DNA from: an uncultured Flavobacteriaceae bacterium
GTDB lineage: Bacteria; Bacteroidota; Bacteroidia; Flavobacteriales; Flavobacteriaceae
NCBI GenBank assembly: GCA_947487895.1
Contig: CANKYF010000001.1
Span: 434,001-498,000, forward strand
Reading direction: 5' to 3'
Length of the DNA stretch: 64,000 nt
The notes beneath the pieces were generated by a model. That model had not been told where the DNA came from. It searched no databases and was given only the letters and a program-made list of their open reading frames with translations. Both the position numbers and the translations under genes were made by a program. Below are positions 1 to 64,000 of this stretch, in pieces (within the stretch, counting starts at the first letter, position 1; every line of letters begins with the position of its first letter).

Positions 1-575
1 AAAATTTTTAAAGATTTTATGTTTTCTTTCACAGCAGCTTCAAAATCTCCACTATCCATATTAATAGTAGCTTTTCTATTTAAGGACATGGACATGAGTT
101 CTCCATTTTTAATTTTTCTTGCATATTTATACCCGTTTTCTGAAATGTTTATTGCTGTCTCATAGTTACCTTGCATGCATTCAAATGTTGCATAATCATC
201 ACTTGTTTTACATAATTCTTTAAAGAAATTATTTTGTTCAAGTATTTTAAAAGACTTTTTAAAATAAAACCTTGAGGAATCTACATTGGGTTTAAACCTA
301 AAATAATAGCCTAAGTTTCTATATGCAATACCTTCTCCTTTACTAAAATTATCATTTAATGAAAGTTTTAAAATATTTTTAGCGTATTTAAATGATAATT
401 CAGGGTCTTTATGTTTTAATTCTTCAAAAATTAGATTTCCAGTTGCTACTTTTTTAGATATGTTTTTATGATTTTCAAATGCCAATTTCAAACTATCAAA
501 ATATTTTTTATTTTGGGCAATTAGAGTATTACAAACTAAAACTATAAGAAAAAGAAATAAAAAATTACGTTTCAT
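1..575 (-). CDS. TPR-repeat protein, exported, 3' end outside window
   Basis: Reading the minus strand from the ATG at 575 gives an open frame of 191 codons that runs off the window edge. It begins with a Sec signal peptide (MKRNFLFLFLIVLVCNTLIAQ), so the mature part is periplasmic or membrane-attached. The rest is helical with tetratricopeptide-like spacing (for example GIAYRNLGYYFRF, GNYETAINISENGYKYA, SLNRKATINMDSGDFEAA). In Bacteroidota, proteins with a signal peptide followed by TPR repeats often continue into a membrane segment and either a LuxR-type HTH or a histidine kinase domain, but that part is not visible here. The TPR assignment is from pattern only. No partner can be named. Confidence 0.75.
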   Translation of the reverse strand, partial: MKRNFLFLFLIVLVCNTLIAQNKKYFDSLKLAFENHKNISKKVATGNLIFEELKHKDPELSFKYAKNILKLSLNDNFSKGEGIAYRNLGYYFRFKPNVDSSRFYFKKSFKILEQNNFFKELCKTSDDYATFECMQGNYETAINISENGYKYARKIKNGELMSMSLNRKATINMDSGDFEAAVKENIKSLKI

Positions 576-883
576 AGGTTGGTTATTTAACACATCTAAG
601 ATAGGTATAATATCTATTCAAAATTTTAATTAGTCCACATCTAAAAATAGTCTTGTCCATGAAAAATCTATATTTCTCTCTTTGCTATAGTAATTTTTTT
701 AAGTATTATTTATTTGATAATCAGGTTTTTGTGTTTGTTTTATGAATTGTTTATTTTTTCAGTGTCTATGCTGCCTTTGAGATGTTTTTGGTTATGATGT
801 CCATAGTTTGTCCATGCTAAAAATTAGTTTTCATTTGTATTGGTGTCTAGTTTTGAAGTGTTGAATCACAAAAATTAGAAATT
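576..883. other. Divergent intergenic region, 308 bp
   Basis: AT-rich gap between the divergent TPR gene and the cytolysin-like gene. I see no ORF with coding character, no RNA gene and no strong hairpin. The only regulatory hint is the TAnnTTTG box at 848-855. Confidence 0.5.
848..855 (+). promoter_or_regulatory. Putative Bacteroidetes -7 box (TAGTTTTG)
   Basis: The octamer matches TAnnTTTG, the -7 element of Bacteroidota housekeeping promoters, and lies 28 nt upstream of the ATG at 884. No clear TTG element is present at the expected distance upstream, so support is partial. Confidence 0.35.
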
Positions 884-2479
884 ATGAAAACCAAGCTATT
901 AACAATGAAGCCAATAGTATTTGTATTAGTATTAATGACCATTTTGCTTTCCTGTAACGGATGCAGTTCAGAAAGTGTAAATAACGATGGAGACCAACAA
1001 TTGTCTGGTGACGTTTTAACAGAAGTTAATGATCTCTTATCAAGTTTAAACAATTTTAATCAACCAGAAGAATCAGCTGAAGAGCTTATTGAGGAGGTCA
1101 GCAAAGAAAGAGAGGGGCAAAAAAATGAATGTGTTGTTAATAAATATAAGATGGCTCCGGGATTTAGTGAGATGATTTTATTAGACCCTACTAGTGATGT
1201 TATTTATCCTGGTGCCATGTTAAAAGGAGAATCTATTCCAACAGGAGAGTATATTGGTATAACAGGTAATAGAGCTCCTGTAACCTTATCAGTATCTTTA
1301 GAAAATTTAAATGGAACTCCTTCAGCTTACATAGAAAACCCAAATGTTAATACAGTAAGAACTGGTGTAAAAGATATGTTACAGCAAGGGGTTACAGGGT
1401 CTGCATCCGCTAAAGTTAATTTTACTACAGAAGAAGTTTATTCAGAAGAACACTTAAGTATTGCATTAGGGGCTAGTTATACAAAAGGGAAAAATAGTGT
1501 ATCAGGATCATTTAATTTTAATAGTTCCGAAAAAAAACATAAATACGTTATTAAGTATTTACAGGTATATTACACTATAGATCTGGCTATAGAAGATAGT
1601 GAGAATCCAGGTAAACTTTTCTCATCTTCTCCAAATTTAAATGCTACGAGCCCAGTAATAGTATCTTCAGTTAAATATGGAAGAATGTTAATCTACACTG
1701 TCGAAACCAATTCTAAATTTATAGATACGCAAGCAGCATTTAATGCGGCTTTTTCAGGAAGAGAAGTAAACGGAGAAGGTGAATATCAAAGTTTTTGGGA
1801 TAGTTCTACTGTAAAGGCTTTAGTTGTAGGAGGTTCATCAGGCGATGCAGCTCAAGTTGTAACTGGACCTGAGGGCGTGTACAATTATATTACTGAAGGG
1901 GGAGAGTATTCTGCCGATTCACCTGGAGCACCTTTAGGATATACCTTGAGATATATTAGAAAAGGATTCCCTGTGGCTAATGTAGTGTTATCTAGTGAGT
2001 ATAACATTAGAACATGTTATGAAGCGTATCATAAGTTTGGTATTCAACTTCATGGAATAAATTTGGTGAAAAATAATGGGGGAAGTATTCGTTTGCATGG
2101 TAATATGAAGGCGCAAATTTTCCAAGACAATATAGTAAAAGGTTCAGAGTCTTATACACGTACTAGAAATAATTACATTATACCAGAGGAAGGTAAGTTT
2201 TGGCCAATACCAATAGATAAGACCCAAGAAGTTGAATTGTACATGCCAGATTTAGAGAACGATTATATATTTCTTTCTGCAGAGTTTACTGAGGATGATG
2301 CTATTGGTGGTAATGATTATTTAGGAAAAACCGAAATGAAAATATTACTAAAAGATGTGCAAAATGGTAAAGACCATGATAATGATGGTAGTCATAAAGA
2401 TGATTACGTCAGATTACTTTTAACAGAAGATAAAGATATCGATATGCGTACCTACTTTTACGCATGGAGGGTTTACTAA
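884..2479 (+). CDS. Cholesterol-dependent-cytolysin-like (CDCL) lipoprotein
   Basis: A 531-residue protein with a lipoprotein signal peptide (LLSC, Cys24). The middle has the order of motifs of the thiol-activated cytolysin family: IYPGAMLKGES (~105-115), TVRTGVKDMLQQG, VKYGRMLIYTVET followed by DTQAAFNAAF, then GGSSGDAAQVVTGPEGVYNYI and PLGYTLRYIRKG. These correspond to the CDC segments around the membrane-inserting helices and central sheet. The Trp-rich undecapeptide of classical CDCs is not present. The C-terminal ~90 residues (VELYMPDLENDYIFL, DDAIGGNDYLGK) look like a calcium-binding beta-sandwich in place of the usual domain 4. Classical CDCs form pores after oligomerising; CDC-like proteins of Gram-negative bacteria are known, some acting as long/short pairs. 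No paired copy is next to this gene. Alternative start: Met8. Pore formation is inferred from family membership. Confidence 0.8.
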   Translation: MKTKLLTMKPIVFVLVLMTILLSCNGCSSESVNNDGDQQLSGDVLTEVNDLLSSLNNFNQPEESAEELIEEVSKEREGQKNECVVNKYKMAPGFSEMILLDPTSDVIYPGAMLKGESIPTGEYIGITGNRAPVTLSVSLENLNGTPSAYIENPNVNTVRTGVKDMLQQGVTGSASAKVNFTTEEVYSEEHLSIALGASYTKGKNSVSGSFNFNSSEKKHKYVIKYLQVYYTIDLAIEDSENPGKLFSSSPNLNATSPVIVSSVKYGRMLIYTVETNSKFIDTQAAFNAAFSGREVNGEGEYQSFWDSSTVKALVVGGSSGDAAQVVTGPEGVYNYITEGGEYSADSPGAPLGYTLRYIRKGFPVANVVLSSEYNIRTCYEAYHKFGIQLHGINLVKNNGGSIRLHGNMKAQIFQDNIVKGSESYTRTRNNYIIPEEGKFWPIPIDKTQEVELYMPDLENDYIFLSAEFTEDDAIGGNDYLGKTEMKILLKDVQNGKDHDNDGSHKDDYVRLLLTEDKDIDMRTYFYAWRVY

Positions 2480-2590
2480 GATTTTTATTAAAACAGTCGG
2501 CACCTTAAAGTTGTAGATTCAACAACTTGGTGTTGGCTGTTCTTATTGCTACTAAGGTAGAGTTTATTTTTAATTCTTCTATTAATTGTG

Positions 2591-2640
2591 GATTCCTGCC
2601 TTCACTTCGACTACGCTCAGTGTGACACGCAGGAATGACA
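2591..2640. repeat. REP-like hairpin element (TTCGACTACGCTCAG type)
   Basis: Perfect 8-bp inverted repeat ATTCCTGC (2592-2599) / GCAGGAAT (2629-2636) enclosing the core TTCGACTACGCTCAG, itself flanked by CACT...AGTG. A closely related core (TTCGACTCCGCTCAG) recurs at 13525-13539. Confidence 0.7.
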
Positions 2641-2651
2641 AAACTTTGAAG

Positions 2652-2715
2652 ACGTCACTACGAGGAACATAGTGACGTGGTAGTCTAAGATTACTTTGTT
2701 ATACTCGCAATGGCG
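2652..2715. repeat. REP-like hairpin element (CGTCA..CGAGGA / CGCAATG type)
   Basis: Perfect 8-bp stem CGTCACTA (2653-2660) / TAGTGACG (2670-2677), with an outer partner CTCGCAATGGCG at 2704-2715 that pairs imperfectly with the left end. It lies directly behind the convergent 3' end of the MutS2-like gene. A second copy lies at 13469-13575. Confidence 0.65.
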
Positions 2716-2724
2716 TTCATAAAA

Positions 2725-4893
2725 CTATTTCTTAGCCTCTACCAATTCTAATTGCTCTAAACTTACATTCGTTGTAAAAATACCATAGTTAACAACCGCT
2801 TTATTTTTTTCAATTTTATCAATGGTGCCAATAGCGCGACCATCTTCCATTCTAACACGATCACCAATTTTTAAAATAGCCTTTGGTTTAGGTGGTTGCT
2901 TTGCTTTAAGTTCTTTTTCAACTTTTTTCTTTTTGCGAATCACTTCAACTTTTTTTTCTACTTCTTTTTTAACCTGTTTTTCTTTGGCTTTTTCAACTTT
3001 CTTTTGCTTAGCAGACACACGTTTCCGTTTAGAGTTTTCAATTTGAACCAATTTGAAAAGCTCAGACATTAACTCACGTTTCTGTTTGTTGTTGAAATAT
3101 TTCTCAGCTAAATCATTTAATTTTTGTCCTAAATAAATCAATCGCTGATTACTATCATATAACTCTTGGTAGCTTTCTAGTTTCTTCTGTACTTTCGCAT
3201 TAATCTCTTCAAGTTTATCAGCTTCTTCGCCTTTTTTCTTTTCATTCAGTTTAAGTGATTGTCCAGTTTTCTCTAGTTTAGAGCGCTCTTTTTGAAGTTT
3301 AGCAATGGTAGCATCAAATCTTACTTTACTACGTTCAATTTTCTTTTTAGCTCTATTTATTAAGCTGTATGGAATGCCGTTTTTCTGAGCAACTTCAAAC
3401 GTAAAAGAACTACCAGCTTGCCCAACTACTAATTTGAACATAGGTTCTAATGTACGTTCGTTAAATAGCATATTAGCATTTACCATATGAGGTAATTCTG
3501 TTGCTAATATTTTTAGATTAGAATAATGAGTTGTAATAATCCCGAAAGCTTCTCTGTGATAGAACTCTTCTAAAAACGTTTCGGCTAAAGCGCCACCAAG
3601 TTCTGGATCACTACCAGTACCAAATTCATCAATTAAAAAGAGGGTGTTTTTATTACACTTTCTTAAGAAATAATTCATTTGTTTTAAGCGATAGCTATAA
3701 GTACTTAAATGATTTTCTATAGATTGATTATCACCAATATCACTTAAAACGCGATCAAAAATACAAACCTTACTACGTTCATGAACCGGAATTAAAATAC
3801 CACTTTGTAGCATAACTTGAAGTAAGCCTATGGTTTTTAATGTGATACTTTTTCCGCCTGCATTGGGACCTGAAATGACAATAATCCTGCTATCTTGTTT
3901 TAACTCAATAGTCTGAGGAAGCGTCTGTTTTTTTTCAGCTAAATTGGTTAAATACAGCAATGGATGGTAGGCATCACGTAAAAATAGGTTGCGTTCCTCT
4001 GTAATTTCAGGTAGAATAGCCTCCATTGAGCGTGCATATTTTGCCTTAGCAGCTATGACATCCATTTCAATTAAAAAAACCTGAGAATCTTTTAAAAGTG
4101 TTTTAAACGGACGAATAAAGTTTGTAAGTTCTTTTAGAATACGTGTTATTTCTTCCTTTTCTTCATATTCTAAATTATTGAGTTCTCTAGTATGTTGAAG
4201 TGTTGTTTCGGGCTCTATATAAACAATACTTCCTGTTTTGCTGCTTCCCATTATAGAACCACGCACTTTCCGTCTGTACATAGCTTTTACTGCTAAAACA
4301 CGTCTGTTTTCTATAACAGTTTCTCTAATATCGTCTAAATAGTCCTGACTACTATATTGGTTTAAAGCTGAAGTGAAACTTTGATTTATCTTTCCTTTTA
4401 CAATACTTATAGATTGTCTAAGTGTATATAGAAGCTCTGAAGCATTATTTTTTATCTCACCAAACCTGTCAACTACACTATCAATTTTTTCAATAATTAC
4501 TTTGGTAACTTCTATGTGTGAAGCAAAAATATGTAGCTGTTCATAATATTCTTTAAACTTCTCTAAAAAGATAACTATTTCATTAGTTGTAGATGAGATT
4601 GAAGTTATTTTTTTAAAACTATAAACATCTAAATATGTGTTTTCTATGTTTAGTAAATTCAATTCTTTGTTTATATCTTCAAAACCATGATTTGGTATTC
4701 TGTTATCATTATAAAACGATGATAAATATTCGTTTGTTAGTGCAAGAGAATGTATCACATGCTCTTTTGTTTTAAGGGGTGAAATTTGAACTGCCTTTGT
4801 ATTGCCAAGTTGTGTAATACAGTGTTCACTCACTTGTTCTAAAACGGTGTGAAATTCTAAATCCTCTAATGTCTTTTTGTGAATGTTTATCAT
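2725..4893 (-). CDS. mutS2: MutS2-like ATPase without Smr domain
   Basis: A 722-residue ABC-type DNA-binding ATPase of the MutS2 family. The N-terminal half is the helical MutS core/clamp region. Walker A GPNAGGKS is at about residues 341-348 and Walker B with D-loop is LFLIDEFGTGSDPELGG, followed by TTHYSNLK. A long K/E-rich coiled coil follows, and the protein ends in a small KOW/SH3-like module (IGDRVRMEDGRAIGTIDKI). Canonical MutS2 proteins are about 780 residues and end in an Smr nuclease domain; none is visible here. Family roles include suppression of recombination and rescue of collided ribosomes; which applies here is unknown. It is transcribed convergently toward the cytolysin gene, with two REP elements between them. 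Confidence 0.88.
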   Translation of the reverse strand: MINIHKKTLEDLEFHTVLEQVSEHCITQLGNTKAVQISPLKTKEHVIHSLALTNEYLSSFYNDNRIPNHGFEDINKELNLLNIENTYLDVYSFKKITSISSTTNEIVIFLEKFKEYYEQLHIFASHIEVTKVIIEKIDSVVDRFGEIKNNASELLYTLRQSISIVKGKINQSFTSALNQYSSQDYLDDIRETVIENRRVLAVKAMYRRKVRGSIMGSSKTGSIVYIEPETTLQHTRELNNLEYEEKEEITRILKELTNFIRPFKTLLKDSQVFLIEMDVIAAKAKYARSMEAILPEITEERNLFLRDAYHPLLYLTNLAEKKQTLPQTIELKQDSRIIVISGPNAGGKSITLKTIGLLQVMLQSGILIPVHERSKVCIFDRVLSDIGDNQSIENHLSTYSYRLKQMNYFLRKCNKNTLFLIDEFGTGSDPELGGALAETFLEEFYHREAFGIITTHYSNLKILATELPHMVNANMLFNERTLEPMFKLVVGQAGSSFTFEVAQKNGIPYSLINRAKKKIERSKVRFDATIAKLQKERSKLEKTGQSLKLNEKKKGEEADKLEEINAKVQKKLESYQELYDSNQRLIYLGQKLNDLAEKYFNNKQKRELMSELFKLVQIENSKRKRVSAKQKKVEKAKEKQVKKEVEKKVEVIRKKKKVEKELKAKQPPKPKAILKIGDRVRMEDGRAIGTIDKIEKNKAVVNYGIFTTNVSLEQLELVEAKK

Positions 4894-5065
4894 TCTTATT
4901 TTTTAAATAGGCTAGCAAATTTAAACATTCTGATGAGATGATTGCTATTGTTAAAGTGTTCTAAATAAATGTTAATTAACAGAACCAGGTAATTCTTTAA
5001 CAAAACTCTAACGTATGTGCTTTGATATAGTGTTTAATTTGCTAATGAATCTAAAGAAAAAGAAA

Positions 5066-5147
5066 AACTACATTAGTCAAACAACGAATAGCTAAGTGAG
5101 AAACCCAATCAGAAATGATTGGGTTTTTAACTTTAACTAATGTAGTT
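5066..5147. repeat. 12-bp inverted repeat spanning the recG 3' end
   Basis: AACTACATTAGT (5066-5077) is the exact reverse complement of ACTAATGTAGTT (5136-5147). The right arm encodes the last residues of RecG (NYIS). The terminator hairpin 5101-5126 is nested inside. Confidence 0.8.
5101..5128 (+). terminator. Strong intrinsic terminator reading on the plus strand
   Basis: Perfect 11-bp stem AAACCCAATCA (5101-5111) / TGATTGGGTTT (5116-5126) closed by a GAAA tetraloop and followed by T's to 5128. Both neighbouring genes (mutS2, recG) are on the minus strand, so no annotated plus-strand gene uses it. On the minus strand the T tract is poor (TTTCTC), though it could still act as a weak recG terminator. 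Confidence 0.7.
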
Positions 5148-7238
5148 CCAAATGTTTTTATATTTTGAAAGTGCTCTGTAAGTGTTTAATATGTTAAGGT
5201 TTTGGTCTTTAGAAAGTGAAGGGTCTTCTTTTAGTATTTTTTTAGCGTAGTGTCTTGCTAGTTGTAAAACGTCTTTATCTTTAATGATGTCTGCAATTCT
5301 AAGGTTTAAAACACCACTTTGTTGTGTGCCCATGATATCTCCTGGACCACGAAGTTTCAAGTCTACTTCGGCTATTTCAAAACCATCGTTAGTTTTCACC
5401 ATGGTTTCTAAGCGTGTTTTGCTGTCATTGCTTAGTTTATAGCTGGTCATTAAAATACAATAGCTTTGTTCTGCACCTCGTCCAACGCGACCTCGTAATT
5501 GGTGGAGTTGCGATAAGCCAAAGCGTTCAGCGCTTTCAATAATCATCACAGATGCATTTGGAACGTTTACCCCAACTTCAATAACGGTAGTTGCTACCAT
5601 TATTTGTGTCTCTCCTTTTGCAAAGCGTTGCATTTCATAATCTTTATCTGCGGGTTTCATCTTGCCGTGAACAATAGAAATTTGATAGTCAGGTAAAGGA
5701 AAATCTCTAGAGATGCTTTCGTAACCATCCATTAAATCTTTATAGTCCATTTTTTCGCTTTCTTTAATGAGAGGATAAACTACATAAACCTGTCTTCCTT
5801 TTTCAATTTCATCTCTAATAAACTTAAAAACATTGAGTCTGTTTTTATCGAACCTGTGTACTGTTTTTATGGCTTGTCTACCTGGTGGTAATTCATCTAT
5901 AATTGAGATATCTAAATCACCGTAAACAGACATGGCTAAGGTGCGCGGAATAGGGGTAGCGGTCATCACCAAAATGTGAGGGGGAGCTGTGTTTTTATCC
6001 CAAAGTTTTTTTCTTTGCGCAACTCCAAATCTGTGTTGTTCGTCAATAATGGCAAGTCCTAAATTTTTGAATTTCACCTTGTCTTCAAGAAGCGCATGGG
6101 TGCCAATTAGTATCTGTAAATTGCCATTTTCTAAAGAACTATGAATTTCTCTTCTTATTGAAGTTTTAGTTGAGCCTGTTAGTATTTTTATATTGATATT
6201 CAATATTTTACACCATTTTGATAATCCGTTATAGTGCTGAACTGACAAAATTTCAGTAGGAGCCATTAAGCAAGCTTGGAAACCATTGTCAAGTGCCATT
6301 AACATTGACATAAACCCAACTATGGTCTTGCCAGAACCTACATCACCTTGTAGAAGACGGTTCATTTGTGCATTACTACCTAAATCAGATCGTATTTCTT
6401 TTAATACACGTTTCTGTGCATTGGTTAAATCAAATGGCAAATGCGCTTCAAAAAAGGTGTTGAAATAAGTTCCAACTTTATCAAACATGTGCCCTTTTAT
6501 TTTAGATTTATGAATTAAATTTTTCAAAATTAATTGTAATTGTATAAAAAATAATTCTTCAAATTTTAATCGCATTTGAGCCTTAGAAAGTAGTTCTTGT
6601 TTTTTTGGAAAATGAATGTTTAATAGTGCTTCTTTTTTCGATAATAATTGTAACTCAGAAATTAAATTTTCAGAAAGTGTTTCAGTAAAATTACCTTTAG
6701 TTTCAAGAAATAAGTTTTGAATGATTTTACCAACTATGCGATTACTAATACCTTTATTTGATAACTTTTCGGTAGATGGATAAATGGGTTGTATGCCAGA
6801 ACTCAATCCTTTTTTATGTTCTTCGGTAGTTTCAATATCTGGATGGGGCATGCTAAACTTCCCATTAAACCAATTAGTTTTCCCAAAAACCACATAAGGC
6901 GTGTTTAGTTTTAAGTTGTCTCTAATCCATTTTTGTCCTCTAAACCAAACCAATTCCATAGTACCTGTATCATCTTGAAATGTAGCAACTAATCGTTTGC
7001 CACGTTTTTGGGCTACCTCTCTAAAACTTTTAATAACACCTATAACTTGTATTTCAGCATTACTTTGCTGTATTTGGTTGATTTTGTAATAACGAGTTCT
7101 ATCTATATACCTATTAGGAAAAAGATTGATTAAGTCTTGAAATGTATGTATACCCAACTCCTTTCGCAATAAATCGGCTCTATTAGGTCCAACGCCTTTT
7201 AGGTAGTCTATGGGGGTTTGTAGTAATTGGGTATTCAT
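5133..7238 (-). CDS. recG: ATP-dependent DNA helicase RecG
   Basis: A 701-residue superfamily 2 helicase that reverses stalled replication forks and branch-migrates Holliday junctions. Visible parts in order: N-terminal wedge/OB-fold region (residues ~1-230, starting TPIDYLKGVGPNRADLL), Walker A GDVGSGKT (298-305), Walker B/DEQH box (IIDEQHRFG, D399), motif III TATPIPRTL, motif V VATTVIEVGVNVPNA and motif VI QLRGRVGRG, then the C-terminal TRG region. Length is normal for the family. The ATG at 7238 is the only sensible start. It is divergent from the aminopeptidase gene at 7309. Confidence 0.97.
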   Translation of the reverse strand: MNTQLLQTPIDYLKGVGPNRADLLRKELGIHTFQDLINLFPNRYIDRTRYYKINQIQQSNAEIQVIGVIKSFREVAQKRGKRLVATFQDDTGTMELVWFRGQKWIRDNLKLNTPYVVFGKTNWFNGKFSMPHPDIETTEEHKKGLSSGIQPIYPSTEKLSNKGISNRIVGKIIQNLFLETKGNFTETLSENLISELQLLSKKEALLNIHFPKKQELLSKAQMRLKFEELFFIQLQLILKNLIHKSKIKGHMFDKVGTYFNTFFEAHLPFDLTNAQKRVLKEIRSDLGSNAQMNRLLQGDVGSGKTIVGFMSMLMALDNGFQACLMAPTEILSVQHYNGLSKWCKILNINIKILTGSTKTSIRREIHSSLENGNLQILIGTHALLEDKVKFKNLGLAIIDEQHRFGVAQRKKLWDKNTAPPHILVMTATPIPRTLAMSVYGDLDISIIDELPPGRQAIKTVHRFDKNRLNVFKFIRDEIEKGRQVYVVYPLIKESEKMDYKDLMDGYESISRDFPLPDYQISIVHGKMKPADKDYEMQRFAKGETQIMVATTVIEVGVNVPNASVMIIESAERFGLSQLHQLRGRVGRGAEQSYCILMTSYKLSNDSKTRLETMVKTNDGFEIAEVDLKLRGPGDIMGTQQSGVLNLRIADIIKDKDVLQLARHYAKKILKEDPSLSKDQNLNILNTYRALSKYKNIWNYIS

Positions 7239-7308
7239 AAAACTAAATTAATTTATTTAAAACAAAACGCAAATACCTTTTTGGACTAAAGTTTGCTATA
7301 TTCACTGT

Positions 7309-9405
7309 ATGAAAATAAAACTGGTATTCATATTACTTTTTGCAACACTTTTTTCTTTTTCTCAACAAACAGATTATGTGGATTTTATAAAAATTAAGGC
7401 TGATATTGGTTTTGATGTTTCTCAAAATAAGATTTATGGAGAATTCGAATGTTTATTTGAAGTTTTAAAAAAGACAGATTCTATTTATTTGGATGCTGTT
7501 GACATGCGTTCTATGAAAATCAGAATGTTTCCTAAAAATAAAAAATCAGATTTTATAGGAAGAGGAGAAGTAGTTAATTCCTATGATGGTAAAAAATTAT
7601 GGTTTAAACATAGTTTTAAAAAAGGGCAGAAATATAGACTGAAATTTTTCTTCTTTAAGAATAATCCTAAAAAAGCGCTTTACTTTATTGATTGTAATGA
7701 TAACAAAGATGTCACTTCGAGTGATTCTGATTCACATCAGAATTGTATCGGGAAGCAACAAATTTGGACTCAAGGCCAAGGTAAATACACTAGTAATTGG
7801 TTGCCTTCTATTGATGACATGAACGATAAAATTGAGTTTGATTTATCAATAACTTTTGATTCTGATTATGAGGTTATAGCTAATGGAAAGTTAACAGATA
7901 AACAAACCAACAAATCAACAACTACTTGGCATTACGACATGCAAAAACCAATGTCAAGCTATTTAGTAGCTTTAGCTATTGGGAAATACAATAAAAAGGT
8001 TGAGTATTCAAAAAGCGGTCTTCCGTTAGAGATGTATTACTATCCTGAAGATTCTTTGAAATTTGAGCCTACTTACCGTTATACTAAGCGTATGTTTGAT
8101 TTTTTAGAAGAAGAAATTGGTGTACCATATCCCTGGCAAAATTATAAGCAAGTGCCAGTTAAAGATTTTTTGTATGCTGGTATGGAAAATACGGGAACTA
8201 CACTTTTCTCAGATAGTTTTGTAATAGACTCTATTGCCTTTGTAGATAAAAATTATGTAAACGTTAATGCGCATGAGTTAGCGCATCAGTGGTTTGGTAA
8301 TTTAGTAACAGAGACTAGTGGAACTCACCATTGGTTACAAGAAGGTTTTGCAACCTATTATGCATTGTTGGCAGAAAAAGAGGTTTTTGGGGAAGACTAT
8401 TATTTTTGGAGATTGTATGAATATGCCCAAGAATTATTAGAGCAAGACAAAGCAGGAAAAAGTACCTCGTTATTAGATCCAAAATCTAGTAGTATTACGT
8501 TTTATAAAAAAGGAGCATGGGTATTGCATATGCTGCGTGAAAAAGTAGGAGATACCCCTTTTAAGCAAGCTGTAAAAAACTATTTGTTGAAACATCAGTT
8601 TAAAAATGTAGAGACTAACGATTTTATTGGTGAAGTTGAAAAGAGCAGCGGAGAAGATTTGAGTGAGTTTGTTAGCGAATATTTAAAGAGTGACGATGAT
8701 TTTTTTTTAAAAAGAAAAGTTAAAGAGATATTGTATCAACAAGTTGATGTTGAAATAGGTTTAAGAGTTTTAAGATGCGGAATGGGAAGCAAGTTAGATT
8801 TCGAAAAAGAACGAAATAAAATTAAGTTCGAAAATTTGTTTGAAGATTCTCTTGATAGTAAAGCAAAGGTTCAGCTATTTGGAGAGTTATTGAAAGATAC
8901 TTTGGTTGATAAAAATGAATTATATGTAAAGGCTTTTGATTCTAAAGACATCAAAGTCCGTCAATCCATAGCCCAAAATTTAACCAAAATCCCTTCAGAA
9001 TTAAAAGCAGATTATGAATCGCTTCTAAACGATAAATCATACATAACTATTGAAACCGCATTATTTAATTTATGGAGTAATTTTCCTGAAGACAGAAAAA
9101 AATATTTAGATCAAACAAAAGATGTTATAGGTTTTAACGACAAAAATGTTAGAATACTTTGGTTAACACTAGCTTTGATAACTGAAGATTATGAGGCAGA
9201 AAATAAAAAAGCTTATTTTGATGAATTAACCAGTTATACAAGTCCTAAATACGGATTTGAAGTGAGGCAAAATGCATTTCAGTATTTAAGTCAGATTCAA
9301 GCATGTGGAGAGGTTTGTAAAGAAAACTTAAAACAAGCTACTAATCATCATAACTGGCGATTTAAAAAATTTGCCAAAGCATTATTAAAACAAGTTGAAC
9401 AATGA
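7309..9405 (+). CDS. M1 family zinc aminopeptidase, exported
   Basis: A 698-residue metallopeptidase with a Sec signal peptide (LVFILLFATLFSFSQQ). The exopeptidase motif is YAGMENTGTT (GAMEN-like). The zinc site is HELAHQWFGN (H322, E323, H326) with E345 in WLQEGFATYY. A C-terminal helical ARM/HEAT-like region follows. It probably trims N-termini of peptides in the periplasm. Residues ~130-148 are unusual: NDNKDVTSSDSDSHQNC precedes the conserved KQQIWTQGQGKYTSNW segment and is encoded by a copy of a genomic repeat (7711-7754). The stop overlaps the patatin start by 4 nt, so the two are translationally coupled. Confidence 0.93.
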   Translation: MKIKLVFILLFATLFSFSQQTDYVDFIKIKADIGFDVSQNKIYGEFECLFEVLKKTDSIYLDAVDMRSMKIRMFPKNKKSDFIGRGEVVNSYDGKKLWFKHSFKKGQKYRLKFFFFKNNPKKALYFIDCNDNKDVTSSDSDSHQNCIGKQQIWTQGQGKYTSNWLPSIDDMNDKIEFDLSITFDSDYEVIANGKLTDKQTNKSTTTWHYDMQKPMSSYLVALAIGKYNKKVEYSKSGLPLEMYYYPEDSLKFEPTYRYTKRMFDFLEEEIGVPYPWQNYKQVPVKDFLYAGMENTGTTLFSDSFVIDSIAFVDKNYVNVNAHELAHQWFGNLVTETSGTHHWLQEGFATYYALLAEKEVFGEDYYFWRLYEYAQELLEQDKAGKSTSLLDPKSSSITFYKKGAWVLHMLREKVGDTPFKQAVKNYLLKHQFKNVETNDFIGEVEKSSGEDLSEFVSEYLKSDDDFFLKRKVKEILYQQVDVEIGLRVLRCGMGSKLDFEKERNKIKFENLFEDSLDSKAKVQLFGELLKDTLVDKNELYVKAFDSKDIKVRQSIAQNLTKIPSELKADYESLLNDKSYITIETALFNLWSNFPEDRKKYLDQTKDVIGFNDKNVRILWLTLALITEDYEAENKKAYFDELTSYTSPKYGFEVRQNAFQYLSQIQACGEVCKENLKQATNHHNWRFKKFAKALLKQVEQ
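7711..7754. repeat. GTCACTTCGAGTGATT-type repeat, in frame inside the aminopeptidase gene
   Basis: GTCACTTCGAGTGATT is followed by a perfect 8-bp hairpin ATTCTGAT (7724-7731) / ATCAGAAT (7736-7743) and TGTATCGGGAA. An intergenic relative with the same layout lies at 20484-20527 (GTCATTTCGAGTGATT, hairpin ATTTTC/GAAAAT, ATATAGAGAA). Confidence 0.65.
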
Positions 9406-10316
9406 GAGCATTAGTGATATCTGGTGGAGGAAGTAAAGGCGCATATGCTGGTGGGGTTGCCCAATATTTGATAGAAGAACAAGGACATAATTACGATATG
9501 TTTTTAGGAACTTCAACAGGGAGTTTGTTGGTGCCTCATTTAGCAGCTGGTAGAGTAGATAAGCTTCATGAAGTATATACAAATGTGAATCAACGTAGTA
9601 TTTTTAGTGTCAATCCATTTGTTATTAGAAAAAAAGAAGAACGTGAATTCGTATCTATTGCATTCTTAAGTACACTTTGGCAATTTATACGTAAAAAAAG
9701 AACATTTGGAGAAAGTAAGAATTTAAGAAAACTAATAAAGCGAAAGTTTACTGAAGAAGAATTTAATTTAATAAGAGAAACAAAAGAAGATGTGATTATC
9801 ACAGTTTCTAACTTATCTAAAAATAGAGTAGAGTACAAGTCGATTAAAGATTATACCTATGAAGAGTTTTGTGAATGGATTTGGATTTCTTGTAATTATT
9901 TGCCATTCATGTCTTTAGTAACTAAAAACGGCCATGAATATGGTGATGGAGGTTTAGGTTGTGTAGTGCCCATACGCGAAGCAATATTAAGAGGCGCTAC
10001 AGAAATTGATGCAATTATTTTAGAAGCTGAGTCTTTAGATTATAATAAAGTGCTTGGTAAGAATCCTTTTTCTTTGATGATAAGTTTGTTTGGATTTGCT
10101 TTAGATAGAATGGAACGTAATGATATTACTATTGGGAAATTAGCAGCCAAAGCCAATAATGTTCAGCTAAACTTATATTATACCTCGTCTAAATTGACTG
10201 AAAACGCATTGATTTTTAATAAAAAACTAATGACTTCTTGGTGGAAACAAGGCTTTGAATATGCTCAAAAAAAGTGTAATGAAGCTAAAGCTAATGAGCT
10301 GCGTCTAGAAGATTAA
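9402..10316 (+). CDS. Patatin-like phospholipase
   Basis: A 304-residue serine lipid hydrolase with the full patatin signature: oxyanion-hole loop GGGSKG (8-13), nucleophile elbow GTSTG (Ser38) and catalytic Asp182 in GDGGLG. There is no signal peptide, so it probably acts in the cytoplasm or at the inner face of the membrane, releasing fatty acids from phospholipids or neutral lipids. It overlaps the aminopeptidase stop by ATGA, and the two form an operon. Substrate unknown. Confidence 0.9.
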   Translation: MRALVISGGGSKGAYAGGVAQYLIEEQGHNYDMFLGTSTGSLLVPHLAAGRVDKLHEVYTNVNQRSIFSVNPFVIRKKEEREFVSIAFLSTLWQFIRKKRTFGESKNLRKLIKRKFTEEEFNLIRETKEDVIITVSNLSKNRVEYKSIKDYTYEEFCEWIWISCNYLPFMSLVTKNGHEYGDGGLGCVVPIREAILRGATEIDAIILEAESLDYNKVLGKNPFSLMISLFGFALDRMERNDITIGKLAAKANNVQLNLYYTSSKLTENALIFNKKLMTSWWKQGFEYAQKKCNEAKANELRLED

Positions 10317-10321
10317 TAGAG

Positions 10322-11194
10322 TTATTGTTTTAATGTATTTTCATTAGTAACCCATTCATAAAACCGGTCTAACCAATTAGAAACAGGAAACCCTTTTAAC
10401 CATGTGGCAAATCCGTGTCCACCATCTGCATACATATACATACTAGTTTTTATACCTGCTTTATGCCATTTGTTGAATATAGAAGTAAATAAAGTAGCGT
10501 CTATGAGTTTATCGTTAGCAGCAGCTATAAATAGTGTAGGTGGTGTTAATTTATTAGGTTCTGGATCAATCAAATCTGTACCTGGATAAATAGGAACTAA
10601 GAAATTGGGTTTGTTAAGTTCAGTACATTCATTAACAACTCCAAACAGCACGCAACCTCCACCAGAAAAGCCCATAAATCCAATTTTATTAGGATCAACA
10701 CCTAAATCTGTAGCATTATTTCTAACGTATGATATGGCGTTTAAGCCATCTTGAGTAGAATATGGCATCAATTTTTTAGTCTGTCTTACTCTTTTGTCAT
10801 TGTCTTTTTCAACGATATCTAATAAGTCTTGAATGGCATCTTCACCAGTAGGCATGACTCTATATTTAAGTATGAATGTGGTGATGCCTTTGTCATTTAG
10901 CCATTTGGCAACGTTCTCACCTTCATGAAGAATACTTAGAAAGTGTAATCCACCCCCTGGAGCTATAATGACAGAAATACCATTTTGCTTTTCAGCAGTT
11001 GGTCTGTAAACAATCATTGAAGGCTTTGATATATTTGCAACTATAGGCGAATTGCCAGATTTAGGAATGTATTCAGATTCAGGATTGTCCCATTTAATAT
11101 CTACTGGTTCATTGTATGGTAATTCTATTATTTGTTCTTGCGCAGTTAAGAATAAACAACTAAAAGCAATTAAAACATATAAATAGTTTTTCAT
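10322..11194 (-). CDS. Exported alpha/beta hydrolase (BD-FAE / dienelactone hydrolase-like)
   Basis: A 290-residue alpha/beta-hydrolase with signal peptide MKNYLYVLIAFSCLFLTAQ. It has an oxyanion-hole motif APGGGLHFL, nucleophile elbow GFSGGG, a late Asp region (AANDKLI) and catalytic His in DGGHGFATW. This order matches acetylxylan-esterase-like and endo-1,4-beta-xylanase-associated esterases common in Bacteroidota. Likely a periplasmic carboxylesterase acting on acylated sugars, but the substrate is inferred only. It ends 5 nt from the convergent patatin gene. Confidence 0.8.
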   Translation of the reverse strand: MKNYLYVLIAFSCLFLTAQEQIIELPYNEPVDIKWDNPESEYIPKSGNSPIVANISKPSMIVYRPTAEKQNGISVIIAPGGGLHFLSILHEGENVAKWLNDKGITTFILKYRVMPTGEDAIQDLLDIVEKDNDKRVRQTKKLMPYSTQDGLNAISYVRNNATDLGVDPNKIGFMGFSGGGCVLFGVVNECTELNKPNFLVPIYPGTDLIDPEPNKLTPPTLFIAAANDKLIDATLFTSIFNKWHKAGIKTSMYMYADGGHGFATWLKGFPVSNWLDRFYEWVTNENTLKQ

Positions 11195-11218
11195 AGAATT
11201 AAACTTTACACAATAATA

Positions 11219-11743
11219 TTATGCTAGAATGTCTGATACTTCATGTTTCAATAAAGAAAGTGCAGCATCACTAGGAGATTCGCGTTCCATCATTTTAGTT
11301 AAAATAACTTCCCTTAACTTTTCGGCATCAGTAGTTTTTTCAGATAAGCTAGCTTTTCTTATCAATTGAATGGTAGCATTTCTAGCAGCAATTATGATGC
11401 TCCAACATTTATCGCTTACATAAATTTGTTGAGATAAATTATGTTCAAATTCCTGTTCTATGTTTTGCAAAAGCAACGCTTCATAAGCATTTTTATCATT
11501 AGAAATAGGGCCAACTCTTAATAATAATTTGGCAGGGGAAATGCGTTCTAAAAAAAGAGATAATCTTTCATAGGCTTGTAATCGCGTAGGAAGCGCACTT
11601 ACTTGTAAATCTTTTTTTAATAAAAAGCGTCTTCTTCCGTCTTCGTTTCTAGTATGTTCTCTAAAAAAATAATAAGCAATAATTCCTGTGATGATGCTTG
11701 GAACAGTGTAAAGAAACAAGTCCATAATTCTTTCTACATCCAT
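11219..11743 (-). CDS. Conserved membrane-anchored protein of unknown function
   Basis: A 174-residue protein with one N-terminal transmembrane helix (LFLYTVPSIITGIIAYYFF) and a soluble cytoplasmic part beginning RRRFLLKKDLQVSALPTRLQAYERLSLFLERI, mostly helical and without catalytic motifs. I recognise it as a conserved flavobacterial family but cannot assign a role. It lies 22 nt downstream of the FMN protein on the same strand, so they are probably cotranscribed. Confidence 0.75.
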   Translation of the reverse strand: MDVERIMDLFLYTVPSIITGIIAYYFFREHTRNEDGRRRFLLKKDLQVSALPTRLQAYERLSLFLERISPAKLLLRVGPISNDKNAYEALLLQNIEQEFEHNLSQQIYVSDKCWSIIIAARNATIQLIRKASLSEKTTDAEKLREVILTKMMERESPSDAALSLLKHEVSDILA

Positions 11744-11765
11744 AATATTGTAAAGCTTGAGAGTT

Positions 11766-13319
11766 TTATTTACCTCCTAAATATACACAATCTTTTAAAT
11801 CTTGCATTCCAGAAAATGGAACAAAATCTTTTTCATACATATATGTTTTGCTTAGTTTTTTAGAAAGGTTATGATCATCAACATTCATTTCAATATCACT
11901 CATTGTAAACTGACAAGGGTGTTCGTGGCCAGCAGCATGTGTTATTTCTACTAATTCTTTTTTAAAGGTTTTAAAATATTGCGCTAAACGTTCAGATTTT
12001 AAAGGCACATTAATGCCATTTTGTAACCATTTACTTTGAGTAGCTACTCCAGCAGGACATCTATTGGTATGACAAATTTGAGCTTGTATACAACCAATAC
12101 TCATCATAGCCTCACGAGCTACGTTAATACAATCTACACCCATAGCAAAGGCCATAGCAGCTTTAGCAGGAAATCCTAGTTTACCACTACCAATAAAAAC
12201 AATACGTTTAGTCAGTTCTTTGCTTTTAAAAAGTTTGTACAAGTCACTAAAACCATACACCCATGGTAAAGATACATGGTCTGCAAAACTTGGAGGTGCG
12301 GCTCCTGTACCACCTTCACCACCATCTACAGCAATAAAATCTGGTCCTTTTCCTGTTTTTAGCATAAGATCAGCTAATTCTTCCCATTGGTCTAATTTAC
12401 CAATAGCAGCCTTAATACCTACTGGCAAACCAGTTACTTCTGCAATTTCTTCTATAAACTCTAACATTTCAGGAACATTTGAGAATGCTGAATGATTTGG
12501 AGGAGATAATACATCTTTACCAATGTCTACACCTCTAATTCCTGCAATTTCTTTAGTTATTTTTTTACCAGGAAGTACGCCACCTTTACCAGGTTTTGCA
12601 CCTTGAGAAAGCTTAACTTCAATAGCTTTTATAAACGGATTGTCTTCAACTAATTTTTTCATCTTTTCCATGGAGAAGTTGCCGTTTTCATCTCTAACAC
12701 CAAAATATCCTGTTCCAAAATGAAATACTACATCACCACCATGAGAGTGGTAAGGAGATAAACCACCTTCTCCAGTGTTATGATACGCTCCAGCAATTTT
12801 AACACCTTTATTTAAAGATTCTATGGCTTTAGCTGATAGCGAACCAAAACTCATGGCAGATATATTAATTACAGAGGCTGGTCTATATGGTTTTTTTCGC
12901 TTATTGTAAGCGCCTATTACTTTAGCGCATGGTAAGAAGGTTTTATCTATATCATGAGGATGCCCTTTTGCTACTTTATATGGCATCATCGCATTATTAA
13001 TAAAAATATGCTGATGTTCATGAATATCTCTATCGGTTCCAAAACCTTCGTAGTTGTTTTCTTTTTTAGCCGAAGCATAAATCCAACCACGCTCTATTCT
13101 GTTAAAAGGTAATTCTTCTCTATTATTAGCTACAAAATATTGCCTCATTTCAGGGCCAATACTTTCTAGCCAATAACGCAAATGTCCCACAATAGGGAAG
13201 TTATGACTTATAGTGTGCTTTCTTTGGAAGAAGATATCGCGTATAGCAATAATCACAAAAAATAAGATAATGTAAAGCCACCAAGGAATATTTGATAGTG
13301 TATTTATAAGAATGTCCAT
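11766..13319 (-). CDS. FMN-binding glutamate synthase family protein
   Basis: A 517-residue protein with an N-terminal transmembrane helix (IPWWLYIILFFVIIAI) and a GltB-type FMN barrel. Diagnostic segments are SAMSFGSLSAKAIESLNKG, a glycine-rich KPGKGGVLPG loop, DGGEGGTGAAPPSF, and the 3Fe-4S cluster cysteines in CIQAQICHTNRCPAG. It lacks the glutaminase domain, so it is not a complete glutamate synthase. Related single-domain proteins are widespread and largely uncharacterised. Substrate unknown. Confidence 0.88.
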   Translation of the reverse strand: MDILINTLSNIPWWLYIILFFVIIAIRDIFFQRKHTISHNFPIVGHLRYWLESIGPEMRQYFVANNREELPFNRIERGWIYASAKKENNYEGFGTDRDIHEHQHIFINNAMMPYKVAKGHPHDIDKTFLPCAKVIGAYNKRKKPYRPASVINISAMSFGSLSAKAIESLNKGVKIAGAYHNTGEGGLSPYHSHGGDVVFHFGTGYFGVRDENGNFSMEKMKKLVEDNPFIKAIEVKLSQGAKPGKGGVLPGKKITKEIAGIRGVDIGKDVLSPPNHSAFSNVPEMLEFIEEIAEVTGLPVGIKAAIGKLDQWEELADLMLKTGKGPDFIAVDGGEGGTGAAPPSFADHVSLPWVYGFSDLYKLFKSKELTKRIVFIGSGKLGFPAKAAMAFAMGVDCINVAREAMMSIGCIQAQICHTNRCPAGVATQSKWLQNGINVPLKSERLAQYFKTFKKELVEITHAAGHEHPCQFTMSDIEMNVDDHNLSKKLSKTYMYEKDFVPFSGMQDLKDCVYLGGK

Positions 13320-13665
13320 TGTATCTTGTTCGGAATTTTTGAAGCTAAATATATTTAAAAATTAAAGAAAAATATATAACAAAGTTATAAACTTAGTATT
13401 TGTTTTGTTTAGAATAAGGTTAAGTTAGAAGTTGTAGTAGTAGCCTCTTTATACCAAAGTAAACAACCCGTCATTATGAGGAGGTACGACGTAATAATCT
13501 CTAAAAGTTAAGAGATTGCCATACTTCGACTCCGCTCAGTATAAACTTCAATTAGAAATTTACTTCGCAATGACGCTCCAGAAAACGTTGTTCATAATTA
13601 TTAATAAAAGGGTTTAATTAAAAGCGAAACAATGGTTAATTTCACACATTAAAATTACTTGTAGA
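13320..13665. other. Divergent intergenic region, 346 bp
   Basis: Separates the FMN protein and UvrD genes. The only clear content is the composite REP element at 13469-13575. The UvrD promoter could not be placed with confidence. Confidence 0.5.
13469..13575. repeat. Composite REP-like element
   Basis: Outer parts CGTCATTATGAGGA (from 13469) and TTCGCAATGACG (13564-13575) are imperfect inverted ends. Inside are a perfect 7-bp hairpin AATCTCT (13496-13502) / AGAGATT (13511-13517) and a unit ATACT-TCGACTCCGCTC-AGTAT (13521-13542) matching the family at 2606-2620. It looks like one repeat family inserted into another. Confidence 0.65.
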
Positions 13666-16017
13666 TTGGAAAAATATTTAAGTCAGTTAAATGACGCTCA
13701 ATTAGAGCCTACCATACAGATAGATGGCCCCATGATTGTTATTGCTGGTGCGGGGTCTGGTAAAACGCGTGTGCTTACATATAGAATTGCCTACATGATG
13801 AGTAAGGGCATTGATGCATTTAATATTCTATCTCTAACCTTTACAAATAAAGCGGCTCGTGAAATGAAAGAGCGTATTTCAAGTATAGTGGGTGATAGTG
13901 AAGCTAAGAACTTGTGGATGGGAACTTTTCACTCGGTTTTCGCTAAGATTCTTCGTATCGAAGCTGATAAACTAGGGTATCCAAGTAATTTTACTATTTA
14001 TGATACTCAAGATTCAGATAGATTGATAAGAGATATTATCAAGGAAATGAATCTTGATAAAGATATTTATAAGTACAAACAAGTAAGGTCTAGAATTTCA
14101 TCTTATAAAAACAGTTTGATTACAGTTAGGGCCTATTTTCAAAACCCTGAATTAATAGAAGCTGATACCATGGCGCGTCGCCCAAGAATGGGAGATATTT
14201 ATAAAGAGTATGTGGATAGATGTTTTAAGGCTGGTGCTATGGATTTTGATGATTTATTATTGAAAACCAACGAACTTTTAACGCGCTTCCCTGAAGTATT
14301 GGCAAAGTATCAAAACCGTTTTAAATATATCTTGGTAGATGAGTATCAAGATACCAATCACTCTCAATATTTAATAGTGAGAGCGCTGTCTGATAAATTT
14401 CAAAATATTTGTGTGGTAGGTGATGATGCGCAGAGTATTTATGCTTTCCGCGGAGCGAATATTAATAACATCTTAAATTTTCAGAAAGATTATGATGATG
14501 TGAAAGTGTTTAGGTTAGAGCAAAACTATCGTTCAACCAAAAACATTGTAAATGCTGCTAACTCTGTGATTGATAAAAACCAAACGAAGCTTGATAAAGT
14601 GGTTTGGACAGCTAATGATGATGGTGGCAAAATAATAGTACATAGATCTTTAACAGATGCAGATGAAGGGCGTTATGTAGCGAGTACTATTTTTGATAAT
14701 AAAATGAATCATCAATTACAGAATAGTGATTTTGCTATTTTGTATAGAACTAATGCGCAATCTCGTTCTATAGAGGATGCCTTACGTAAGCGTGATATTC
14801 CATATAGAATTTATGGTGGTCTATCTTTTTACCAACGTAAAGAGATTAAAGATGTACTGTCTTATTTACGATTAATAGTAAACCCAAAAGACGAAGAAGC
14901 ATTAAAACGTATCATAAACTTTCCACCACGAGGTATTGGTCAAACAACAGTAGATAAATTAATTGTAGCTGCAAACGGTTATAACAGGTCTATTTTTGAG
15001 GTGATGAAAAACATTGATAAAACCGATGTTAAGGTCAATTCTGGTACCAAAACCAAACTTCAAAATTTTGTAACACTTATTGAGAGTTTTCAAGTTATGA
15101 ATCAAACAGCTGATGTTTTTGAATTAGCTGAACATGTCACCAGAAGCAGTGGTTTAATTAAAGAGTTGAATAAAGATGGAACGCCTGAAGGGGTTACCAG
15201 AATGGAAAATATTGAAGAGCTCTTAAATGGTATGAAAGACTTTGTGGAAGGGCAAAAAGAGATTGCTGATGCCACAGGATCTTTAGCTGAGTTTTTAGAA
15301 GATGTAGCGTTAGCTACTGATATGGATAATGATAAAGACGATGGAGATAAGGTAGCTTTAATGACCATTCACTTGGCAAAAGGTTTAGAATTTCCTTATG
15401 TCTATATAGTTGGTTTAGAGGAAGATTTATTCCCAAGTGCTATGAGTATGAACACGCGTTCTGAGTTGGAAGAAGAACGCAGATTGTTTTATGTGGCATT
15501 AACCAGAGCTGAAAAACAAGCCTATTTAACCTATGCTTTATCTAGATACCGTTGGGGTAAACTGGTAGATTCTGAACCTAGTAGGTTTATTGAAGAGATA
15601 GATGAAGCATATTTAGATGTGCAAACACCAATTGAAGAGCGTAGAATTAACCCAATGTTGAGTGCTGATATATTTGGTGATGTTGATGAAAATGGACATA
15701 AAACTGAATATAACAAGATAAGGTTTAAACCAGCAAAACAAGTTACGCTTAAAAAAGGCACCTCTAAAAAAGAAGTTACTAAATACCAAGCACCAACTCC
15801 TAAGAATTTAAAGCCAGTTTCTAAATCTAGTGATAATACCAATTTATTTGATGGTAAATTAGCTGTTGGTAATATGGTAAAGCATATGCGTTTTGGTACG
15901 GGAGAGGTTGTGAAAATAGAAGGAATAGGTGGAGATGCTAAAGCGGAAATTAAATTTGCTTCTGTGGGTGTTAAAAAGTTACTGCTTAGGTTTGCTAAGT
16001 TGGAGGTGGTTGGGTGA
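13666..16017 (+). CDS. uvrD: UvrD/PcrA-type superfamily 1 DNA helicase
   Basis: A 783-residue 3'-5' helicase of the UvrD/PcrA/Rep group, used in nucleotide excision repair, mismatch repair and removal of RecA filaments. Motifs are complete: Q-motif LNDAQLEP, Walker A GAGSGKT (28-34), LTFTNKAAREMKER, Walker B VDEYQDT (D225), DDAQSIYAFRGA, LEQNYRS, motif V MTIHLAKGLEFPYV and motif VI YVALTRAEKQ. The C-terminus ends with a Tudor-like module (VGNMVKHMRFGTGEVVKIEG). The start is TTG at 13666; no upstream ATG in frame gives the conserved N-terminus. Its last 39 nt overlap the convergent gene at 15979. Confidence 0.95.
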   Translation: MEKYLSQLNDAQLEPTIQIDGPMIVIAGAGSGKTRVLTYRIAYMMSKGIDAFNILSLTFTNKAAREMKERISSIVGDSEAKNLWMGTFHSVFAKILRIEADKLGYPSNFTIYDTQDSDRLIRDIIKEMNLDKDIYKYKQVRSRISSYKNSLITVRAYFQNPELIEADTMARRPRMGDIYKEYVDRCFKAGAMDFDDLLLKTNELLTRFPEVLAKYQNRFKYILVDEYQDTNHSQYLIVRALSDKFQNICVVGDDAQSIYAFRGANINNILNFQKDYDDVKVFRLEQNYRSTKNIVNAANSVIDKNQTKLDKVVWTANDDGGKIIVHRSLTDADEGRYVASTIFDNKMNHQLQNSDFAILYRTNAQSRSIEDALRKRDIPYRIYGGLSFYQRKEIKDVLSYLRLIVNPKDEEALKRIINFPPRGIGQTTVDKLIVAANGYNRSIFEVMKNIDKTDVKVNSGTKTKLQNFVTLIESFQVMNQTADVFELAEHVTRSSGLIKELNKDGTPEGVTRMENIEELLNGMKDFVEGQKEIADATGSLAEFLEDVALATDMDNDKDDGDKVALMTIHLAKGLEFPYVYIVGLEEDLFPSAMSMNTRSELEEERRLFYVALTRAEKQAYLTYALSRYRWGKLVDSEPSRFIEEIDEAYLDVQTPIEERRINPMLSADIFGDVDENGHKTEYNKIRFKPAKQVTLKKGTSKKEVTKYQAPTPKNLKPVSKSSDNTNLFDGKLAVGNMVKHMRFGTGEVVKIEGIGGDAKAEIKFASVGVKKLLLRFAKLEVVG

Positions 16018-16434
16018 TTTTTCTAGAATAAAGGTGAACCCAACGAATTTTAAATGGATTCTTTTTTCGTGAATTTCATTTTTTATTTCTGTTAAATCTT
16101 TTTGATGAATGATTTGCAAAAAGTTGTTTTTGCATAGTTTCCAATTATAATCTTGTAGACCTGAAAAATGGGTGCAACCCTTTTCAAAATGTGGAATACT
16201 GCTTTTATCTATATAAACTATTTTCTTGTTTTTAAAGAATTCTATATAGGAGTTTAAATAGTTCTCTTTTATTTCTCTTTCTATTTTAGCTTTTGAATAT
16301 GGGACGCATATAATAGAAGTAGATTTGTATTTTATATCCACAATTTTCCATTTACCAATAATATCTGAGTCAATAATTTGAGCCCAACTAAAAAATGAAG
16401 TAAAACTTAAAAGAATAAATACCAATAGCTTCAT
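15979..16434 (-). CDS. Small exported protein, lipocalin-like start
   Basis: A 151-residue protein with signal peptide LLVFILLSFTSFFSWAQ followed by SDIIGKWKIVDIKYKST, which resembles the N-terminal GxW strand of lipocalin-like domains common in Bacteroidota. The body alternates short beta strands and has three cysteines (ICVPYSKAK, GCTHFSG, KLCKNN). The final 13 codons lie inside the 3' end of the convergent uvrD gene. Function unknown; the lipocalin suggestion is weak. Confidence 0.7.
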   Translation of the reverse strand: MKLLVFILLSFTSFFSWAQIIDSDIIGKWKIVDIKYKSTSIICVPYSKAKIEREIKENYLNSYIEFFKNKKIVYIDKSSIPHFEKGCTHFSGLQDYNWKLCKNNFLQIIHQKDLTEIKNEIHEKRIHLKFVGFTFILEKSPNHLQLSKPKQ

Positions 16435-16490
16435 AAATCTAAGACGAGATTAAATAAGCTTTGCTACTTAAAAAATATCTTTTGCGATTT

Positions 16491-17360
16491 TTATAAATTA
16501 TCTATCATGAAAACTTTAAGTTTTGCCCAAGTGTCTAAAAGATTCGTTCCTGTCCAACCGTGTCCTTCATTTGGGTAGAAAACAAATTGATGGTCAATGC
16601 CTAAATCAGCTAATTTATCACGCAATAAAGTACCTTGGCTATTGGGTATTAAAGGATCCATTCCACCGTGAAATAATATAGTTGGTGGGGCGCTGGCTGT
16701 TAGTTGATGTAACGGACTTACCTCTTTCAAAAATTCAGTAGAAAGGTTTTCTCCAAAAGCACTTATTAGAGACAAAATAACTGGATCTGTACTTTCGGTA
16801 TATACAGGATCTGTAAAATCTGTAGGTCCCACAATGCTACAAACCATATTTATATTTGAATTGGTATCAAAAGCATAGCTCCATAATAAGGATAAATGCC
16901 CACCTGCACTTGTGCCTATAAAACCAAAATTTTTAGAGATGGTATATTTTTGTGTATTGTCTTTTAGATAATTGATGATACTGGTAATATCATCTAATTG
17001 CATTGGGTAAGGCGAGGTATTTTCATTAGCCAATCTATAATTAATATTAGCAATAGCTATATCTGGTAATTCAAACTGAATTAAATCTACCAAGTAGTCC
17101 ATAGAATTTTTATCGCCAGAAGTCCACCCACCTCCATGTACTAAAATCATGGTTTTAGTATTTAAAGTTCTGTTGGCAGGTAAATGCAAATCAAAAGTTT
17201 GTTTAGTATCATTGCCATAAGAAATATTTAATTCTCTGTAAGATTGCGAAGGATCTAAAGCATTAGTGATAGCATTACCAGCATCAGTACTTTCATTAGA
17301 GCAGTTTGAGAAAACTAGCAGTAAAAAGATGTTTAAAATGAATAGCCTTGGTGATTTCAT
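16491..17360 (-). CDS. Lipoprotein alpha/beta hydrolase (esterase/lipase)
   Basis: A 289-residue hydrolase with a lipoprotein signal (LLLVFSNC). It shows the hormone-sensitive-lipase/BD-FAE layout: oxyanion-hole motif LVHGGGWTSGDKNS, nucleophile elbow GTSAGG, acid region FHGGMDPLIP and catalytic His in NEGHGW. It is membrane-anchored, either in the periplasm or on the surface. It likely cleaves small esters; the substrate is not deducible. It is divergent from the YrdC-family gene. Confidence 0.82.
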   Translation of the reverse strand: MKSPRLFILNIFLLLVFSNCSNESTDAGNAITNALDPSQSYRELNISYGNDTKQTFDLHLPANRTLNTKTMILVHGGGWTSGDKNSMDYLVDLIQFELPDIAIANINYRLANENTSPYPMQLDDITSIINYLKDNTQKYTISKNFGFIGTSAGGHLSLLWSYAFDTNSNINMVCSIVGPTDFTDPVYTESTDPVILSLISAFGENLSTEFLKEVSPLHQLTASAPPTILFHGGMDPLIPNSQGTLLRDKLADLGIDHQFVFYPNEGHGWTGTNLLDTWAKLKVFMIDNL

Positions 17361-17406
17361 GAAAAATATTGGTTACTTTGTATAACGTTGTACCAATTTA
17401 GTTATT

Positions 17407-18027
17407 ATGTCTGAATATTTAAGAATATATGAAGAAAATCCAAACCCTAAAGAGATTGATAGAGTAGTAGAGGTACTTAAAAAAGGCGGACTCATAATCT
17501 ATCCAACAGATACTGTGTATGGTTTAGGTTGTGATATTACTAATATAAAGGCATTAGAACGTATTGCTCAAATAAAAGGTGTTAAGCTTGAAAAAGCAAA
17601 TTTCTCTTTTGTATGCCATGATTTGAGTAACTTAAGTGACTATGTAAAGCAAATTGATACATCTGTTTTTAAAATATTGAAACGCGCTTTACCTGGACCG
17701 TATACTTTTATTTTGCCAGGTGCTAAATCTTTGCCTAATCCGTTTAAAAAGAAAAAAACCGTTGGTATTCGTGTACCAGAAAACAATATTGCGCTAGAAA
17801 TAGTAAAACAATTAGGGAATCCAATAATTTCTACCTCTATTTATGATGAAGATGAGGTTATTGAATATACTACAGACCCTGAATTGATTCTTGAAAAATG
17901 GCAAAATAAAGTAGACTTGGTTATTGATGGTGGTTATGGTGGTAATGAGCCATCAACGGTAATAGATCTTTCTCAAGAAGAGCCAATAGTGCTTAGAGAA
18001 GGAAAAGGTGATTTGGAGATTTTTTAG
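17407..18027 (+). CDS. Sua5/YciO/YrdC/YwlC family protein (threonylcarbamoyl-AMP synthase-like)
   Basis: A 206-residue protein with the YrdC fold: GGLIIYPTDTVYGLGCDI (nucleotide and threonine pocket), KANFSFVCHDL, LPGPYTFIL and VGIRVPENNIALEI. The family makes threonylcarbamoyl-AMP for the t6A modification of ANN-decoding tRNAs. The KR..SKRP segment of typical TsaC is replaced by KLEKANFSF, and the length is close to YciO, so it may be the YciO paralogue rather than the main t6A enzyme. It is followed by a terminator at 18033. Confidence 0.85.
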   Translation: MSEYLRIYEENPNPKEIDRVVEVLKKGGLIIYPTDTVYGLGCDITNIKALERIAQIKGVKLEKANFSFVCHDLSNLSDYVKQIDTSVFKILKRALPGPYTFILPGAKSLPNPFKKKKTVGIRVPENNIALEIVKQLGNPIISTSIYDEDEVIEYTTDPELILEKWQNKVDLVIDGGYGGNEPSTVIDLSQEEPIVLREGKGDLEIF

Positions 18028-18032
18028 GTAAA

Positions 18033-18059
18033 AAAAGCCCAACTTTAAGTTGAGCTTTT
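18033..18059. terminator. Bidirectional intrinsic terminator
   Basis: Stem AAAAGCcCAACTT / AAGTTGaGCTTTT with one mismatch, flanked by A's and T's, between the convergent YrdC-family and OmpA genes. Confidence 0.75.
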
Positions 18060-18083
18060 CTCTTATATATATTATAACTACTA

Positions 18084-18920
18084 CTAGTTTTCAGCAGAAA
18101 GTGTTTTCATTTCTTTTTCAATCATGTCGTAAAACTGATCGATTTTAGGTAAAACAACCACACGTGTACGTCTGTTTTTAGCTCTGTTTTCAGCAGTATC
18201 GTTATCAACTAAAGGAACAAATTCTGCACGACCAGCGGCAATAAGTTGTTTAGGGTTAACACCTAATTCTAATAATACTCTAATTATAGAAGTAGAGCGT
18301 TTCACACTTAAATCCCAGTTATCTTGTAAAGGTGCTTTGCTGTATGATACATTGTCTGTATGACCTTCTATCATGGCTTCAAATTCTGGCTTGCTGTTAA
18401 TTACTTTAGCAACTTTAGCAAGAACATCTTTAGCTTTAGAAGTTACATTGTAGCTTCCGCTTTTAAATAATAGTTTATCAGCAATTGATATAAATACAAC
18501 CCCTTTTTCAACATTTACTTCAATATCTGGGTCGTTAATACCAACTTCACGCTTTAAACTAGTTACTAAAGCCAACGTAACACTGTCTTTTTTAGTTAAA
18601 GCATCTTGTAATCTGTTTATTTTTAATTCTTTTTCTTGAATACTCTCTAGTGTCTTTTCTATACTGCTAGCACTTTTAGCAGATAGCACTTGTAGGTTTT
18701 CATTGTTTTTACGTAAATCTGCAATTTGCTCTTCTAGAGCTTGAGCTCTTGCAGTAGCAGAAGCTTTGTCTGATAAACAAGAATTTAATTTTACTGTTGC
18801 TGAGTTAAGTAAATCTTGCGTTTCTTTCTGTTTTTCTTCTAATGCAGTAAATTCTTTTTTAGAAACACATGAGCTTAATACTAATAATGATGATAAGCCG
18901 AATAATAAGAGTTTTTTCAT
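18084..18920 (-). CDS. OmpA-family lipoprotein
   Basis: A 278-residue outer-membrane lipoprotein. Lipobox LLVLSSC (Cys ~17) is followed by a coiled coil (~residues 25-105, ending NRLQDALTKK) and a C-terminal OmpA/MotB peptidoglycan-binding domain with LLFKSGSYNVTSKAKDVL, EGHTDNV, WDLSVKRSTSIIRVLLE and ENRAKNRRTRVVVLP. It probably tethers the outer membrane to peptidoglycan. The DUF-like coiled-coil/OmpA layout is common in Flavobacteriia. Confidence 0.92.
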   Translation of the reverse strand: MKKLLLFGLSSLLVLSSCVSKKEFTALEEKQKETQDLLNSATVKLNSCLSDKASATARAQALEEQIADLRKNNENLQVLSAKSASSIEKTLESIQEKELKINRLQDALTKKDSVTLALVTSLKREVGINDPDIEVNVEKGVVFISIADKLLFKSGSYNVTSKAKDVLAKVAKVINSKPEFEAMIEGHTDNVSYSKAPLQDNWDLSVKRSTSIIRVLLELGVNPKQLIAAGRAEFVPLVDNDTAENRAKNRRTRVVVLPKIDQFYDMIEKEMKTLSAEN

Positions 18921-19029
18921 GATAAAGTATATGAAATTTTTAAAAGGATTAAAATGTATTTAGTTGATACACAAAAATAGTTAAAATGATACGTATTTAA
19001 TTATAGTTAACAAAACTTTTGCTTACTAT

Positions 19030-20019
19030 TTATAAACTATTGTAATTAGTCTTTCTATTTACGAAATAATCAATCACAATGGATGTTTTTTGATAATATT
19101 TTACCTTGTTTTTAAAGGATTTTCGTTTTTGTAATAAATCCCTTAAGTTTTTATAAAAACTAAAATGAGCTTTTATAATAGACAAGGTATGTAGAGGTTT
19201 AAATTCAAATAAAAACTTAATACCCGCTACACCATCTAATATTAATCTGACGAGAATTTTATCAAAAATCGTACCATTGGCGTTTTTTGTAAGAGCAAAT
19301 AAGCTATTTCTAAAATTTAAATATGTTTTTTTGGGATTGGTGTTTTTTAAAGTAGCACCACCTACGTGAAATACAGTGGAAGTTCCAATATATTTAATAG
19401 CATATCCAGAATTTTTAGCACGCCAACATAGATCTATTTCTTCCATATGCGCAAAGAAAGAGGTGTCAAATCCGTTTAATTCGTTAAAAATTTCTTTTTT
19501 AATAAAGAAACAAGCTCCAGAGGCCCAAAAAATATCTATTGTGTCATTGTACTGTCCTATGTCTTTTTCTAGGGTATTAAATATTCTGCCTCTGCAATAT
19601 GGGTATCCATATTTATCAATAAAACCTCCACCTGCGCCAGCATATTCAAAATAGTCTTTTTGTTTAAAATCTAATATTTTAGGTTGAATTATGGCCGTAT
19701 TTGGTTCTTTTCCAAATGTATTTAATATAGGCTGTAGCCAATTTTTAGTGACTTCAATATCACTATTTAATAAACACAAGATATTTTCTTCAACATGTTT
19801 TAAAGCATCATTATAACCTCCAGCAAAACCATCATTGTCTTTATTTTGTATAATTTTTACCGAAGGATATTCAGATTTGATAAATTCAATGGAATCATCA
19901 GTAGAAGCATTATCAGCAACATAAATAGCAGCCTCTTTTGAATATTCAACAACCGAAGGAAGGAATTGTTCCAAAAGATTTTTACCATTCCAATTAAGTA
20001 TGACTACTGCTATTTTCAT
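19030..20019 (-). CDS. Family 2 glycosyltransferase
   Basis: A 329-residue GT-A fold enzyme: VVILNWNGKNLLEQFLPSV at the N-terminus, VADNASTDDS nucleotide-binding loop, LLNSDIEV (DxD-like metal site), WASGACFFIKKEIF and the acceptor-site EEIDLCWRAK. It resembles rhamnosyltransferase-like GT2 enzymes of cell-surface polysaccharide synthesis. It overlaps the upstream HSDR_N-type gene by 4 nt. Donor and acceptor unknown. Confidence 0.9.
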   Translation of the reverse strand: MKIAVVILNWNGKNLLEQFLPSVVEYSKEAAIYVADNASTDDSIEFIKSEYPSVKIIQNKDNDGFAGGYNDALKHVEENILCLLNSDIEVTKNWLQPILNTFGKEPNTAIIQPKILDFKQKDYFEYAGAGGGFIDKYGYPYCRGRIFNTLEKDIGQYNDTIDIFWASGACFFIKKEIFNELNGFDTSFFAHMEEIDLCWRAKNSGYAIKYIGTSTVFHVGGATLKNTNPKKTYLNFRNSLFALTKNANGTIFDKILVRLILDGVAGIKFLFEFKPLHTLSIIKAHFSFYKNLRDLLQKRKSFKNKVKYYQKTSIVIDYFVNRKTNYNSL

Positions 20020-20462
20020 TTTGAATAATTGGGAATATCTTTTAAAAAGTTATAACGTTCGTTGCTAAAATCCATTTGACAATAATAGTGATTTAATCCG
20101 TTAGTTACCATTAAATAGCTAGCCTTTAAAGTAAGGTTGTACTGTGCTATTTGATCAAAAGTACTTTGATTAATAGTTATGCTTGGCGCTTTGCATTCTA
20201 CAATTAAGTGAATACTTCCGTCAGGATTAAAAATAACAATATCATATCGTTTTTTTAAGCCATTAATAAAAAGTTCTTTTTCAACATTAATCAATGATTC
20301 TGGATAGTTTTTTTCAGAAATTAAATAATGAATACAATGCTGTCGTACCCATTCTTCAGGTTGTAAAACAATAAACTTTTTACGAATACAATCGAAAATA
20401 GAAATTTTATTTTCGTTACTTTTGAAACGAAACGAATATGTGGGGAAATTTAATTTTTGCAC
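20016..20462 (-). CDS. Type I restriction enzyme R N-terminal-like nuclease-fold protein
   Basis: A 148-residue single-domain protein with PD-(D/E)XK-like signatures: VEKELFINGLKKRYDIVIFNPDG and HLIVECKAPSITINQ, that is D...ECK as in the HSDR_N_2 domain. It stands alone without helicase or methylase and is coupled to a glycosyltransferase by a 4-nt overlap. This small family is widely conserved in Bacteroidota next to housekeeping genes, so a role in DNA repair is as likely as restriction. Function unproven. Confidence 0.82.
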   Translation of the reverse strand: MQKLNFPTYSFRFKSNENKISIFDCIRKKFIVLQPEEWVRQHCIHYLISEKNYPESLINVEKELFINGLKKRYDIVIFNPDGSIHLIVECKAPSITINQSTFDQIAQYNLTLKASYLMVTNGLNHYYCQMDFSNERYNFLKDIPNYSK

Positions 20463-20481
20463 TACACAAATTTATAACTAT

Positions 20482-20527
20482 AATGTCATTTCGAGTGATT
20501 TTCGGTAGAAAATAATATAGAGAAGTA
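20482..20527. repeat. TGTCATTTCGAGTGATT-type palindromic repeat
   Basis: TGTCATTTCGAGTGATT with a perfect 6-bp hairpin ATTTTC (20498-20503) / GAAAAT (20508-20513), then ATATAGAGAA. It lies between divergent genes and is the intergenic relative of the coding copy at 7711-7754. Confidence 0.65.
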
Positions 20528-20574
20528 TTCAATTAAACTCTACTCAAATTGATAAATTATAAAATTTTCATCTT

Positions 20575-21579
20575 TTGGACGAAGTCAAGTTATTAGTTAC
20601 CAATATAAAAAATAAAAAACTGAAGCCTATTTATTTTTTAATGGGGGAAGAACCATACTATATTGATAAGATTTCAGATTATATTGAAAGTAGTATTTTA
20701 ACTGAGGAGGAACGCGGATTTAACCAAATGGTGTTGTATGGTAGAGATGTAACTGTTGAAGATATTGTGAGCAATGCCAAACGTTTCCCTATGATGGCAG
20801 AACATCAGGTAGTGATTGTAAAAGAAGCCCAAGATTTATCAAGAACTATAGAAAAATTGGCTTCTTATGCCGAAAATCCACAGCCAACTACAATTCTTGT
20901 TGTGAATTATAAATACAAAAAGATAGATAAGCGTAAAGCGCTTTATAAAACCCTTAAAAAAACAGGCGTAGTTTACGAAAGTAAAAAGCTTTATGAGAAC
21001 CAAGTGGCTGATTGGATTAGGCGTGTCTTATCATCTAAAGGCTATCAAATTTCACCTAAAGCAGCCCAAATGTTAGTAGAGTTTTTAGGGACTGATTTGA
21101 GTAAGATTAACAATGAATTAGAAAAATTGCAAATAATTCTACCAAAAGACACCCAGATTTCACCAGAACATATTGAGGAAAACATTGGTATAAGTAAAGA
21201 TTTTAACAATTTTGAGCTGCGCAAGGCTATAGGAGATAGAAATGCTGTAAAAGCTTATAAAATAGTTAACTATTTTGCAGAAAACCCAAAGGACAATCCT
21301 ATGGTGGTGACTGTTTCTTTGTTGTTTAATTTCTTTTCACAATTGTTACACTTTCATGGATTAAATGATAAATCTCCCAGAAATGTAGCTTCTGCGTTAA
21401 AGATAAATCCATATTTTGTTAATGAATATGTTACCGCAGCAAGAAACTACCCAATGAGAAAAGTGAGTACTGTAGTAGCTTCATTACGAACGTTTGATGT
21501 TAAAAGCAAAGGTGTGGGTGCTAATGCTGTTCCTCAAGGCGATTTATTAAGAGAATTAGTAGCTGATATTTTAAATTAG
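20575..21579 (+). CDS. holA: DNA polymerase III subunit delta
   Basis: A 334-residue clamp-loader delta subunit. It has the family start (DEVKLLVTNIKNKKLKPIYFLMGEEPYYIDKI), the AAA+-like N-terminal domain and the helical collar domain (DLSKINNELEKLQI, NFELRKAIGDRNAVKAYKI). Delta opens the beta clamp during loading. Start codon is TTG at 20575, chosen because the conserved N-terminus begins there and no ATG is nearby. It is followed after 4 nt by ung. Confidence 0.93.
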   Translation: MDEVKLLVTNIKNKKLKPIYFLMGEEPYYIDKISDYIESSILTEEERGFNQMVLYGRDVTVEDIVSNAKRFPMMAEHQVVIVKEAQDLSRTIEKLASYAENPQPTTILVVNYKYKKIDKRKALYKTLKKTGVVYESKKLYENQVADWIRRVLSSKGYQISPKAAQMLVEFLGTDLSKINNELEKLQIILPKDTQISPEHIEENIGISKDFNNFELRKAIGDRNAVKAYKIVNYFAENPKDNPMVVTVSLLFNFFSQLLHFHGLNDKSPRNVASALKINPYFVNEYVTAARNYPMRKVSTVVASLRTFDVKSKGVGANAVPQGDLLRELVADILN

Positions 21580-21583
21580 TTAT

Positions 21584-22249
21584 ATGAACGTAGATATTCA
21601 CGAAAGCTGGAAACCCTATTTAAACGAAGAATTTAATAAATCTTATTTTGAAGATTTAGTACGGTTTGTAAAACACGAATATAAAACGCAAACATGTTAC
21701 CCACCTGGTAAAGATATTTTCAATGCCTTTAATCATTGTAATTTTAAAGATGTAAAAGTGGTTATTATTGGTCAAGATCCTTATCATGGTCCAGGACAGG
21801 CTAACGGCTTGTGTTTCTCAGTATCTGATGGTATTGCACATCCACCGTCTTTAATTAATATTTTTAAAGAAATAGAGACTGATTTAGGGATTTCTTATCC
21901 TGTAAGTGGAGATTTAACTAAATGGTCTAAACAGGGGGTGTTACTCTTAAACGCTACTTTAACTGTAAGAGCCCATAATGCAGGGAGTCATCAAAAGAAA
22001 GGATGGGAAACCTTTACAGATGCTGTTATAAAAACAATAAGTTCTAATAAGTCTGATGTTATTTTTTTGCTATGGGGAGGTTTTGCTAAACAAAAAGCAA
22101 AATTAATTGATAAGTCAAAACATCACATTTTAACTTCAGGGCACCCTTCACCTTTAAGTGCAAATAGAGGGTACTGGTTCGGTAATAAGCATTTTAGTAA
22201 ATCTAACAACATTCTTAAAGAGTTGAATATTGCACCAATAAACTGGTAA
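21584..22249 (+). CDS. ung: Uracil-DNA glycosylase
   Basis: A 221-residue family 1 UDG that removes uracil from DNA. The water-activating motif VVIIGQDPYHGPGQANGLCFSV contains the catalytic Asp, the uracil pocket includes LLLNATLTVR, and the minor-groove intercalation loop is HPSPLSANRGYWFG. Length is typical. It forms an operon with holA, 4 nt upstream. Confidence 0.97.
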   Translation: MNVDIHESWKPYLNEEFNKSYFEDLVRFVKHEYKTQTCYPPGKDIFNAFNHCNFKDVKVVIIGQDPYHGPGQANGLCFSVSDGIAHPPSLINIFKEIETDLGISYPVSGDLTKWSKQGVLLLNATLTVRAHNAGSHQKKGWETFTDAVIKTISSNKSDVIFLLWGGFAKQKAKLIDKSKHHILTSGHPSPLSANRGYWFGNKHFSKSNNILKELNIAPINW

Positions 22250-22268
22250 AATATACTTTATTATATGC

Positions 22269-22442
22269 TTAACTTCCAGTTGGAGCTAAGATTTTTGTCT
22301 CAGAAGGACTATTTAAATCTGGATTTAAAACAACTATTGTTTTATCTTCTTTTGATTTGTGGACTTTGTTAACACTAAATTTCAGAAGCAAAAAGTTAAT
22401 TGCAACGAGAGAGGTTATGATGAGGGTAATTGTTAATAGCAT
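22269..22442 (-). CDS. Small single-pass membrane protein (57 aa)
   Basis: A 57-residue frame starting at ATG 22442. An N-terminal hydrophobic helix (MLLTITLIITSLVAINFLLL) is followed by a basic turn (KFSVNKVHKSKEDK) and a short polar tail ending APTGS. The gap between ung and menB otherwise holds nothing, and the composition is that of a real small membrane protein, though the length leaves doubt. No function can be suggested. Confidence 0.5.
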   Translation of the reverse strand: MLLTITLIITSLVAINFLLLKFSVNKVHKSKEDKTIVVLNPDLNSPSETKILAPTGS

Positions 22443-22690
22443 TTCAATTTTGGGTTTAAATTTATCGCTAAAATACTAATATTAACGACGAAAAACAAAT
22501 TAATATATCTTGCGTTTACAAATGTAAGACAAAAATTACTACAAAAAGCAGGTTTTTTAATTGAATATTTACTTTTAGCAGATACTTAATTTTACTGTTG
22601 CATTATAGTTATTATGATAATTTTTTAACTATAAAATTATTGACTTAATAGCAGGGTTAATTACTTAAATAATTTATTTTTGAGGAAAAT

Positions 22691-23539
22691 ATGGAATTTA
22701 TGGAGAAAATTAACTGGGAAACGGTTAAGGAATATGAAGATATAACCTATAAAAAATGCAATGGTGTTGCTAGAATAGCATTTAATAGGCCAAATGTTAG
22801 AAATGCTTTTAGGCCAAAAACAACCAGCGAATTATATGATGCATTTTATAATGCGAACGAAGATGTAAACATTGGTGTGGTATTGTTATCTGCTGAAGGT
22901 CCTTCTACCAAAGATGGTGTATATTCTTTTTGTAGTGGAGGAGATCAAAAGGCAAGAGGACATCAAGGTTATGTTGGCGATGATGGATACCACAGGTTAA
23001 ATATATTAGAAGTACAGCGTTTAATACGCTTTATGCCAAAAGCAGTAATTGCGGTAGTACCGGGTTGGGCTGTTGGTGGCGGTCATAGTTTGCATGTGGT
23101 ATGCGATTTAACTTTAGCCAGTAAAGAACACGCCATTTTTAAGCAAACTGATGCAGATGTAACTAGTTTTGATGGTGGTTATGGTTCTGCTTATTTAGCT
23201 AAAATGGTCGGGCAAAAAAAAGCCAGAGAAATTTTCTTTTTAGGTAGAAACTATTCTGCTCAAGAAGCCTATGAAATGGGAATGGTAAATGCTGTAATTC
23301 CTCATAACGAATTAGAAGATACAGCCTATCAATGGGCACAAGAAATATTGGCAAAATCGCCAACATCAATAAAAATGTTAAAGTTTGCTATGAATTTAAC
23401 AGATGATGGTATGGTTGGCCAACAAGTGTTTGCTGGAGAAGCAACAAGATTAGCTTATATGACAGATGAAGCTAAAGAAGGTCGTGATGCTTTTCTTGAA
23501 AAACGAGCACCTAACTTTGAAAAGAAATGGATTCCATAA
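22691..23539 (+). CDS. menB: 1,4-dihydroxy-2-naphthoyl-CoA synthase
   Basis: A 282-residue crotonase-fold enzyme that cyclises o-succinylbenzoyl-CoA in menaquinone synthesis. It shows MenB hallmarks: ARIAFNRPNVRNAFRPKT, FCSGGDQKARG (oxyanion hole), VPGWAVGGGHSLHVVCDLTLAS, TDADVTSFDGGYGSAYLA and the C-terminal AFLEKRAPNF. Two ATGs compete (22691 and 22700); either gives a full protein. It begins the menB-menA-ulaG-like-menC-CPBP-menE run. Confidence 0.97.
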   Translation: MEFMEKINWETVKEYEDITYKKCNGVARIAFNRPNVRNAFRPKTTSELYDAFYNANEDVNIGVVLLSAEGPSTKDGVYSFCSGGDQKARGHQGYVGDDGYHRLNILEVQRLIRFMPKAVIAVVPGWAVGGGHSLHVVCDLTLASKEHAIFKQTDADVTSFDGGYGSAYLAKMVGQKKAREIFFLGRNYSAQEAYEMGMVNAVIPHNELEDTAYQWAQEILAKSPTSIKMLKFAMNLTDDGMVGQQVFAGEATRLAYMTDEAKEGRDAFLEKRAPNFEKKWIP

Positions 23540-23540
23540 T

Positions 23541-24449
23541 ATGAAAAAGCTCTCAGTTTGGATTTCATCCATGCGCTTGCGCACATTACCTCTCTCAGTT
23601 TCAGGGATTATTATAGCTTCTTGTTTAGCTGAATATAATGGGGTTTTTAAATGGCAAATTTTTGTACTAGCTATTTTAACTACGCTTAGTTTACAAGTTT
23701 TATCAAACCTGGCTAACGATTACGGAGATGGTGTAAAAGGAACGGATAATGAGGATAGAATAGGACCAGAAAGAGCCATTCAAAGTGGTAAACTATCTCC
23801 AGATGAAATGTTTAGTGCTATAAAAATTAATGTACTAATATCTATAGGCTTAGCCTTCTTTTTAATTTTCACTGCTTTTGGTGTACGCCATTTTCTTTTA
23901 ACACTACTTTTTTTTATTCTTGGTATTGTAAGTGTTGTAGCTGCTATAAAATACACAGTAGGAAGTAATCCTTATGGCTATAGAGGATTAGGTGATATGT
24001 ATGTATTCCTGTTTTTTGGTTTATTAAGTGTGTGCGGAGGTTACATGTTATATGCAAAAACAATAGATCATGTTACTATTTTACCAGCATGTGCAATAGG
24101 TTTGTTAAGTGCTGGTGTATTAAACTTAAATAACATGAGAGATATTGTATCTGATGAAAAAGCAAATAAAATGACTCTTGCTGTTAAGTTTGGTAGCAAA
24201 AAAATCAAGCAATACCATTTTACTATTATTGTGTTAGCGATTGTTTTATCAGCATTATTTGGAATTTTGTATTATACATCTCCATTCAACTTAATTTTTA
24301 TGGTAGCGTATATTCCTTTGTTGCTACATTTAAAAAGAGTTAGAGAAAATAAAGATCCTAAATTATTAGATCCAGAATTAAAGAAATTAGCACTAACCAC
24401 AGTTTTGTTATCTGTGCTTTTAGGTATTGGACATTTGCTGCCTTTTTAG
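23541..24449 (+). CDS. menA: 1,4-dihydroxy-2-naphthoate polyprenyltransferase
   Basis: A 302-residue UbiA-family integral membrane prenyltransferase that attaches the isoprenoid tail to DHNA. It begins MKKLSVWISSMRLRTLPLSVSG, followed by the first Asp-rich motif NLANDYGDGVKGTDNEDR, the second motif around NLNNMRDIVSDEKANK and about eight hydrophobic helices. The start is ATG 23541, one base after the menB stop. A longer frame from 23466 would lie inside menB and is not credible. Confidence 0.95.
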   Translation: MKKLSVWISSMRLRTLPLSVSGIIIASCLAEYNGVFKWQIFVLAILTTLSLQVLSNLANDYGDGVKGTDNEDRIGPERAIQSGKLSPDEMFSAIKINVLISIGLAFFLIFTAFGVRHFLLTLLFFILGIVSVVAAIKYTVGSNPYGYRGLGDMYVFLFFGLLSVCGGYMLYAKTIDHVTILPACAIGLLSAGVLNLNNMRDIVSDEKANKMTLAVKFGSKKIKQYHFTIIVLAIVLSALFGILYYTSPFNLIFMVAYIPLLLHLKRVRENKDPKLLDPELKKLALTTVLLSVLLGIGHLLPF

Positions 24450-24482
24450 TATTTTTCTTTACTTTAAATAAACTTCAAAAAA

Positions 24483-25160
24483 ATGAAAATTACATATTTA
24501 GGACATGGAGGATTAGGCATTCATGTTAATGGTATAGATATTATTGTAGATCCTTTTATAACAGCTAATCCTAAAGCTTCAAATATTAATATTGAAGAAT
24601 TAAAAGCAGACTACATTCTAATAACTCATGCACATCAAGATCATATCTTAGATGTTGAAGCTATTGCAAAACGTACTGGAGCTAAAATTGTTTCTAATTA
24701 CGAAATAGTCACTCATTTTGGAAACCTAGGATTAGAAGGACATCCAATGAATCATGGTGGTAAATGGCAATTTGATTTTGGGACTGTAAAATATGTGAAT
24801 GCCATACATACATCCTCTTTCCCTGATGGAAGTTATGGTGGACAACCAGGAGGTTTTGTTATTGAAACCAATGATAAAAATATTTATATAGCAGGAGATA
24901 CTGCGTTAACATTCGATATGAAATTAATACCAATGCAAACTAAGTTAGATCTTGCTATATTACCTATAGGTGATAATTTTACTATGGGAATAGATGACGC
25001 GGTTATTGCGAGTGATTTTGTAGAATGCCATAAAGTATTAGGATATCATTTTGATACCTTTGGTTATATAGAAATAGATCATACTGAAGCTAAAAACACA
25101 TTTTCTGAAAAAGGAAAAGAATTATTACTTCTTGATATAGGTGAGCATATTGAATTGTAA
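24483..25160 (+). CDS. Metal-dependent hydrolase, UlaG/UPF0173 type
   Basis: A 225-residue metallo-beta-lactamase-fold hydrolase with ITHAHQDHILD (metal ligands), NHGGKWQF, AIHTSSFPDGSYGGQPGG, YIAGDTALTFDM and PIGDNFTMG, as in UPF0173 proteins. It sits between menA and menC, with its stop directly followed by the menC ATG, yet no step of menaquinone synthesis needs it. Members of this family have been described as phosphodiesterase- or lactonase-like; substrate unknown. Confidence 0.88.
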   Translation: MKITYLGHGGLGIHVNGIDIIVDPFITANPKASNINIEELKADYILITHAHQDHILDVEAIAKRTGAKIVSNYEIVTHFGNLGLEGHPMNHGGKWQFDFGTVKYVNAIHTSSFPDGSYGGQPGGFVIETNDKNIYIAGDTALTFDMKLIPMQTKLDLAILPIGDNFTMGIDDAVIASDFVECHKVLGYHFDTFGYIEIDHTEAKNTFSEKGKELLLLDIGEHIEL

Positions 25161-26204
25161 ATGATTAAAGCTACTTACAAAAAATACATCCTCAATTTTA
25201 AACAAGCTAGTGGAACATCTCGTGGTATTTTAAAAACCAAAGAAACCTGGTTTATCTTTTTGACCAATGGAGATAAGCAGGGTATAGGCGAGTGTGCATT
25301 ATTTAGAGGCTTATCATCAGATGATAGACCAGATTATGAAAAAAAACTTAAGTGGGTTTGCAAAAATATAAATAAAGGGCTTGATATTTTGGTCAGTGAG
25401 CTTGTTGAACTACCAAGTATTCAGTTTGGTTTAGAAATAGCATTTCGCTCATTAAATTCTGAAGATAATTTCAAATTATTTCCATCTAAATTTACAGAAA
25501 GTGAATCATCTATTCCTATAAATGGATTGATATGGATGGGCTCTGAAGCTTTTATGAAGCAACAGATTGAAGAAAAAATTAATGCTGGTTTTACCTGTAT
25601 TAAGATGAAAATAGGTGCTATAGATTTTCAAGCCGAGTGCAAACTATTAAAATCAATTAGAGCCTCTTTTTCCTCTAAAGATATAGAATTACGGGTTGAT
25701 GCAAACGGAGCTTTTTCTTCTTCTGAAGCTTTAGATAAACTTAAAACACTTTCAGATTTTGATTTGCATTCTATTGAACAGCCCATAAAACAAGGTCAAA
25801 TTGAAGATATGGCTAAATTATGCGAGATGACGCCTTTACCAATTGCTTTAGACGAAGAATTAATAGGTGTTTTTTCAGTAACAAAAAAAGAAAAATTAAT
25901 ACAAACTATACGTCCGCAATTTATTATCTTAAAGCCAAGTTTAGTAGGCGGTTTTATAGGGAGTGATGAGTGGATAGATATAGCAGAACAAAACCATACA
26001 GGATGGTGGATTACAAGTGCTCTAGAAAGTAATATAGGGCTTAATGCTATAGCTCAATATACTTATAATAAACAAAGCGATTTACCACAAGGTTTAGGAA
26101 CAGGAAATTTATTTACTAATAATATTGATAGTCCTTTAGAAGTGAAAAATGGAGCTTTACAATATGATAATAAATTAAACTGGAATTTAGAATTATTAAC
26201 TTAA
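25161..26204 (+). CDS. menC: o-Succinylbenzoate synthase
   Basis: A 347-residue enolase-superfamily enzyme that dehydrates SHCHC to o-succinylbenzoate. The expected residues are visible: CIKMKIG (second Lys base), LRVDANGAFS (Asp ligand), HSIEQPIKQG (Glu ligand), ALDEELIG (Asp/Glu ligand) and ILKPSLVGGF (Lys acid/base). It starts immediately after the hydrolase stop. It belongs to the same muconate-lactonising subgroup as dipeptide epimerases, but the men context fixes the call. Confidence 0.93.
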   Translation: MIKATYKKYILNFKQASGTSRGILKTKETWFIFLTNGDKQGIGECALFRGLSSDDRPDYEKKLKWVCKNINKGLDILVSELVELPSIQFGLEIAFRSLNSEDNFKLFPSKFTESESSIPINGLIWMGSEAFMKQQIEEKINAGFTCIKMKIGAIDFQAECKLLKSIRASFSSKDIELRVDANGAFSSSEALDKLKTLSDFDLHSIEQPIKQGQIEDMAKLCEMTPLPIALDEELIGVFSVTKKEKLIQTIRPQFIILKPSLVGGFIGSDEWIDIAEQNHTGWWITSALESNIGLNAIAQYTYNKQSDLPQGLGTGNLFTNNIDSPLEVKNGALQYDNKLNWNLELLT

Positions 26205-26214
26205 AATTTTTAGA

Positions 26215-27186
26215 ATGTATATAGCACAAGCTTATAATATATTACATGATTGGTGGAGATATCTAGTAGGACTAATAATTGTTATCGCAGGTGTTTTTAT
26301 AGGTCAAGTCCCTTTTGCAATAATTGTATTTGCTAAAGCCTTTAAAGATGGTTTTGATATGAAAAATCTTGATGAATCTAAAATGTTATCAATACTAGAA
26401 CCTAATTTAAATTTATTTTTAATGTTATTGTCATTTGCAATTGGTTTAGTAGCTATTTTATTTGTTTCTAAAGTTTTGCATAAACAATCGTTTACACATT
26501 TAACTACTAGTAGAAAAAAAATAGATTGGAGTCGGTTTTGGTTTGTATTTGTTCTTTGGGGTGTAATTTCCGTAGGGTTTATTGCTATAGAATATTTTGC
26601 TAGTCCTGAAGATTATGTTATTAATTTTAAATTAGTACCATTCTTGATCCTTTGCGTTATAGCCATAATAATGGTGCCTTTACAAACTAGTTTTGAAGAA
26701 TATTTATTCAGGGGGTATTTAATGCAAGGCATTGGAATAATAGCTAAAAATAAGTGGGTACCATTAATTATTACCTCAGTAGTATTTGGTCTATTACATA
26801 TTGCCAACCCAGAAGTGGAAAAGTTGGGGAATATTATTATGATTTACTACATAGGAACTGGTTTATTTTTAGGAATCCTAACACTTATGGATGAAGGCAT
26901 GGAACTAGCTTTAGGTTTTCATGCAGCTAATAATTTATTCACCGCTTTATTGGTGACTGCAGACTGGACTGCATTTCAAACACATTCGATATTAAAAGAT
27001 ATGTCCGACCCAAGTGAAATGGGAATTACCGAAATAATAGTTCCTGTATTTGTAATTTTTCCAATTTTACTTTTCATTTTATCTAAAAAATATAAATGGA
27101 CTAATTGGAAAGATAAATTATTTGGAGAAGTAATAGAACCACCAAAAGAAGATTATAAAATTTTAGAAGAAATAGGGGCAGAATAA
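26215..27186 (+). CDS. CPBP family intramembrane metalloprotease
   Basis: A 323-residue integral membrane protein with about eight helices and the Abi/CAAX-protease motifs FEEYLFRGYLM (EExxxR), FGLLHIANPE (His) and HAANNLF. These residues form the intramembrane metal site of Rce1-like enzymes. Bacterial members are linked to processing of peptides and to immunity to bacteriocins. It lies within the men operon (10 nt after menC, 24 nt before menE); a role in that pathway is not known. Confidence 0.88.
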   Translation: MYIAQAYNILHDWWRYLVGLIIVIAGVFIGQVPFAIIVFAKAFKDGFDMKNLDESKMLSILEPNLNLFLMLLSFAIGLVAILFVSKVLHKQSFTHLTTSRKKIDWSRFWFVFVLWGVISVGFIAIEYFASPEDYVINFKLVPFLILCVIAIIMVPLQTSFEEYLFRGYLMQGIGIIAKNKWVPLIITSVVFGLLHIANPEVEKLGNIIMIYYIGTGLFLGILTLMDEGMELALGFHAANNLFTALLVTADWTAFQTHSILKDMSDPSEMGITEIIVPVFVIFPILLFILSKKYKWTNWKDKLFGEVIEPPKEDYKILEEIGAE

Positions 27187-27210
27187 TTAACCTTAAAAAA
27201 CACAACATAA

Positions 27211-28287
27211 ATGACACCTACTTACACAAATGTTCATAACAGATTTAAACTGAACAATTACCATTATTCTTTTGAAGGTTTAATGGAAGTAGCTTATAGT
27301 TTTACAAAAGAAGGCGAACCTTATCAACGAGAATTAGGAGAATTTCTATTAGATTGGTTAGACAAAGAAGATTATATTGAAGTACAAACATCGGGTTCTA
27401 CAGGTAAGCCAAAAAAAATAAAAATTAAAAAACAAGCTATGGTGAATTCTGCCATAGCAACGGGAGATTTTTTCAATTTAACACCGGGTAAGAAAATTTT
27501 AAACTGTTTGCCTTCAAACTTTATAGCAGGTAAAATGATGATTGTAAGAGCTATAATTCTTGGTTTAGAATTAGACATGGTACCTCCATCTGTTCAACCT
27601 AGAATAGATTTGAAAAAAGATTATGATTTTTGCGCATTTACCCCAATGCAACTTAAAAACTTTGCTAAATATTTAAAATCTTTAAAAACGGCAATTGTTG
27701 GTGGCGGACGAGTATCTGCATCAATAAAAGAATTGATAAAAGATAAAAGCACACACATATACGAAACTTTTGGAATGACAGAGACTGTATCTCATATTGC
27801 AGTTAGAAAACTAAATAATTTTGAAGGTAACGATTCTGAAAAATATTTTAAAACATTACCAGGAGTAACGGTTTCTAAAGATGAACGTGGTTGCTTAGTT
27901 ATTGAAGCTCCAACTTTAACAGATGAAAAAGTAGTGACTAACGATATTGTTGAAATCTATTCAGATACGAGTTTCAATTGGTTAGGACGTTTTGATAATG
28001 TGATTAATTCAGGTGGTATTAAATTATATCCTGAGCAAGTAGAAGAGAAGCTTCAAGGTAAAATAGATGGGGAATTTTTTGTAACCTCTCAGGAAGATGA
28101 TACTTTAGGAAATAGACTAATTCTTATAGTTGAAGGAGAAAAAGATACTGTAGATACTTCGGTTTTTAAAGTATTAGATAAATATGAAGTTCCAAAAGAA
28201 ATCTTTTATGTATCTAAATTTGAAGAAACCTTATCTGGTAAAATACACAGAAAAAAGACACTGGAATTACTTAAAATAAAGGGTTAA
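27211..28287 (+). CDS. menE: o-Succinylbenzoate-CoA ligase
   Basis: A 358-residue short ANL-superfamily adenylating enzyme. Motif A3 is QTSGSTGKPKKIKI, A5 is YETFGMTETVSH, the hinge is LGRFDNVINSGGIKLYPEQVEE and the C-terminal Lys is SGKIHRKKTL. Typical MenE is about 450-490 residues; the flavobacterial form is shorter at the N-terminus, as here. It activates o-succinylbenzoate to its CoA ester, the substrate of MenB. Confidence 0.93.
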   Translation: MTPTYTNVHNRFKLNNYHYSFEGLMEVAYSFTKEGEPYQRELGEFLLDWLDKEDYIEVQTSGSTGKPKKIKIKKQAMVNSAIATGDFFNLTPGKKILNCLPSNFIAGKMMIVRAIILGLELDMVPPSVQPRIDLKKDYDFCAFTPMQLKNFAKYLKSLKTAIVGGGRVSASIKELIKDKSTHIYETFGMTETVSHIAVRKLNNFEGNDSEKYFKTLPGVTVSKDERGCLVIEAPTLTDEKVVTNDIVEIYSDTSFNWLGRFDNVINSGGIKLYPEQVEEKLQGKIDGEFFVTSQEDDTLGNRLILIVEGEKDTVDTSVFKVLDKYEVPKEIFYVSKFEETLSGKIHRKKTLELLKIKG

Positions 28288-28310
28288 AGCGTATTTTAGC
28301 ATTTTTTTAA

Positions 28311-29534
28311 ATGCAATTTTCAACCCATATTCAAACGTCATATACACCTAAACGTTTAGCCGTAAAGCTGAATGCTAAAGGAGAACAGTCTGTATTAAAA
28401 AAGCATCCTTGGGTATTTTCTAACAGCATTGTAAAAGTAAATAATGATGCCAAAACAGGTGATTTGGCTATAGTTTTTAGTAAAACTAAAAACAAAGTTG
28501 TTGGTTTAGGGTTGTATGATGCTCATTCTCCTATTAGAATTAAAATGATTCATTTTTCGTCAGAAGACATTAATGAATCCTTCTTTTTAAAGAAGATAGA
28601 AAATGCCTATTTAAAGCGAGAATCTTTACTCAAAACCAATACCAATAGTTACAGGTTATTATTTGGTGAAAATGATGGATTTCCAGGGTTAATAGCCGAT
28701 GTGTATGCCTCTGTATTAGTGGTGAAATTGTATTCTGAAATTTGGCTCCCTTACTTAAAAACTATTTTAGAGAGTTTACAACAGGTTTCAAAATCTAAAA
28801 CAGTAGTGATTCGTTTAAGTAGAGGGCTTCAACAATCTAAAAATCATAGTTTAAAAGATGGAGATGTAGTGTTTGGAGTGCTAGAGGATGAAGTGGTGAA
28901 ATTTGTAGAACATCATGTAAACTTTTCTGCAAATGTTATAAAAGGACATAAAACGGGTTATTTTTTAGATCACAGAGATAATAGAAAACGTGTAGGTGAA
29001 TTGAGTAAACACAAAACGGTTTTAGATGTTTTCTCTTATGCAGGAGGGTTTTCTGTACATGCCTTATATAATGAAGCTAAAGAAGTTACAAGTTTAGATA
29101 TTAGTAAGCAAGCTTTAGAGATAGCACTTCAAAATGGCAAGCTAAATGATTATGTAGGAAAACATAAAACTATAGCAGGAGATGCGTTTCAAGAGTTGAA
29201 AAAGTTGATTAAAAACAAACAAACTTTTGATGTTGTTGTAATTGACCCACCGAGTTTTGCTAAGCAACAATCTGAAATAGAATTAGCCAAAAAGAAGTAT
29301 GCACAATTGGCTGAATTAGGAGCAAAACTTACAGCTAAAGATGGACTTTTGGTCTTAGCATCCTGTTCTTCTAGGGTGGTTGCTCAATCTTTTCTTGATA
29401 TTAATCTACAAGTATTACAATCACAATCCAGGTCATTTAAAACTTTAATGACCACTAGGCATGATATAGATCATCCAATTTCATTTCCAGAAGGGGCTTA
29501 TTTAAAATGTGGTTATTACCAATTCATTGATTAA
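28311..29534 (+). CDS. Class I SAM-dependent rRNA methyltransferase (RlmI-like)
   Basis: A 407-residue protein of the PUA-methyltransferase type: N-terminal PUA-like domain (KHPWVFSNSIVKV), then a Rossmann domain with HKTGYFLDHRDNRK, TVLDVFSYAGGFSVHAL (SAM motif I), SLDISKQALEIA and VIDPPSFAK (catalytic/product site). Homologues methylate C5 of a cytosine in 23S rRNA (RlmI, m5C1962), though the position modified here cannot be read from sequence. Confidence 0.9.
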   Translation: MQFSTHIQTSYTPKRLAVKLNAKGEQSVLKKHPWVFSNSIVKVNNDAKTGDLAIVFSKTKNKVVGLGLYDAHSPIRIKMIHFSSEDINESFFLKKIENAYLKRESLLKTNTNSYRLLFGENDGFPGLIADVYASVLVVKLYSEIWLPYLKTILESLQQVSKSKTVVIRLSRGLQQSKNHSLKDGDVVFGVLEDEVVKFVEHHVNFSANVIKGHKTGYFLDHRDNRKRVGELSKHKTVLDVFSYAGGFSVHALYNEAKEVTSLDISKQALEIALQNGKLNDYVGKHKTIAGDAFQELKKLIKNKQTFDVVVIDPPSFAKQQSEIELAKKKYAQLAELGAKLTAKDGLLVLASCSSRVVAQSFLDINLQVLQSQSRSFKTLMTTRHDIDHPISFPEGAYLKCGYYQFID

Positions 29535-29600
29535 GGAGTTATGCTTATTTTGTTGTTAGTAAGTTAACACTACTTTGCTATGCGTGCATAATATTTTTGT

Positions 29601-29608
29601 TATATTTG
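29601..29608 (+). promoter_or_regulatory. Putative -7 box (TATATTTG)
   Basis: Matches TAnnTTTG, 17 nt before the ATG at 29626. A TTTG at 29574-29577 could serve as the -33 element, with spacing slightly longer than usual. It lies inside the longer frame from 29575 and so supports the downstream start. Confidence 0.45.
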
Positions 29609-29625
29609 TTGAAAGTCATGTTTCT

Positions 29626-30573
29626 ATGTCTCAACGTATTTCAGAATTACTAAATATTAAATACCCTATTATTCAGGCGCCAATGTTTCTGGTGTCTAAT
29701 ACAGACATGGTTATTGAAGCCATGAAAAGTGGTATTTCAGGATGCATTCCAGCGCTTAATTATAGAACATTAGATGAGCTTAGAGAAGCTATAAGAATAT
29801 TGAAGAGTAATAAAGTTGAAGGAGGTTCTTATGGATTTAATCTAATAGTAAATAAGTCTAATGTAAAATACAAAGGACAATTAGAAGTACTATGCGAAGA
29901 AGGCTGTGATTTTATAATAACGTCTTTAGGGAGTCCTGAAGAAACCATTAAACAAGCTCACAAAGTAGGAATAAAAGTGTTTTGTGATGTTGTGGATTTA
30001 AAATTTGCAAAGAAAGTTGAAGAATTAGGCGCAGATGCAGTTATAGCAGTTAATAATGAAGCCGGCGGACATAGAGGTAATCTTTCACCAGAAAATTTGA
30101 TTACTGAATTGGTTGCCAATTGTAACATTTCAATTATATCTGCAGGAGGTGTAGGATGTAAGGCAGATATTGATAAAATGCTTAGTTATGGAGCTGCTGG
30201 AGTATCTGTTGGAAGTCCATTTATAGCATCTAAAGAAGCCAATGTTACAGATGAATACAAGCAGGCTTGTGTTAATTATGGCGCTGAAGATATTGTTATG
30301 ACCGAGCGTATCTCTGGGACACCCTGTACAGTGATTAATACACCTTATGTACAAAGTATAGGTACAAAAGCCACATGGATTGAAAATCTCCTCAATAAAA
30401 ATAGAAAACTTAAAAAATGGGTGAAAATGATTAGGTTTTCAATAGGTATGAATGCTACCAAAAAAGCCGCTACAAAAGCAACTTATAAAACAGTTTGGGT
30501 AGCAGGGCCAAGTATAGAACATACTACTTCAATATTACCCACTAAAGATATTGTTAAAAAGCTAACAAGTTAA
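29626..30573 (+). CDS. Nitronate monooxygenase / FMN-dependent enoyl-reductase-like protein
   Basis: A 315-residue TIM-barrel flavoprotein of the NMO/FabK family: ELLNIKYPIIQAPMFLVSN at the start, GGSYGFNLIVN, a repeated phosphate-binding segment with NNEAGGHRG, and ISAGGVGCKADIDKMLSYGAAGVSVGSPF (FMN phosphate site). It probably oxidises nitronates or reduces an enoyl substrate with NAD(P)H. The ATG at 29626 is preferred over a TTG at 29575 because the family N-terminus begins here and a promoter box lies between. Confidence 0.88.
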   Translation: MSQRISELLNIKYPIIQAPMFLVSNTDMVIEAMKSGISGCIPALNYRTLDELREAIRILKSNKVEGGSYGFNLIVNKSNVKYKGQLEVLCEEGCDFIITSLGSPEETIKQAHKVGIKVFCDVVDLKFAKKVEELGADAVIAVNNEAGGHRGNLSPENLITELVANCNISIISAGGVGCKADIDKMLSYGAAGVSVGSPFIASKEANVTDEYKQACVNYGAEDIVMTERISGTPCTVINTPYVQSIGTKATWIENLLNKNRKLKKWVKMIRFSIGMNATKKAATKATYKTVWVAGPSIEHTTSILPTKDIVKKLTS

Positions 30574-30612
30574 TAAGGTTTACTTTGTTTCTTTTTAGTA
30601 CAAAAATAATAG

Positions 30613-30620
30613 TATCTTTG
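30613..30620 (+). promoter_or_regulatory. Putative -7 box (TATCTTTG) of the riboswitch transcript
   Basis: Matches TAnnTTTG and lies just upstream of the cobalamin riboswitch, so transcription would begin near 30627. No well-spaced TTG -33 element was found. Confidence 0.5.
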
Positions 30621-30629
30621 ATTGTATAA

Positions 30630-30800
30630 TTTAGGTTTAGCTTAAAGCTAATTAAATAGGAATTGTGTGAAAATCACAAGCTGTCGCGCAACTGTAAGTA
30701 ATTAAATTACAAGCCAGATACTAGCCTTAATAATAAATGACTAAAAACGCTTTCGCGATAAAAAGCTAAGTCTAAAGTTAAAGGGACTCCCTTTTATAGA
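30630..30800 (+). promoter_or_regulatory. Cobalamin (B12) riboswitch with expression platform
   Basis: The core matches the B12 aptamer: TAGGAATTGTGTGAAAATCACAAGC (30657-30681), TGTCGCGCAACTGTAA (30682-30697) and AAGCCAGATACTAGCC (30711-30726). A small hairpin AAAGGG/CCCTTT (30780-30794) followed by TTA closes the leader. The self-complementary TTAGCTT/AAGCTAA (30637-30651) can also pair with AAAGCTAA (30762-30769), which in turn matches TTAGCTTT (30819-30826). The next gene, 60 nt on, encodes a PAS protein rather than a transporter or B12 enzyme. Confidence 0.88.
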
Positions 30801-30859
30801 ATACAATATACTTGTGTTTTAGCTTTGCTTATTTTATCTGCGATTTAAAAACTTAAGCA

Positions 30860-31348
30860 ATGCAATTAAAAACCAAAATAAAATCAGGACCATTATTATG
30901 TTGGGATATATATGCTACTTATTTGATAGAACAATCTAATTTTTCAAATAAATTAGTAGAGAAGCAGGCTTTAAACGTCTTTAAAAAAAAGTTTAATTGG
31001 TCTGTAGATATAGATGAAACCTTAGATAGACATAATTATGAAGCTTTAGTTTTAACAGATGTTCAACAGCATATACAATGGGTAAACAAAGGGTTTTCAA
31101 AAATGACTGGGTTTCCAGCTAATTACACAAAACATAAAAAACCAAATTTTTTACAAGGTGAAAAGACATGTAAAGAAACACTTTCTAAAATAAGAATGCT
31201 TATAAAAATGGGTAAAGGGTTTACTGAACAAATTGTTAATTACAAGAAAGATGGAACTCCTTATAATTGTCATATTAAGGTATACCCCTTAAGAGATAAT
31301 AATAAAATCATTACCCATTTTTTAGCTTTGGAAAAAACGATTATTTAG
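30860..31348 (+). CDS. Single-domain PAS (LOV-like) protein, B12-riboswitch controlled
   Basis: A 162-residue soluble protein with one PAS domain (~residues 60-162): ALVLTDVQQHIQWVNKGFSKMTGFP, then KKPNFLQGEKT, and VNYKKDGTPYNCHIKVYPLRD. The layout is that of LOV-type PAS domains, whose GRNCRFLQ motif holds the flavin-reactive Cys. Here the aligned stretch is KKPNFLQG, so the photoactive Cys is missing. Residues 1-55 have no recognisable domain, and there is no output domain. The cobalamin riboswitch upstream implies expression tied to B12 level. Ligand and partner unknown; a role as sensor or adaptor is inference. Confidence 0.8.
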   Translation: MQLKTKIKSGPLLCWDIYATYLIEQSNFSNKLVEKQALNVFKKKFNWSVDIDETLDRHNYEALVLTDVQQHIQWVNKGFSKMTGFPANYTKHKKPNFLQGEKTCKETLSKIRMLIKMGKGFTEQIVNYKKDGTPYNCHIKVYPLRDNNKIITHFLALEKTII

Positions 31349-31464
31349 TTAGGAATTCACTACTATATATCAAAAAAGTCTTCTACAAAAATAGCTATAG
31401 GTTGCGCTAACCTTATTAAAAGAGTATATTATTTCAATTTTGTAAAATATAGGTAATGTTAATA

Positions 31465-31824
31465 CTAATAGGTTAAAAAAGCACTGTTTTTGTATTTCTC
31501 ACCTTTGTTTTTACCTGTAAATAAGCTTATAGTTGTACTAGCAGCTAAGCCACCTAATGATGTAGCTAATATTTCCCCAGTATCAAACTTTTCTTTTTCT
31601 ATTGGGCCATCAATAATTTCTTTGGCCACACCAGCCAATACTGAACTACCTAGACTATACCAAAATGCTTTTTTCTTATTTTTAGTAGTAGAATACACGA
31701 TAGTATAAGTTGCACCAGAAATAACTGCTCCAGCTGCAAAATGTAATTTGTCATCAGCAGAAATAGATTGACCATTACTAAAAATAGTATGAAAAATGAG
31801 TAATAAAAAGACAAAAACCTTCAT
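31465..31824 (-). CDS. Small exported protein, YfiM-like
   Basis: A 119-residue protein with signal peptide VFVFLLLIFHTIFSNGQ, then DDKLHFAAGAVISGATYTIVY, GSSVLAGVAKEIID and GEILATSLGGLAAS. The HFAAG...GAxKE pattern with a glycine-rich second hydrophobic stretch resembles YfiM-type and phosphatidylglycerophosphatase-like small membrane proteins seen in Bacteroidota. Two short hydrophobic segments may sit in the membrane. Function unknown. Confidence 0.7.
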   Translation of the reverse strand: MKVFVFLLLIFHTIFSNGQSISADDKLHFAAGAVISGATYTIVYSTTKNKKKAFWYSLGSSVLAGVAKEIIDGPIEKEKFDTGEILATSLGGLAASTTISLFTGKNKGEKYKNSAFLTY

Positions 31825-31929
31825 AAATTTTCAGATTATTTTACGAAGGTTAATAAAAAGTTGATATTTTATTTCAATAATCGATAAACACCATCTTTTA
31901 ACGTTAAATTAACAATAGGTTAATTGCCG

Positions 31930-32784
31930 TTATTTAATAGGAATATAAAATTCCGTTTTAAGTTTATCTTCAGCGACTCTATTTGGATCGCTAATGTATC
32001 GTTCTCTAATAGGTTCTTCTCTTAATTCATAATCACTGTTTAACAACCAATCGTTAAACATATAGTCATAAACCTGTTGAAAATTTTTATAAGATCCTTG
32101 ATATAAGAATACGGCAAACTTACCACCTTTAAGTGTTTTAACACCTATGTCTGCATTTGGTTTAGCTTCTTTATGAATAACTAAACAGGCATCATAACGT
32201 ATTTTACCTTCATCTGTAACTTTTGGATCATCATGTGGTAAACCAAGCATTTCTATGCCTTTAGTAAAAAGCTTTTGCTCTTTAATTTGTCCCCATAACT
32301 TTTCCCAGGCGCCTTGATAATCTAAGTTTTGGTATGCGCCATGCATGCGAAGATATAGGCATTGCTTCTCTTCGACATCAATAAATTTTGGCTTTTTAAT
32401 ATTTAATGTGATTTCCATAAAATTTGTAGTTTTTAAAGTGTAACTTTTGTTTTTTCTGTAGGCAGAAGGAGATATTCCAAAATGAGATTTGAATTTTTTT
32501 GAAAGAGATGATGGCGTTTCAAAACCAACACTATATGCAATACTTTCAATATCTAAATTGGTATATCTAATCATTTTAGCAGCAGTTTCTACACGCGTTC
32601 TAGAAATATATGCTCCTATGGGTTCACCTAACAAAGCCCTTGTAATTCTATGAAAATGAAAAGGAGAAAAACTTGAAATTTTAGCTAACATTTTAACATC
32701 AATGTTACTATCTAAATTATTATTGATGTACTCAATAATAACATTCAATCTTTCGGTGTAAAGCGCTTTGTTTGTTTTCTTCAT
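31930..32784 (-). CDS. AraC family regulator with GyrI-like effector domain
   Basis: A 284-residue regulator of the Rob/SbmC type. The N-terminal AraC DNA-binding domain has two HTH motifs (DVKMLAKISSFSPFHFHRITRALLGEPIGAYI and IESIAYSVGFETPSSLSKKFKSHFGISPSAYRK). The C-terminal GyrI-like small-molecule domain starts near residue 125 (KFIDVEEKQCLYLRMHG) and ends REEPIRERYISDP. Such proteins bind hydrophobic drugs or dyes. It stands alone, and no target gene is apparent. Confidence 0.92.
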   Translation of the reverse strand: MKKTNKALYTERLNVIIEYINNNLDSNIDVKMLAKISSFSPFHFHRITRALLGEPIGAYISRTRVETAAKMIRYTNLDIESIAYSVGFETPSSLSKKFKSHFGISPSAYRKNKSYTLKTTNFMEITLNIKKPKFIDVEEKQCLYLRMHGAYQNLDYQGAWEKLWGQIKEQKLFTKGIEMLGLPHDDPKVTDEGKIRYDACLVIHKEAKPNADIGVKTLKGGKFAVFLYQGSYKNFQQVYDYMFNDWLLNSDYELREEPIRERYISDPNRVAEDKLKTEFYIPIK

Positions 32785-33181
32785 TTCTATAAAATTACTA
32801 CTACAAATATATAGGCATATAAAGAGATTTACTTTTCCAAACTTGCTAACTTAAATATAAATGAGAAAGGAATAAAATTTAATTGTTAATAAAAATGTGA
32901 ATAAGTGTTTATGTATAATCGTTGTATGACATCATCATTATAATAATTTTATATCTGAGGGATTACATAATTTTATTAGAAGTGTTTTGGAAAATTAATC
33001 ATTCATCCAAAAAACTAAAATTTATGTATTCCAGAAAATCAATTGTAGCAATAACAAAGCAAACTTATCTTTCCTTGCTTTTGTTTTTTTATTCTAATGC
33101 TTTTTTAGGTAACTGTTTTTAGGATGTTTTTCTTTAGTAAAACATTAAAATTAATAGATATAATTAATCAAAAAGAGCACT
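32785..33181. other. Intergenic region with a possible signal-peptide remnant, 397 bp
   Basis: AT-rich. An ATG at 33024 opens a 32-codon frame (33024-33122) that reads like an isolated signal peptide (TKQTYLSLLLFFYSNAFLG). It lies just upstream of the orphan sorting domain, in a different frame and separated from it by stops. I do not call it as a gene. Confidence 0.35.
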
Positions 33182-33439
33182 ATGGATATTATCAAATTAT
33201 TGTTAAACCCAATTAACAGAAAGTTGTATTTAAAGTTTCCTTTAAAAAAGAGGGGATTTAATAGAATGAGAGTCATAAATACACTTGGTAGCGTAGTTTA
33301 TAGTAGAAATATTACGGTTACAGAAACCTCTAATATAGTAGAAATAAATCCTAGATTTTTAGCAATATCTGGGTTTTATATATTTTCATTTAGTAATGAA
33401 ATTGGAGAACATCAAACAATTAAGTTCTTCAAGGATTAA
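33182..33439 (+). CDS. Orphan T9SS type A C-terminal sorting domain
   Basis: An 85-residue frame consisting only of what looks like a type IX secretion sorting domain: LLLNPINRKLYLKFP (the NP...L-I/Y-K start), MRVINTLGSVVYSRN (the I/V-x-x-x-x-G strand) and FLAISGFYIFSFSNE...IKFFKD (the terminal G-x-Y-x-hydrophobic-(K) strand). Normally this follows a signal peptide and a cargo domain. Here there is no in-frame signal peptide or cargo, although a signal-peptide-like frame lies upstream (33024-33122). A strong terminator follows at 33464. It may be the remnant of a deleted cargo gene or a stand-alone tail. Confidence 0.55.
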   Translation: MDIIKLLLNPINRKLYLKFPLKKRGFNRMRVINTLGSVVYSRNITVTETSNIVEINPRFLAISGFYIFSFSNEIGEHQTIKFFKD

Positions 33440-33463
33440 GCGTTAGTTATTTGTTTTGTGTTT

Positions 33464-33491
33464 AAAGCCAGAACGTTGTTCTGGCTTTTTT
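33464..33491 (+). terminator. Intrinsic terminator
   Basis: Perfect 11-bp stem AAAGCCAGAAC (33464-33474) / GTTCTGGCTTT (33478-33488) with a 3-nt loop and a T run to 33491, directly behind the orphan sorting-domain frame. Confidence 0.85.
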
Positions 33492-33561
33492 AGTTATAAC
33501 TGTTACAATAATTATTAGGGTATTTTGTACTTTTACGAGCTTATGTTTAAAAGTTGTTTAA

Positions 33562-33987
33562 ATGCAATTATCTAAAGAAGAAATCATACAAAGAGCTAAT
33601 GCTATTACCAAAAATACGTTAATGGAAACATTACAAATTGAGATGGTAGATTTTGGTGATGATTTTGTTATTATGAAAATGCCTGTTAATGAACGTGTTT
33701 ATCAACCAGATGGAGTATTACATGGAGGGGCTACAGTTGCTTTAGCAGAAACTACTGGTAGTTTTGCTGCAGAATTACTTTTAGATAAAACAAAAGCTTT
33801 TGTAAGAGGTATTGAGATATCTGCAAATCATGTTAAAAGTGTACGTACTGGTCATGTATATGCGAAAGCCACATTTATTCATAAGGGGCGTACTACTCAA
33901 TTATTTGAAATACGAATTACAGATGATGAAGATAACTTAGTGTCATTATGTAAACTAACCACTATTTCGCTTCCAAAAAACAAATAA
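33562..33987 (+). CDS. PaaI/YbgC-type hotdog thioesterase, probable DHNA-CoA thioesterase
   Basis: A 141-residue hotdog-fold thioesterase with VYQPDGVLHGGATVALAETTGSFAAELL (active-site His-Gly-Gly and Glu) and HVYAKATFIHKGRTTQLFEI. Its position 5 nt upstream of menF suggests it hydrolyses 1,4-dihydroxy-2-naphthoyl-CoA (the MenI step, needed between MenB and MenA). The family call is secure; the substrate rests on context. Confidence 0.85.
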   Translation: MQLSKEEIIQRANAITKNTLMETLQIEMVDFGDDFVIMKMPVNERVYQPDGVLHGGATVALAETTGSFAAELLLDKTKAFVRGIEISANHVKSVRTGHVYAKATFIHKGRTTQLFEIRITDDEDNLVSLCKLTTISLPKNK

Positions 33988-33992
33988 ACTTA

Positions 33993-35111
33993 ATGATTTT
34001 GGAAGATTTTTTTAAACGTATTGAAACACAATACAGTCAACAATTACCATTTGTAGTTTACAGAAAACCCAATAAAACAGTGGTGAAAGCTATGTTGCAA
34101 GATTCTGATGATTTATTCTTTACTTCGGAATTTAATGAAAAAGGGTTTGTGTTTTCTCCGTTTGATGATATTGAAGGGACTATTTTGATGCCTACAGAAC
34201 ATTCTGAAACTATTCGATTAGAAAATTTTAAAGTTTCTGGAGAAGCTGATACTATTTCGAAAGAATATATAGCAAATGATATAGCTGAAGCACAACATAT
34301 TCAGCTTGTAAATAATGGAATAAAAGCCATCAAAAAGGGTGCTTTTGAAAAAGTAGTCTTGTCAAGAATAGAAAAGGTGACAATTGAAAACGAGAAGCCT
34401 ATTTCAATTTTTATAAAGTTGTTAAATGAGTATTTGTCTGCTTTTGTGTATTGTTGGTATCATCCAAAAGTTGGATTATGGTTAGGTGCAACACCAGAAA
34501 CACTGGTTAAAATTGAAGGTGATAGGTTTTCTATAATGGCCTTGGCTGGTACGCAAGTTTACAAAGGTAGTCTAGATGTAGAATGGCAAGACAAAGAAAT
34601 TCAAGAGCAAAAATATGTGACAGATTTTGTAGTTGATAGCTTGAAACCATCAGCAGAAAGTATAAAAATATCAGAGACTAACACAGTAAAAGCAGGGAAT
34701 TTATTGCATTTAAAAACAATGATTTCTGCTCAGTTAAAACCTTCTGCTAATTTAAAAGAAGTTGTTTTAGCAATACATCCCACACCTGCAGTATGTGGTT
34801 TACCTAAACAAGCCACTAAAGACTTTATTTTAAAAGAAGAAAATTATAATCGTCAGTTTTACACAGGTTTTTTAGGAGAGTTAAATATAGAAACATCTAC
34901 TTCGCCAAGAGCAGGAAGGAGAAATATTGAAAATAGAGCCTATACTGTTAATAAAAAAAGCACGCAATTATATGTAAACTTACGTTGCATGCAGCTAAAA
35001 GGTAAAAATGCTTTTATATATGTTGGTGGTGGCATCACAGAAAACTCTAATGCCGAAAAAGAGTGGGAAGAGACTGTAGCTAAGTCGTTGGTAATTAAAA
35101 GTGTTTTATAG
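33993..35111 (+). CDS. menF: Isochorismate synthase
   Basis: A 372-residue chorismate-utilising enzyme: AIKKGAFEKVVLSRIEKV, WLGATPETLVKIEGDRFSIMALAGT, HLKTMISAQLK, HPTPAVCGLPKQATKDFI, GFLGELN and YVGGGITENSNAEKEWEET (Mg2+ and active-site Glu residues). It converts chorismate to isochorismate at the head of the menaquinone branch. Flavobacterial MenF is shorter at the N-terminus than E. coli MenF, as here. An EntC-type siderophore role is less likely next to menD. Confidence 0.94.
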   Translation: MILEDFFKRIETQYSQQLPFVVYRKPNKTVVKAMLQDSDDLFFTSEFNEKGFVFSPFDDIEGTILMPTEHSETIRLENFKVSGEADTISKEYIANDIAEAQHIQLVNNGIKAIKKGAFEKVVLSRIEKVTIENEKPISIFIKLLNEYLSAFVYCWYHPKVGLWLGATPETLVKIEGDRFSIMALAGTQVYKGSLDVEWQDKEIQEQKYVTDFVVDSLKPSAESIKISETNTVKAGNLLHLKTMISAQLKPSANLKEVVLAIHPTPAVCGLPKQATKDFILKEENYNRQFYTGFLGELNIETSTSPRAGRRNIENRAYTVNKKSTQLYVNLRCMQLKGKNAFIYVGGGITENSNAEKEWEETVAKSLVIKSVL

Positions 35112-35238
35112 TTCTCAGTTTGCAGTAGCAGTATTTTACTGGTTATCTTTATGTCTTAGTGCCATGACGAGATTGTAGTTTTGTTATTTGTGAATTGAAG
35201 TTTGTAATATTACTTTAGCGCTTATATTTTATAAGTAA

Positions 35239-36990
35239 ATGATATACCCAAAAATTCCCTTAGCACAAACAGTTATTGAACTTTGTAAAGCTAAAGGTAT
35301 TAAGCATATTGTTATTTCTCCTGGTAGTAGAAATGCACCGTTAACTATTGGTTTTTCAAATAACAACTATTTTAAATGTTATAGTATTGTAGATGAGCGT
35401 TGTGCTGCATTTTTTGCAATGGGAATAGCTCAAAAACTGCAAGAACCAACTGCGGTGGTGTGCACTTCTGGTAGTGCACTTTTAAATTATTATCCTGCTG
35501 TTGCTGAAGCTTTTTATAGTGATATACCTTTAGTAGTAATATCTGCAGATAGACCGAAACATTTAATTGGAGTAGGAGACGGGCAAACTATTAATCAGCC
35601 TAATGTTTTTGAAAATCATATTTTATATTCGGCAAATTTAAAACTAGATTTAAAAGAAAGTGATCCTGAAAAGGAGGAACTTCCTATTTTTAAAAACTTG
35701 GAGAATAGGTTTGAGACTATGCTTGGGTTAAAGAAATCTATTCAAGAGTTTAATGAAATCGAAATAAATAAAGCCATAAATATCTCTAAAATTCAAAACG
35801 GACCAGTGCATATCAATGTTCCTTTTGATGAACCTTTATACGATAGAGTAGAAGAATTATCAGTTACTCCTCAAGTTCTTACTTCAGAACAAAGGTCTTT
35901 ATATATTAATGAAGAAATTGTAAGCGAATGCATTAAAAGCTGGAATTCTGCTGATAAAAAGATGGTTTTGATTGGGGTTAACCCTCCCAATAGCATTGAG
36001 CAACAGTGGTTAGAAACCTTAGCTAAAGACGATAGTGTTATTGTTTTTACAGAGACTACTTCTAATATTAATCATGAAGCATTCTTTCCAAGTATAGATA
36101 AAATCATTGCGCCTTTACACGAAGAAGATTTTAAGAAGTTACAACCTGACATTTTACTGACCTTTGGAGGTCTAATTGTTTCTAAAAAGATAAAAGCATT
36201 TTTAAGAACCCATAAACCAAGCGAACATTGGCATATAGATATAAAGAAAGCCAATGATACTTTTTTTAGTTTAAGTAAGTTTATAAAAACAACTCCAAAT
36301 TACTTTTTTTCAAAGGTGTTCTCAAAAGTTAGTACTGTAGAAAGTAATTATAAAAGCATATGGGAAACTGTAAAGCAACATAGAAGAATTAAACATTCAG
36401 AATACTTGAAAGCCATTGAGTTTTCAGATTTTATGGCATTTAATTCTATTTTAAAATTTATACCAGATAATACCGTATTACAATTAAGTAATAGTTCTAC
36501 AGTGCGTTATGTGCAACTTTTTAATATTAATAAAACATTAGAAGTATACTGTAATAGAGGCACCAGCGGTATAGATGGTAGTACCTCTACAGCCATAGGT
36601 TTTGCTACAGCATCTAATAAACAAACAACGTTAGTCACTGGAGATTTAAGTTTTTTATATGATAGCAATGCCCTTTGGAACAATCACATACCGAGCAGTT
36701 TTAGAATTATAGTGATCAATAATCAAGGAGGTGGTATTTTTAGAATTTTGCCTGGGCATAAAAACACAGAGAATTTTGATACGTATTTTGAAACAAAACA
36801 TAATTTAACCGCAGAACATTTGTGTAACATGTATGGTTTTAAATATGAAGTTGCATCAAATGAAGAAACATTAGAAACACGATTACAATCATTCTTTTCT
36901 AATAGTAATAGCCCGAAATTATTAGAAGTTTTTACTCCCAAAAACTTAAATGATGAAATACTTTTAAACTATTTTAAATTTATAAAGTAA
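35239..36990 (+). CDS. menD: SEPHCHC synthase (2-succinyl-5-enolpyruvyl-6-hydroxy-3-cyclohexene-1-carboxylate synthase)
   Basis: A 583-residue thiamine-diphosphate enzyme adding a succinic semialdehyde unit from 2-oxoglutarate to isochorismate. The N-terminal Pyr domain has VISPGSRNAPLTIGF and DERCAAFFAMGIA (ThDP-activating Glu), then VVCTSGSALLNYYPAVAEA. The C-terminal PP domain has NRGTSGIDGSTSTAIGFA, GDLSFLYDSNALW and NNQGGGIFRILPG (ThDP/Mg2+ motif). Length is typical. It follows menF after a 127-bp gap with no evident terminator. Confidence 0.97.
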   Translation: MIYPKIPLAQTVIELCKAKGIKHIVISPGSRNAPLTIGFSNNNYFKCYSIVDERCAAFFAMGIAQKLQEPTAVVCTSGSALLNYYPAVAEAFYSDIPLVVISADRPKHLIGVGDGQTINQPNVFENHILYSANLKLDLKESDPEKEELPIFKNLENRFETMLGLKKSIQEFNEIEINKAINISKIQNGPVHINVPFDEPLYDRVEELSVTPQVLTSEQRSLYINEEIVSECIKSWNSADKKMVLIGVNPPNSIEQQWLETLAKDDSVIVFTETTSNINHEAFFPSIDKIIAPLHEEDFKKLQPDILLTFGGLIVSKKIKAFLRTHKPSEHWHIDIKKANDTFFSLSKFIKTTPNYFFSKVFSKVSTVESNYKSIWETVKQHRRIKHSEYLKAIEFSDFMAFNSILKFIPDNTVLQLSNSSTVRYVQLFNINKTLEVYCNRGTSGIDGSTSTAIGFATASNKQTTLVTGDLSFLYDSNALWNNHIPSSFRIIVINNQGGGIFRILPGHKNTENFDTYFETKHNLTAEHLCNMYGFKYEVASNEETLETRLQSFFSNSNSPKLLEVFTPKNLNDEILLNYFKFIK

Positions 36991-37095
36991 AAATGTGACT
37001 TATTCCACATCTGGGGTGTCTAAAAAATAGTATCTTTAGAAAAGTTATCGATTTAAAAAAAAGTATTTTACAAACAATTAAACATTAAATGTATC

Positions 37096-37437
37096 ATGAG
37101 TAAACGTGACGAACTTATTGCAAAGTATGCAGCAGATTTAAAAGAGAAGTGTGGTGTTAATGCCGATATGGATTTATTAACAAAAGTAACTATTGGTTGT
37201 GGACCATCTATTTACAATGCAGATGCATCTACAGTTTCAGGTTCAGATGAATCTGAATTAGCAACTGTTAAGAATAATTTCTTAATTAAAAAATTAGGTT
37301 TAAGCGAAAAAGATGATTTAGATGGAGCTATTAATGCAGTAATTGAGAAATATGGGAAATCTAATAGAAATAAATACAGAGCTGTAGTTTATTATTTATT
37401 AACTAAGCACTTTGGAAAAGAAGCTATTTATTCTTAG
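37096..37437 (+). CDS. DUF2853 family protein
   Basis: A 113-residue small acidic helical protein (KYAADLKEKCGVNADMDLLTKVTIGCGPSIYNADAS ... NRNKYRAVVYYLLTKHFGKE). I recognise it as DUF2853, a family of short cytoplasmic proteins of unknown function. It has two cysteines and no catalytic motif. It is a single-gene unit, with its own promoter region and a strong terminator at 37460. Confidence 0.85.
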   Translation: MSKRDELIAKYAADLKEKCGVNADMDLLTKVTIGCGPSIYNADASTVSGSDESELATVKNNFLIKKLGLSEKDDLDGAINAVIEKYGKSNRNKYRAVVYYLLTKHFGKEAIYS

Positions 37438-37459
37438 AATTTTTCATTAAAATATATTT

Positions 37460-37485
37460 AAAGCGCTGCAATTGCAGCGCTTTTT
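37460..37485 (+). terminator. Intrinsic terminator of the DUF2853 gene
   Basis: Perfect palindrome AAAGCGCTGCAA/TTGCAGCGCTTT (37460-37483) with T's to 37485, 23 nt after the stop codon. Confidence 0.85.
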
Positions 37486-37615
37486 CTTTGCCCTGAATTT
37501 ATTTCAAGATCTCATAATAATTTAGACGCTTTTATTAAGACAAAGGGATTTTCAGGCATAACCTTTTTTAATTAAAAAATGGTGTCGCTTCAATCTTTAA
37601 CGCAAAATATATTCC

Positions 37616-37623
37616 TACCTTTG
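37616..37623 (+). promoter_or_regulatory. Putative -7 box (TACCTTTG)
   Basis: Matches TAnnTTTG, 7 nt before the ATG at 37631, which would give an almost leaderless mRNA. No clear -33 TTG, so tentative. Confidence 0.35.
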
Positions 37624-37630
37624 CCGCATT

Positions 37631-38467
37631 ATGGAATTAGGACAAATAAATACCTTAGAAATTCTAAGAGAAACTGACCATGGGATGTATTTGGTTGATG
37701 GAGAGGATAACGAAGTACTGCTTCCAAATCGCTATGTACCCGATTCATTTAAGATATGGGATAAGATAGATGTCTTTGTGTATTTAGATAATGAAGAACG
37801 TTTAGTTGCAACTACAGATGAACCTTATATTACATTAGGAGACTTTGCGTTGTTACGCTGTAGTCAAGTGAATGACTATGGAGCATTTTTAGATTGGGGG
37901 TTAGTGAAAGAGCTCTTTTGTCCTTTTAAAGAACAAGCATTTAAAATGAAACCTGGAGGTTGGTATTTAGTGCATTGCTATTTAGATGAAAAAACCGAAA
38001 GATTAGCAGCATCAAGTAAAACCAATAGGTTTTTAGATAATAAAGAATTAACCGTTAAACAGTTTGATGAAGTAGATATTATTGTATCTCATCCATCAGA
38101 CATAGGGTGGAATGTTATTGTAAACAAAACCCATATAGGATTAATGTACAAGGACACCATTTTTACAGATGTTAATGTAGGCGATAAGTTTAAAGGTTTA
38201 GTTAAAAAGGTTAGAAACGGTAATAAGTTAGATATAGTTCTAGGTCAAATAGGTTATAGAAATATAGAACCCAATGCTAAACGTATTCTAGAAGAACTAG
38301 AAGACAATAGTGGGTTTCTTGATTTAACTGATAAATCTGATCCTGAGCTCATAAAAGATCGTTTACAAATGAGTAAAAAGAGTTTTAAAAAGGCGTTGGG
38401 AACACTCTACAAACAGCGTCAGGTTGATTTAAAACCAGATGGTATATATTTAACAAATAATAATTAA
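37631..38467 (+). CDS. S1-domain RNA-binding protein, CvfB/YitL-like
   Basis: A 278-residue protein built of several OB/S1-like modules and a C-terminal winged-helix: GQINTLEILRETDHGMYLVDGEDNEVLLPN, then DFALLRCSQVNDYGAFLDWGLVKELFCPF (canonical S1), HIGLMYKDTIFTDVNVGDKFKGLVKKVRNGNKLDIVLG, and the WH tail KKSFKKALGTLYKQRQVDLKPDGIYL. This is the CvfB layout known from staphylococci and other bacteria, where it binds RNA. The regulatory target here is unknown. Confidence 0.9.
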   Translation: MELGQINTLEILRETDHGMYLVDGEDNEVLLPNRYVPDSFKIWDKIDVFVYLDNEERLVATTDEPYITLGDFALLRCSQVNDYGAFLDWGLVKELFCPFKEQAFKMKPGGWYLVHCYLDEKTERLAASSKTNRFLDNKELTVKQFDEVDIIVSHPSDIGWNVIVNKTHIGLMYKDTIFTDVNVGDKFKGLVKKVRNGNKLDIVLGQIGYRNIEPNAKRILEELEDNSGFLDLTDKSDPELIKDRLQMSKKSFKKALGTLYKQRQVDLKPDGIYLTNNN

Positions 38468-38470
38468 AAC

Positions 38471-38504
38471 AAAAACGCTGAACTTATTAAGTTCAGCGTT
38501 TTTT
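38471..38504. terminator. Bidirectional intrinsic terminator
   Basis: 12-bp stem AACGCTGAACTT (38474-38485) / AAGTTCAGCGTT (38489-38500) flanked by A5 and T runs, serving the convergent CvfB-like and GH16 genes. Confidence 0.85.
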
Positions 38505-38510
38505 AGTTTT

Positions 38511-39701
38511 TTATTCATCTTCTAGTTTCCAGGTTCTCACCCAGTCATAATAAGTAGTTCTATCTTCAACAGATGCAGTTTCAAAAATATTGTTAGCATC
38601 AATTGGATTCCAATCATATGTTTCAATAGCCATAGTAATATGCCCCTCTAAATCAAAATCTGTAGGTGGTGTAATAGAATAAGTGTATTTACCATCTAAA
38701 TAAAATAAGATTTCAGTGGGGGACTTCCACCAGCAACCATACACAAAAAATCTAGAGTGATTTTTTTCATCAAGATCTTTTTTACCAGGAGATTGCTTAG
38801 ATTCACTTTCTCCAGTATCACAAGTTCTATTATGTCTCCATGTATTAGAGTGATACACAGCATCCCAACCATTAGCCCAAGGTTGTGTTCCGCTATGCGT
38901 ACGTCCTACACATTCTTGAATATCTAATTCAAGTTTTCTAATAGGCCCAGAATTACAATTTTGAGGGTAGGCAATCCAAAACGTAGAAGACATGACTGTT
39001 TTATTTGCTTTCATACGGCATTCATAGAAATAACCAGGCTTAGCTTTTGTTTTAGATCTAAGAATAGCACCTCCATGAGTCCAAGAGGTATTATTTACAT
39101 TTTTAGGGCTGCTAAATTTTTCAACAGTAATATTAAGATTACCGTCACTAACAGACACATTATCAGCTTCAAAAAGAGCAGGAGGTCTTCCATACCAACC
39201 AAAAGGATCAGAAGCAGGGTCTCTATGCCATTTAGTATCATCAAATTCAGTTGCGTCAAATTCATCTGATAAATCCTCTACTTTTGCCCACTTTTTGCCA
39301 GCAGGAGTAGGGTTTGTTTCAATAAAGAATGGTAAATTTTGAGAAGGTGCATCTTGTGTAACTATAACATCAAAACTACAAGTTGTTTTATTTCCAGCTG
39401 CATCCATTACTTCAAATGTATTGGTTGTGGTTCCAATTGGGAACATGCTACCAGATTCCATACCACTTATTAGAGAGGTAGTAGCGCCCTCAATATTATC
39501 CTTTCCAACAGGCGCTGTATAGTCTACTTTTGCTTCAGAAGAAAATGCATCAATATTAACATTTATATTATCAGGACAATCAATAGTTGGTGCTATAGTA
39601 TCAGCGGGAGTTTGATCATCATCACTATTACTACTACTACAATTGGTAAGTATTAAAACCGCAGTAAAGCAAATAGAGGAAATTAATTTAAACTTTTTCA
39701 T
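38511..39701 (-). CDS. GH16 family glycoside hydrolase lipoprotein with HYR domain
   Basis: A 396-residue lipoprotein (lipobox LILTNC) with an acidic SSSNSDDD tract after the Cys, of the kind seen in surface-exported Bacteroidota lipoproteins. Residues ~35-112 form a HYR/Ig-like domain (TIAPTIDCPDNINVN ... DAAGNKTTCSFDVIV). The GH16 beta-jelly-roll follows, with catalytic ELDIQE (nucleophile E258, D260, acid/base E263) and substrate-cleft aromatics (DPFGWYGRPP, WTHGGAILRSK, FVYGCWWKSPTEILFYLDGK). The sequence fits the agarase/porphyranase side of GH16 rather than plant-type glucanases, suggesting attack on red-algal galactans. Substrate is inferred. Confidence 0.88.
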   Translation of the reverse strand: MKKFKLISSICFTAVLILTNCSSSNSDDDQTPADTIAPTIDCPDNINVNIDAFSSEAKVDYTAPVGKDNIEGATTSLISGMESGSMFPIGTTTNTFEVMDAAGNKTTCSFDVIVTQDAPSQNLPFFIETNPTPAGKKWAKVEDLSDEFDATEFDDTKWHRDPASDPFGWYGRPPALFEADNVSVSDGNLNITVEKFSSPKNVNNTSWTHGGAILRSKTKAKPGYFYECRMKANKTVMSSTFWIAYPQNCNSGPIRKLELDIQECVGRTHSGTQPWANGWDAVYHSNTWRHNRTCDTGESESKQSPGKKDLDEKNHSRFFVYGCWWKSPTEILFYLDGKYTYSITPPTDFDLEGHITMAIETYDWNPIDANNIFETASVEDRTTYYDWVRTWKLEDE

Positions 39702-39843
39702 TAATTGTATTTTAGAATTGTTTTAAACAAACTTAAAAATATAGAAGTATTTTTTAAGTATCATATGGTTTCAAAATTAACACAAATGAAAATATCTGTA
39801 ATACAACGATGTTTTAGACTTTAATATCAAGTTATAGTCTAGT

Positions 39844-40272
39844 TTAATTAAGGGTTTTTAGTAGCTTTCCTTTAACTCTAGAGTAAACGCTATTCATAGC
39901 TTCGTACAAATTATCAAAGTTAATGTTTGAGGAATGGCAAAAATTATTTTCTATTTCTGCATTCATTAAACTAGCTGGATCATGACCAACAACAGCATAA
40001 GCACAAATATTTCTAGATTTTTGTCTAAACAAATCAATATCTAATAATTTAACAGAATAAGAATGAACTCTATTTGTAACAACACCAAAAGGTCTAGATT
40101 TTCCAAAATAAGACTCTAGTGATTGAAAAAAATCTTGAGAAGTATCAATATCAATATGTGTCCCTTCATTAAACTCTATCACAGCTATGTGATTAAAAAA
40201 GTAAATAGAGCCAAGTTCATTGGTAACACTTTTTAAAATGTGTTTTGCTACGTTAGATTCGGTGATTCTCAT
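39844..40272 (-). CDS. Conserved protein of unknown function (SpoIIAA/STAS-like size)
   Basis: A 142-residue soluble protein without signal peptide: YFFNHIAVIEFNEGTHIDIDTSQDFFQSLESYF, FGVVTNRVHSYSVKLLDIDLFRQKS, AYAVVGHDPASLMNAEIEN. The alternation of strands and helices and the VxxFxEGxxxD pattern recall SpoIIAA/STAS-like proteins, but this is only a resemblance. Similar proteins occur in Flavobacteriia. It is monocistronic and divergent from mnmE. Confidence 0.65.
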   Translation of the reverse strand: MRITESNVAKHILKSVTNELGSIYFFNHIAVIEFNEGTHIDIDTSQDFFQSLESYFGKSRPFGVVTNRVHSYSVKLLDIDLFRQKSRNICAYAVVGHDPASLMNAEIENNFCHSSNINFDNLYEAMNSVYSRVKGKLLKTLN

Positions 40273-40595
40273 GTTAATTACAACAAATACAGTTATTTAT
40301 ATATTTTTTAAAAAGGAGTGCAAATATACTATGTATGCATAATATAATCTATAGCGAATTTAATTTTTACGGACTACAAAAAATATTAACATTTTGATTA
40401 TAAGTTTTTTAAATAAAATAGATTGGAATTGTGTCTTTGATTAAAAAACGAATGAAATACAATAGTTTTGATAATCATTTTATGATGTTTTTTAAAGAAT
40501 AATAAGTTAATCAACTCATTTTTAGGTCAATTCGTAGAGATTAACAATTAATTTAATTGAATTAATTACCTATTTTAATTTTATATTTTTGCCTC
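40273..40595. other. Divergent intergenic region, 323 bp
   Basis: AT-rich region between the 142-aa protein and mnmE. A TATTTTTG octamer at 40584-40591 could be the mnmE -7 box. Nothing else is seen. Confidence 0.45.
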
Positions 40596-42020
40596 ATGAT
40601 TCATACTGATACTATAGTAGCTTTGGCTACACCTTCGGGAGCAGGAGCTATTGCTGTTATACGTTTGTCCGGAAAAGAGGCTATATCAATAGCAGAGAAG
40701 CAATTTAAATCTGTTTCAGGTAAATTGCTTTCTAAACAAGCTACTCATACTATTCATTTAGGACATATAGTTGATGGAGATAGAACTCTAGATGAAGTAT
40801 TGGTATCAATATTTAAAGACCCCAATTCTTATACTGGAGAAAACGTTGTTGAGATATCTTGTCATGGCTCTAACTATATTCAGCAAGAGATTATTCAGCT
40901 ATTTTTAAGACAGGGTTGTAGAATGGCAACCGCTGGAGAATTTACGTTACGCGCTTTTTTAAATGGTAAGTTAGATTTAAGTCAAGCAGAAGCTGTGGCC
41001 GATTTAATTGCCAGTGATAACGAAGCATCTCACCAAATTGCTATGCAACAAATGCGTGGCGGATTTTCTTCTGAAATTGCTAAACTACGTGAAGAGCTAT
41101 TAAATTTTACGTCTTTAATTGAATTGGAACTAGATTTTGCAGAAGAGGATGTAGAATTTGCAGACAGAACCCAGTTTAAAGAGTTGATAGAAAGAATCAT
41201 GACGGTTTTAAAACGATTGATAGATTCTTTTGCTGTTGGTAATGTGATTAAAAATGGCATTCCTGTAGCTATAGTGGGTGAACCAAATGTAGGTAAATCT
41301 ACATTACTGAACGCCCTTTTAAATGAAGAACGTGCTATAGTTTCTGATATAGCAGGAACTACTAGAGATACTATTGAAGATGAAATATCTATAGGAGGTA
41401 TTGGGTTTCGATTTATTGATACTGCTGGGATTAGAGAAACTAAAGATGTGGTTGAAAGCATAGGTATTAAGCGTACTTTTGAAAAAATAGAACAAGCTCA
41501 AGTAGTTATCTATTTGTTTGAAGCAGATGTAATTTCCAACGATAGCAAGAAATCTCAAATACTAAAAGTTGAGATTGAAAGAATAAAAAATAAATACCCA
41601 CAAAAGCCACTAATTATTGTAGCTAATAAGTCTGATAAACTTTCAGAAATTCAAGCTGAGGGTTTAAGCAAGGAATTGACTGTCATTTCGAACGCTAGTG
41701 AGAAATCTCATTTTCAATTATTATCTGCTAAAACTAAAGAGGGGGTAGATACACTTAAAGATAAACTGCTAAGCTTTGTAAATACCGGAGCTTTAAAAAA
41801 TAATGATACCATTGTTACCAATACCAGGCATTACGACTCTCTTTTAAAAGCCTTAGAAGAAGTGTCTAAAGTTAAAGATGGCTTAGATACAGGACTATCT
41901 GGAGACTTGTTAGCTATAGATATTCGTCAGGCACTCTATTACTTTGGAGAAATTACAGGTGAAATCTCTAATGATGATTTATTAGGGAATATTTTCGCTA
42001 ATTTCTGTATCGGTAAGTAA
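40596..42020 (+). CDS. mnmE: tRNA uridine-5-carboxymethylaminomethyl(34) synthesis GTPase
   Basis: A 474-residue GTPase that, with MnmG, modifies the wobble uridine of several tRNAs. In order: N-terminal formyl-THF-binding domain (DTIVALATPSGAGAIAVIRLSG), helical domain, G domain with GEPNVGKSTLLNALL (P-loop), GTTRDTIED, DTAGIRET and NKSD, and the C-terminal Cys motif FCIGK. Between NKSD and the LSAK motif a stretch (TVISNASEKSHF) is encoded by a copy of a genomic repeat (41681-41710). The last 19 nt (42002-42020) form the left attachment repeat of the integrated element that follows. Confidence 0.97.
   Translation: MIHTDTIVALATPSGAGAIAVIRLSGKEAISIAEKQFKSVSGKLLSKQATHTIHLGHIVDGDRTLDEVLVSIFKDPNSYTGENVVEISCHGSNYIQQEIIQLFLRQGCRMATAGEFTLRAFLNGKLDLSQAEAVADLIASDNEASHQIAMQQMRGGFSSEIAKLREELLNFTSLIELELDFAEEDVEFADRTQFKELIERIMTVLKRLIDSFAVGNVIKNGIPVAIVGEPNVGKSTLLNALLNEERAIVSDIAGTTRDTIEDEISIGGIGFRFIDTAGIRETKDVVESIGIKRTFEKIEQAQVVIYLFEADVISNDSKKSQILKVEIERIKNKYPQKPLIIVANKSDKLSEIQAEGLSKELTVISNASEKSHFQLLSAKTKEGVDTLKDKLLSFVNTGALKNNDTIVTNTRHYDSLLKALEEVSKVKDGLDTGLSGDLLAIDIRQALYYFGEITGEISNDDLLGNIFANFCIGK
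41681..41710. repeat. TGTCATTTCGA...GAGAAATCTCA repeat, in frame inside mnmE
   Basis: TGTCATTTCGAACGCTAGTGAGAAATCTCA has the form of a repeat common between genes in flavobacteria (GTCATTTCGA...GAGAAATCTC). Here it is within the G domain and keeps the frame. Confidence 0.6.
42002..42020 (+). repeat. Left attachment repeat (attL)
   Basis: TTTCTGTATCGGTAAGTAA, the end of mnmE including its stop codon. It is an 18/19 match to 53878-53896. Confidence 0.85.
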
Positions 42021-42111
42021 TTGATTATCAGTAAAATATAATTAAAGCCAACAAAAGTCAATCTTTCCCTGAATTAAAATAACTCATTTTTACTTCCAAT
42101 ATTAGTATATA

Positions 42112-42260
42112 TACGTATTAAATAGGCTAATACGTGTACATTTTTTGTACCTCCAATTGTCATATCTCGTCCAAGCCTAATACTTTGGCCTTAATTGGAT
42201 AGATTATGATACCTCCAGAAACTCAGAGAAACCTTAGGAGACTTCTTGATACTATCCAAA
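42112..42260 (+). promoter_or_regulatory. Structured leader upstream of the zinc-finger/HTH gene
   Basis: Contains an 8-bp inverted repeat ACGTATTA (42113-42120) / TAATACGT (42128-42135) and a second TTGGATAG (42195-42202) / CTATCCAA (42252-42259). These may be integrase or excisionase binding sites, as they lie next to attL, or RNA hairpins in the leader. No gene lies in 42021-42299. Confidence 0.4.
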
Positions 42261-42299
42261 GATAAATTTTGAGATAGTTAAACCAAAACAATTAGTCGT

Positions 42300-42659
42300 A
42301 TGAGTTCCAATATCCGAATTAAAAGGATTTGCATGTATTGTGGTAAAGAATTTACCGCAAAAACTACAGTAACCAAATATTGTAGTCATAAATGTAATAG
42401 TAAAGATTATAAAAGAAAAATTAAGGAGTTAAAAATAAAAGTATCAGATAAGGATACGAATAAAATTGTACCTCAACATATTAAGAATCCAAAACTTAAT
42501 GAAAAAGAGATTCTATCCATAAAAGAAGTTTGTGAATTTGTAGGAATGAGTAAATCTTCTGTTTATAGATTGATTAATGATGAGGTAATAAATCCCATCA
42601 AAATTAGAAATCGGGTATTTATTTCGAGAGAAGAATTAAAAAAATTACTAAAAATTTAA
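42300..42659 (+). CDS. Zinc-finger plus HTH DNA-binding protein (excisionase family)
   Basis: A 119-residue protein. The N-terminus has a Cys4 zinc finger ([10 protein letters not shown] ... KYCSHKCNS, residues ~11-32). A basic lysine-rich linker follows, then a MerR/excisionase-type winged helix ([46 protein letters not shown]). Proteins like this commonly sit beside tyrosine recombinases of Bacteroidota elements and set the direction of recombination. It is the first gene inside attL. Confidence 0.82.
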
Positions 42660-42815
42660 ATTTTAACATTTTAACGAATATCCTGATAATGAGGGATTTG
42701 AATTTCAATCTCTTAATCTAAAATAAAGGGTAAGGCGTTGATAATTAATCTTTTAATTTAACAAAAAAGGCATTTTTGTTTCTTGCGAAGCGAATTCAAG
42801 ATAATTAAAGTCAAT

Positions 42816-43931
42816 ATGAAATCATCAAAAGTAACACTAAGATGGAGGATGCGTAAAGATGGATTAATGAAGATTGCAGTTTTAGATAAGTATCCCCCAA
42901 TTTTTAATTCTAGAACAGGGAAATATTCCCGAAATGAAACTATTAAGGGTATGTTGCTTTATGTAAAACCTAAAGATGAGCTAGAAAAACTACATAATAA
43001 AAACACTTTATTAAGAGCAAGAAAAATATGTGCAGAAAGGCAACAACAAATTTTTGATAACGATTTTGGGTTTTTAGCTTCTGATTTAGAGAATAAGGAC
43101 TTCCTAGTGTATTTTGAAAAATTAGCAAAAAGGAGGGGGATTAGTAGTTCTAGTCGTTCAACCTATCTTATCGTATTAGAATACCTAAAACAGCTTTCGC
43201 CAGAGGTTAAGATTAAGCACATTAATTTAAATTTTGTCAATAGTTTTAGGGAATACCTTTTATATAAACCTCATTTCAAAACCTTAAAACCTATTTCTCA
43301 AAATACAGCATCATCATATTTTTCTAAATTTATTTTCTCCTTAAAATTGGCATATAAAGAGGGATTACTTAAAGAAAATATAGCTCCTAAAATAGAAAGG
43401 ATTAAATGTATAGATACTAAAAGAGGGTATTTAACTAAGGAAGAAGCCATAAAACTAAAAGATACGCCTTGCAAAGATGAATTACAGAAACGTATATGCC
43501 TTTTCATGATCTATACGGGACTTAGAATTTCAGATGCAGAAAAACTCATTTGGGACGATTTAGAGCATTCCAGTGAAGTAGGCTATTATATACGTTTCCA
43601 ACATCAAAAGACTAGTACACAGCAAACCTTACCTATTAATGACGAGGCTTTCGCTTTACTTCCAGAACGAGGCGAACCCAATGATAGAATTTTTAAAGGT
43701 TTTAAGCGTAAATACAGACTTATAAAAAATTGGGCAAAAGAAGCAGGGGTTTCAAAAAATATAGGTTATCACATTTTTAGGCATTCATGCGCTACAATGT
43801 TGATTAATTCAGGTGTACCAATATTTACGGTAATGTCTATTCTAGGCCATAAAGAAGTGAAAACAACAATGAATTATGTCAATTTATTGGATAAGAATAA
43901 AGTTGATGCGGTGAAAACTATTAAGCTATGA
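42816..43931 (+). CDS. Tyrosine recombinase (integrase) of the mnmE element
   Basis: A 371-residue site-specific recombinase. It has an N-terminal arm-binding region (KVTLRWRMRKDGLMKI), a SAM-like core-binding domain (~90-195), and a catalytic domain with R237 (TGLRISD), HIFRHSC (H319, R322), H345 in GHKEVKTT and nucleophile Y354 (MNYVN). All catalytic residues are present, so it should be active. The ATG at 42816 fits the family start better than a TTG at 42783. It is expected to recombine the repeats at 42002 and 53878. Confidence 0.93.
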   Translation: MKSSKVTLRWRMRKDGLMKIAVLDKYPPIFNSRTGKYSRNETIKGMLLYVKPKDELEKLHNKNTLLRARKICAERQQQIFDNDFGFLASDLENKDFLVYFEKLAKRRGISSSSRSTYLIVLEYLKQLSPEVKIKHINLNFVNSFREYLLYKPHFKTLKPISQNTASSYFSKFIFSLKLAYKEGLLKENIAPKIERIKCIDTKRGYLTKEEAIKLKDTPCKDELQKRICLFMIYTGLRISDAEKLIWDDLEHSSEVGYYIRFQHQKTSTQQTLPINDEAFALLPERGEPNDRIFKGFKRKYRLIKNWAKEAGVSKNIGYHIFRHSCATMLINSGVPIFTVMSILGHKEVKTTMNYVNLLDKNKVDAVKTIKL

Positions 43932-43974
43932 ACTTAGCTAAACCGATGTATTAATTAACAAAAAAGAGATTATT

Positions 43975-44265
43975 ATGGAACAATTTTTCCTAATGTGTAA
44001 GCCTGACGAATTAAGAACTATTATCCGAGAGGAACTAAGTTCTTTAACCAAAAGTAAGACTAAACAAGAACCTACAAATGATGATGAGTATTTGGATATT
44101 AATATGGCATCAGGATTCTTAAAATTATCACCACACACTTTACGTCGTAAGGCACAAAAAAGTGAAATACCTTGTTATAAAAGAAATAACAAATGGCTAT
44201 TTTTAAGGAAAGAGCTTATTGATTATATAAACCAAGGCAAACAGTTAACTCATAGCGATTTATAA
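43975..44265 (+). CDS. Excisionase-like helix-turn-helix protein
   Basis: A 96-residue protein. Residues ~40-90 form an HTH_17/MerR-type winged helix (YLDINMASGFLKLSPHTLRRKAQKSEIPCYKRNNKWLFLRKELIDYI). The N-terminal ~35 residues are charged. It lies between the integrase and the putative Rep gene, 7 nt before the latter. The likely role is excision control or regulation of Rep. Confidence 0.8.
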   Translation: MEQFFLMCKPDELRTIIREELSSLTKSKTKQEPTNDDEYLDINMASGFLKLSPHTLRRKAQKSEIPCYKRNNKWLFLRKELIDYINQGKQLTHSDL

Positions 44266-44272
44266 CTAGTTT

Positions 44273-45208
44273 ATGATTGATGGAGTAGAATTTTATTATG
44301 AGAATGACTTTCTTGAATGGACAAATCCTATGCCTAAATTTTATGAGTGTAAAGGACTTCTATTTAGACCAATTTGGGGTAGTAGAGAAAATATTACTAA
44401 GTATACTGCTAAAGATGATTATGGCTTATTGCATGTAATAACTCCTAAAGAATATAAGATTAAAAACTCGATACATAAAGCTTACTCAAAAGCAATTGGG
44501 AAATCGGGTAATTGGTCAGGCTTTTCTTTTGCTGATTTTATTAAAATAGTGAATATACTTTCTAATAGATATAAGCTGGATCCTGCTAAGATTAATGTCA
44601 GAAAGTTGGAAATAGGACTTAATGTAGAGCTAAATGAGCCTTCAATGGAATATATAAGCTTAATCAAAGCTTTTAAGTTCACAAAACCTAGTGTTGATAT
44701 GAGAACTACGAGAAATATATTTTACGGTAGAAAGTTTTTCACAACGAATTATCAATTAAAAGTTTATGATAAGACAAGACAGGTCTTTGAAAAGGACAGG
44801 ATAGAAATTTCATCAAATATGATACGATTTGAAGCGGTTATCAAAAAAGTAAAACTAAAAGATTTGGGAGTTTTCACTTTAGCAGATTTAATTAATTATA
44901 GTAAGTTTTCAGTATTGGTAGACTTTCTACATGAAATGTTTTATGGAATCGCTTTTGAACGTAAATACGATGTATCTACTTTAACTGCAAATGAACTGGA
45001 GTTATATATAGCAGGAGCTAAACGTTTCTATTGGGTTAATTTACCCAAATGCAGCAGCCCTTCAACTGCTTCAAGGCGTAGAAAACAGTACAAAATTATT
45101 ATTACAAAATTAGATAAGGAAAACCCTTTTTCAAATCCCTTATTACTCGAATTACGAAAGAAAGTAGTAAAAAAAATCAATCAACTCTCAGTAGAGGGTT
45201 TCAACTAG
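44273..45208 (+). CDS. Putative rolling-circle-type replication initiator
   Basis: A 311-residue protein. INVRKLEIGLNVEL, FYGRKFFTTNYQLKVYDKTRQ and SNMIRFEAVIKKVKLKDLG follow the pattern of phage/plasmid Rep_trans and phage-X replication proteins (LEIxLNI..., Y-D-K, hR-h-E-h). I do not see a clear HUH pair, so the family call is tentative. In an integrated element it could replicate the excised circle. It is placed directly after the excisionase-like gene. Confidence 0.6.
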   Translation: MIDGVEFYYENDFLEWTNPMPKFYECKGLLFRPIWGSRENITKYTAKDDYGLLHVITPKEYKIKNSIHKAYSKAIGKSGNWSGFSFADFIKIVNILSNRYKLDPAKINVRKLEIGLNVELNEPSMEYISLIKAFKFTKPSVDMRTTRNIFYGRKFFTTNYQLKVYDKTRQVFEKDRIEISSNMIRFEAVIKKVKLKDLGVFTLADLINYSKFSVLVDFLHEMFYGIAFERKYDVSTLTANELELYIAGAKRFYWVNLPKCSSPSTASRRRKQYKIIITKLDKENPFSNPLLLELRKKVVKKINQLSVEGFN

Positions 45209-45263
45209 TAATATAACATAAGAACATATCAAATATGAAATTAAAACATAGAAACAATTTAAA

Positions 45264-45998
45264 ATGATTAAAACACAAAGGGAAATAGACGATACAAATT
45301 ATATCATATCAGAATTAGATTCCAGATTCGAATTCACATATAACTTATTTGAAGACTCGATATTATGGAACTACATCAACGGCTCAAGAGAATATAAATT
45401 AAAAGACGAATTCATAAGAGACCGAGTAGAAGAATTTGAATCAGAAGTAAAATATTTAAGTAGTTTCACCATTAAAGACGTTATCAAGTACCTAAGTATA
45501 AATAATAATATTATGATACAATATTTAGAAAGCTTAGAAGAGTGGAACCCTAATGATCCGAGTGAAATAAAAAAAGTATTATCGGGATTAACAGTTCATG
45601 ATCAAACTTATTTTGAGCGTCAATTCGAAAATTGGTTTTTATCTGTCATTAATATAGCATTATTTAAAGAACAAAATAAATCTAATATTCGATTCAAATA
45701 CAAAAGAGTTAAAAGTACTATTTCTAGTTTATGGTTTAATAAAGTTTTTCATCCCAAAATAAATGAATTATATAGGTTTACCCATGATTATTCGTTGTCT
45801 AATGAGCGATATGGTGAATCAAAAATAGAACTACATGATTTAATAATAAAAGACATTGATGAAAGCTTAGATTTTGAGACGGATAGAATATATTCTGAGG
45901 CTCTGTATAGGGTTTTAAAACAAAATAATCAACTGCATTTATATTCATGGTACAGCCATTCTGAAAATATACCAAAAAGACGTTTTATAGAAGTTTAG
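45264..45998 (+). CDS. Element protein of unknown function
   Basis: A 244-residue soluble, charged, mostly helical protein with no signal peptide or membrane segment. Notable stretches are SRFEFTYNLFEDSILWNYINGSREYKL and WYSHSENIPKRRFIEV. I do not recognise a family. Its place after the putative Rep suggests a mobile-element function (replication or regulation, RteC-like in size), but it could equally be cargo. A 23-bp imperfect palindrome follows the stop (46002-46024). Confidence 0.6.
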   Translation: MIKTQREIDDTNYIISELDSRFEFTYNLFEDSILWNYINGSREYKLKDEFIRDRVEEFESEVKYLSSFTIKDVIKYLSINNNIMIQYLESLEEWNPNDPSEIKKVLSGLTVHDQTYFERQFENWFLSVINIALFKEQNKSNIRFKYKRVKSTISSLWFNKVFHPKINELYRFTHDYSLSNERYGESKIELHDLIIKDIDESLDFETDRIYSEALYRVLKQNNQLHLYSWYSHSENIPKRRFIEV

Positions 45999-46614
45999 CG
46001 GTTAAGAAAATCATGATTTCTTAAAATCAAGGCAGAACTAAACAGATTCTATAAAAACCAGAATTTTGGAATCCAGAACTATTAATTTATGTTAATAGTG
46101 AGAAAGTTTTACAATTAGAAATATTAAAGCAAAAGAAGCCATTACGGCAGACTTAAATGATATATACATTATTCAAAAAGATTATACCTTATTATAAAGC
46201 GGACAATAAAAAGGAATCATTAGGTAATGTTAATGGTTATAAACAGGTTTTATTAAAACCTGAATTAAGCAACTTTAGGCTACTATCCTATGTTATCCTT
46301 TAGAAAGTTTTATGATTAAGAATATTAAAGTAGTGAAGTTTATTACATTTGTTATTACAACTATAAAAAGTTTATAAGAAGAAATTAAATAAAATAGAAA
46401 TATAAGTTAGCGTTAGCTATTTATTCTGAAGTTGAAAACTGGTAATTTTTAAAGATGCAGAAATGAATAGACTTAATGCTCACGTTATGGCGTGGGCTTA
46501 GTTTATCTGCATCGGGTATACCAGTACCTCAACTCAATAGACTACAGTCCCACGCTTATTTTTTTAATAACACTAACAGCTTTTAGGGACTGGAAGCATT
46601 TTTAAAGTCAGTTT
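45999..46614 (+). ncRNA. 616-bp noncoding stretch with nested hairpins, possible ncRNA or origin
   Basis: There is no credible gene. It contains a palindrome at 46002-46024, an 8-bp hairpin CAGGTTTT/AAAACCTG (46244-46262), and a dense structured block 46454-46591. In the block, GATGCAGA (46454-46461) pairs with TCTGCATC (46506-46513) around a GC hairpin GCTCACG/CGTGGGC (46478-46497). The same GCGTGGG can instead pair with CCCACGC (46549-46555), which precedes a T run. Short coding-like scraps (for example near 46124-46195) may be decayed sequence. Confidence 0.4.
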
Positions 46615-47472
46615 ATGAAAGTTGTAAAGTACATTTTAGCAGTTTTATTTTTTCTCATTGCTTTAGGAGCATTATTTAGCGGTTCGTTTTTATCATTTGT
46701 TTTTTCTACTATTTTGGGCTTGATGTTTATACCAGATATATCAGAAAGAATATCACGCAAGTATAAAATATGGAATAAAAGGGCATTTAGGTACTGTAGT
46801 TATATTTTACTTTTTATCATGGTTGGTTTATTTGCTGATGAGGTAAAACCTAGTAAATTAAGAAGTGCATCTGAAAAGAGTTTTGATGAAAAACAACAAG
46901 AAGCAATTGCGGAAATAAAACCAATTAAAGATTCATTAGACTTTGTGCTTAAAGAATACAATTTATCAGTTTGCCAAATCTATAAAGATGTATCAGAAAT
47001 TGAGAGAAAATCGATTAAGGATGCAGATAATAAATACCCTGATTTTGGTAAAAAGCACCTTGAATATTCTGAAAAGTCAAGAATCGAAAGAACCAAAGAA
47101 TATCAGATAAGGAAAGGCATATCAGAAGAGCTTTTGAATAAAGTTATTTTGTATTCTGATGAATGTTCAGAAAAGGAAAGACAGGAAAACATTAATAGAT
47201 TAAAAGAGCAGAAGCAAATACAGGCACTTAAAAAAGAAAAAATTGAAGATTGTTTTAGTGATGCATGTAGTTTAACTCGCAGAAAGATAAAAAGTGTAAT
47301 GCATAATCCTAAATCTTTCGAATATGTGGATTGCAAATATTTAGGAGCAGGGGAGAGTACATTTACTATTAGATACAGTTATAGAGGTCAAAATAAGTTA
47401 GGAGCTACTGTTTTAGAAAGTGTAAAAGCTGAAATTGATATCGGAAGATGTGAGGTTATTAAAATCGAATAG
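46615..47472 (+). CDS. Membrane protein of unknown function in the element
   Basis: A 285-residue protein. Residues 1-75 contain two or three hydrophobic helices (YILAVLFFLIALGALF, FLSFVFSTILGLMFI, YCSYILLFIMVGLFA). A charged helical middle follows (to ~215), then a C-terminal beta domain with SVMHNPKSFEYVDCKYL and FTIRYSYRGQNKLGATVLESVKAEID. That last domain, with its NPxSFE...YRGxNxxG pattern, occurs in several small bacterial membrane proteins without known role. A GNRA-loop terminator at 47501 separates it from the defence operon. Confidence 0.72.
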   Translation: MKVVKYILAVLFFLIALGALFSGSFLSFVFSTILGLMFIPDISERISRKYKIWNKRAFRYCSYILLFIMVGLFADEVKPSKLRSASEKSFDEKQQEAIAEIKPIKDSLDFVLKEYNLSVCQIYKDVSEIERKSIKDADNKYPDFGKKHLEYSEKSRIERTKEYQIRKGISEELLNKVILYSDECSEKERQENINRLKEQKQIQALKKEKIEDCFSDACSLTRRKIKSVMHNPKSFEYVDCKYLGAGESTFTIRYSYRGQNKLGATVLESVKAEIDIGRCEVIKIE

Positions 47473-47500
47473 TCAAGAATTAAATTTTGAAGTAACTACT

Positions 47501-47525
47501 AACACCTCGAAAGAGGTGTTTTTTT
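47501..47525 (+). terminator. Intrinsic terminator before the defence operon
   Basis: 8-bp stem AACACCTC / GAGGTGTT closed by GAAA and followed by T's (47501-47525). It insulates the operon starting at 47748. Confidence 0.85.
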
Positions 47526-47747
47526 ATGCGATTTTGGTCTTTCTGTATATGATTTGTACCTTTTATATACGAGTTAAGAGCAACTTATCATACTGGATCA
47601 ACACAGAACTAGAGTTTTTTATTTTCTGGTTCAGAAAGTTAAAAAAAATCTATAAGAGAATAATATAAATAGAGCAGAAACTTGGTTTTAAGGAAAATAC
47701 AAGATATAATTAGCAATCATCATTAAAAGTTAATAAATTCGCATTTA

Positions 47748-47972
47748 ATGCCTATTTTTATGAGTAAGAAAGCAATTAACAGGTTGAAAGTTGTCTTAGC
47801 AGAGAATGGAAAAACCAATAAATGGTTAGCCGAAAAGCTGAATAAAAATGAAACCACTATATCTAGATGGTGTACTAATGAAGTTCAGCCTTCATTAGAT
47901 ACTCTTTTGGAAATAGCCAATTTGTTTAGTATTGACGTAAAGAAATTAATTAATTCAACGTTAGAAGAATAA
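47748..47972 (+). CDS. XRE-family HTH regulator (candidate controller protein)
   Basis: A 74-residue DNA-binding protein consisting of one Cro/C1-type HTH: INRLKVVLAENGKTNKWLAEKLNKNETTISRWCTNEVQPSLDTLLEIANLFSIDVKKLI. Its stop TAA overlaps the methylase ATG by one base, so the two are translationally coupled. Small XRE proteins in this position often act as controller proteins that delay nuclease expression after entry into a new host. ATG 47748 and ATG 47760 are both possible starts. Confidence 0.88.
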   Translation: MPIFMSKKAINRLKVVLAENGKTNKWLAEKLNKNETTISRWCTNEVQPSLDTLLEIANLFSIDVKKLINSTLEE

Positions 47973-50278
47973 TGGGAATACAACTAAATAAAGAAAAGAA
48001 TAAAATATATGCTCCTTTATTAGGCAAGTGGGTACCATATTCATCTGAAGAAGAATTAAAGCAAAAATTTATCCATCGACTTACTGAAACGTATGGCTAT
48101 TCGTTAGATCAACTAGGTCAAGATGTAAAAGTAAAGAAACGATATGAAGCTGATATTGCCATTTGGCGAAGTAAATCAGACAAAGAAAAAAAATCTATCC
48201 CATCAATAATTATTACTGTTGAATGCAAAGCTGAAAACATAAGGATTAAAGAATCAGATTATTCAATCGGGTACAATTTTGCCTCATCTATCAATGCAAA
48301 TTTCTTTATCGCAGTAAACTTAAAAGAAACAAAAGTTTTTCACATTAAGAATGAAATTGCCTCAAAAAAAATAGAAAAACTAACAGAAATTCCCAAAGCA
48401 GAAATACTTACAAATAGCAAGAGAATTGACAAGTATGTTAATGATAATAAGCGATTTACACGGGAAGAGTTTACTAAATTATTGACAAGAAGTCATAACA
48501 TAATCAGGAATAATGATAAATTATCCCCAGAAGCTGCTTTTGATGAAATCAGTAAAATTTTGTTTATGAAAATAATGTATGAACGAAGTTCTACAAAAGA
48601 AATGATTTTTTCAAGAGATAAATTTAGAGCTGATGAAATTAATTATGAAGAGATTATACGTCCAGACTTAAAGAAAGATGCTCCACATTTGGATCAGGAC
48701 TACATGCAGTACCTTTTTAATAAAACTAAAAAGGCATTTGAAACAGATGGACTTTTTGAGTTTAAAGACCAAATTAAAATCAAAAAGAATAGTTTTGAAA
48801 TGATTGTTGAAGAATTAGAGATGTTCAATCTTTCAGACACTTCTGATGACGTTAAAGGAATTGCTTTTGAGCAATTTTTAGGAAAAACTTTTAGAGGTGA
48901 ATTAGGTCAATTTTTCACTCCAAGAACAATTGTCGATTTTATGATCGAAATTCTTGACCCACAAGAAGGAGAAACTATTTGTGATCCTTGTTGTGGTAGT
49001 GGTGGATTTTTAATTAGTGCTTTTGAATATATCAGAGATAGAATTGATATTGAAATAAATGACCAGATTAAAGAGATAAAGCATAAGTACTATAATGAAA
49101 ATTTTGAAAAACTCTCATTAAAAGAGCAACAGAAAGTTATCAGAAAAGTACAAGATAAAATTAGTAAAATAAACCAAGAATTCGACATCAATAATGAGAA
49201 GAGTAGATATCATAAACTTTCTCATTATAGTATTTATGGTACTGATGCAAATGCAAGGATGGCTAGAACGGCTAAAATGAATATGATAATGCACGGAGAT
49301 GGACATGGAGGTGTTCACCATAACGATGGATTATTGAATGTAAATGGGATTTTTGATGGTCGCTTTGATATAATACTTACCAATCCACCTTTTGGTTCTA
49401 GAGTAGAAAAGTCACTAAAGGTTACTGAATTAGACATACCCTCAAATGATAAACTAGATAAATATAAATCTAGATATCCGAACTATGAAGAAGAAGTTGT
49501 TGAGCCATTAAAAGAATGGGCAGGTTATATTAATAAAAAAGATAAGAGTAAAGGTAAACCAATTCTTAATTTGTTTGAAGTTGGTAAATGGAGTGCATTG
49601 ACAGAAGTATTATTCCTCGAAAGATGTTTGAATTTATTAAAACCTGGTGGACGTATGGGGATAGTTCTGCCAGAAGGGGTTTTAAATAATAGTAATTTAC
49701 AAAGAACAAGAGAATTTATTGAAGGTAAAGCTAAAATCATTTTGATTACTTCTATTCCTCAAGATGTATTTATAGCTAGCGGTGCAACAGTAAAGCCAAG
49801 TTTATTATTCTTTAAAAAATTCACAAAAAACGAAGCTGAAGAATATCAAAAAGTAGTATTAGAAGCTAAATTAGAAATCGAAAAAAAATATAGCTCAAAA
49901 ACTAACCCCATAAAAGATAAATTAAAAATAAGAGGAAAAGTTGCTCCAAATGCTTTAGGAAAAAAACGTTTACGAAAAGAGTTAAAGGAATTAAATTTAA
50001 AAATTGAATTAGAAATAAAAGCTAAAATAAAAACGGAATTTGATTACCAAATTCCCATCGCAGAAGTTGAAAAAGCAGGAATTAGTACCACAGGTGCTGA
50101 AATAGATAATGAATTGGAGCCTTTGGCAAAAGAATTTGTCAAGTATCGCAAAAAGAGTAGGTTGTGGGAAGAAAATTCAAATACAATAACATATTGTTCC
50201 GATAAGAACGGAACTCTTCGTAGATTTTTAATTACAAATTCTATAACAAAAGATTCAGAAATATTTTATGAAGAATAG
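47972..50278 (+). CDS. Nuclease-methyltransferase fusion: PD-(D/E)XK domain plus HsdM-type N6-adenine methylase
   Basis: A 768-residue restriction-modification polypeptide. The N-terminal ~150 residues form an HSDR_N-like nuclease domain with D61 (EADIAIW) and VECKAE (E84, K86), the PD-(D/E)XK signature. The HsdM helical region follows, then the gamma-class methylase with LGQFFTPRTIVDFMIE, DPCCGSGGF (338-346) and catalytic NPPFG (471-475). A charged C-terminal region (~590-768) includes a coiled coil. There is no helicase, and no hsdR gene lies in the window. The layout resembles BcgI-type IIB/IIG enzymes, where one chain cuts and methylates and a separate S subunit recognises DNA. Its stop overlaps the S gene by 11 nt. 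Cleavage activity is inferred. Confidence 0.87.
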   Translation: MGIQLNKEKNKIYAPLLGKWVPYSSEEELKQKFIHRLTETYGYSLDQLGQDVKVKKRYEADIAIWRSKSDKEKKSIPSIIITVECKAENIRIKESDYSIGYNFASSINANFFIAVNLKETKVFHIKNEIASKKIEKLTEIPKAEILTNSKRIDKYVNDNKRFTREEFTKLLTRSHNIIRNNDKLSPEAAFDEISKILFMKIMYERSSTKEMIFSRDKFRADEINYEEIIRPDLKKDAPHLDQDYMQYLFNKTKKAFETDGLFEFKDQIKIKKNSFEMIVEELEMFNLSDTSDDVKGIAFEQFLGKTFRGELGQFFTPRTIVDFMIEILDPQEGETICDPCCGSGGFLISAFEYIRDRIDIEINDQIKEIKHKYYNENFEKLSLKEQQKVIRKVQDKISKINQEFDINNEKSRYHKLSHYSIYGTDANARMARTAKMNMIMHGDGHGGVHHNDGLLNVNGIFDGRFDIILTNPPFGSRVEKSLKVTELDIPSNDKLDKYKSRYPNYEEEVVEPLKEWAGYINKKDKSKGKPILNLFEVGKWSALTEVLFLERCLNLLKPGGRMGIVLPEGVLNNSNLQRTREFIEGKAKIILITSIPQDVFIASGATVKPSLLFFKKFTKNEAEEYQKVVLEAKLEIEKKYSSKTNPIKDKLKIRGKVAPNALGKKRLRKELKELNLKIELEIKAKIKTEFDYQIPIAEVEKAGISTTGAEIDNELEPLAKEFVKYRKKSRLWEENSNTITYCSDKNGTLRRFLITNSITKDSEIFYEE

Positions 50279-51635
50279 TATAGAAATTGATTCTTATTTG
50301 AAGTTCACAAGCTTTAAAAGGCTGAAATTTTGGGATTATTATACTCTTAGTAATAAATCAAAAATTAACTCCAATTATCCTTTAGTAGAATTATCTGAAG
50401 TACTAACCCAAAGAAAAGATTCCATTATAATTGACGATACAAAATCCTATAAAAGGTGTAGAGTTAAGGTCAGGGGTCAAGGTATTGTACTTCGTGATGA
50501 AGTTTTAGGCAAAGAAATAAAAACAAAAAAACAATTTCTTTGTAAAGAAAAAGACTTTTTAGTAGCCGAAATTGATGCAAAAGTTGGGGGCTATGGTATA
50601 GTGCCTAAAGAATTAGTAAATGCAATTGTGAGTAGTCATTATTTTCTTTTTGAGATTGATAAAAACAAACTAAATCCAGAATTTTTATCGATTATTACTA
50701 AATGTGGTGCATTCTCAAAACAAGTAAAAGCGACAGGAAGTACAAATTATGCTGCAATAAGACCATATCACGTTTTGGAATACTTAATACCTCTTCCAAG
50801 TATTGAGAAACAAGATAAAATTGTAGCCTTATACAATAGAAGAATAAATTTAGCTGTAGAACAAAAGAAGAATTCGATTCAATTAGAAAAGGATATTGAA
50901 GATTATCTTTTAAGAGTTTTAAAAATTGAGAAATTAAAGAAAAAAGAAAATGCCAAAGGTTTACAGCTCATTTCTTTCAAAGAAGTAAGTAGATGGGATT
51001 CGTTATTTCTAATGGGTAGTATGCCCAAACTAAAATCTGGTTTTCCAATTAAAAAATTTACTAGTGTAATATCTTCTTTTAATAAGGGGAATAATGACGA
51101 GTCTTTAAGAATAAACTCCAGAGACTTTTCAAATGATGATTTTAAGTATATTGGAATGGAGCATATTGAAAAAGAGACGGGTAGACTTTTAGAACTGAAA
51201 GCAGTAAAAGGAAAAGAAATAAAAAGCCAAACGTTAAGAGTCCCAAAAGGGTATTTTTTATTTGGAAAACTGAGGCCTTATCTAAATAAATATTGGATTA
51301 ACCATACTGAAATTGAGAATATTATCTGTTCTTCGGAATTTTTCGTTTTTGATATAAATGATAGTGTCAACAAACTATTTTTCAAATACATTTTATCTTC
51401 CAGTTTTATTCAATCCCAAATATCAGAAAAAACAAGCGGAGCAAGAATGCCTAGGATAAATGAAGAAATATTTTTCAATTTACAATTCCCTTTACCGAAT
51501 AAACAACTTCAAGAGGAAATATCTCAATATATTACCAATTTAAAAAATCAAATAAAAGAATTAATAACTAAAGCTAAAGAAAACAAAAATAGAGCTCTTC
51601 TCGAATTTGAACAAGAAGTATTTAGGCCCTTATAA
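50268..51635 (+). CDS. Restriction-modification specificity subunit (HsdS-like)
   Basis: A 455-residue DNA-recognition subunit with two target-recognition domains, each followed by a helical spacer. TRD1 (~20-190) ends LIPLPSIEKQDKIVALYNRRINLAVEQKKN. TRD2 (~235-420) ends LQFPLPNKQLQEEISQYITNLKNQIKELI. Two TRDs imply a bipartite recognition site. It overlaps the nuclease-methylase by 11 nt and is followed after 2 nt by the PtuA-like ATPase, so all are in one operon. Sequence specificity cannot be read from the protein. Confidence 0.92.
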   Translation: MKNSIEIDSYLKFTSFKRLKFWDYYTLSNKSKINSNYPLVELSEVLTQRKDSIIIDDTKSYKRCRVKVRGQGIVLRDEVLGKEIKTKKQFLCKEKDFLVAEIDAKVGGYGIVPKELVNAIVSSHYFLFEIDKNKLNPEFLSIITKCGAFSKQVKATGSTNYAAIRPYHVLEYLIPLPSIEKQDKIVALYNRRINLAVEQKKNSIQLEKDIEDYLLRVLKIEKLKKKENAKGLQLISFKEVSRWDSLFLMGSMPKLKSGFPIKKFTSVISSFNKGNNDESLRINSRDFSNDDFKYIGMEHIEKETGRLLELKAVKGKEIKSQTLRVPKGYFLFGKLRPYLNKYWINHTEIENIICSSEFFVFDINDSVNKLFFKYILSSSFIQSQISEKTSGARMPRINEEIFFNLQFPLPNKQLQEEISQYITNLKNQIKELITKAKENKNRALLEFEQEVFRPL

Positions 51636-51637
51636 TT

Positions 51638-53146
51638 ATGCAACTAAAAAAAATATACATAAAGGACTATAAGATATTAAAGAACTTTACGATTGAGTTT
51701 CCATATGATTTCAAGCAATATATTTCGGTCTTAATTGGTACAAATGGCTCGGGAAAATCAACTATTTTAGAGGCGATTGCTCAAATTTTTAGTGATGTTT
51801 TTTTAAATGAAAAAGCAAAATTTGGTTTTGAGTTAGAATATTCAGTTTATCACGAACAAATAATAGAAGAAACGAGTATAAGTTCTGAATTTAATACTAC
51901 TTATTTATCTGCAAAGTTATCAGCAAATCAAAAAGGAGATACTATTCAAATAGAAACGTTTGACAAGAAAGGGAAAACTTTTAATAAAGTTGATATTCTT
52001 GAAAAGAATAAAATGGTTTTTGTTGTTGGCAAAAAAACTTTTTCATATTTACCAGATAATATTGTGATTTATTACTCAGGTTTATCTAAAATTATGGAGA
52101 AGTTGGTTGAACCGCATAATGATATAATTTCTGGTGCATATAGAAAAAATAACATTTTAAAAGAACGAGACTTTTTCTATTTTCAACCAGAGCATTTCGG
52201 TATTATCCTAACAAGCCTACTCTCTTTTGAATATGGTGATATTCCGAACTTCTTAAGAACAAAAGCAAAAATCAATAGTGTTCAAAGTATTCAGATAAGA
52301 TTACAAAGGCCGGAATGGGCAAAAGATACAATACAAAATTTTTGGGGAGCAGAAGGGGAAGTAAGAAATTTTTTAAATTATTTAAATGAAAAATCAGCAA
52401 CTTCTGAGGATTTAGTAAATCCTGATAAATCAAAAGGAATTGGAAATATTGTAATTGAAGCTTTGCAAGATGAAATCATCAATATAACTATTCTTACGCA
52501 AGAAAGACTTTTTGAAATTCGTAATCACTTAATTGAGGAAAGAAAACTCTTTGAAATTCTAAATATTCTTTTTACGGATGGTATGTTGAAAGATATCTCT
52601 TTTGCATTAAAAAAAGAAGGAGAAGAATATAAGACTTTTGGTGTTCTAAGTGAAGGTGAACAGCAAGCAATAATTATTAAGGGACTAACAGAGTTACTTT
52701 CAGAGAAAAATTCTCTTTTCCTTTTTGATGAGCCTGATACATATTTACACCCTAAGTGGCAACGACAATTTATTGCTGATATTGAAGATACAATAGATTC
52801 TTATTCTGAAAATTCATTTGTAATAGCAACGCACTCTCCTCAACTATTAAGCAATGCAAAGTCTGATCTCAATTTTGTGAAAATTATTGAGGAAGGAGAA
52901 TTGATAGAAAATACACCCAAGTATTATGGTAGAGAGATAAACTCAATTTTATATGATTTGATGGGGGTTGAAGATCGAAATAAACTAGTAAGAGAAAAGA
53001 TAAGTGATTTATATACACTTATTGCAGAGGAAGAAGTAGATGAAGCAGAAGATTCATTAAAAGATTTACAAGGTCTTATAGGAAAAGATGATCCTGAATT
53101 AAAAAGAGCTGAAATTCAAATTACTTATTTAAAAGAGGACGAATGA
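51638..53146 (+). CDS. ptuA: Septu-type ATPase (PtuA-like)
   Basis: A 502-residue SMC/ABC-type ATPase. N-terminal Walker A GTNGSGKS is at 34-41. The insert carries no strong coiled coil. The C-terminal half has the signature LSEGEQQ (337-343), Walker B LFLFDEPDTYLHP (D364, E365) and the His switch IATHSPQLL. The last ~80 residues are helical and acidic. An ATPase of this type followed by an HNH protein with a 4-nt overlap is the PtuA-PtuB arrangement of the Septu anti-phage system, where PtuA senses and PtuB cuts. It is fused to an RM operon here. OLD-like or Rlo-type roles are alternatives. Confidence 0.85.
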   Translation: MQLKKIYIKDYKILKNFTIEFPYDFKQYISVLIGTNGSGKSTILEAIAQIFSDVFLNEKAKFGFELEYSVYHEQIIEETSISSEFNTTYLSAKLSANQKGDTIQIETFDKKGKTFNKVDILEKNKMVFVVGKKTFSYLPDNIVIYYSGLSKIMEKLVEPHNDIISGAYRKNNILKERDFFYFQPEHFGIILTSLLSFEYGDIPNFLRTKAKINSVQSIQIRLQRPEWAKDTIQNFWGAEGEVRNFLNYLNEKSATSEDLVNPDKSKGIGNIVIEALQDEIINITILTQERLFEIRNHLIEERKLFEILNILFTDGMLKDISFALKKEGEEYKTFGVLSEGEQQAIIIKGLTELLSEKNSLFLFDEPDTYLHPKWQRQFIADIEDTIDSYSENSFVIATHSPQLLSNAKSDLNFVKIIEEGELIENTPKYYGREINSILYDLMGVEDRNKLVREKISDLYTLIAEEEVDEAEDSLKDLQGLIGKDDPELKRAEIQITYLKEDE

Positions 53147-53799
53147 AGGCTATAGTCAAAGTAAAAGAGCCTACTTCTTTAACTGAACATAGGGCAAGGC
53201 AACACTCATCTTATACAAATTTAGATAAAACCGACACAAGAAACTCGCTATTGACTGAGCAAGGTCATATCTGTTGTTATTGTATGAGACGTATTCCAGA
53301 GTCTGGAAATACCCCAGGTACTAAGATTGAACATTTTTTATGTCAAGAAGATCATTCGCATGAGGAATTAAATTATGGAAATATGCTTTTAGCTTGTTTA
53401 GGTAATGAGGGATCTCCGAAAAGATTACAAACATGCGATACAAAAAAAGGAAAGCTTAGTTTAACTCATTCCCCTTCTAATCAAGCTAGAAATATAGAGA
53501 GTCTAATAAAATATAAACCCAACGGAGAAATTTACTCTTCAGATGAAACTTTTAATGCAGAATTGGAAACAGTTCTAAATTTGAACGTAAAAAGTTTAAA
53601 AGACAACAGAAGAATAGTTTACGAAGAGGTGCAAAATAGAATTAGATTAGAGGGAAAACGAAAAGGGAGTATTGCCTTAAAGAAAAAATTCTTAGAATTA
53701 GAAAAGGCAAAATTACTCAGTTTAACAAATGGGAAGCATAATCAATTTTGTATGGTAGGTGTTTACGTGATTGAAAAAAAATTAAAGAAGCTTAATTAA
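53143..53799 (+). CDS. ptuB: HNH endonuclease (PtuB-like)
   Basis: A 218-residue nuclease with a zinc site HICCYCMRRIPE (C44, C47), HNH core KIEHFLCQ (H64), LNYGNMLLAC (Asn ~77-80) and CDTKKG (Cys98). This is the TIGR02646-type HNH family found with Septu and retron-Septu ATPases. The start ATG overlaps the ptuA stop (ATGA). It is the last gene of the element, ending 79 nt before the right attachment repeat. Nuclease activity is expected on phage-sensed activation. Confidence 0.87.
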   Translation: MKAIVKVKEPTSLTEHRARQHSSYTNLDKTDTRNSLLTEQGHICCYCMRRIPESGNTPGTKIEHFLCQEDHSHEELNYGNMLLACLGNEGSPKRLQTCDTKKGKLSLTHSPSNQARNIESLIKYKPNGEIYSSDETFNAELETVLNLNVKSLKDNRRIVYEEVQNRIRLEGKRKGSIALKKKFLELEKAKLLSLTNGKHNQFCMVGVYVIEKKLKKLN

Positions 53800-54136
53800 T
53801 ATTTCCCCTATTTGTATCCTTATGATTCTAAAAGGTTAATAGGTGCTGGTTTTCAATGCTTTTGAAAGTAGGTTTACTTTCTGTATCGGGAAGTAAACTT
53901 TTTTCTCTTGTTTTTGATATAAATTTAGGAAAAAAGAAGACCATGCTTTAAGTTAAAGAGAGAATCAGGAGATTTTTCAAATGCTAGTGAGTTCTTTATA
54001 AATACTTTTACATTGGACTTAAGAGTCGAAATTGAAAAAGCGGGGATGTGGCAAGATGATATACTCTGTTACATCATTACTACTATAATCAATCACAAAG
54101 GTAAATAAAGGATAAACGTTGTAAATTTTATAGACC
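53800..54136. other. Element/host junction region, 337 bp
   Basis: Holds the right attachment repeat (53878-53896). The remainder to 54136 should be the original DNA downstream of mnmE and contains only short broken reading frames. I see no RNA gene. Confidence 0.5.
53878..53896 (+). repeat. Right attachment repeat (attR)
   Basis: TTTCTGTATCGGGAAGTAA, an 18/19 match to the mnmE end at 42002-42020. It still encodes FCIGK-stop. Confidence 0.85.
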
Positions 54137-55246
54137 TTATTTTTTAATAAATTTATGTATACCTAAGCTAGTGTCTAAAAAATAGATTCCTGGTGTTAAA
54201 TGATTAACAGATAGAATATTGGTTGATGTTTTTTTATCTGTTACTAAAGTTCCTGTAACATCAAAAATTTTATATTTTTCTATATTTTTTTTTGAGTTAA
54301 CAGAAATAGATTCTTGTGCAGGGTTAGGGTATAAATAAACAGTTTCTTTTTCAGAAAAACCAATAGTAGAAAGTGTTGAAACTACAGAAAGTTCATAAGG
54401 AAGAGGGTATGCATTATGTGTATTAAAATCCTCATTTACTAAACGTATGCGATATGATTTTCCTGAAGGTAAATCGCTACTTAAATCATCAGGCGTTTGT
54501 AATGTGAAGTCTATATTTGAATCCCCATTAAAGATCGGCATAAATGCACTTTCACTAATGAGTTCTTGTGGACTAACATTTTCCATTGTAAATAAGTTTG
54601 CATCGTCTACAATGTGTATCTGGAATTTTACAGAAGCAGAATCAAATATATCATCTAAATTAGCTGTAATACTTGTACTAATTGTAAAACTAGTACTAGT
54701 TTTTAAAACACTTGCCGAACGATTTGTGAAGGATACATTAATATTACTTTCTTGACTATTTCCCCCGATAATTAACATTTCCTCTAGATTGGGAATACTT
54801 GAATTTGTTACGTTATCAATAGGTCCATTTCCAGTATTTTCATTTGTATCTACATCAAATAATAAATAGCCATTATAATTATTATCTACTAAACGATACA
54901 CTTTATTATCAGGCAAGTTTTCTTGAAAACTCATACCAGCTGGTAGCTCATAGGCCTGACTGCTATTAAACGCTGTGTTACCTGTAACGAAGTTAGGAAT
55001 ATTAATAGTTAAAATATTTTCTCCTACAGCAAATACATCATCAACTAGTGCTTTGTCTATAATTTGAAGCTCTAAGGATCCAAAAATAATGGCTTCACCT
55101 TCAGGAGGGTTAGGTACATCAATATAGTATTCTACAGTAAACTCAGTTGCTCCCAAAGGTATTGGTAGTACATTATAGCTTACATTTCCTTGAGCAAAAA
55201 AACTTATGCTAAATAAAAAAAAGAAAATTGTTAAAATTGATCTCAT
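54137..55246 (-). CDS. T9SS type A sorting domain-containing secreted protein
   Basis: A 369-residue secreted protein. It has a Sec signal (MRSILTIFFFLFSISFFAQ), a large beta-rich region of ~280 residues without recognised motifs (NVSYNVLPIPLGATEFTVEYYIDVP...), and a type IX C-terminal sorting domain (LYPNPAQESISVNSK, YKIFDVTGTLVTDKK, LTPGIYFLDTSLGIHKFIKK). It is expected to cross the outer membrane and be anchored or released. I use Met at 55246, because the 20 residues upstream are polar and come before the signal peptide. Cargo function unknown. Confidence 0.85.
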   Translation of the reverse strand: MRSILTIFFFLFSISFFAQGNVSYNVLPIPLGATEFTVEYYIDVPNPPEGEAIIFGSLELQIIDKALVDDVFAVGENILTINIPNFVTGNTAFNSSQAYELPAGMSFQENLPDNKVYRLVDNNYNGYLLFDVDTNENTGNGPIDNVTNSSIPNLEEMLIIGGNSQESNINVSFTNRSASVLKTSTSFTISTSITANLDDIFDSASVKFQIHIVDDANLFTMENVSPQELISESAFMPIFNGDSNIDFTLQTPDDLSSDLPSGKSYRIRLVNEDFNTHNAYPLPYELSVVSTLSTIGFSEKETVYLYPNPAQESISVNSKKNIEKYKIFDVTGTLVTDKKTSTNILSVNHLTPGIYFLDTSLGIHKFIKK

Positions 55247-55384
55247 CTTATAAATAGATTTAGTTGTGTTTAGAGTGGTTAAGCTTTTATAAATTGATTT
55301 TATCACATTTATAATGACAAACTTAAAAACAAAAACAAAAAAAATACTTGATAAATATCAAGAAAAGGAGATTCCGTAATTTTC

Positions 55385-55981
55385 TTAATTATTTCTAATT
55401 CTACTTAAGGTTTCAGGAGTAATATTTAGGTAAGAAGCTATATATTTTAAAGGAACTTTTTGAAATAATTCTGGTTTTTGGCTGAAAAACTTTTCATAAC
55501 GTTCTTTTGCATTATAAAAATACGAATCATTAATACGCTCTATTAAATTAATATGAAGTTTTTGAATGAAAAATCTAAAATAACGCTCAACTTTAGCGTT
55601 TTCATTAAGTAATTTGTTAAAATTATCGTATGTTATTTTATATGCAATAACTGGCTCTAAGGTTTCAATGCTAAATTTGCTTTTGTTACGTTTAGCAAAG
55701 CTTTCATAGACGCCTGCAGCTTCATTTTCTGTACTGAAATGAATGGTTACATCCATTCCTTCTTTATTATAAAACATACGCGTAATTCCTGAAGTAATAA
55801 TATAAAAACTATCACATACCGTTCCTTCCTTACATAATAAATGTTTTTTGGGATATTCATTATATATCGCTATTTCTGTTATAGCTGATGCGACTTCAGG
55901 ATTTTGAAAAAGTAAAGCATGATTTTCTTCGTATATTAAATTTTTTATTATCACCGCTTTATTTTTTATGAATTTATCCAA
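55385..55981 (-). CDS. Crp/Fnr family transcriptional regulator
   Basis: A 198-residue regulator with an N-terminal cyclic-nucleotide-binding-like beta barrel (HLLCKEGTVCDSFYIITSGITRMFYNKEG, FSTENEAAGVYESF) and a C-terminal winged helix (VPLKYIASYLNITPETLSRIR). The cAMP-contacting residues of Crp are not conserved, as is usual for this Bacteroidota group. It lies just downstream of LacI and upstream of the T9SS protein, all on the minus strand but with separate gaps. Ligand unknown. Confidence 0.88.
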   Translation of the reverse strand: MDKFIKNKAVIIKNLIYEENHALLFQNPEVASAITEIAIYNEYPKKHLLCKEGTVCDSFYIITSGITRMFYNKEGMDVTIHFSTENEAAGVYESFAKRNKSKFSIETLEPVIAYKITYDNFNKLLNENAKVERYFRFFIQKLHINLIERINDSYFYNAKERYEKFFSQKPELFQKVPLKYIASYLNITPETLSRIRNN

Positions 55982-56166
55982 ATATACAACATTCGATATT
56001 TATATAATTTTTTGATATGTACATGACAAAAATAGTTTCAGATAAGTAAAAAAAGCTTATAATGATATAGTTAAAATTAACAATAATTGTTCCCCTCATT
56101 TACATCTCAAAGTCCCAAACTCTTTGTGTTTATAAATAAAATAATTTTCTAAATCGGAAAATTAAT

Positions 56167-57198
56167 CTAGCTTATAACCTTCAACTTATTCTTATTTGTA
56201 GAGTTTCTAATCACTAATTCAGATTTTAAAACTTTTTGAGAATGTTCTTTAGATGTGTTTTTAATCTTTTCAAAAATCAATTGAGCAGATTCTAATCCCA
56301 TTTGGTAAGCTGGTTGATCTATACTGGTTAAAGAAGGGTCTAGAAGCTCATCAACAGGTTCATTATTAAAACCAATAATAGCTAAATCTTCTGGTATACT
56401 AAGTCCACGTTCTTTAGCGGCTAACATTGCCCAAATAGCTACCTGATCACTAAAAGCAATAATACCATCAGGAGGGTTAGGAGAGTATAAAAGCTTTCTA
56501 GCGGCACTTAAATTGCTTTCTTTAGTGAAATTACAATATTCTATAAGTTTATAATTTGAATACAAATTAGCATCATTTAAAGCTTGATGATAGCCTGATA
56601 GTCGTGTATTACTAATTTGCAATTTCTGAGGTCCACCAATATAAGCTATCTTTTTACATCCAATAGAAATAAGGTGCTCCGTAGCGTCATAGGCAGCTTT
56701 AAAATTATCTATAACAACTTTATCGGTTTCAACTTCATCACATTGTCTATTAAAGAATACTAAAGGAATGTTTTTGTCCTTTAGCTCATGAAAATGGCCA
56801 AACTGTTTCGTTTCACCAGCAAGAGATACTATAAGACCAGAAACACCAATTTCTAAAAGCTCTTTCGTTAAGCTTTTTTCACGTTCATAAGATTCGTTAG
56901 ACTGACAAATCACTAAATGCATTCCATTTTCTTCAGCTACTTTTTCAATACCACTAATAGCCATAGCATACAAGTGGTAACTTATTTTTGGGACAATAAC
57001 TCCAATAGCATTTAATTTTTTTGGTGTAATAGATTCTGGAAATTTGTTATCAAAATAGTTGAGCTCGTTTGCAAGAGCTATAACCTTTTTTCTAACAGAT
57101 TCACTTATTCTTGGATTATTTTGAAGTGCCCTAGATGCTGTTGACGTTGAGATATTCAAAGCATTGGCAATATCTTTTAATGTGGGTTTCTTTTTCAC
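56167..57198 (-). CDS. LacI family transcriptional repressor
   Basis: A 343-residue regulator. The N-terminal LacI HTH and hinge helix are PTLKDIANALNISTSTASRALQNNPRISESVRKKVIALANELNY. The periplasmic-binding-protein-like effector domain follows (AIGVIVPKISYHLYAMAISGIEKVAEE, VVIDNFKAAYDATEHLISIGCKKIAYIGG). It is divergent from the dehydrogenase-kinase-lyase operon and almost certainly controls it through the TTGCGCAA palindromes at 57254 and 57360. The inducer is probably a sugar acid from that pathway. Confidence 0.94.
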   Translation of the reverse strand: MKKKPTLKDIANALNISTSTASRALQNNPRISESVRKKVIALANELNYFDNKFPESITPKKLNAIGVIVPKISYHLYAMAISGIEKVAEENGMHLVICQSNESYEREKSLTKELLEIGVSGLIVSLAGETKQFGHFHELKDKNIPLVFFNRQCDEVETDKVVIDNFKAAYDATEHLISIGCKKIAYIGGPQKLQISNTRLSGYHQALNDANLYSNYKLIEYCNFTKESNLSAARKLLYSPNPPDGIIAFSDQVAIWAMLAAKERGLSIPEDLAIIGFNNEPVDELLDPSLTSIDQPAYQMGLESAQLIFEKIKNTSKEHSQKVLKSELVIRNSTNKNKLKVIS

Positions 57199-57253
57199 TA
57201 TTGAAATTAAGAGAGAGTGCTAATTTAATAAATCTAAATATTTATGCAAAATA

Positions 57254-57261
57254 TTGCGCAA
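57254..57261. promoter_or_regulatory. Putative LacI operator O1 (TTGCGCAA)
   Basis: 8-bp perfect palindrome with the central CG typical of LacI-family operators, in the context AATATTGCGCAAAATA, upstream of the promoter. Confidence 0.7.
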
Positions 57262-57290
57262 AATAAATTATGCTAAAACACAAATAACAA

Positions 57291-57320
57291 TTGTTTTTAT
57301 ATGCTTTTATCTTATATTTG
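57291..57320 (+). promoter_or_regulatory. Bacteroidetes-type promoter of the acid-sugar operon
   Basis: TTG (57291-57293), 19-bp spacer, TATATTTG (57313-57320): an exact fit to TTG-N19-TAnnTTTG. The start of transcription would be near 57327, about 60 nt before the first gene. Confidence 0.75.
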
Positions 57321-57359
57321 GCTTCTAAACTATTGAAATAATTAAAATTGTGCAATAAT

Positions 57360-57367
57360 TTGCGCAA
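57360..57367. promoter_or_regulatory. Putative LacI operator O2 (TTGCGCAA)
   Basis: Identical palindrome 106 bp downstream of O1, within the predicted leader of the operon, where bound repressor would block transcription. Confidence 0.7.
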
Positions 57368-57385
57368 ATACAGAAAATCAAAAAC

Positions 57386-58435
57386 ATGAGTAAAACTTAC
57401 AAAATTGCAGTTGTGCCAGGAGATGGTATAGGTAATGAAATTGTTCCTGAAGGTTTAAGAGTTATTAACGCTGTTGCAGAAAAACACGATTTTTCAATTG
57501 AAACCGAAGAATTTAGTTGGGGAGCAGGTTATTATTTAAAGAATAATGAGTTCATGCCTAAGAATGGCTTAGAGACGCTTAAGAACTTTGATGCTGTATA
57601 TTTTGGATCTGTAGGCTTGCCAGAAGTAGATGATACATTACCAGCAAAAGACTATACTTTTAAAGTAAGAACAGGTTTTAATCAGTATATAAACTACAGA
57701 CCTGTTAGAACCTATCCAGGTGTACAAAGACCACTAAGAAGTGAGAAGCATATTGATTTTGTAATTGTTAGAGAAAATACAGAAGGAGAGTTTGTGCAAA
57801 TGGGAGGGCAGTATTTACCAGATGAGGCTAATGGCATGGGGATAGATACCAGCATATTTACAAGAAAGGGTATTGAAAGAGTAGCGCATTATGCCTTTAA
57901 ATTGGCTCAAAAAAGACGTAAGAAACTAACACATATAACTAAGTCAAATACATTGATTAATAGTTTATCTTACTGGGACAGAGTAATTACTGAAGTAGCT
58001 CAAGAATACCCAGATGTTGAACATGAGCAAATGTACATTGATAACTCTACAGCAATGTTTGTTTTAAAACCAGAAATTTTTGATGTAGTTTTAACTACAA
58101 ACCTTTTTGGTGATATTTTAAGTGATCTAGGAGGAGCAGTTATGGGAAGCCTTGGTCTGGGAGGAAGTGGAAACGTTAATCCTGAAAAAGAATTTCCATC
58201 AATGTTTGAACCTATTCACGGATCTGCTCCAGACATTGCGGGTAAAAACATAGCAAATCCTTATGGACAAATATGGTCTGCAGCCATAATGCTTGAACAT
58301 ATTGGTGAAGTTGAAGCAGCTAATAGCATCATGGAAGCTATTGATAAAAGTACTTCGGAAGGCGTCTTAACAGTAGATTTAGGAGGAATTGCAAGTACAT
58401 CAGATGTTGCTGACGCTGTGATTAAAAACTTATAA
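57386..58435 (+). CDS. Isocitrate/isopropylmalate dehydrogenase family protein (tartrate/D-malate dehydrogenase-like)
   Basis: A 349-residue beta-decarboxylating dehydrogenase: VVPGDGIGNEIVPEG, RPVRTYPGVQRPL (substrate Arg), FVIVRENTEGEFVQMGG, ITKSNTLINS, the metal-site helix TTNLFGDILSDLGG, and NAD-site FEPIHGSAPDIAGK. The RENTEGE motif and the non-leucine context point to TtuC/DmlA-type enzymes acting on tartrate, D-malate or similar C4 acids. In the same operon is a four-carbon acid sugar kinase, so its substrate may be a phosphorylated tetronate oxidised and decarboxylated toward DHAP. Not leucine LeuB on context. Confidence 0.88.
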   Translation: MSKTYKIAVVPGDGIGNEIVPEGLRVINAVAEKHDFSIETEEFSWGAGYYLKNNEFMPKNGLETLKNFDAVYFGSVGLPEVDDTLPAKDYTFKVRTGFNQYINYRPVRTYPGVQRPLRSEKHIDFVIVRENTEGEFVQMGGQYLPDEANGMGIDTSIFTRKGIERVAHYAFKLAQKRRKKLTHITKSNTLINSLSYWDRVITEVAQEYPDVEHEQMYIDNSTAMFVLKPEIFDVVLTTNLFGDILSDLGGAVMGSLGLGGSGNVNPEKEFPSMFEPIHGSAPDIAGKNIANPYGQIWSAAIMLEHIGEVEAANSIMEAIDKSTSEGVLTVDLGGIASTSDVADAVIKNL

Positions 58436-58441
58436 AAATAC

Positions 58442-59077
58442 ATGAACAACATTGTTGATCTTACGGTTACTTACACAAACAATATGAAGGGGTTTTCTAA
58501 GAAAACTGCTAAAACTGTTAAAAATGATGGATGGAATGCAAGTACACTTACATTCTATTCACATTGTGGGACTCATATAGATGCTCCCATTCATTTTAAT
58601 GTAAAAAACGAAACCATAGATCAAATTCCTGTGTCAGATTTTGTTGGTAAAGCTTGGGTGGTTAATGCAATGCATATAGGCTCAAAAGGTCTGATAGAAC
58701 TTTCTCATATATCAGATAAAATACTAAAACAGTTTGAAGCAGGACATAGTTTGATTTTTCAAACAGGTTGGTCTAAATATATAAATCAATCAAAATATAG
58801 AGATGAATTACCAAGAATAAGTGAAAACTTGGCTAATTGGTGTGTTAAAAACAAGGTGAAAATGATTGGTGTTGAGCCACCATCTGTAGCCGATGTGAAT
58901 AACATGGAAGAGGTCACTAAAATTCATCAAATATTATTACAAAGTGTTGTTATTATTGAAGGTTTAACTAATCTTGATAAATTAAAATCTAGTTGTGTAG
59001 AGCTAATTGCACTACCTCTTAAAATAGATGGGGGTGATGGAGCCCCAGCCAGAGTAATTGCTATTGAAAAATATTAA
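58442..59077 (+). CDS. Cyclase-family metal-dependent hydrolase (kynurenine formamidase-like)
   Basis: A 211-residue protein with the cyclase-family zinc motif HCGTHIDAPIHF (HxGTHxDxPxH), plus SLIFQTGWSKYI, VEPPSVAD and LPLKIDGGDGAPARVIAI. The family includes arylformamidases and lactone- or amide-cleaving enzymes. In this operon a lactonase role in sugar-acid breakdown fits better than tryptophan catabolism, but this is inferred. It lies 6 nt after the dehydrogenase, and its stop overlaps the kinase ATG by one base. Confidence 0.85.
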   Translation: MNNIVDLTVTYTNNMKGFSKKTAKTVKNDGWNASTLTFYSHCGTHIDAPIHFNVKNETIDQIPVSDFVGKAWVVNAMHIGSKGLIELSHISDKILKQFEAGHSLIFQTGWSKYINQSKYRDELPRISENLANWCVKNKVKMIGVEPPSVADVNNMEEVTKIHQILLQSVVIIEGLTNLDKLKSSCVELIALPLKIDGGDGAPARVIAIEKY

Positions 59078-60477
59078 TGAGTATTTCTTTATCTAACATA
59101 TTAAAAGAGTTGCCTGAGGCAGAAGCAACAGATTATAGAAGCTTAAATAGATCTCTTTTTAAAGAATTAAATAAAGCTTGTATTGTTATAGACGATGACC
59201 CTACAGGAAATCAAACAGTCTATGGAATACCTTTATTATCTAGTTGGACTGTTGAGGTTTTGGTTAATGAATTAAGACAGTCTCCTGTGTTTTTTCTTTT
59301 AACAAACTCAAGAAGTTTAAGTGCAGGTGAAACAGAGAAGGTTTATAAAGAAATAGCAGAAAATATTGATAAGGCCTCAAAAATTACCCGAAAGAATTAT
59401 TCAATAATAAGTAGAAGCGATTCTACACTAAGAGGACACTTTCCTTTAGAGCCTTCAACATTAAAAACATCACTGAATTTAGAAAAATCAGTTACGGTAT
59501 TTATTCCTGTAATGTTTGAAGGTAAGCGGGTTACAGTAAATAATACACATTTTATTAAAGATAAAGATGTATTAACACCTGTAAATGAAACACCTTTTGC
59601 TCAAGATCATTCTTTTAAATACACAAAAGCAAATCTAAAGGAATACATCGAAGAAAAAACCGAGAGACAAATATATGCATCTGAGGTGTATTCATTCTCC
59701 TTAGGAACTATCAGGAAAAACAGTATAGAAGAACTCTCTCAAGACATTTTCAATCTGCCTGATAGTTGCTATTGTATTTTTAACAGTGTTAATTATGCAG
59801 ATTTAGATAAGGTTGCAAATGCCTTATTATTGGCTGAAAAGAACGGGAAACAAATTATGTATAGAACTTCTAGTTCGTTTGTGCCTTCCTACATAGGTTT
59901 AAAACCCAAAGAGATATTATCTGTTGAAGATTTATTAGAAAAACCAACAAATAATGGAGGGTTAACCATTGTTGGTTCTTATGTGAAAAAGTCGTCAGAA
60001 CAACTTAAAGAAGCCCTACAATTATTTGAGATCAACACCATTTTTGAAATTGATATTGAAAAAATTTTAAGCGATAATTCTCAGGAATATTTGAAGACCA
60101 TTGTAGCGCAAATACGTTCAAACTTAAAAGATGGTAAAGATACCATTGTTTACACAAGTAGAAAGCTACTTATAGGAAGTGACGTCTCTACAACTATAAA
60201 TATTGCTTCAACCATTTCAAATGCTTTAGTAAGTATTGTTAATAGGTTAGATGTAAAACCAAAATACCTAATTGCTAAAGGAGGGATTACATCCCATGAT
60301 ATAGCTATTAAAGGTCTAGAAATGAAACGTTCAAAAGTAATTGGACAAATTCAACCAGGTATTCCTGTTTGGAAAATGGATAGTCTAACAAAATTTCCAA
60401 ATCTAAAATATATTGTTTTTCCAGGTAATGTAGGTGATAATAACACATTGTCAAAAATTATAAAAAAGCTCTCATAA
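59077..60477 (+). CDS. Four-carbon acid sugar kinase family protein (OtnK/DtnK, DUF1537)
   Basis: A 466-residue kinase. The N-terminal domain has CIVIDDDPTGNQTVYGIPLL (acid-sugar site), FFLLTNSRSL and SRSDSTLRGHFPLE. The C-terminal nucleotide-binding domain has LTIVGSYVKKSSEQL, LIAKGGITSHDIA and YIVFPGNVGDNNTL (the GNVG loop replacing the common GGFG). Known members phosphorylate D-threonate, D-erythronate or 3-oxo-tetronates at C4. Usually the partner is PdxA2 or an aldolase; here it is a TtuC-like dehydrogenase two genes upstream. Confidence 0.9.
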   Translation: MSISLSNILKELPEAEATDYRSLNRSLFKELNKACIVIDDDPTGNQTVYGIPLLSSWTVEVLVNELRQSPVFFLLTNSRSLSAGETEKVYKEIAENIDKASKITRKNYSIISRSDSTLRGHFPLEPSTLKTSLNLEKSVTVFIPVMFEGKRVTVNNTHFIKDKDVLTPVNETPFAQDHSFKYTKANLKEYIEEKTERQIYASEVYSFSLGTIRKNSIEELSQDIFNLPDSCYCIFNSVNYADLDKVANALLLAEKNGKQIMYRTSSSFVPSYIGLKPKEILSVEDLLEKPTNNGGLTIVGSYVKKSSEQLKEALQLFEINTIFEIDIEKILSDNSQEYLKTIVAQIRSNLKDGKDTIVYTSRKLLIGSDVSTTINIASTISNALVSIVNRLDVKPKYLIAKGGITSHDIAIKGLEMKRSKVIGQIQPGIPVWKMDSLTKFPNLKYIVFPGNVGDNNTLSKIIKKLS

Positions 60478-60509
60478 GGCTTGATTTAACTAATAAAATT
60501 AATTATAAT

Positions 60510-62657
60510 ATGTATCGTAAAAAACTTTTAATAGTGTTATTGCTCTTTGTTGGGCTACCCACTTTTGCCCAGAAAATAGAACAACCTATTATGTATTTGT
60601 TAGACAAAACAGATAATAATAACATTACAACTGGTTCATCTAAAAATGATTTAAGAAGCTTATTGCAATATTTCAAGGAGAAGGATAACGTATTTGTAAA
60701 CGTTTCTAAAGACGACTTAGAATACATAAAAACCAATTATCCAAAAGAAGCATCAAGATCAATAGAAGTTGCCAATCAAATAGTTGATAAATATTTCTTG
60801 TATAGAGAACCTTGGGATATGGAAAGAACCAACATTCCATATCAATTTAAAAAAGATATAGATTGGTCAATAAATCCATTTGGAGATCCAGAATGGACAT
60901 GGATGTTGAATCGCCATAAGTATTGGACACATTTAGGTAAAGCTTACTTTTTTACTAAAAAAGAAAAGTATGCAAAAACATTCATCGATCAAATAGAACA
61001 TTGGATTGATAATAACCCTTTATCATCATTAGAGAATATCTATAAAAATAGTGGGGCTTGGAGAAGGATTGAAGCTGGTATTCGTTGTAAAAACTGGATA
61101 ACTACTTTTGAATATATTAAAAACTCAAAACATGTTACGCCAGAGTTTTTGGAAAAGTTTTTAAGTGCACTTCATTTACATGGAGAGTATTTAAACCATA
61201 GTTTTGGTTCTTTTTCTAAAACCAGTAATTGGGGTGTTTTAGAGTATAATGGGCTGTTTATACTCTCAATTTACCTAAAAGAATTTAAATCAGCTAAAGA
61301 TTGGCAGAAAAATGCTATTGATAGGTTAACTTATTGTGCCAATTTGCAAGTATTAGAAGATGGTTCACATTGGGAACATTCTCCCACGTATCACAACGAG
61401 GTAATGAGTAGTTTTCTTGATGTGTATTTTTTATCAAAGCAAAACAAAATTGAACTTCCAAAATCTTTAATAAAAAAAATAAAAGATCAAGCTTTAGTAA
61501 ACGTAAAATGGCAAAAACCTAATTATAATCAACCTTTGTTAGGAGATAGTGATGATGTTGATACAAGAGACTTATTAACCTTAGCTGCCTATTTATTTCA
61601 AAATTCAGTTCTGAAATCTAGAGCGTTTAGAGTCTTAGATTTAGATAATTATTTGCTTTTAGGCTCCAAAGGAAATAAAGTGTATAATGAATTAAATGGA
61701 GAAACGCCTAGTTTCCATTCAGCTTATTTGCCTAGTAGTGGTGATTTGTTTATGCGTGACTCATGGGAAGAAAATGGGCAATATGCCTCACTTCACTTAA
61801 AAAAGCTCGCAGGAGGACATGCCCATGATGATTTATTGAGTTTTACAATTTTCGCTAATGGAAAAGATTATATAGTAGATAGCGGCAGATATACCTATGT
61901 AAACAATAAGTGGCGTAAAGCATTAAAAGAAAGTTTTGCACATAATACACTTTCTGTTGATGATTTGCCTAATAGTATTTTAAATGGGTCTTGGGCTAGT
62001 GAATTTGAAGCTTGGGGAGATGGTGCTTATGTTAAACTAGGTAATAATTTTGATTATGGAGAAGGAATAAACTATGCGTATAGTAGGTTAGAAGATCCTG
62101 TACTTATGAAACGCAGGATGTTGTATTTAAAGCCCAATGTATGGTTGCTTTTTGATAGTTTTCAGGCACAAAAAAGGCATAAATACAGTCAATATTTTAA
62201 TTTCCCAAATAAAAATGTAATTGTTGTTGATAATAAAGTTAAAACTACGTATTCAGAAAAAAATATTGTAATCAATCAATTAAAAGAAGTCAATTATAAT
62301 GTTTTAGATTCATGGTATTCAACTGAATACAATTTGAAAACACCAAGCAAAAAGATTGAGGCTTACAAAGAAGCTGAGGGCTTTGCATCCTTTATTACTT
62401 TAATCCACTTTGAAGAAGACAAGCCAAAAGAGGTTAAAAGAATACCAGTATATACCAGAGAAGGGAATCTACTTTCAGATAATGAAGCCGAAGCAGTAGG
62501 TATTACTATAAATAATACTGATTATACACTTTTGGTGACGTATAAATCCTCTAAATTATCTAATCATTTTTTTAAAATAAATGATGAATTAGTGCATGGA
62601 GAAATTGTGTTAATGGAAAAGAATAAAACAGAAAAAACAATACATGTTATTAAGTAG
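60510..62657 (+). CDS. Heparinase II/III family polysaccharide lyase (PL12-like)
   Basis: A 715-residue exported lyase (signal LLIVLLLFVGLPTFAQ). The N-terminal alpha/alpha toroid (~60-400) contains NPFGDPEWTWMLNRHKYW, GAWRRIEAGIRCKNW, SKTSNWGVLEYNGLF and EDGSHWEHSPTYHNEV, with Asn/Tyr/His of the lyase site. The heparinase II/III beta-sandwich (~410-700) begins FMRDSWEENGQYASLHLKKLAGGHAHDDLLSF and holds SGRYTY and SFAHNTLSVDD. This is the Hepar_II_III_N plus Hepar_II_III architecture of PL12-type enzymes. Substrate is a uronate-containing polysaccharide; heparan is only the family prototype. Confidence 0.87.
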   Translation: MYRKKLLIVLLLFVGLPTFAQKIEQPIMYLLDKTDNNNITTGSSKNDLRSLLQYFKEKDNVFVNVSKDDLEYIKTNYPKEASRSIEVANQIVDKYFLYREPWDMERTNIPYQFKKDIDWSINPFGDPEWTWMLNRHKYWTHLGKAYFFTKKEKYAKTFIDQIEHWIDNNPLSSLENIYKNSGAWRRIEAGIRCKNWITTFEYIKNSKHVTPEFLEKFLSALHLHGEYLNHSFGSFSKTSNWGVLEYNGLFILSIYLKEFKSAKDWQKNAIDRLTYCANLQVLEDGSHWEHSPTYHNEVMSSFLDVYFLSKQNKIELPKSLIKKIKDQALVNVKWQKPNYNQPLLGDSDDVDTRDLLTLAAYLFQNSVLKSRAFRVLDLDNYLLLGSKGNKVYNELNGETPSFHSAYLPSSGDLFMRDSWEENGQYASLHLKKLAGGHAHDDLLSFTIFANGKDYIVDSGRYTYVNNKWRKALKESFAHNTLSVDDLPNSILNGSWASEFEAWGDGAYVKLGNNFDYGEGINYAYSRLEDPVLMKRRMLYLKPNVWLLFDSFQAQKRHKYSQYFNFPNKNVIVVDNKVKTTYSEKNIVINQLKEVNYNVLDSWYSTEYNLKTPSKKIEAYKEAEGFASFITLIHFEEDKPKEVKRIPVYTREGNLLSDNEAEAVGITINNTDYTLLVTYKSSKLSNHFFKINDELVHGEIVLMEKNKTEKTIHVIK

Positions 62658-62702
62658 AAAAAACTTAAAATAAGTATTGATTAATTTTAAAAATAGTTCA
62701 AA

Positions 62703-63965
62703 ATGAATACTATACCTAAAAAGCGTTACTTTTTCTTTGCCGGATCATTTTTAATAACCCTTTTATTATATATAGATAGGGTTTGTATATCATCTGCTAA
62801 AGATTCTATAAGTTCAGATTTAAACTTAACAGATATTCAAATGGGGTGGGTATTAAGTGCGTTTGCTTTGGGTTATGCATTATTTCAAGTTCCGGGAGGT
62901 TCTTTAGGAGATAAATACGGAGTTAGAAAAGTAATGACGTCTATTATGGTATTATGGTCCATATTTACTGCTCTAACCGGGGTAGCATGGAATTATATTT
63001 CAATGCTGTTTTTTAGGTTTATTTTTGGAGCAGGAGAAGCCGGGGCTTTTCCAAATATTTCCAGAGCAGCCTTTTCGTGGGTACCAACTAAAGAAAGAGG
63101 TGTTTTTCAAGGAATCAACTTTTCAGGTTCTAGACTAGGAGCTGCGTTTGCGTTACCACTTGTAGCATATTTAATAGATGAATGGGGATGGCGTGATATA
63201 TTCTATTTTTTTGGTGTAATAGGTATTCTTTTTGCTATTAGTTTTTTTACGTTTTTTAGAAACAGACCAGAGGAACATTCTGGACTTTCAGAAAAAGAGA
63301 AAGAATTTATTGTAAAGAACAGGCAACAGGAAGTTGAAGTAAAAGGAGGGAATTTACCTTTAAAAACCATTTTATCTTCTAAAAATGTAATTCTTGCAAT
63401 GATTCAGTATATAGGAAGTAATTTTATTTTCTTCTTTATGTTAACTTGGTTATTCCCTTATATAAAAGCAAAATATGAACTTAGCTTAGTATCTACAGGG
63501 TTTTATGCAATGTTGCCGCTTTTAGCTGGTGCAGTAGGTAATTGGGTGTCTGGCTTTATGGTAGATAGTATTTATAGAAAAGGACACTGGAAAAAATCTA
63601 GACAGTTACCAGCAACTATAGGTTTTATTTTGGTTGTTATTGGGATTTTATCAAGTTTGTATATGGATACAGCTTTAGGAGCGGTTTTATGTTTATCTGT
63701 GGCTATTTTTGGAGCAGATATGACATTGAGTCCTTCTTGGTCTTTCTGTATGGATATAGGTGAAGAAAACTCAGGAAAAGTATCAGGCATGATGAATATG
63801 GCAGGTAATTTAGGTTCTTTTACAACAGCTTTGGCTTTTCCGTATCTACAAGAATGGACAGGTTCAAATGAACCATTCTTTTACGTGGCGGCTGTTTTAG
63901 GAGTTATTTCTATCTTATGCTGGTCTTTTATGAATCCTAACAAAAAATTAAATAATGCAGAATAA
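62703..63965 (+). CDS. MFS transporter, anion:cation symporter type (hexuronate-like)
   Basis: A 420-residue 12-helix inner-membrane transporter. FLITLLLYIDRVCISSAKDSI and SAFALGYALFQVPGGSLGDKYGVRKVM (MFS motif A) are followed by FGAGEAGAFPNISRAAFSWVP, all typical of ExuT/GudP-type sugar-acid symporters. It probably imports the products of the lyase or related sugar acids. It lies 45 nt after the lyase, and its stop overlaps the next start by 11 nt. Confidence 0.92.
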   Translation: MNTIPKKRYFFFAGSFLITLLLYIDRVCISSAKDSISSDLNLTDIQMGWVLSAFALGYALFQVPGGSLGDKYGVRKVMTSIMVLWSIFTALTGVAWNYISMLFFRFIFGAGEAGAFPNISRAAFSWVPTKERGVFQGINFSGSRLGAAFALPLVAYLIDEWGWRDIFYFFGVIGILFAISFFTFFRNRPEEHSGLSEKEKEFIVKNRQQEVEVKGGNLPLKTILSSKNVILAMIQYIGSNFIFFFMLTWLFPYIKAKYELSLVSTGFYAMLPLLAGAVGNWVSGFMVDSIYRKGHWKKSRQLPATIGFILVVIGILSSLYMDTALGAVLCLSVAIFGADMTLSPSWSFCMDIGEENSGKVSGMMNMAGNLGSFTTALAFPYLQEWTGSNEPFFYVAAVLGVISILCWSFMNPNKKLNNAE

Positions 63966-64000
63966 ATTAAAAGGCGTTGCTATTGGAGCAGGTTATTTTA
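63955..64000 (+). CDS. Gfo/Idh/MocA family oxidoreductase, 5' end only
   Basis: An ATG at 63955, inside the end of the MFS gene, opens MQNKLKGVAIGAGYF, running off the window. The GVAIGAGYF stretch is the start of a Rossmann NAD(P)-binding domain in the form seen in Gfo/Idh/MocA dehydrogenases. Only 15 residues are visible, so the call is tentative, but a sugar-acid dehydrogenase suits the operon. Confidence 0.55.
   Translation, partial: MQNKLKGVAIGAGYF

Follow-up and report, generated by a model that had tools for sequence, protein, structure and literature searches.

A predicted type IIB-like restriction-modification pair with an exchangeable, possibly guard-like effector module behind its S subunit in an uncultured Flavobacteriaceae bacterium

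INTRODUCTION

The methylation-associated defense system (MADS) comprises eight genes. PARIS, to our knowledge, is usually absent from restriction-modification (RM) operons. PrrC is described as an ABC-ATPase ribonuclease that is kept silent by its type Ic RM system. PtuAB from Septu and from retron-Eco7 is reported to bring about cleavage of tRNA-Tyr. Here, a stretch of 64,000 nucleotides from an uncultured Flavobacteriaceae bacterium (GCA_947487895.1, contig CANKYF010000001.1, positions 434,001 to 498,000), referred to as the window, was analyzed for an operon in which relatives of PtuAB stand behind a methylase and an S gene.

RESULTS

Organization of the operon and its closest relatives

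Analysis of the window revealed five plus-strand open reading frames (ORFs) at 47748..53799, encoding a helix-turn-helix (HTH) regulator, an HSDR_N-methylase fusion, an HsdS-like subunit, a PtuA-like ATPase, and a PtuB-like nuclease. In the ORF listing, neighboring genes overlap by 1, 11, and 4 nt at three junctions and are separated by a 2-nt gap at the fourth; the layout described in the earlier note was thus confirmed in coordinates and junctions. Judging from this spacing, the five genes may be expressed as one unit. The first gene (47748..47972, plus strand) encodes a Cro/C1-type HTH regulator of 74 amino acids (aa) (HTH_3, 2.1e-8; HTH_26, 2.3e-8) and shares 1 nt with the next gene. The nearest relatives of the complete operon were L032 and L043. 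L032 carries all five genes, with identities of 88% (HTH), 77% (methylase), 49% (S), 86% (PtuA), and 79% (PtuB); L043 has the same gene set, but half an S is fused to the methylase. At L054, an HTH gene from the same cluster is accompanied by methylase, S, ATPase, and HNH genes.

The methylase-nuclease fusion and the S subunit

The second gene (47972..50278, plus strand) encodes a 768-aa fusion of an HSDR_N nuclease (HSDR_N_2, 1e-15) and an N6-adenine methylase (N6_Mtase, 1.4e-37), which scored 1038 bits with the PADLOC model MTase_I (PDLC03018). The nuclease signature (D61, E84, and K86) and the methylase motifs GSGGF (342-346) and NPPF (471-474) are present. Among 84 methylases, D61 is retained in 84, E84 in 80, K86 in 83, and both methylase motifs in 84; the D-ExK signature is gone in four (L044, L046, L076, and L122), where an effector is still present. 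The third gene (50268..51635, plus strand) encodes a 455-aa HsdS-like subunit, predicted to determine specificity through two stretches for target recognition (Methylase_S, 2e-14, in two stretches). The genome holds three Methylase_S matches in total, two of them within this subunit, and both of its S loci bear an ATPase-type effector module. No HsdR with an SF2 motor was found within the operon among its ORFs and Pfam matches, and neither of the two S loci in the genome had a ResIII match next to it.

Methylase relatives were studied at 80 loci, the top-ranking ones by methylase similarity among 393 confirmed places (Bacteroidota, 59/80; unassigned, 7/80). Near these 80 loci, one strong HsdR-like gene (L112, adjoining another methylase gene) and two weaker ones (L076 and L079) were detected. 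Ten viral-contig loci encode methylase relatives of 40-49% identity together with an S subunit, with no ABC ATPase detected; the methylase-S pair is therefore able to exist without the effector.

The PtuA-like ATPase and the PtuB-like nuclease

The fourth gene (51638..53146, plus strand) encodes a 502-aa PtuA-like OLD-type ABC ATPase (AAA_21/AAA_15; AAA_21, 4e-21) that matched the PADLOC model PtuA (PDLC00293) with 241 bits (6.3e-72). Its motifs comprise Walker A (34-41), the signature LSEGEQ (337-342), Walker B LFDEPD (362-367), and H399, and residues K40, S338, G340, D364, E365, and H399 are conserved in 37/37 HNH-type or HsdM/S-linked ATPases. A Pfam scan of this protein gave no match to a C-terminal HEPN-type anticodon nuclease. 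The 218-aa product of the fifth gene (53143..53799, plus strand) is a PtuB-like HNH nuclease (PADLOC PtuB PDLC00322, 215 bits, 2.1e-64) without a Pfam match. A profile built from 20 PtuB-like sequences, in all of which H64 and N80 are unchanged, matched the solved Septu PtuB 8ee7 at 1.1e-28. The curated NCBIfam cutoffs of the retron Ec78 models were missed by both proteins (PtuA, 100.9 of 500; PtuB, 88.8 of 150), and TIGR02646 also stayed below its cutoff (45.9 of 52.15). A phage collection yielded seven PtuA and five PtuB records, all distant partial matches, none of which spanned 80% of the query. On plasmids, linkage to S was seen in 8 of the 17 records examined, out of 44.

A putative carrying element at mnmE

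The operon lies inside a putative 11.9-kb element at mnmE, with a tyrosine integrase gene at 42783..43931 (plus strand; Phage_integrase, 4.4e-24). Its candidate attachment repeats are 12-nt exact copies located at 42002..42013 in the 3' end of mnmE (40596-42020; MnmE domains) and at 53878..53889. The mnmE comparison rests on eight plus-strand loci of 14, the minus-strand loci L202, L203, and L206-L209, in which the wrong end of the gene was shown, having been left out. A terminator-like hairpin after ptuB (53870..53900, plus strand), predicted from a consensus match only, has a 14-pair stem followed by a T run and overlaps the right repeat. A repeat-family search returned weak families only; the 12-nt repeat came from an exact-match search.

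Linkage of an ABC ATPase to S

Of the 66 methylase relatives that could be counted, 52 have an ABC ATPase gene no farther than three genes behind S, in 45 cases directly adjacent, as counted with ATPase profiles built from these same loci, where detection is thereby favored. The other 14 of the 80 loci were uncounted, S or the following stretch being absent. As a control, 40 general HsdS loci from 34 genomes were used. They remained from an initial 42 distinct S places after two at contig edges were dropped, and they include L164, which had no match with the counting profiles; a strong ATPase match occurred at one of the 40 (Fisher, 1e-15; 2.4e-12 after three weak ABC matches were added). The spacing between S and ATPase is commonly -4 or +2 nt. 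Chance neighborhood in a defense island was ruled out by this control, and co-occurrence no higher than chance, which the earlier note had named as speaking against its proposal, is contradicted for the ABC ATPase after S.

An exchangeable effector slot

In the 84 methylase loci, S is followed by PtuA and an HNH protein in 22, by an ABC-TOPRIM protein in 28, and by TIR, GHKL, Fic, or FokI-type proteins in a few; in this tally, contig ends and loci without a follower form one "cut/none" class, and the "other" class includes L118 (ATPase split over two ORFs) and L058 (nearly cut). On a quickly built methylase tree without bootstrap, at least 11 switches between HNH and TOPRIM were found, also among near-identical methylases, and natural pairs of loci exist in which the methylase DNA is 90-95% identical and the effectors differ. 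A fixed composite of RM and PtuAB was dropped because the slot varies. Of the coupling claimed in the earlier note, the linkage of an ATPase above background stood; the partner proved to be a slot for HNH, TOPRIM, and other proteins.

Distance correlations were used to look for coevolution between the ATPase and either the methylase or S, and the signal was weak at best. In the HNH type (21 loci), the correlations were 0.11 (P = 0.18) for methylase and ATPase and 0.12 (P = 0.12) for S and ATPase; in the TOPRIM type (27 loci), they were 0.18 (P = 0.02) and 0.09 (P = 0.05), respectively. These weak values argue against a fine-tuned interface.

ATPase lineage and ordinary HsdM/HsdS loci

Fifteen ordinary HsdM/HsdS loci likewise have a related ATPase behind S. 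HsdR is present in seven of these (L124, L127, L130, L131, L135, L180, and L193), so that complete type I systems, too, have had the module added. In the remaining eight (L037, L123, L132, L179, L181, L184, L186, and L194), no HsdR was found within the 8-18 kb examined. In an ATPase tree, likewise quick and without bootstrap, 49 of 50 S-linked sequences clustered apart from 14 sequences without S (SH-aLRT, 81); for this tree, methylase-family sequences were chosen by linkage, sequences without S were gathered by similarity to the window ATPase, TOPRIM sequences were thinned (10 of 28 used), and L125, L126, and L133 (short contigs) were omitted. The 49-member lineage contains no sequence without S in this sample, and 14 of its 49 members are HsdM/S-linked ones found via ATPase similarity. 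A methylase gene lies near L190, which was scored as lacking S. At L193, a Septu-type ATPase stands between S and HsdR and falls outside the S-linked group; its position is that reported for DarTG2, which with another pair sits between hsdS and hsdR elsewhere (PMC12255303). The ATPases form a mainly RM-linked lineage that also occurs beside HsdM/HsdS with or without HsdR.

DISCUSSION

A second-line effector behind an RM pair

By analogy with described systems, we read the operon as a type IIB-like RM pair whose second-line effector can be exchanged and is most likely a guard of the PrrC/PARIS kind; we put the probability of this reading at about 0.48. The fusion and HsdS would form a BcgI/BsaXI-like pair, by which self DNA is marked and DNA lacking the mark is cut. 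PtuA and PtuB would be the second-line effector, tied to the pair through operon position and lineage, and would remain silent as long as the RM complex stays intact. Once RM is blocked or overwhelmed by a phage, PtuAB would be released and would cleave tRNA or DNA, so that the infection is stopped, as with PrrC beside EcoprrI. The earlier suggestion that the second module backs up RM fits the PrrC and PARIS precedents; the mechanism is one that we infer. Several observations weigh against a guard: the S-linked ATPase group has an SH-aLRT of only 81 and leaves L193 outside, and 4/84 methylases without the nuclease signature keep their effector. Moreover, no HsdR was found in 8/15 HsdM/HsdS loci, and therefore no known restriction exists there to be guarded.

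Those eight loci would suit a more doubtful explanation, in which the methylase-S pair is a non-self sensor that, on an unmethylated site, recruits and activates PtuAB as the main cutter replacing HsdR. The small number of the 80 methylase loci with an HsdR-like gene nearby (L112 strong, two weaker) and the effectors retained beside methylases without D-ExK are in line with it. A recruited cutter, however, is at odds with the fusion's own nuclease signature in 80/84 and with the ATPases beside HsdR in 7/15 HsdM/HsdS loci, and both the methylase-S relatives without an ABC ATPase and the small coevolution signal count against it.

It is unlikely that the 3' side of S is simply an insertion hot spot in which separate defense systems are transferred jointly. 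The absence of any sequence without S from the lineage holding 49/50 S-linked ATPases, the tight and in part overlapping spacing of the slot, and the single strong ATPase match at 40 general HsdS loci all speak against this explanation, which draws on the little cophylogeny seen among freely exchanged effectors, their unrelated types (TIR, GHKL, Fic, and FokI), the putative mobile element, and the precedent of DarTG2 and another pair between hsdS and hsdR (PMC12255303).

The exchange of effectors suggests one immune platform fitted with different back-up weapons. Tentatively, one methylase-S chassis may license ABC-HNH, ABC-TOPRIM, GHKL, TIR, FokI, and Fic effectors in the slot behind S, with target-recognition domains (TRDs) and effectors swapped separately, so that any sequence specificity could join any killing mode. 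CBASS is the comparison case for a sensor with exchangeable abortive effectors. Should the RM pair gate the effector, as the guard reading holds, restriction enzymes would be, beyond cutting, sensors for such effectors. The methylase pairs of 90-95% identity with differing effectors make gating directly testable, with one chassis and two effectors.

Comparison with known systems

Type I RM systems differ from the operon in that HsdR with an SF2 motor is missing here. Family similarity links the methylase, ATPase, and S proteins to MADS, but the eight-gene makeup is absent, and membership was rejected with scores far below the cutoffs (MAD2 [MADS2], 278.6 of 720; MAD3, 37.1 of 420; MAD5, 35.9 of 400). 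The term "undescribed composite" used in the earlier note was too strong: the theme is already described, both in papers on ABC-ATPase-linked RM systems and by NCBI, whose TIGR04435 gives ATPases related to this one the name "restriction system-associated AAA family ATPase." NCBI annotation gives the same order of methylase, S, ATPase, and next gene, e.g., at L181 and L194, where, however, the methylase is of the shorter HsdM type; the window ATPase reached 102.7 of the 300-bit cutoff.

PARIS (AriA-AriB) likewise combines an OLD-ABC protein with a nuclease and is reported to be triggered by an anti-restriction protein; its nuclease, unlike that of the operon, is a TOPRIM protein. EcoprrI-PrrC shares an ABC-ATPase RNase gene within an RM operon and a second-line role. 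PrrC is a single protein with a HEPN-type ribonuclease, whereas a separate HNH gene and no HsdR are found here. Septu and retron I-A PtuAB resemble the operon in the adjacent PtuA ABC ATPase and PtuB HNH genes, which overlap by 4 nt here, and in intact Walker and signature motifs; the invariant H64 and N80 are spaced 16 residues from each other, like H75 and N91 in Septu EcB88. In contrast to Septu, the pair stands behind a methylase-S pair, its ATPase belongs to a mainly RM-linked lineage, and it scores below the NCBIfam cutoffs. Type IIB enzymes (BcgI and BsaXI) share the nuclease-methylase fusion and the separate two-TRD S, and RM.BsaXI (8w0p) was among the best solved matches. They are described as two-protein enzymes (RM and S), whereas in this operon an ATPase and a nuclease are added.

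Operon structure and possible mobile context

The operon is positioned at 47748 to 53799 on the plus strand. The earlier note had described five genes in this region, linked by overlaps of 1, 11, and 4 nt and one 2-nt gap, and this arrangement was borne out in the window. Pfam and PADLOC calls revealed an HTH protein, an HSDR_N-N6_Mtase fusion (here, the methylase), HsdS (S), a PtuA-like ABC ATPase, and a PtuB-like HNH nuclease. The curated NCBIfam cutoffs for PtuA, PtuB, TIGR02646, TIGR04435, and the MADS proteins were not reached by the operon proteins. The identity of PtuB was supported by a profile from a 20-sequence alignment, which matched the solved Septu PtuB (8ee7) at 1.1e-28, followed by retron HNH nucleases. 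H64 and N80 of the PtuB-like protein were invariant in all 20 aligned sequences, and their spacing of 16 residues is the same as that of H75 and N91, described as required by Septu EcB88 (PMC13096335). The key ATPase residues were conserved throughout the 37 ATPases compared, which are HNH-type or HsdM/S-linked.

A tyrosine integrase gene (42783 to 43931; Pfam domain match) lies just after mnmE (40596 to 42020; MnmE domains). Candidate attachment repeats, exact 12-nt direct copies at 42002 to 42013 and 53878 to 53889, bound about 11.9 kb. The operon would be carried as cargo by a putative integrative element that spans this region (42002 to 53889) and lies at the 3' end of mnmE. The element contains the integrase, an HTH_17 gene, three genes for proteins of 311, 244, and 285 aa, for which Pfam gave no match, and then the operon. 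Eight plus-strand mnmE loci were compared (L numbers here and below denote comparison loci of any kind). The 1.5 kb that follow mnmE contained an integrase homologue in the source genome of the window, L197, L201, and L204 and none in L198, L199, L200, and L205.

Linkage of an ABC ATPase to the methylase-S pair

Genome contigs were scanned with the window methylase, and the best 80 of 393 confirmed places were taken as loci. Sixty-six were countable, i.e., S was full or fused and the contig continued for at least 900 nt. As a control, 148 Bacteroidota genomes were searched for HsdS, and 40 loci were chosen by descending score. The linkage exceeded this background: an ABC ATPase was encoded within the next three same-strand genes after S in 52 of the 66 loci (directly next in 45; absent from these genes in 14), versus a strong ATPase match in 1 of the 40 control loci (L169) and weak ABC hits in three more (L153, L154, and L156). 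The Fisher P value was 1e-15, or 2.4e-12 with the weak hits included, with ATPase profiles that were built from the tested loci and therefore favor detection among them. The spacing between S and the ATPase was tight, mostly -4 or +2 nt.

Comparison of 84 methylase sequences revealed conservation of the nuclease signature D61/E84-x-K86 (D in 84, E in 80, and K in 83) and of the motifs GSGGF and NPPF (84/84). The nearest solved structures were type I M subunits and RM.BsaXI. This conservation and these relatives suggest that the methylase and S form an active type IIB-like RM enzyme, with cutting predicted from sequence. The nuclease glutamate was lost in L046 and L122. In L043 and L050, roughly half an S is joined to the methylase in one protein; the ATPase gene is still directly next. 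A conserved 144-aa gene was observed between S and PtuA in L046, L062, and L122.

Exchange of effectors behind S

A census of the slot behind S covered 84 loci (the 80, three from a further genome search, and the window). The slot held an ATPase with an HNH gene in 22 loci, an ATPase ending in an OLD-like TOPRIM domain in 28, an ATPase with neither recognized in 2, and other genes in 11; it was cut or without a follower in 21. The EG..D and DxD residues of TOPRIM were found in all 24 aligned sequences. Tested representatives matched GHKL plus DUF4325 (L059), TIR (L108), or Fic (L053) directly or nearly after S, and the L061 slot gene clusters with one from L060 that matches FokI. In L083, a YhcG nuclease gene is situated between the methylase and S.

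In the methylase tree, at least 11 changes between HNH and TOPRIM are required. The loci L080 and L085 share 92% DNA identity in the upstream flank and 90% in the methylase; divergence begins at S, and the effectors differ (PtuA plus HNH in one, a TOPRIM ATPase in the other). L052 and L054 are 95% identical up to the methylase end, with no DNA match over S, the ATPase, and the nuclease. In L067 and L071, the ATPase was kept (97%) and the difference lies within S. These close pairs indicate that S and the effector are exchanged jointly or separately. The distances of the methylase, S, and ATPase correlated weakly (0.09 to 0.18), which argues against tight co-adaptation. The ATPase linkage above control partly supports the proposed RM-PtuAB composite, but the partner is a variable slot, which holds an ATPase with an HNH gene in 22 of the 84 loci.

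Related proteins of 818 to 876 aa occupy the slot in L113, L115, and L119; Pfam gave no match above the cutoff for the two tested (L113 and L119). A 275- to 276-aa protein follows the effectors in L059, L066, L080, L083, L089, L095, L099, and L108, mostly gut-derived; the tested L059 copy matched DUF4357, RAMA, and, weakly, GIY-YIG.

ATPase lineage and HsdM/S-linked loci

In the ATPase tree, 49 of 50 S-linked ATPases fell into one group without any of the 14 S-less rows (support of 81, not strong). Linkage was the basis for including most of the S-linked rows; ATPase similarity had yielded 14 of the 49, all of them HsdM/S-linked. By sequence, these ATPases appear to form a mainly RM-linked lineage. 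The ATPase of L193, an Enterobacter plasmid locus with the order S-M-S-ATPase-hypothetical-HsdR, was placed among the S-less PtuA rows, which suggests independent recruitment. A PtuA relative was found in 44 plasmid records; of the 17 examined, 8 were S-linked.

HsdR was present in 7 of 15 HsdM/S-linked loci (L124, L127, L130, L131, L135, L180, and L193; confirmed by Pfam in L130 and L135) and was not found within the 8 to 18 kb examined in L037, L123, L132, L179, L181, L184, L186, and L194. An HNH-type next gene was recognized in L037, L132, and L135; in the remaining loci, the next gene was without a recognized type or absent. In the source genome, Methylase_S was matched at two loci, each of which carries an ATPase and a PtuB-like gene. 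The second (L037, contig C2) has the order HsdM-HsdS-PtuA-like-PtuB-like, with no HsdR found within 18 kb; its neighbors, judged by eye, resemble a conjugation cluster.

Methylase relatives of 40 to 49% identity on viral contigs (L222, L223, L225 to L228, and L230 to L233, several of which may be near-copies) had S, and an ABC ATPase was not detected. A nearby protein of 469 to 471 aa without assignment was found in L227, L228, and L230. On an Arcobacter cloacae plasmid (L185, 3197 to 5436), a PtuA-like ATPase and a 241-aa protein sit between cas6 and cas7 in an annotated type I-B cas operon; Pfam gave no match for the 241-aa protein and a 564-aa neighbor.

Proposed role of PtuAB and relation to known systems

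The methylase and S would mark self DNA and restrict, and PtuAB would serve as a second-line defense that the RM pair most likely gates, by analogy with the gating of PrrC by EcoprrI. PrrC is described as sequestered in a type I enzyme and released upon T4 infection (PMC3874165); it is silenced by the RM system, and its N-domain is an ABC-ATPase (PMC3874168). It is also possible that the methylase-S pair serves as a sensor that activates PtuAB, and the HsdM/S loci in which HsdR was not found fit such recruitment better. PtuAB and the RM pair may also be separate, independent modules.

The five-gene observation of the earlier note stands, but its reading of Septu as the partner holds only in part, since Septu is not a fixed partner: the operon carries an effector slot that is often exchanged. 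In the literature searched, no description of effector exchange on an HSDR_N-methylase/S chassis was found. NCBI gives TIGR04435 the name "restriction system-associated AAA family ATPase" and annotates L181 and L194 with it. PrrC-like multi-pronged RM-RNase loci were already proposed in 2013 (PMC3710099), and PMC12255303 shows DarTG2 flanked by hsdS and hsdR and refers to Hma systems in which Septu is embedded.
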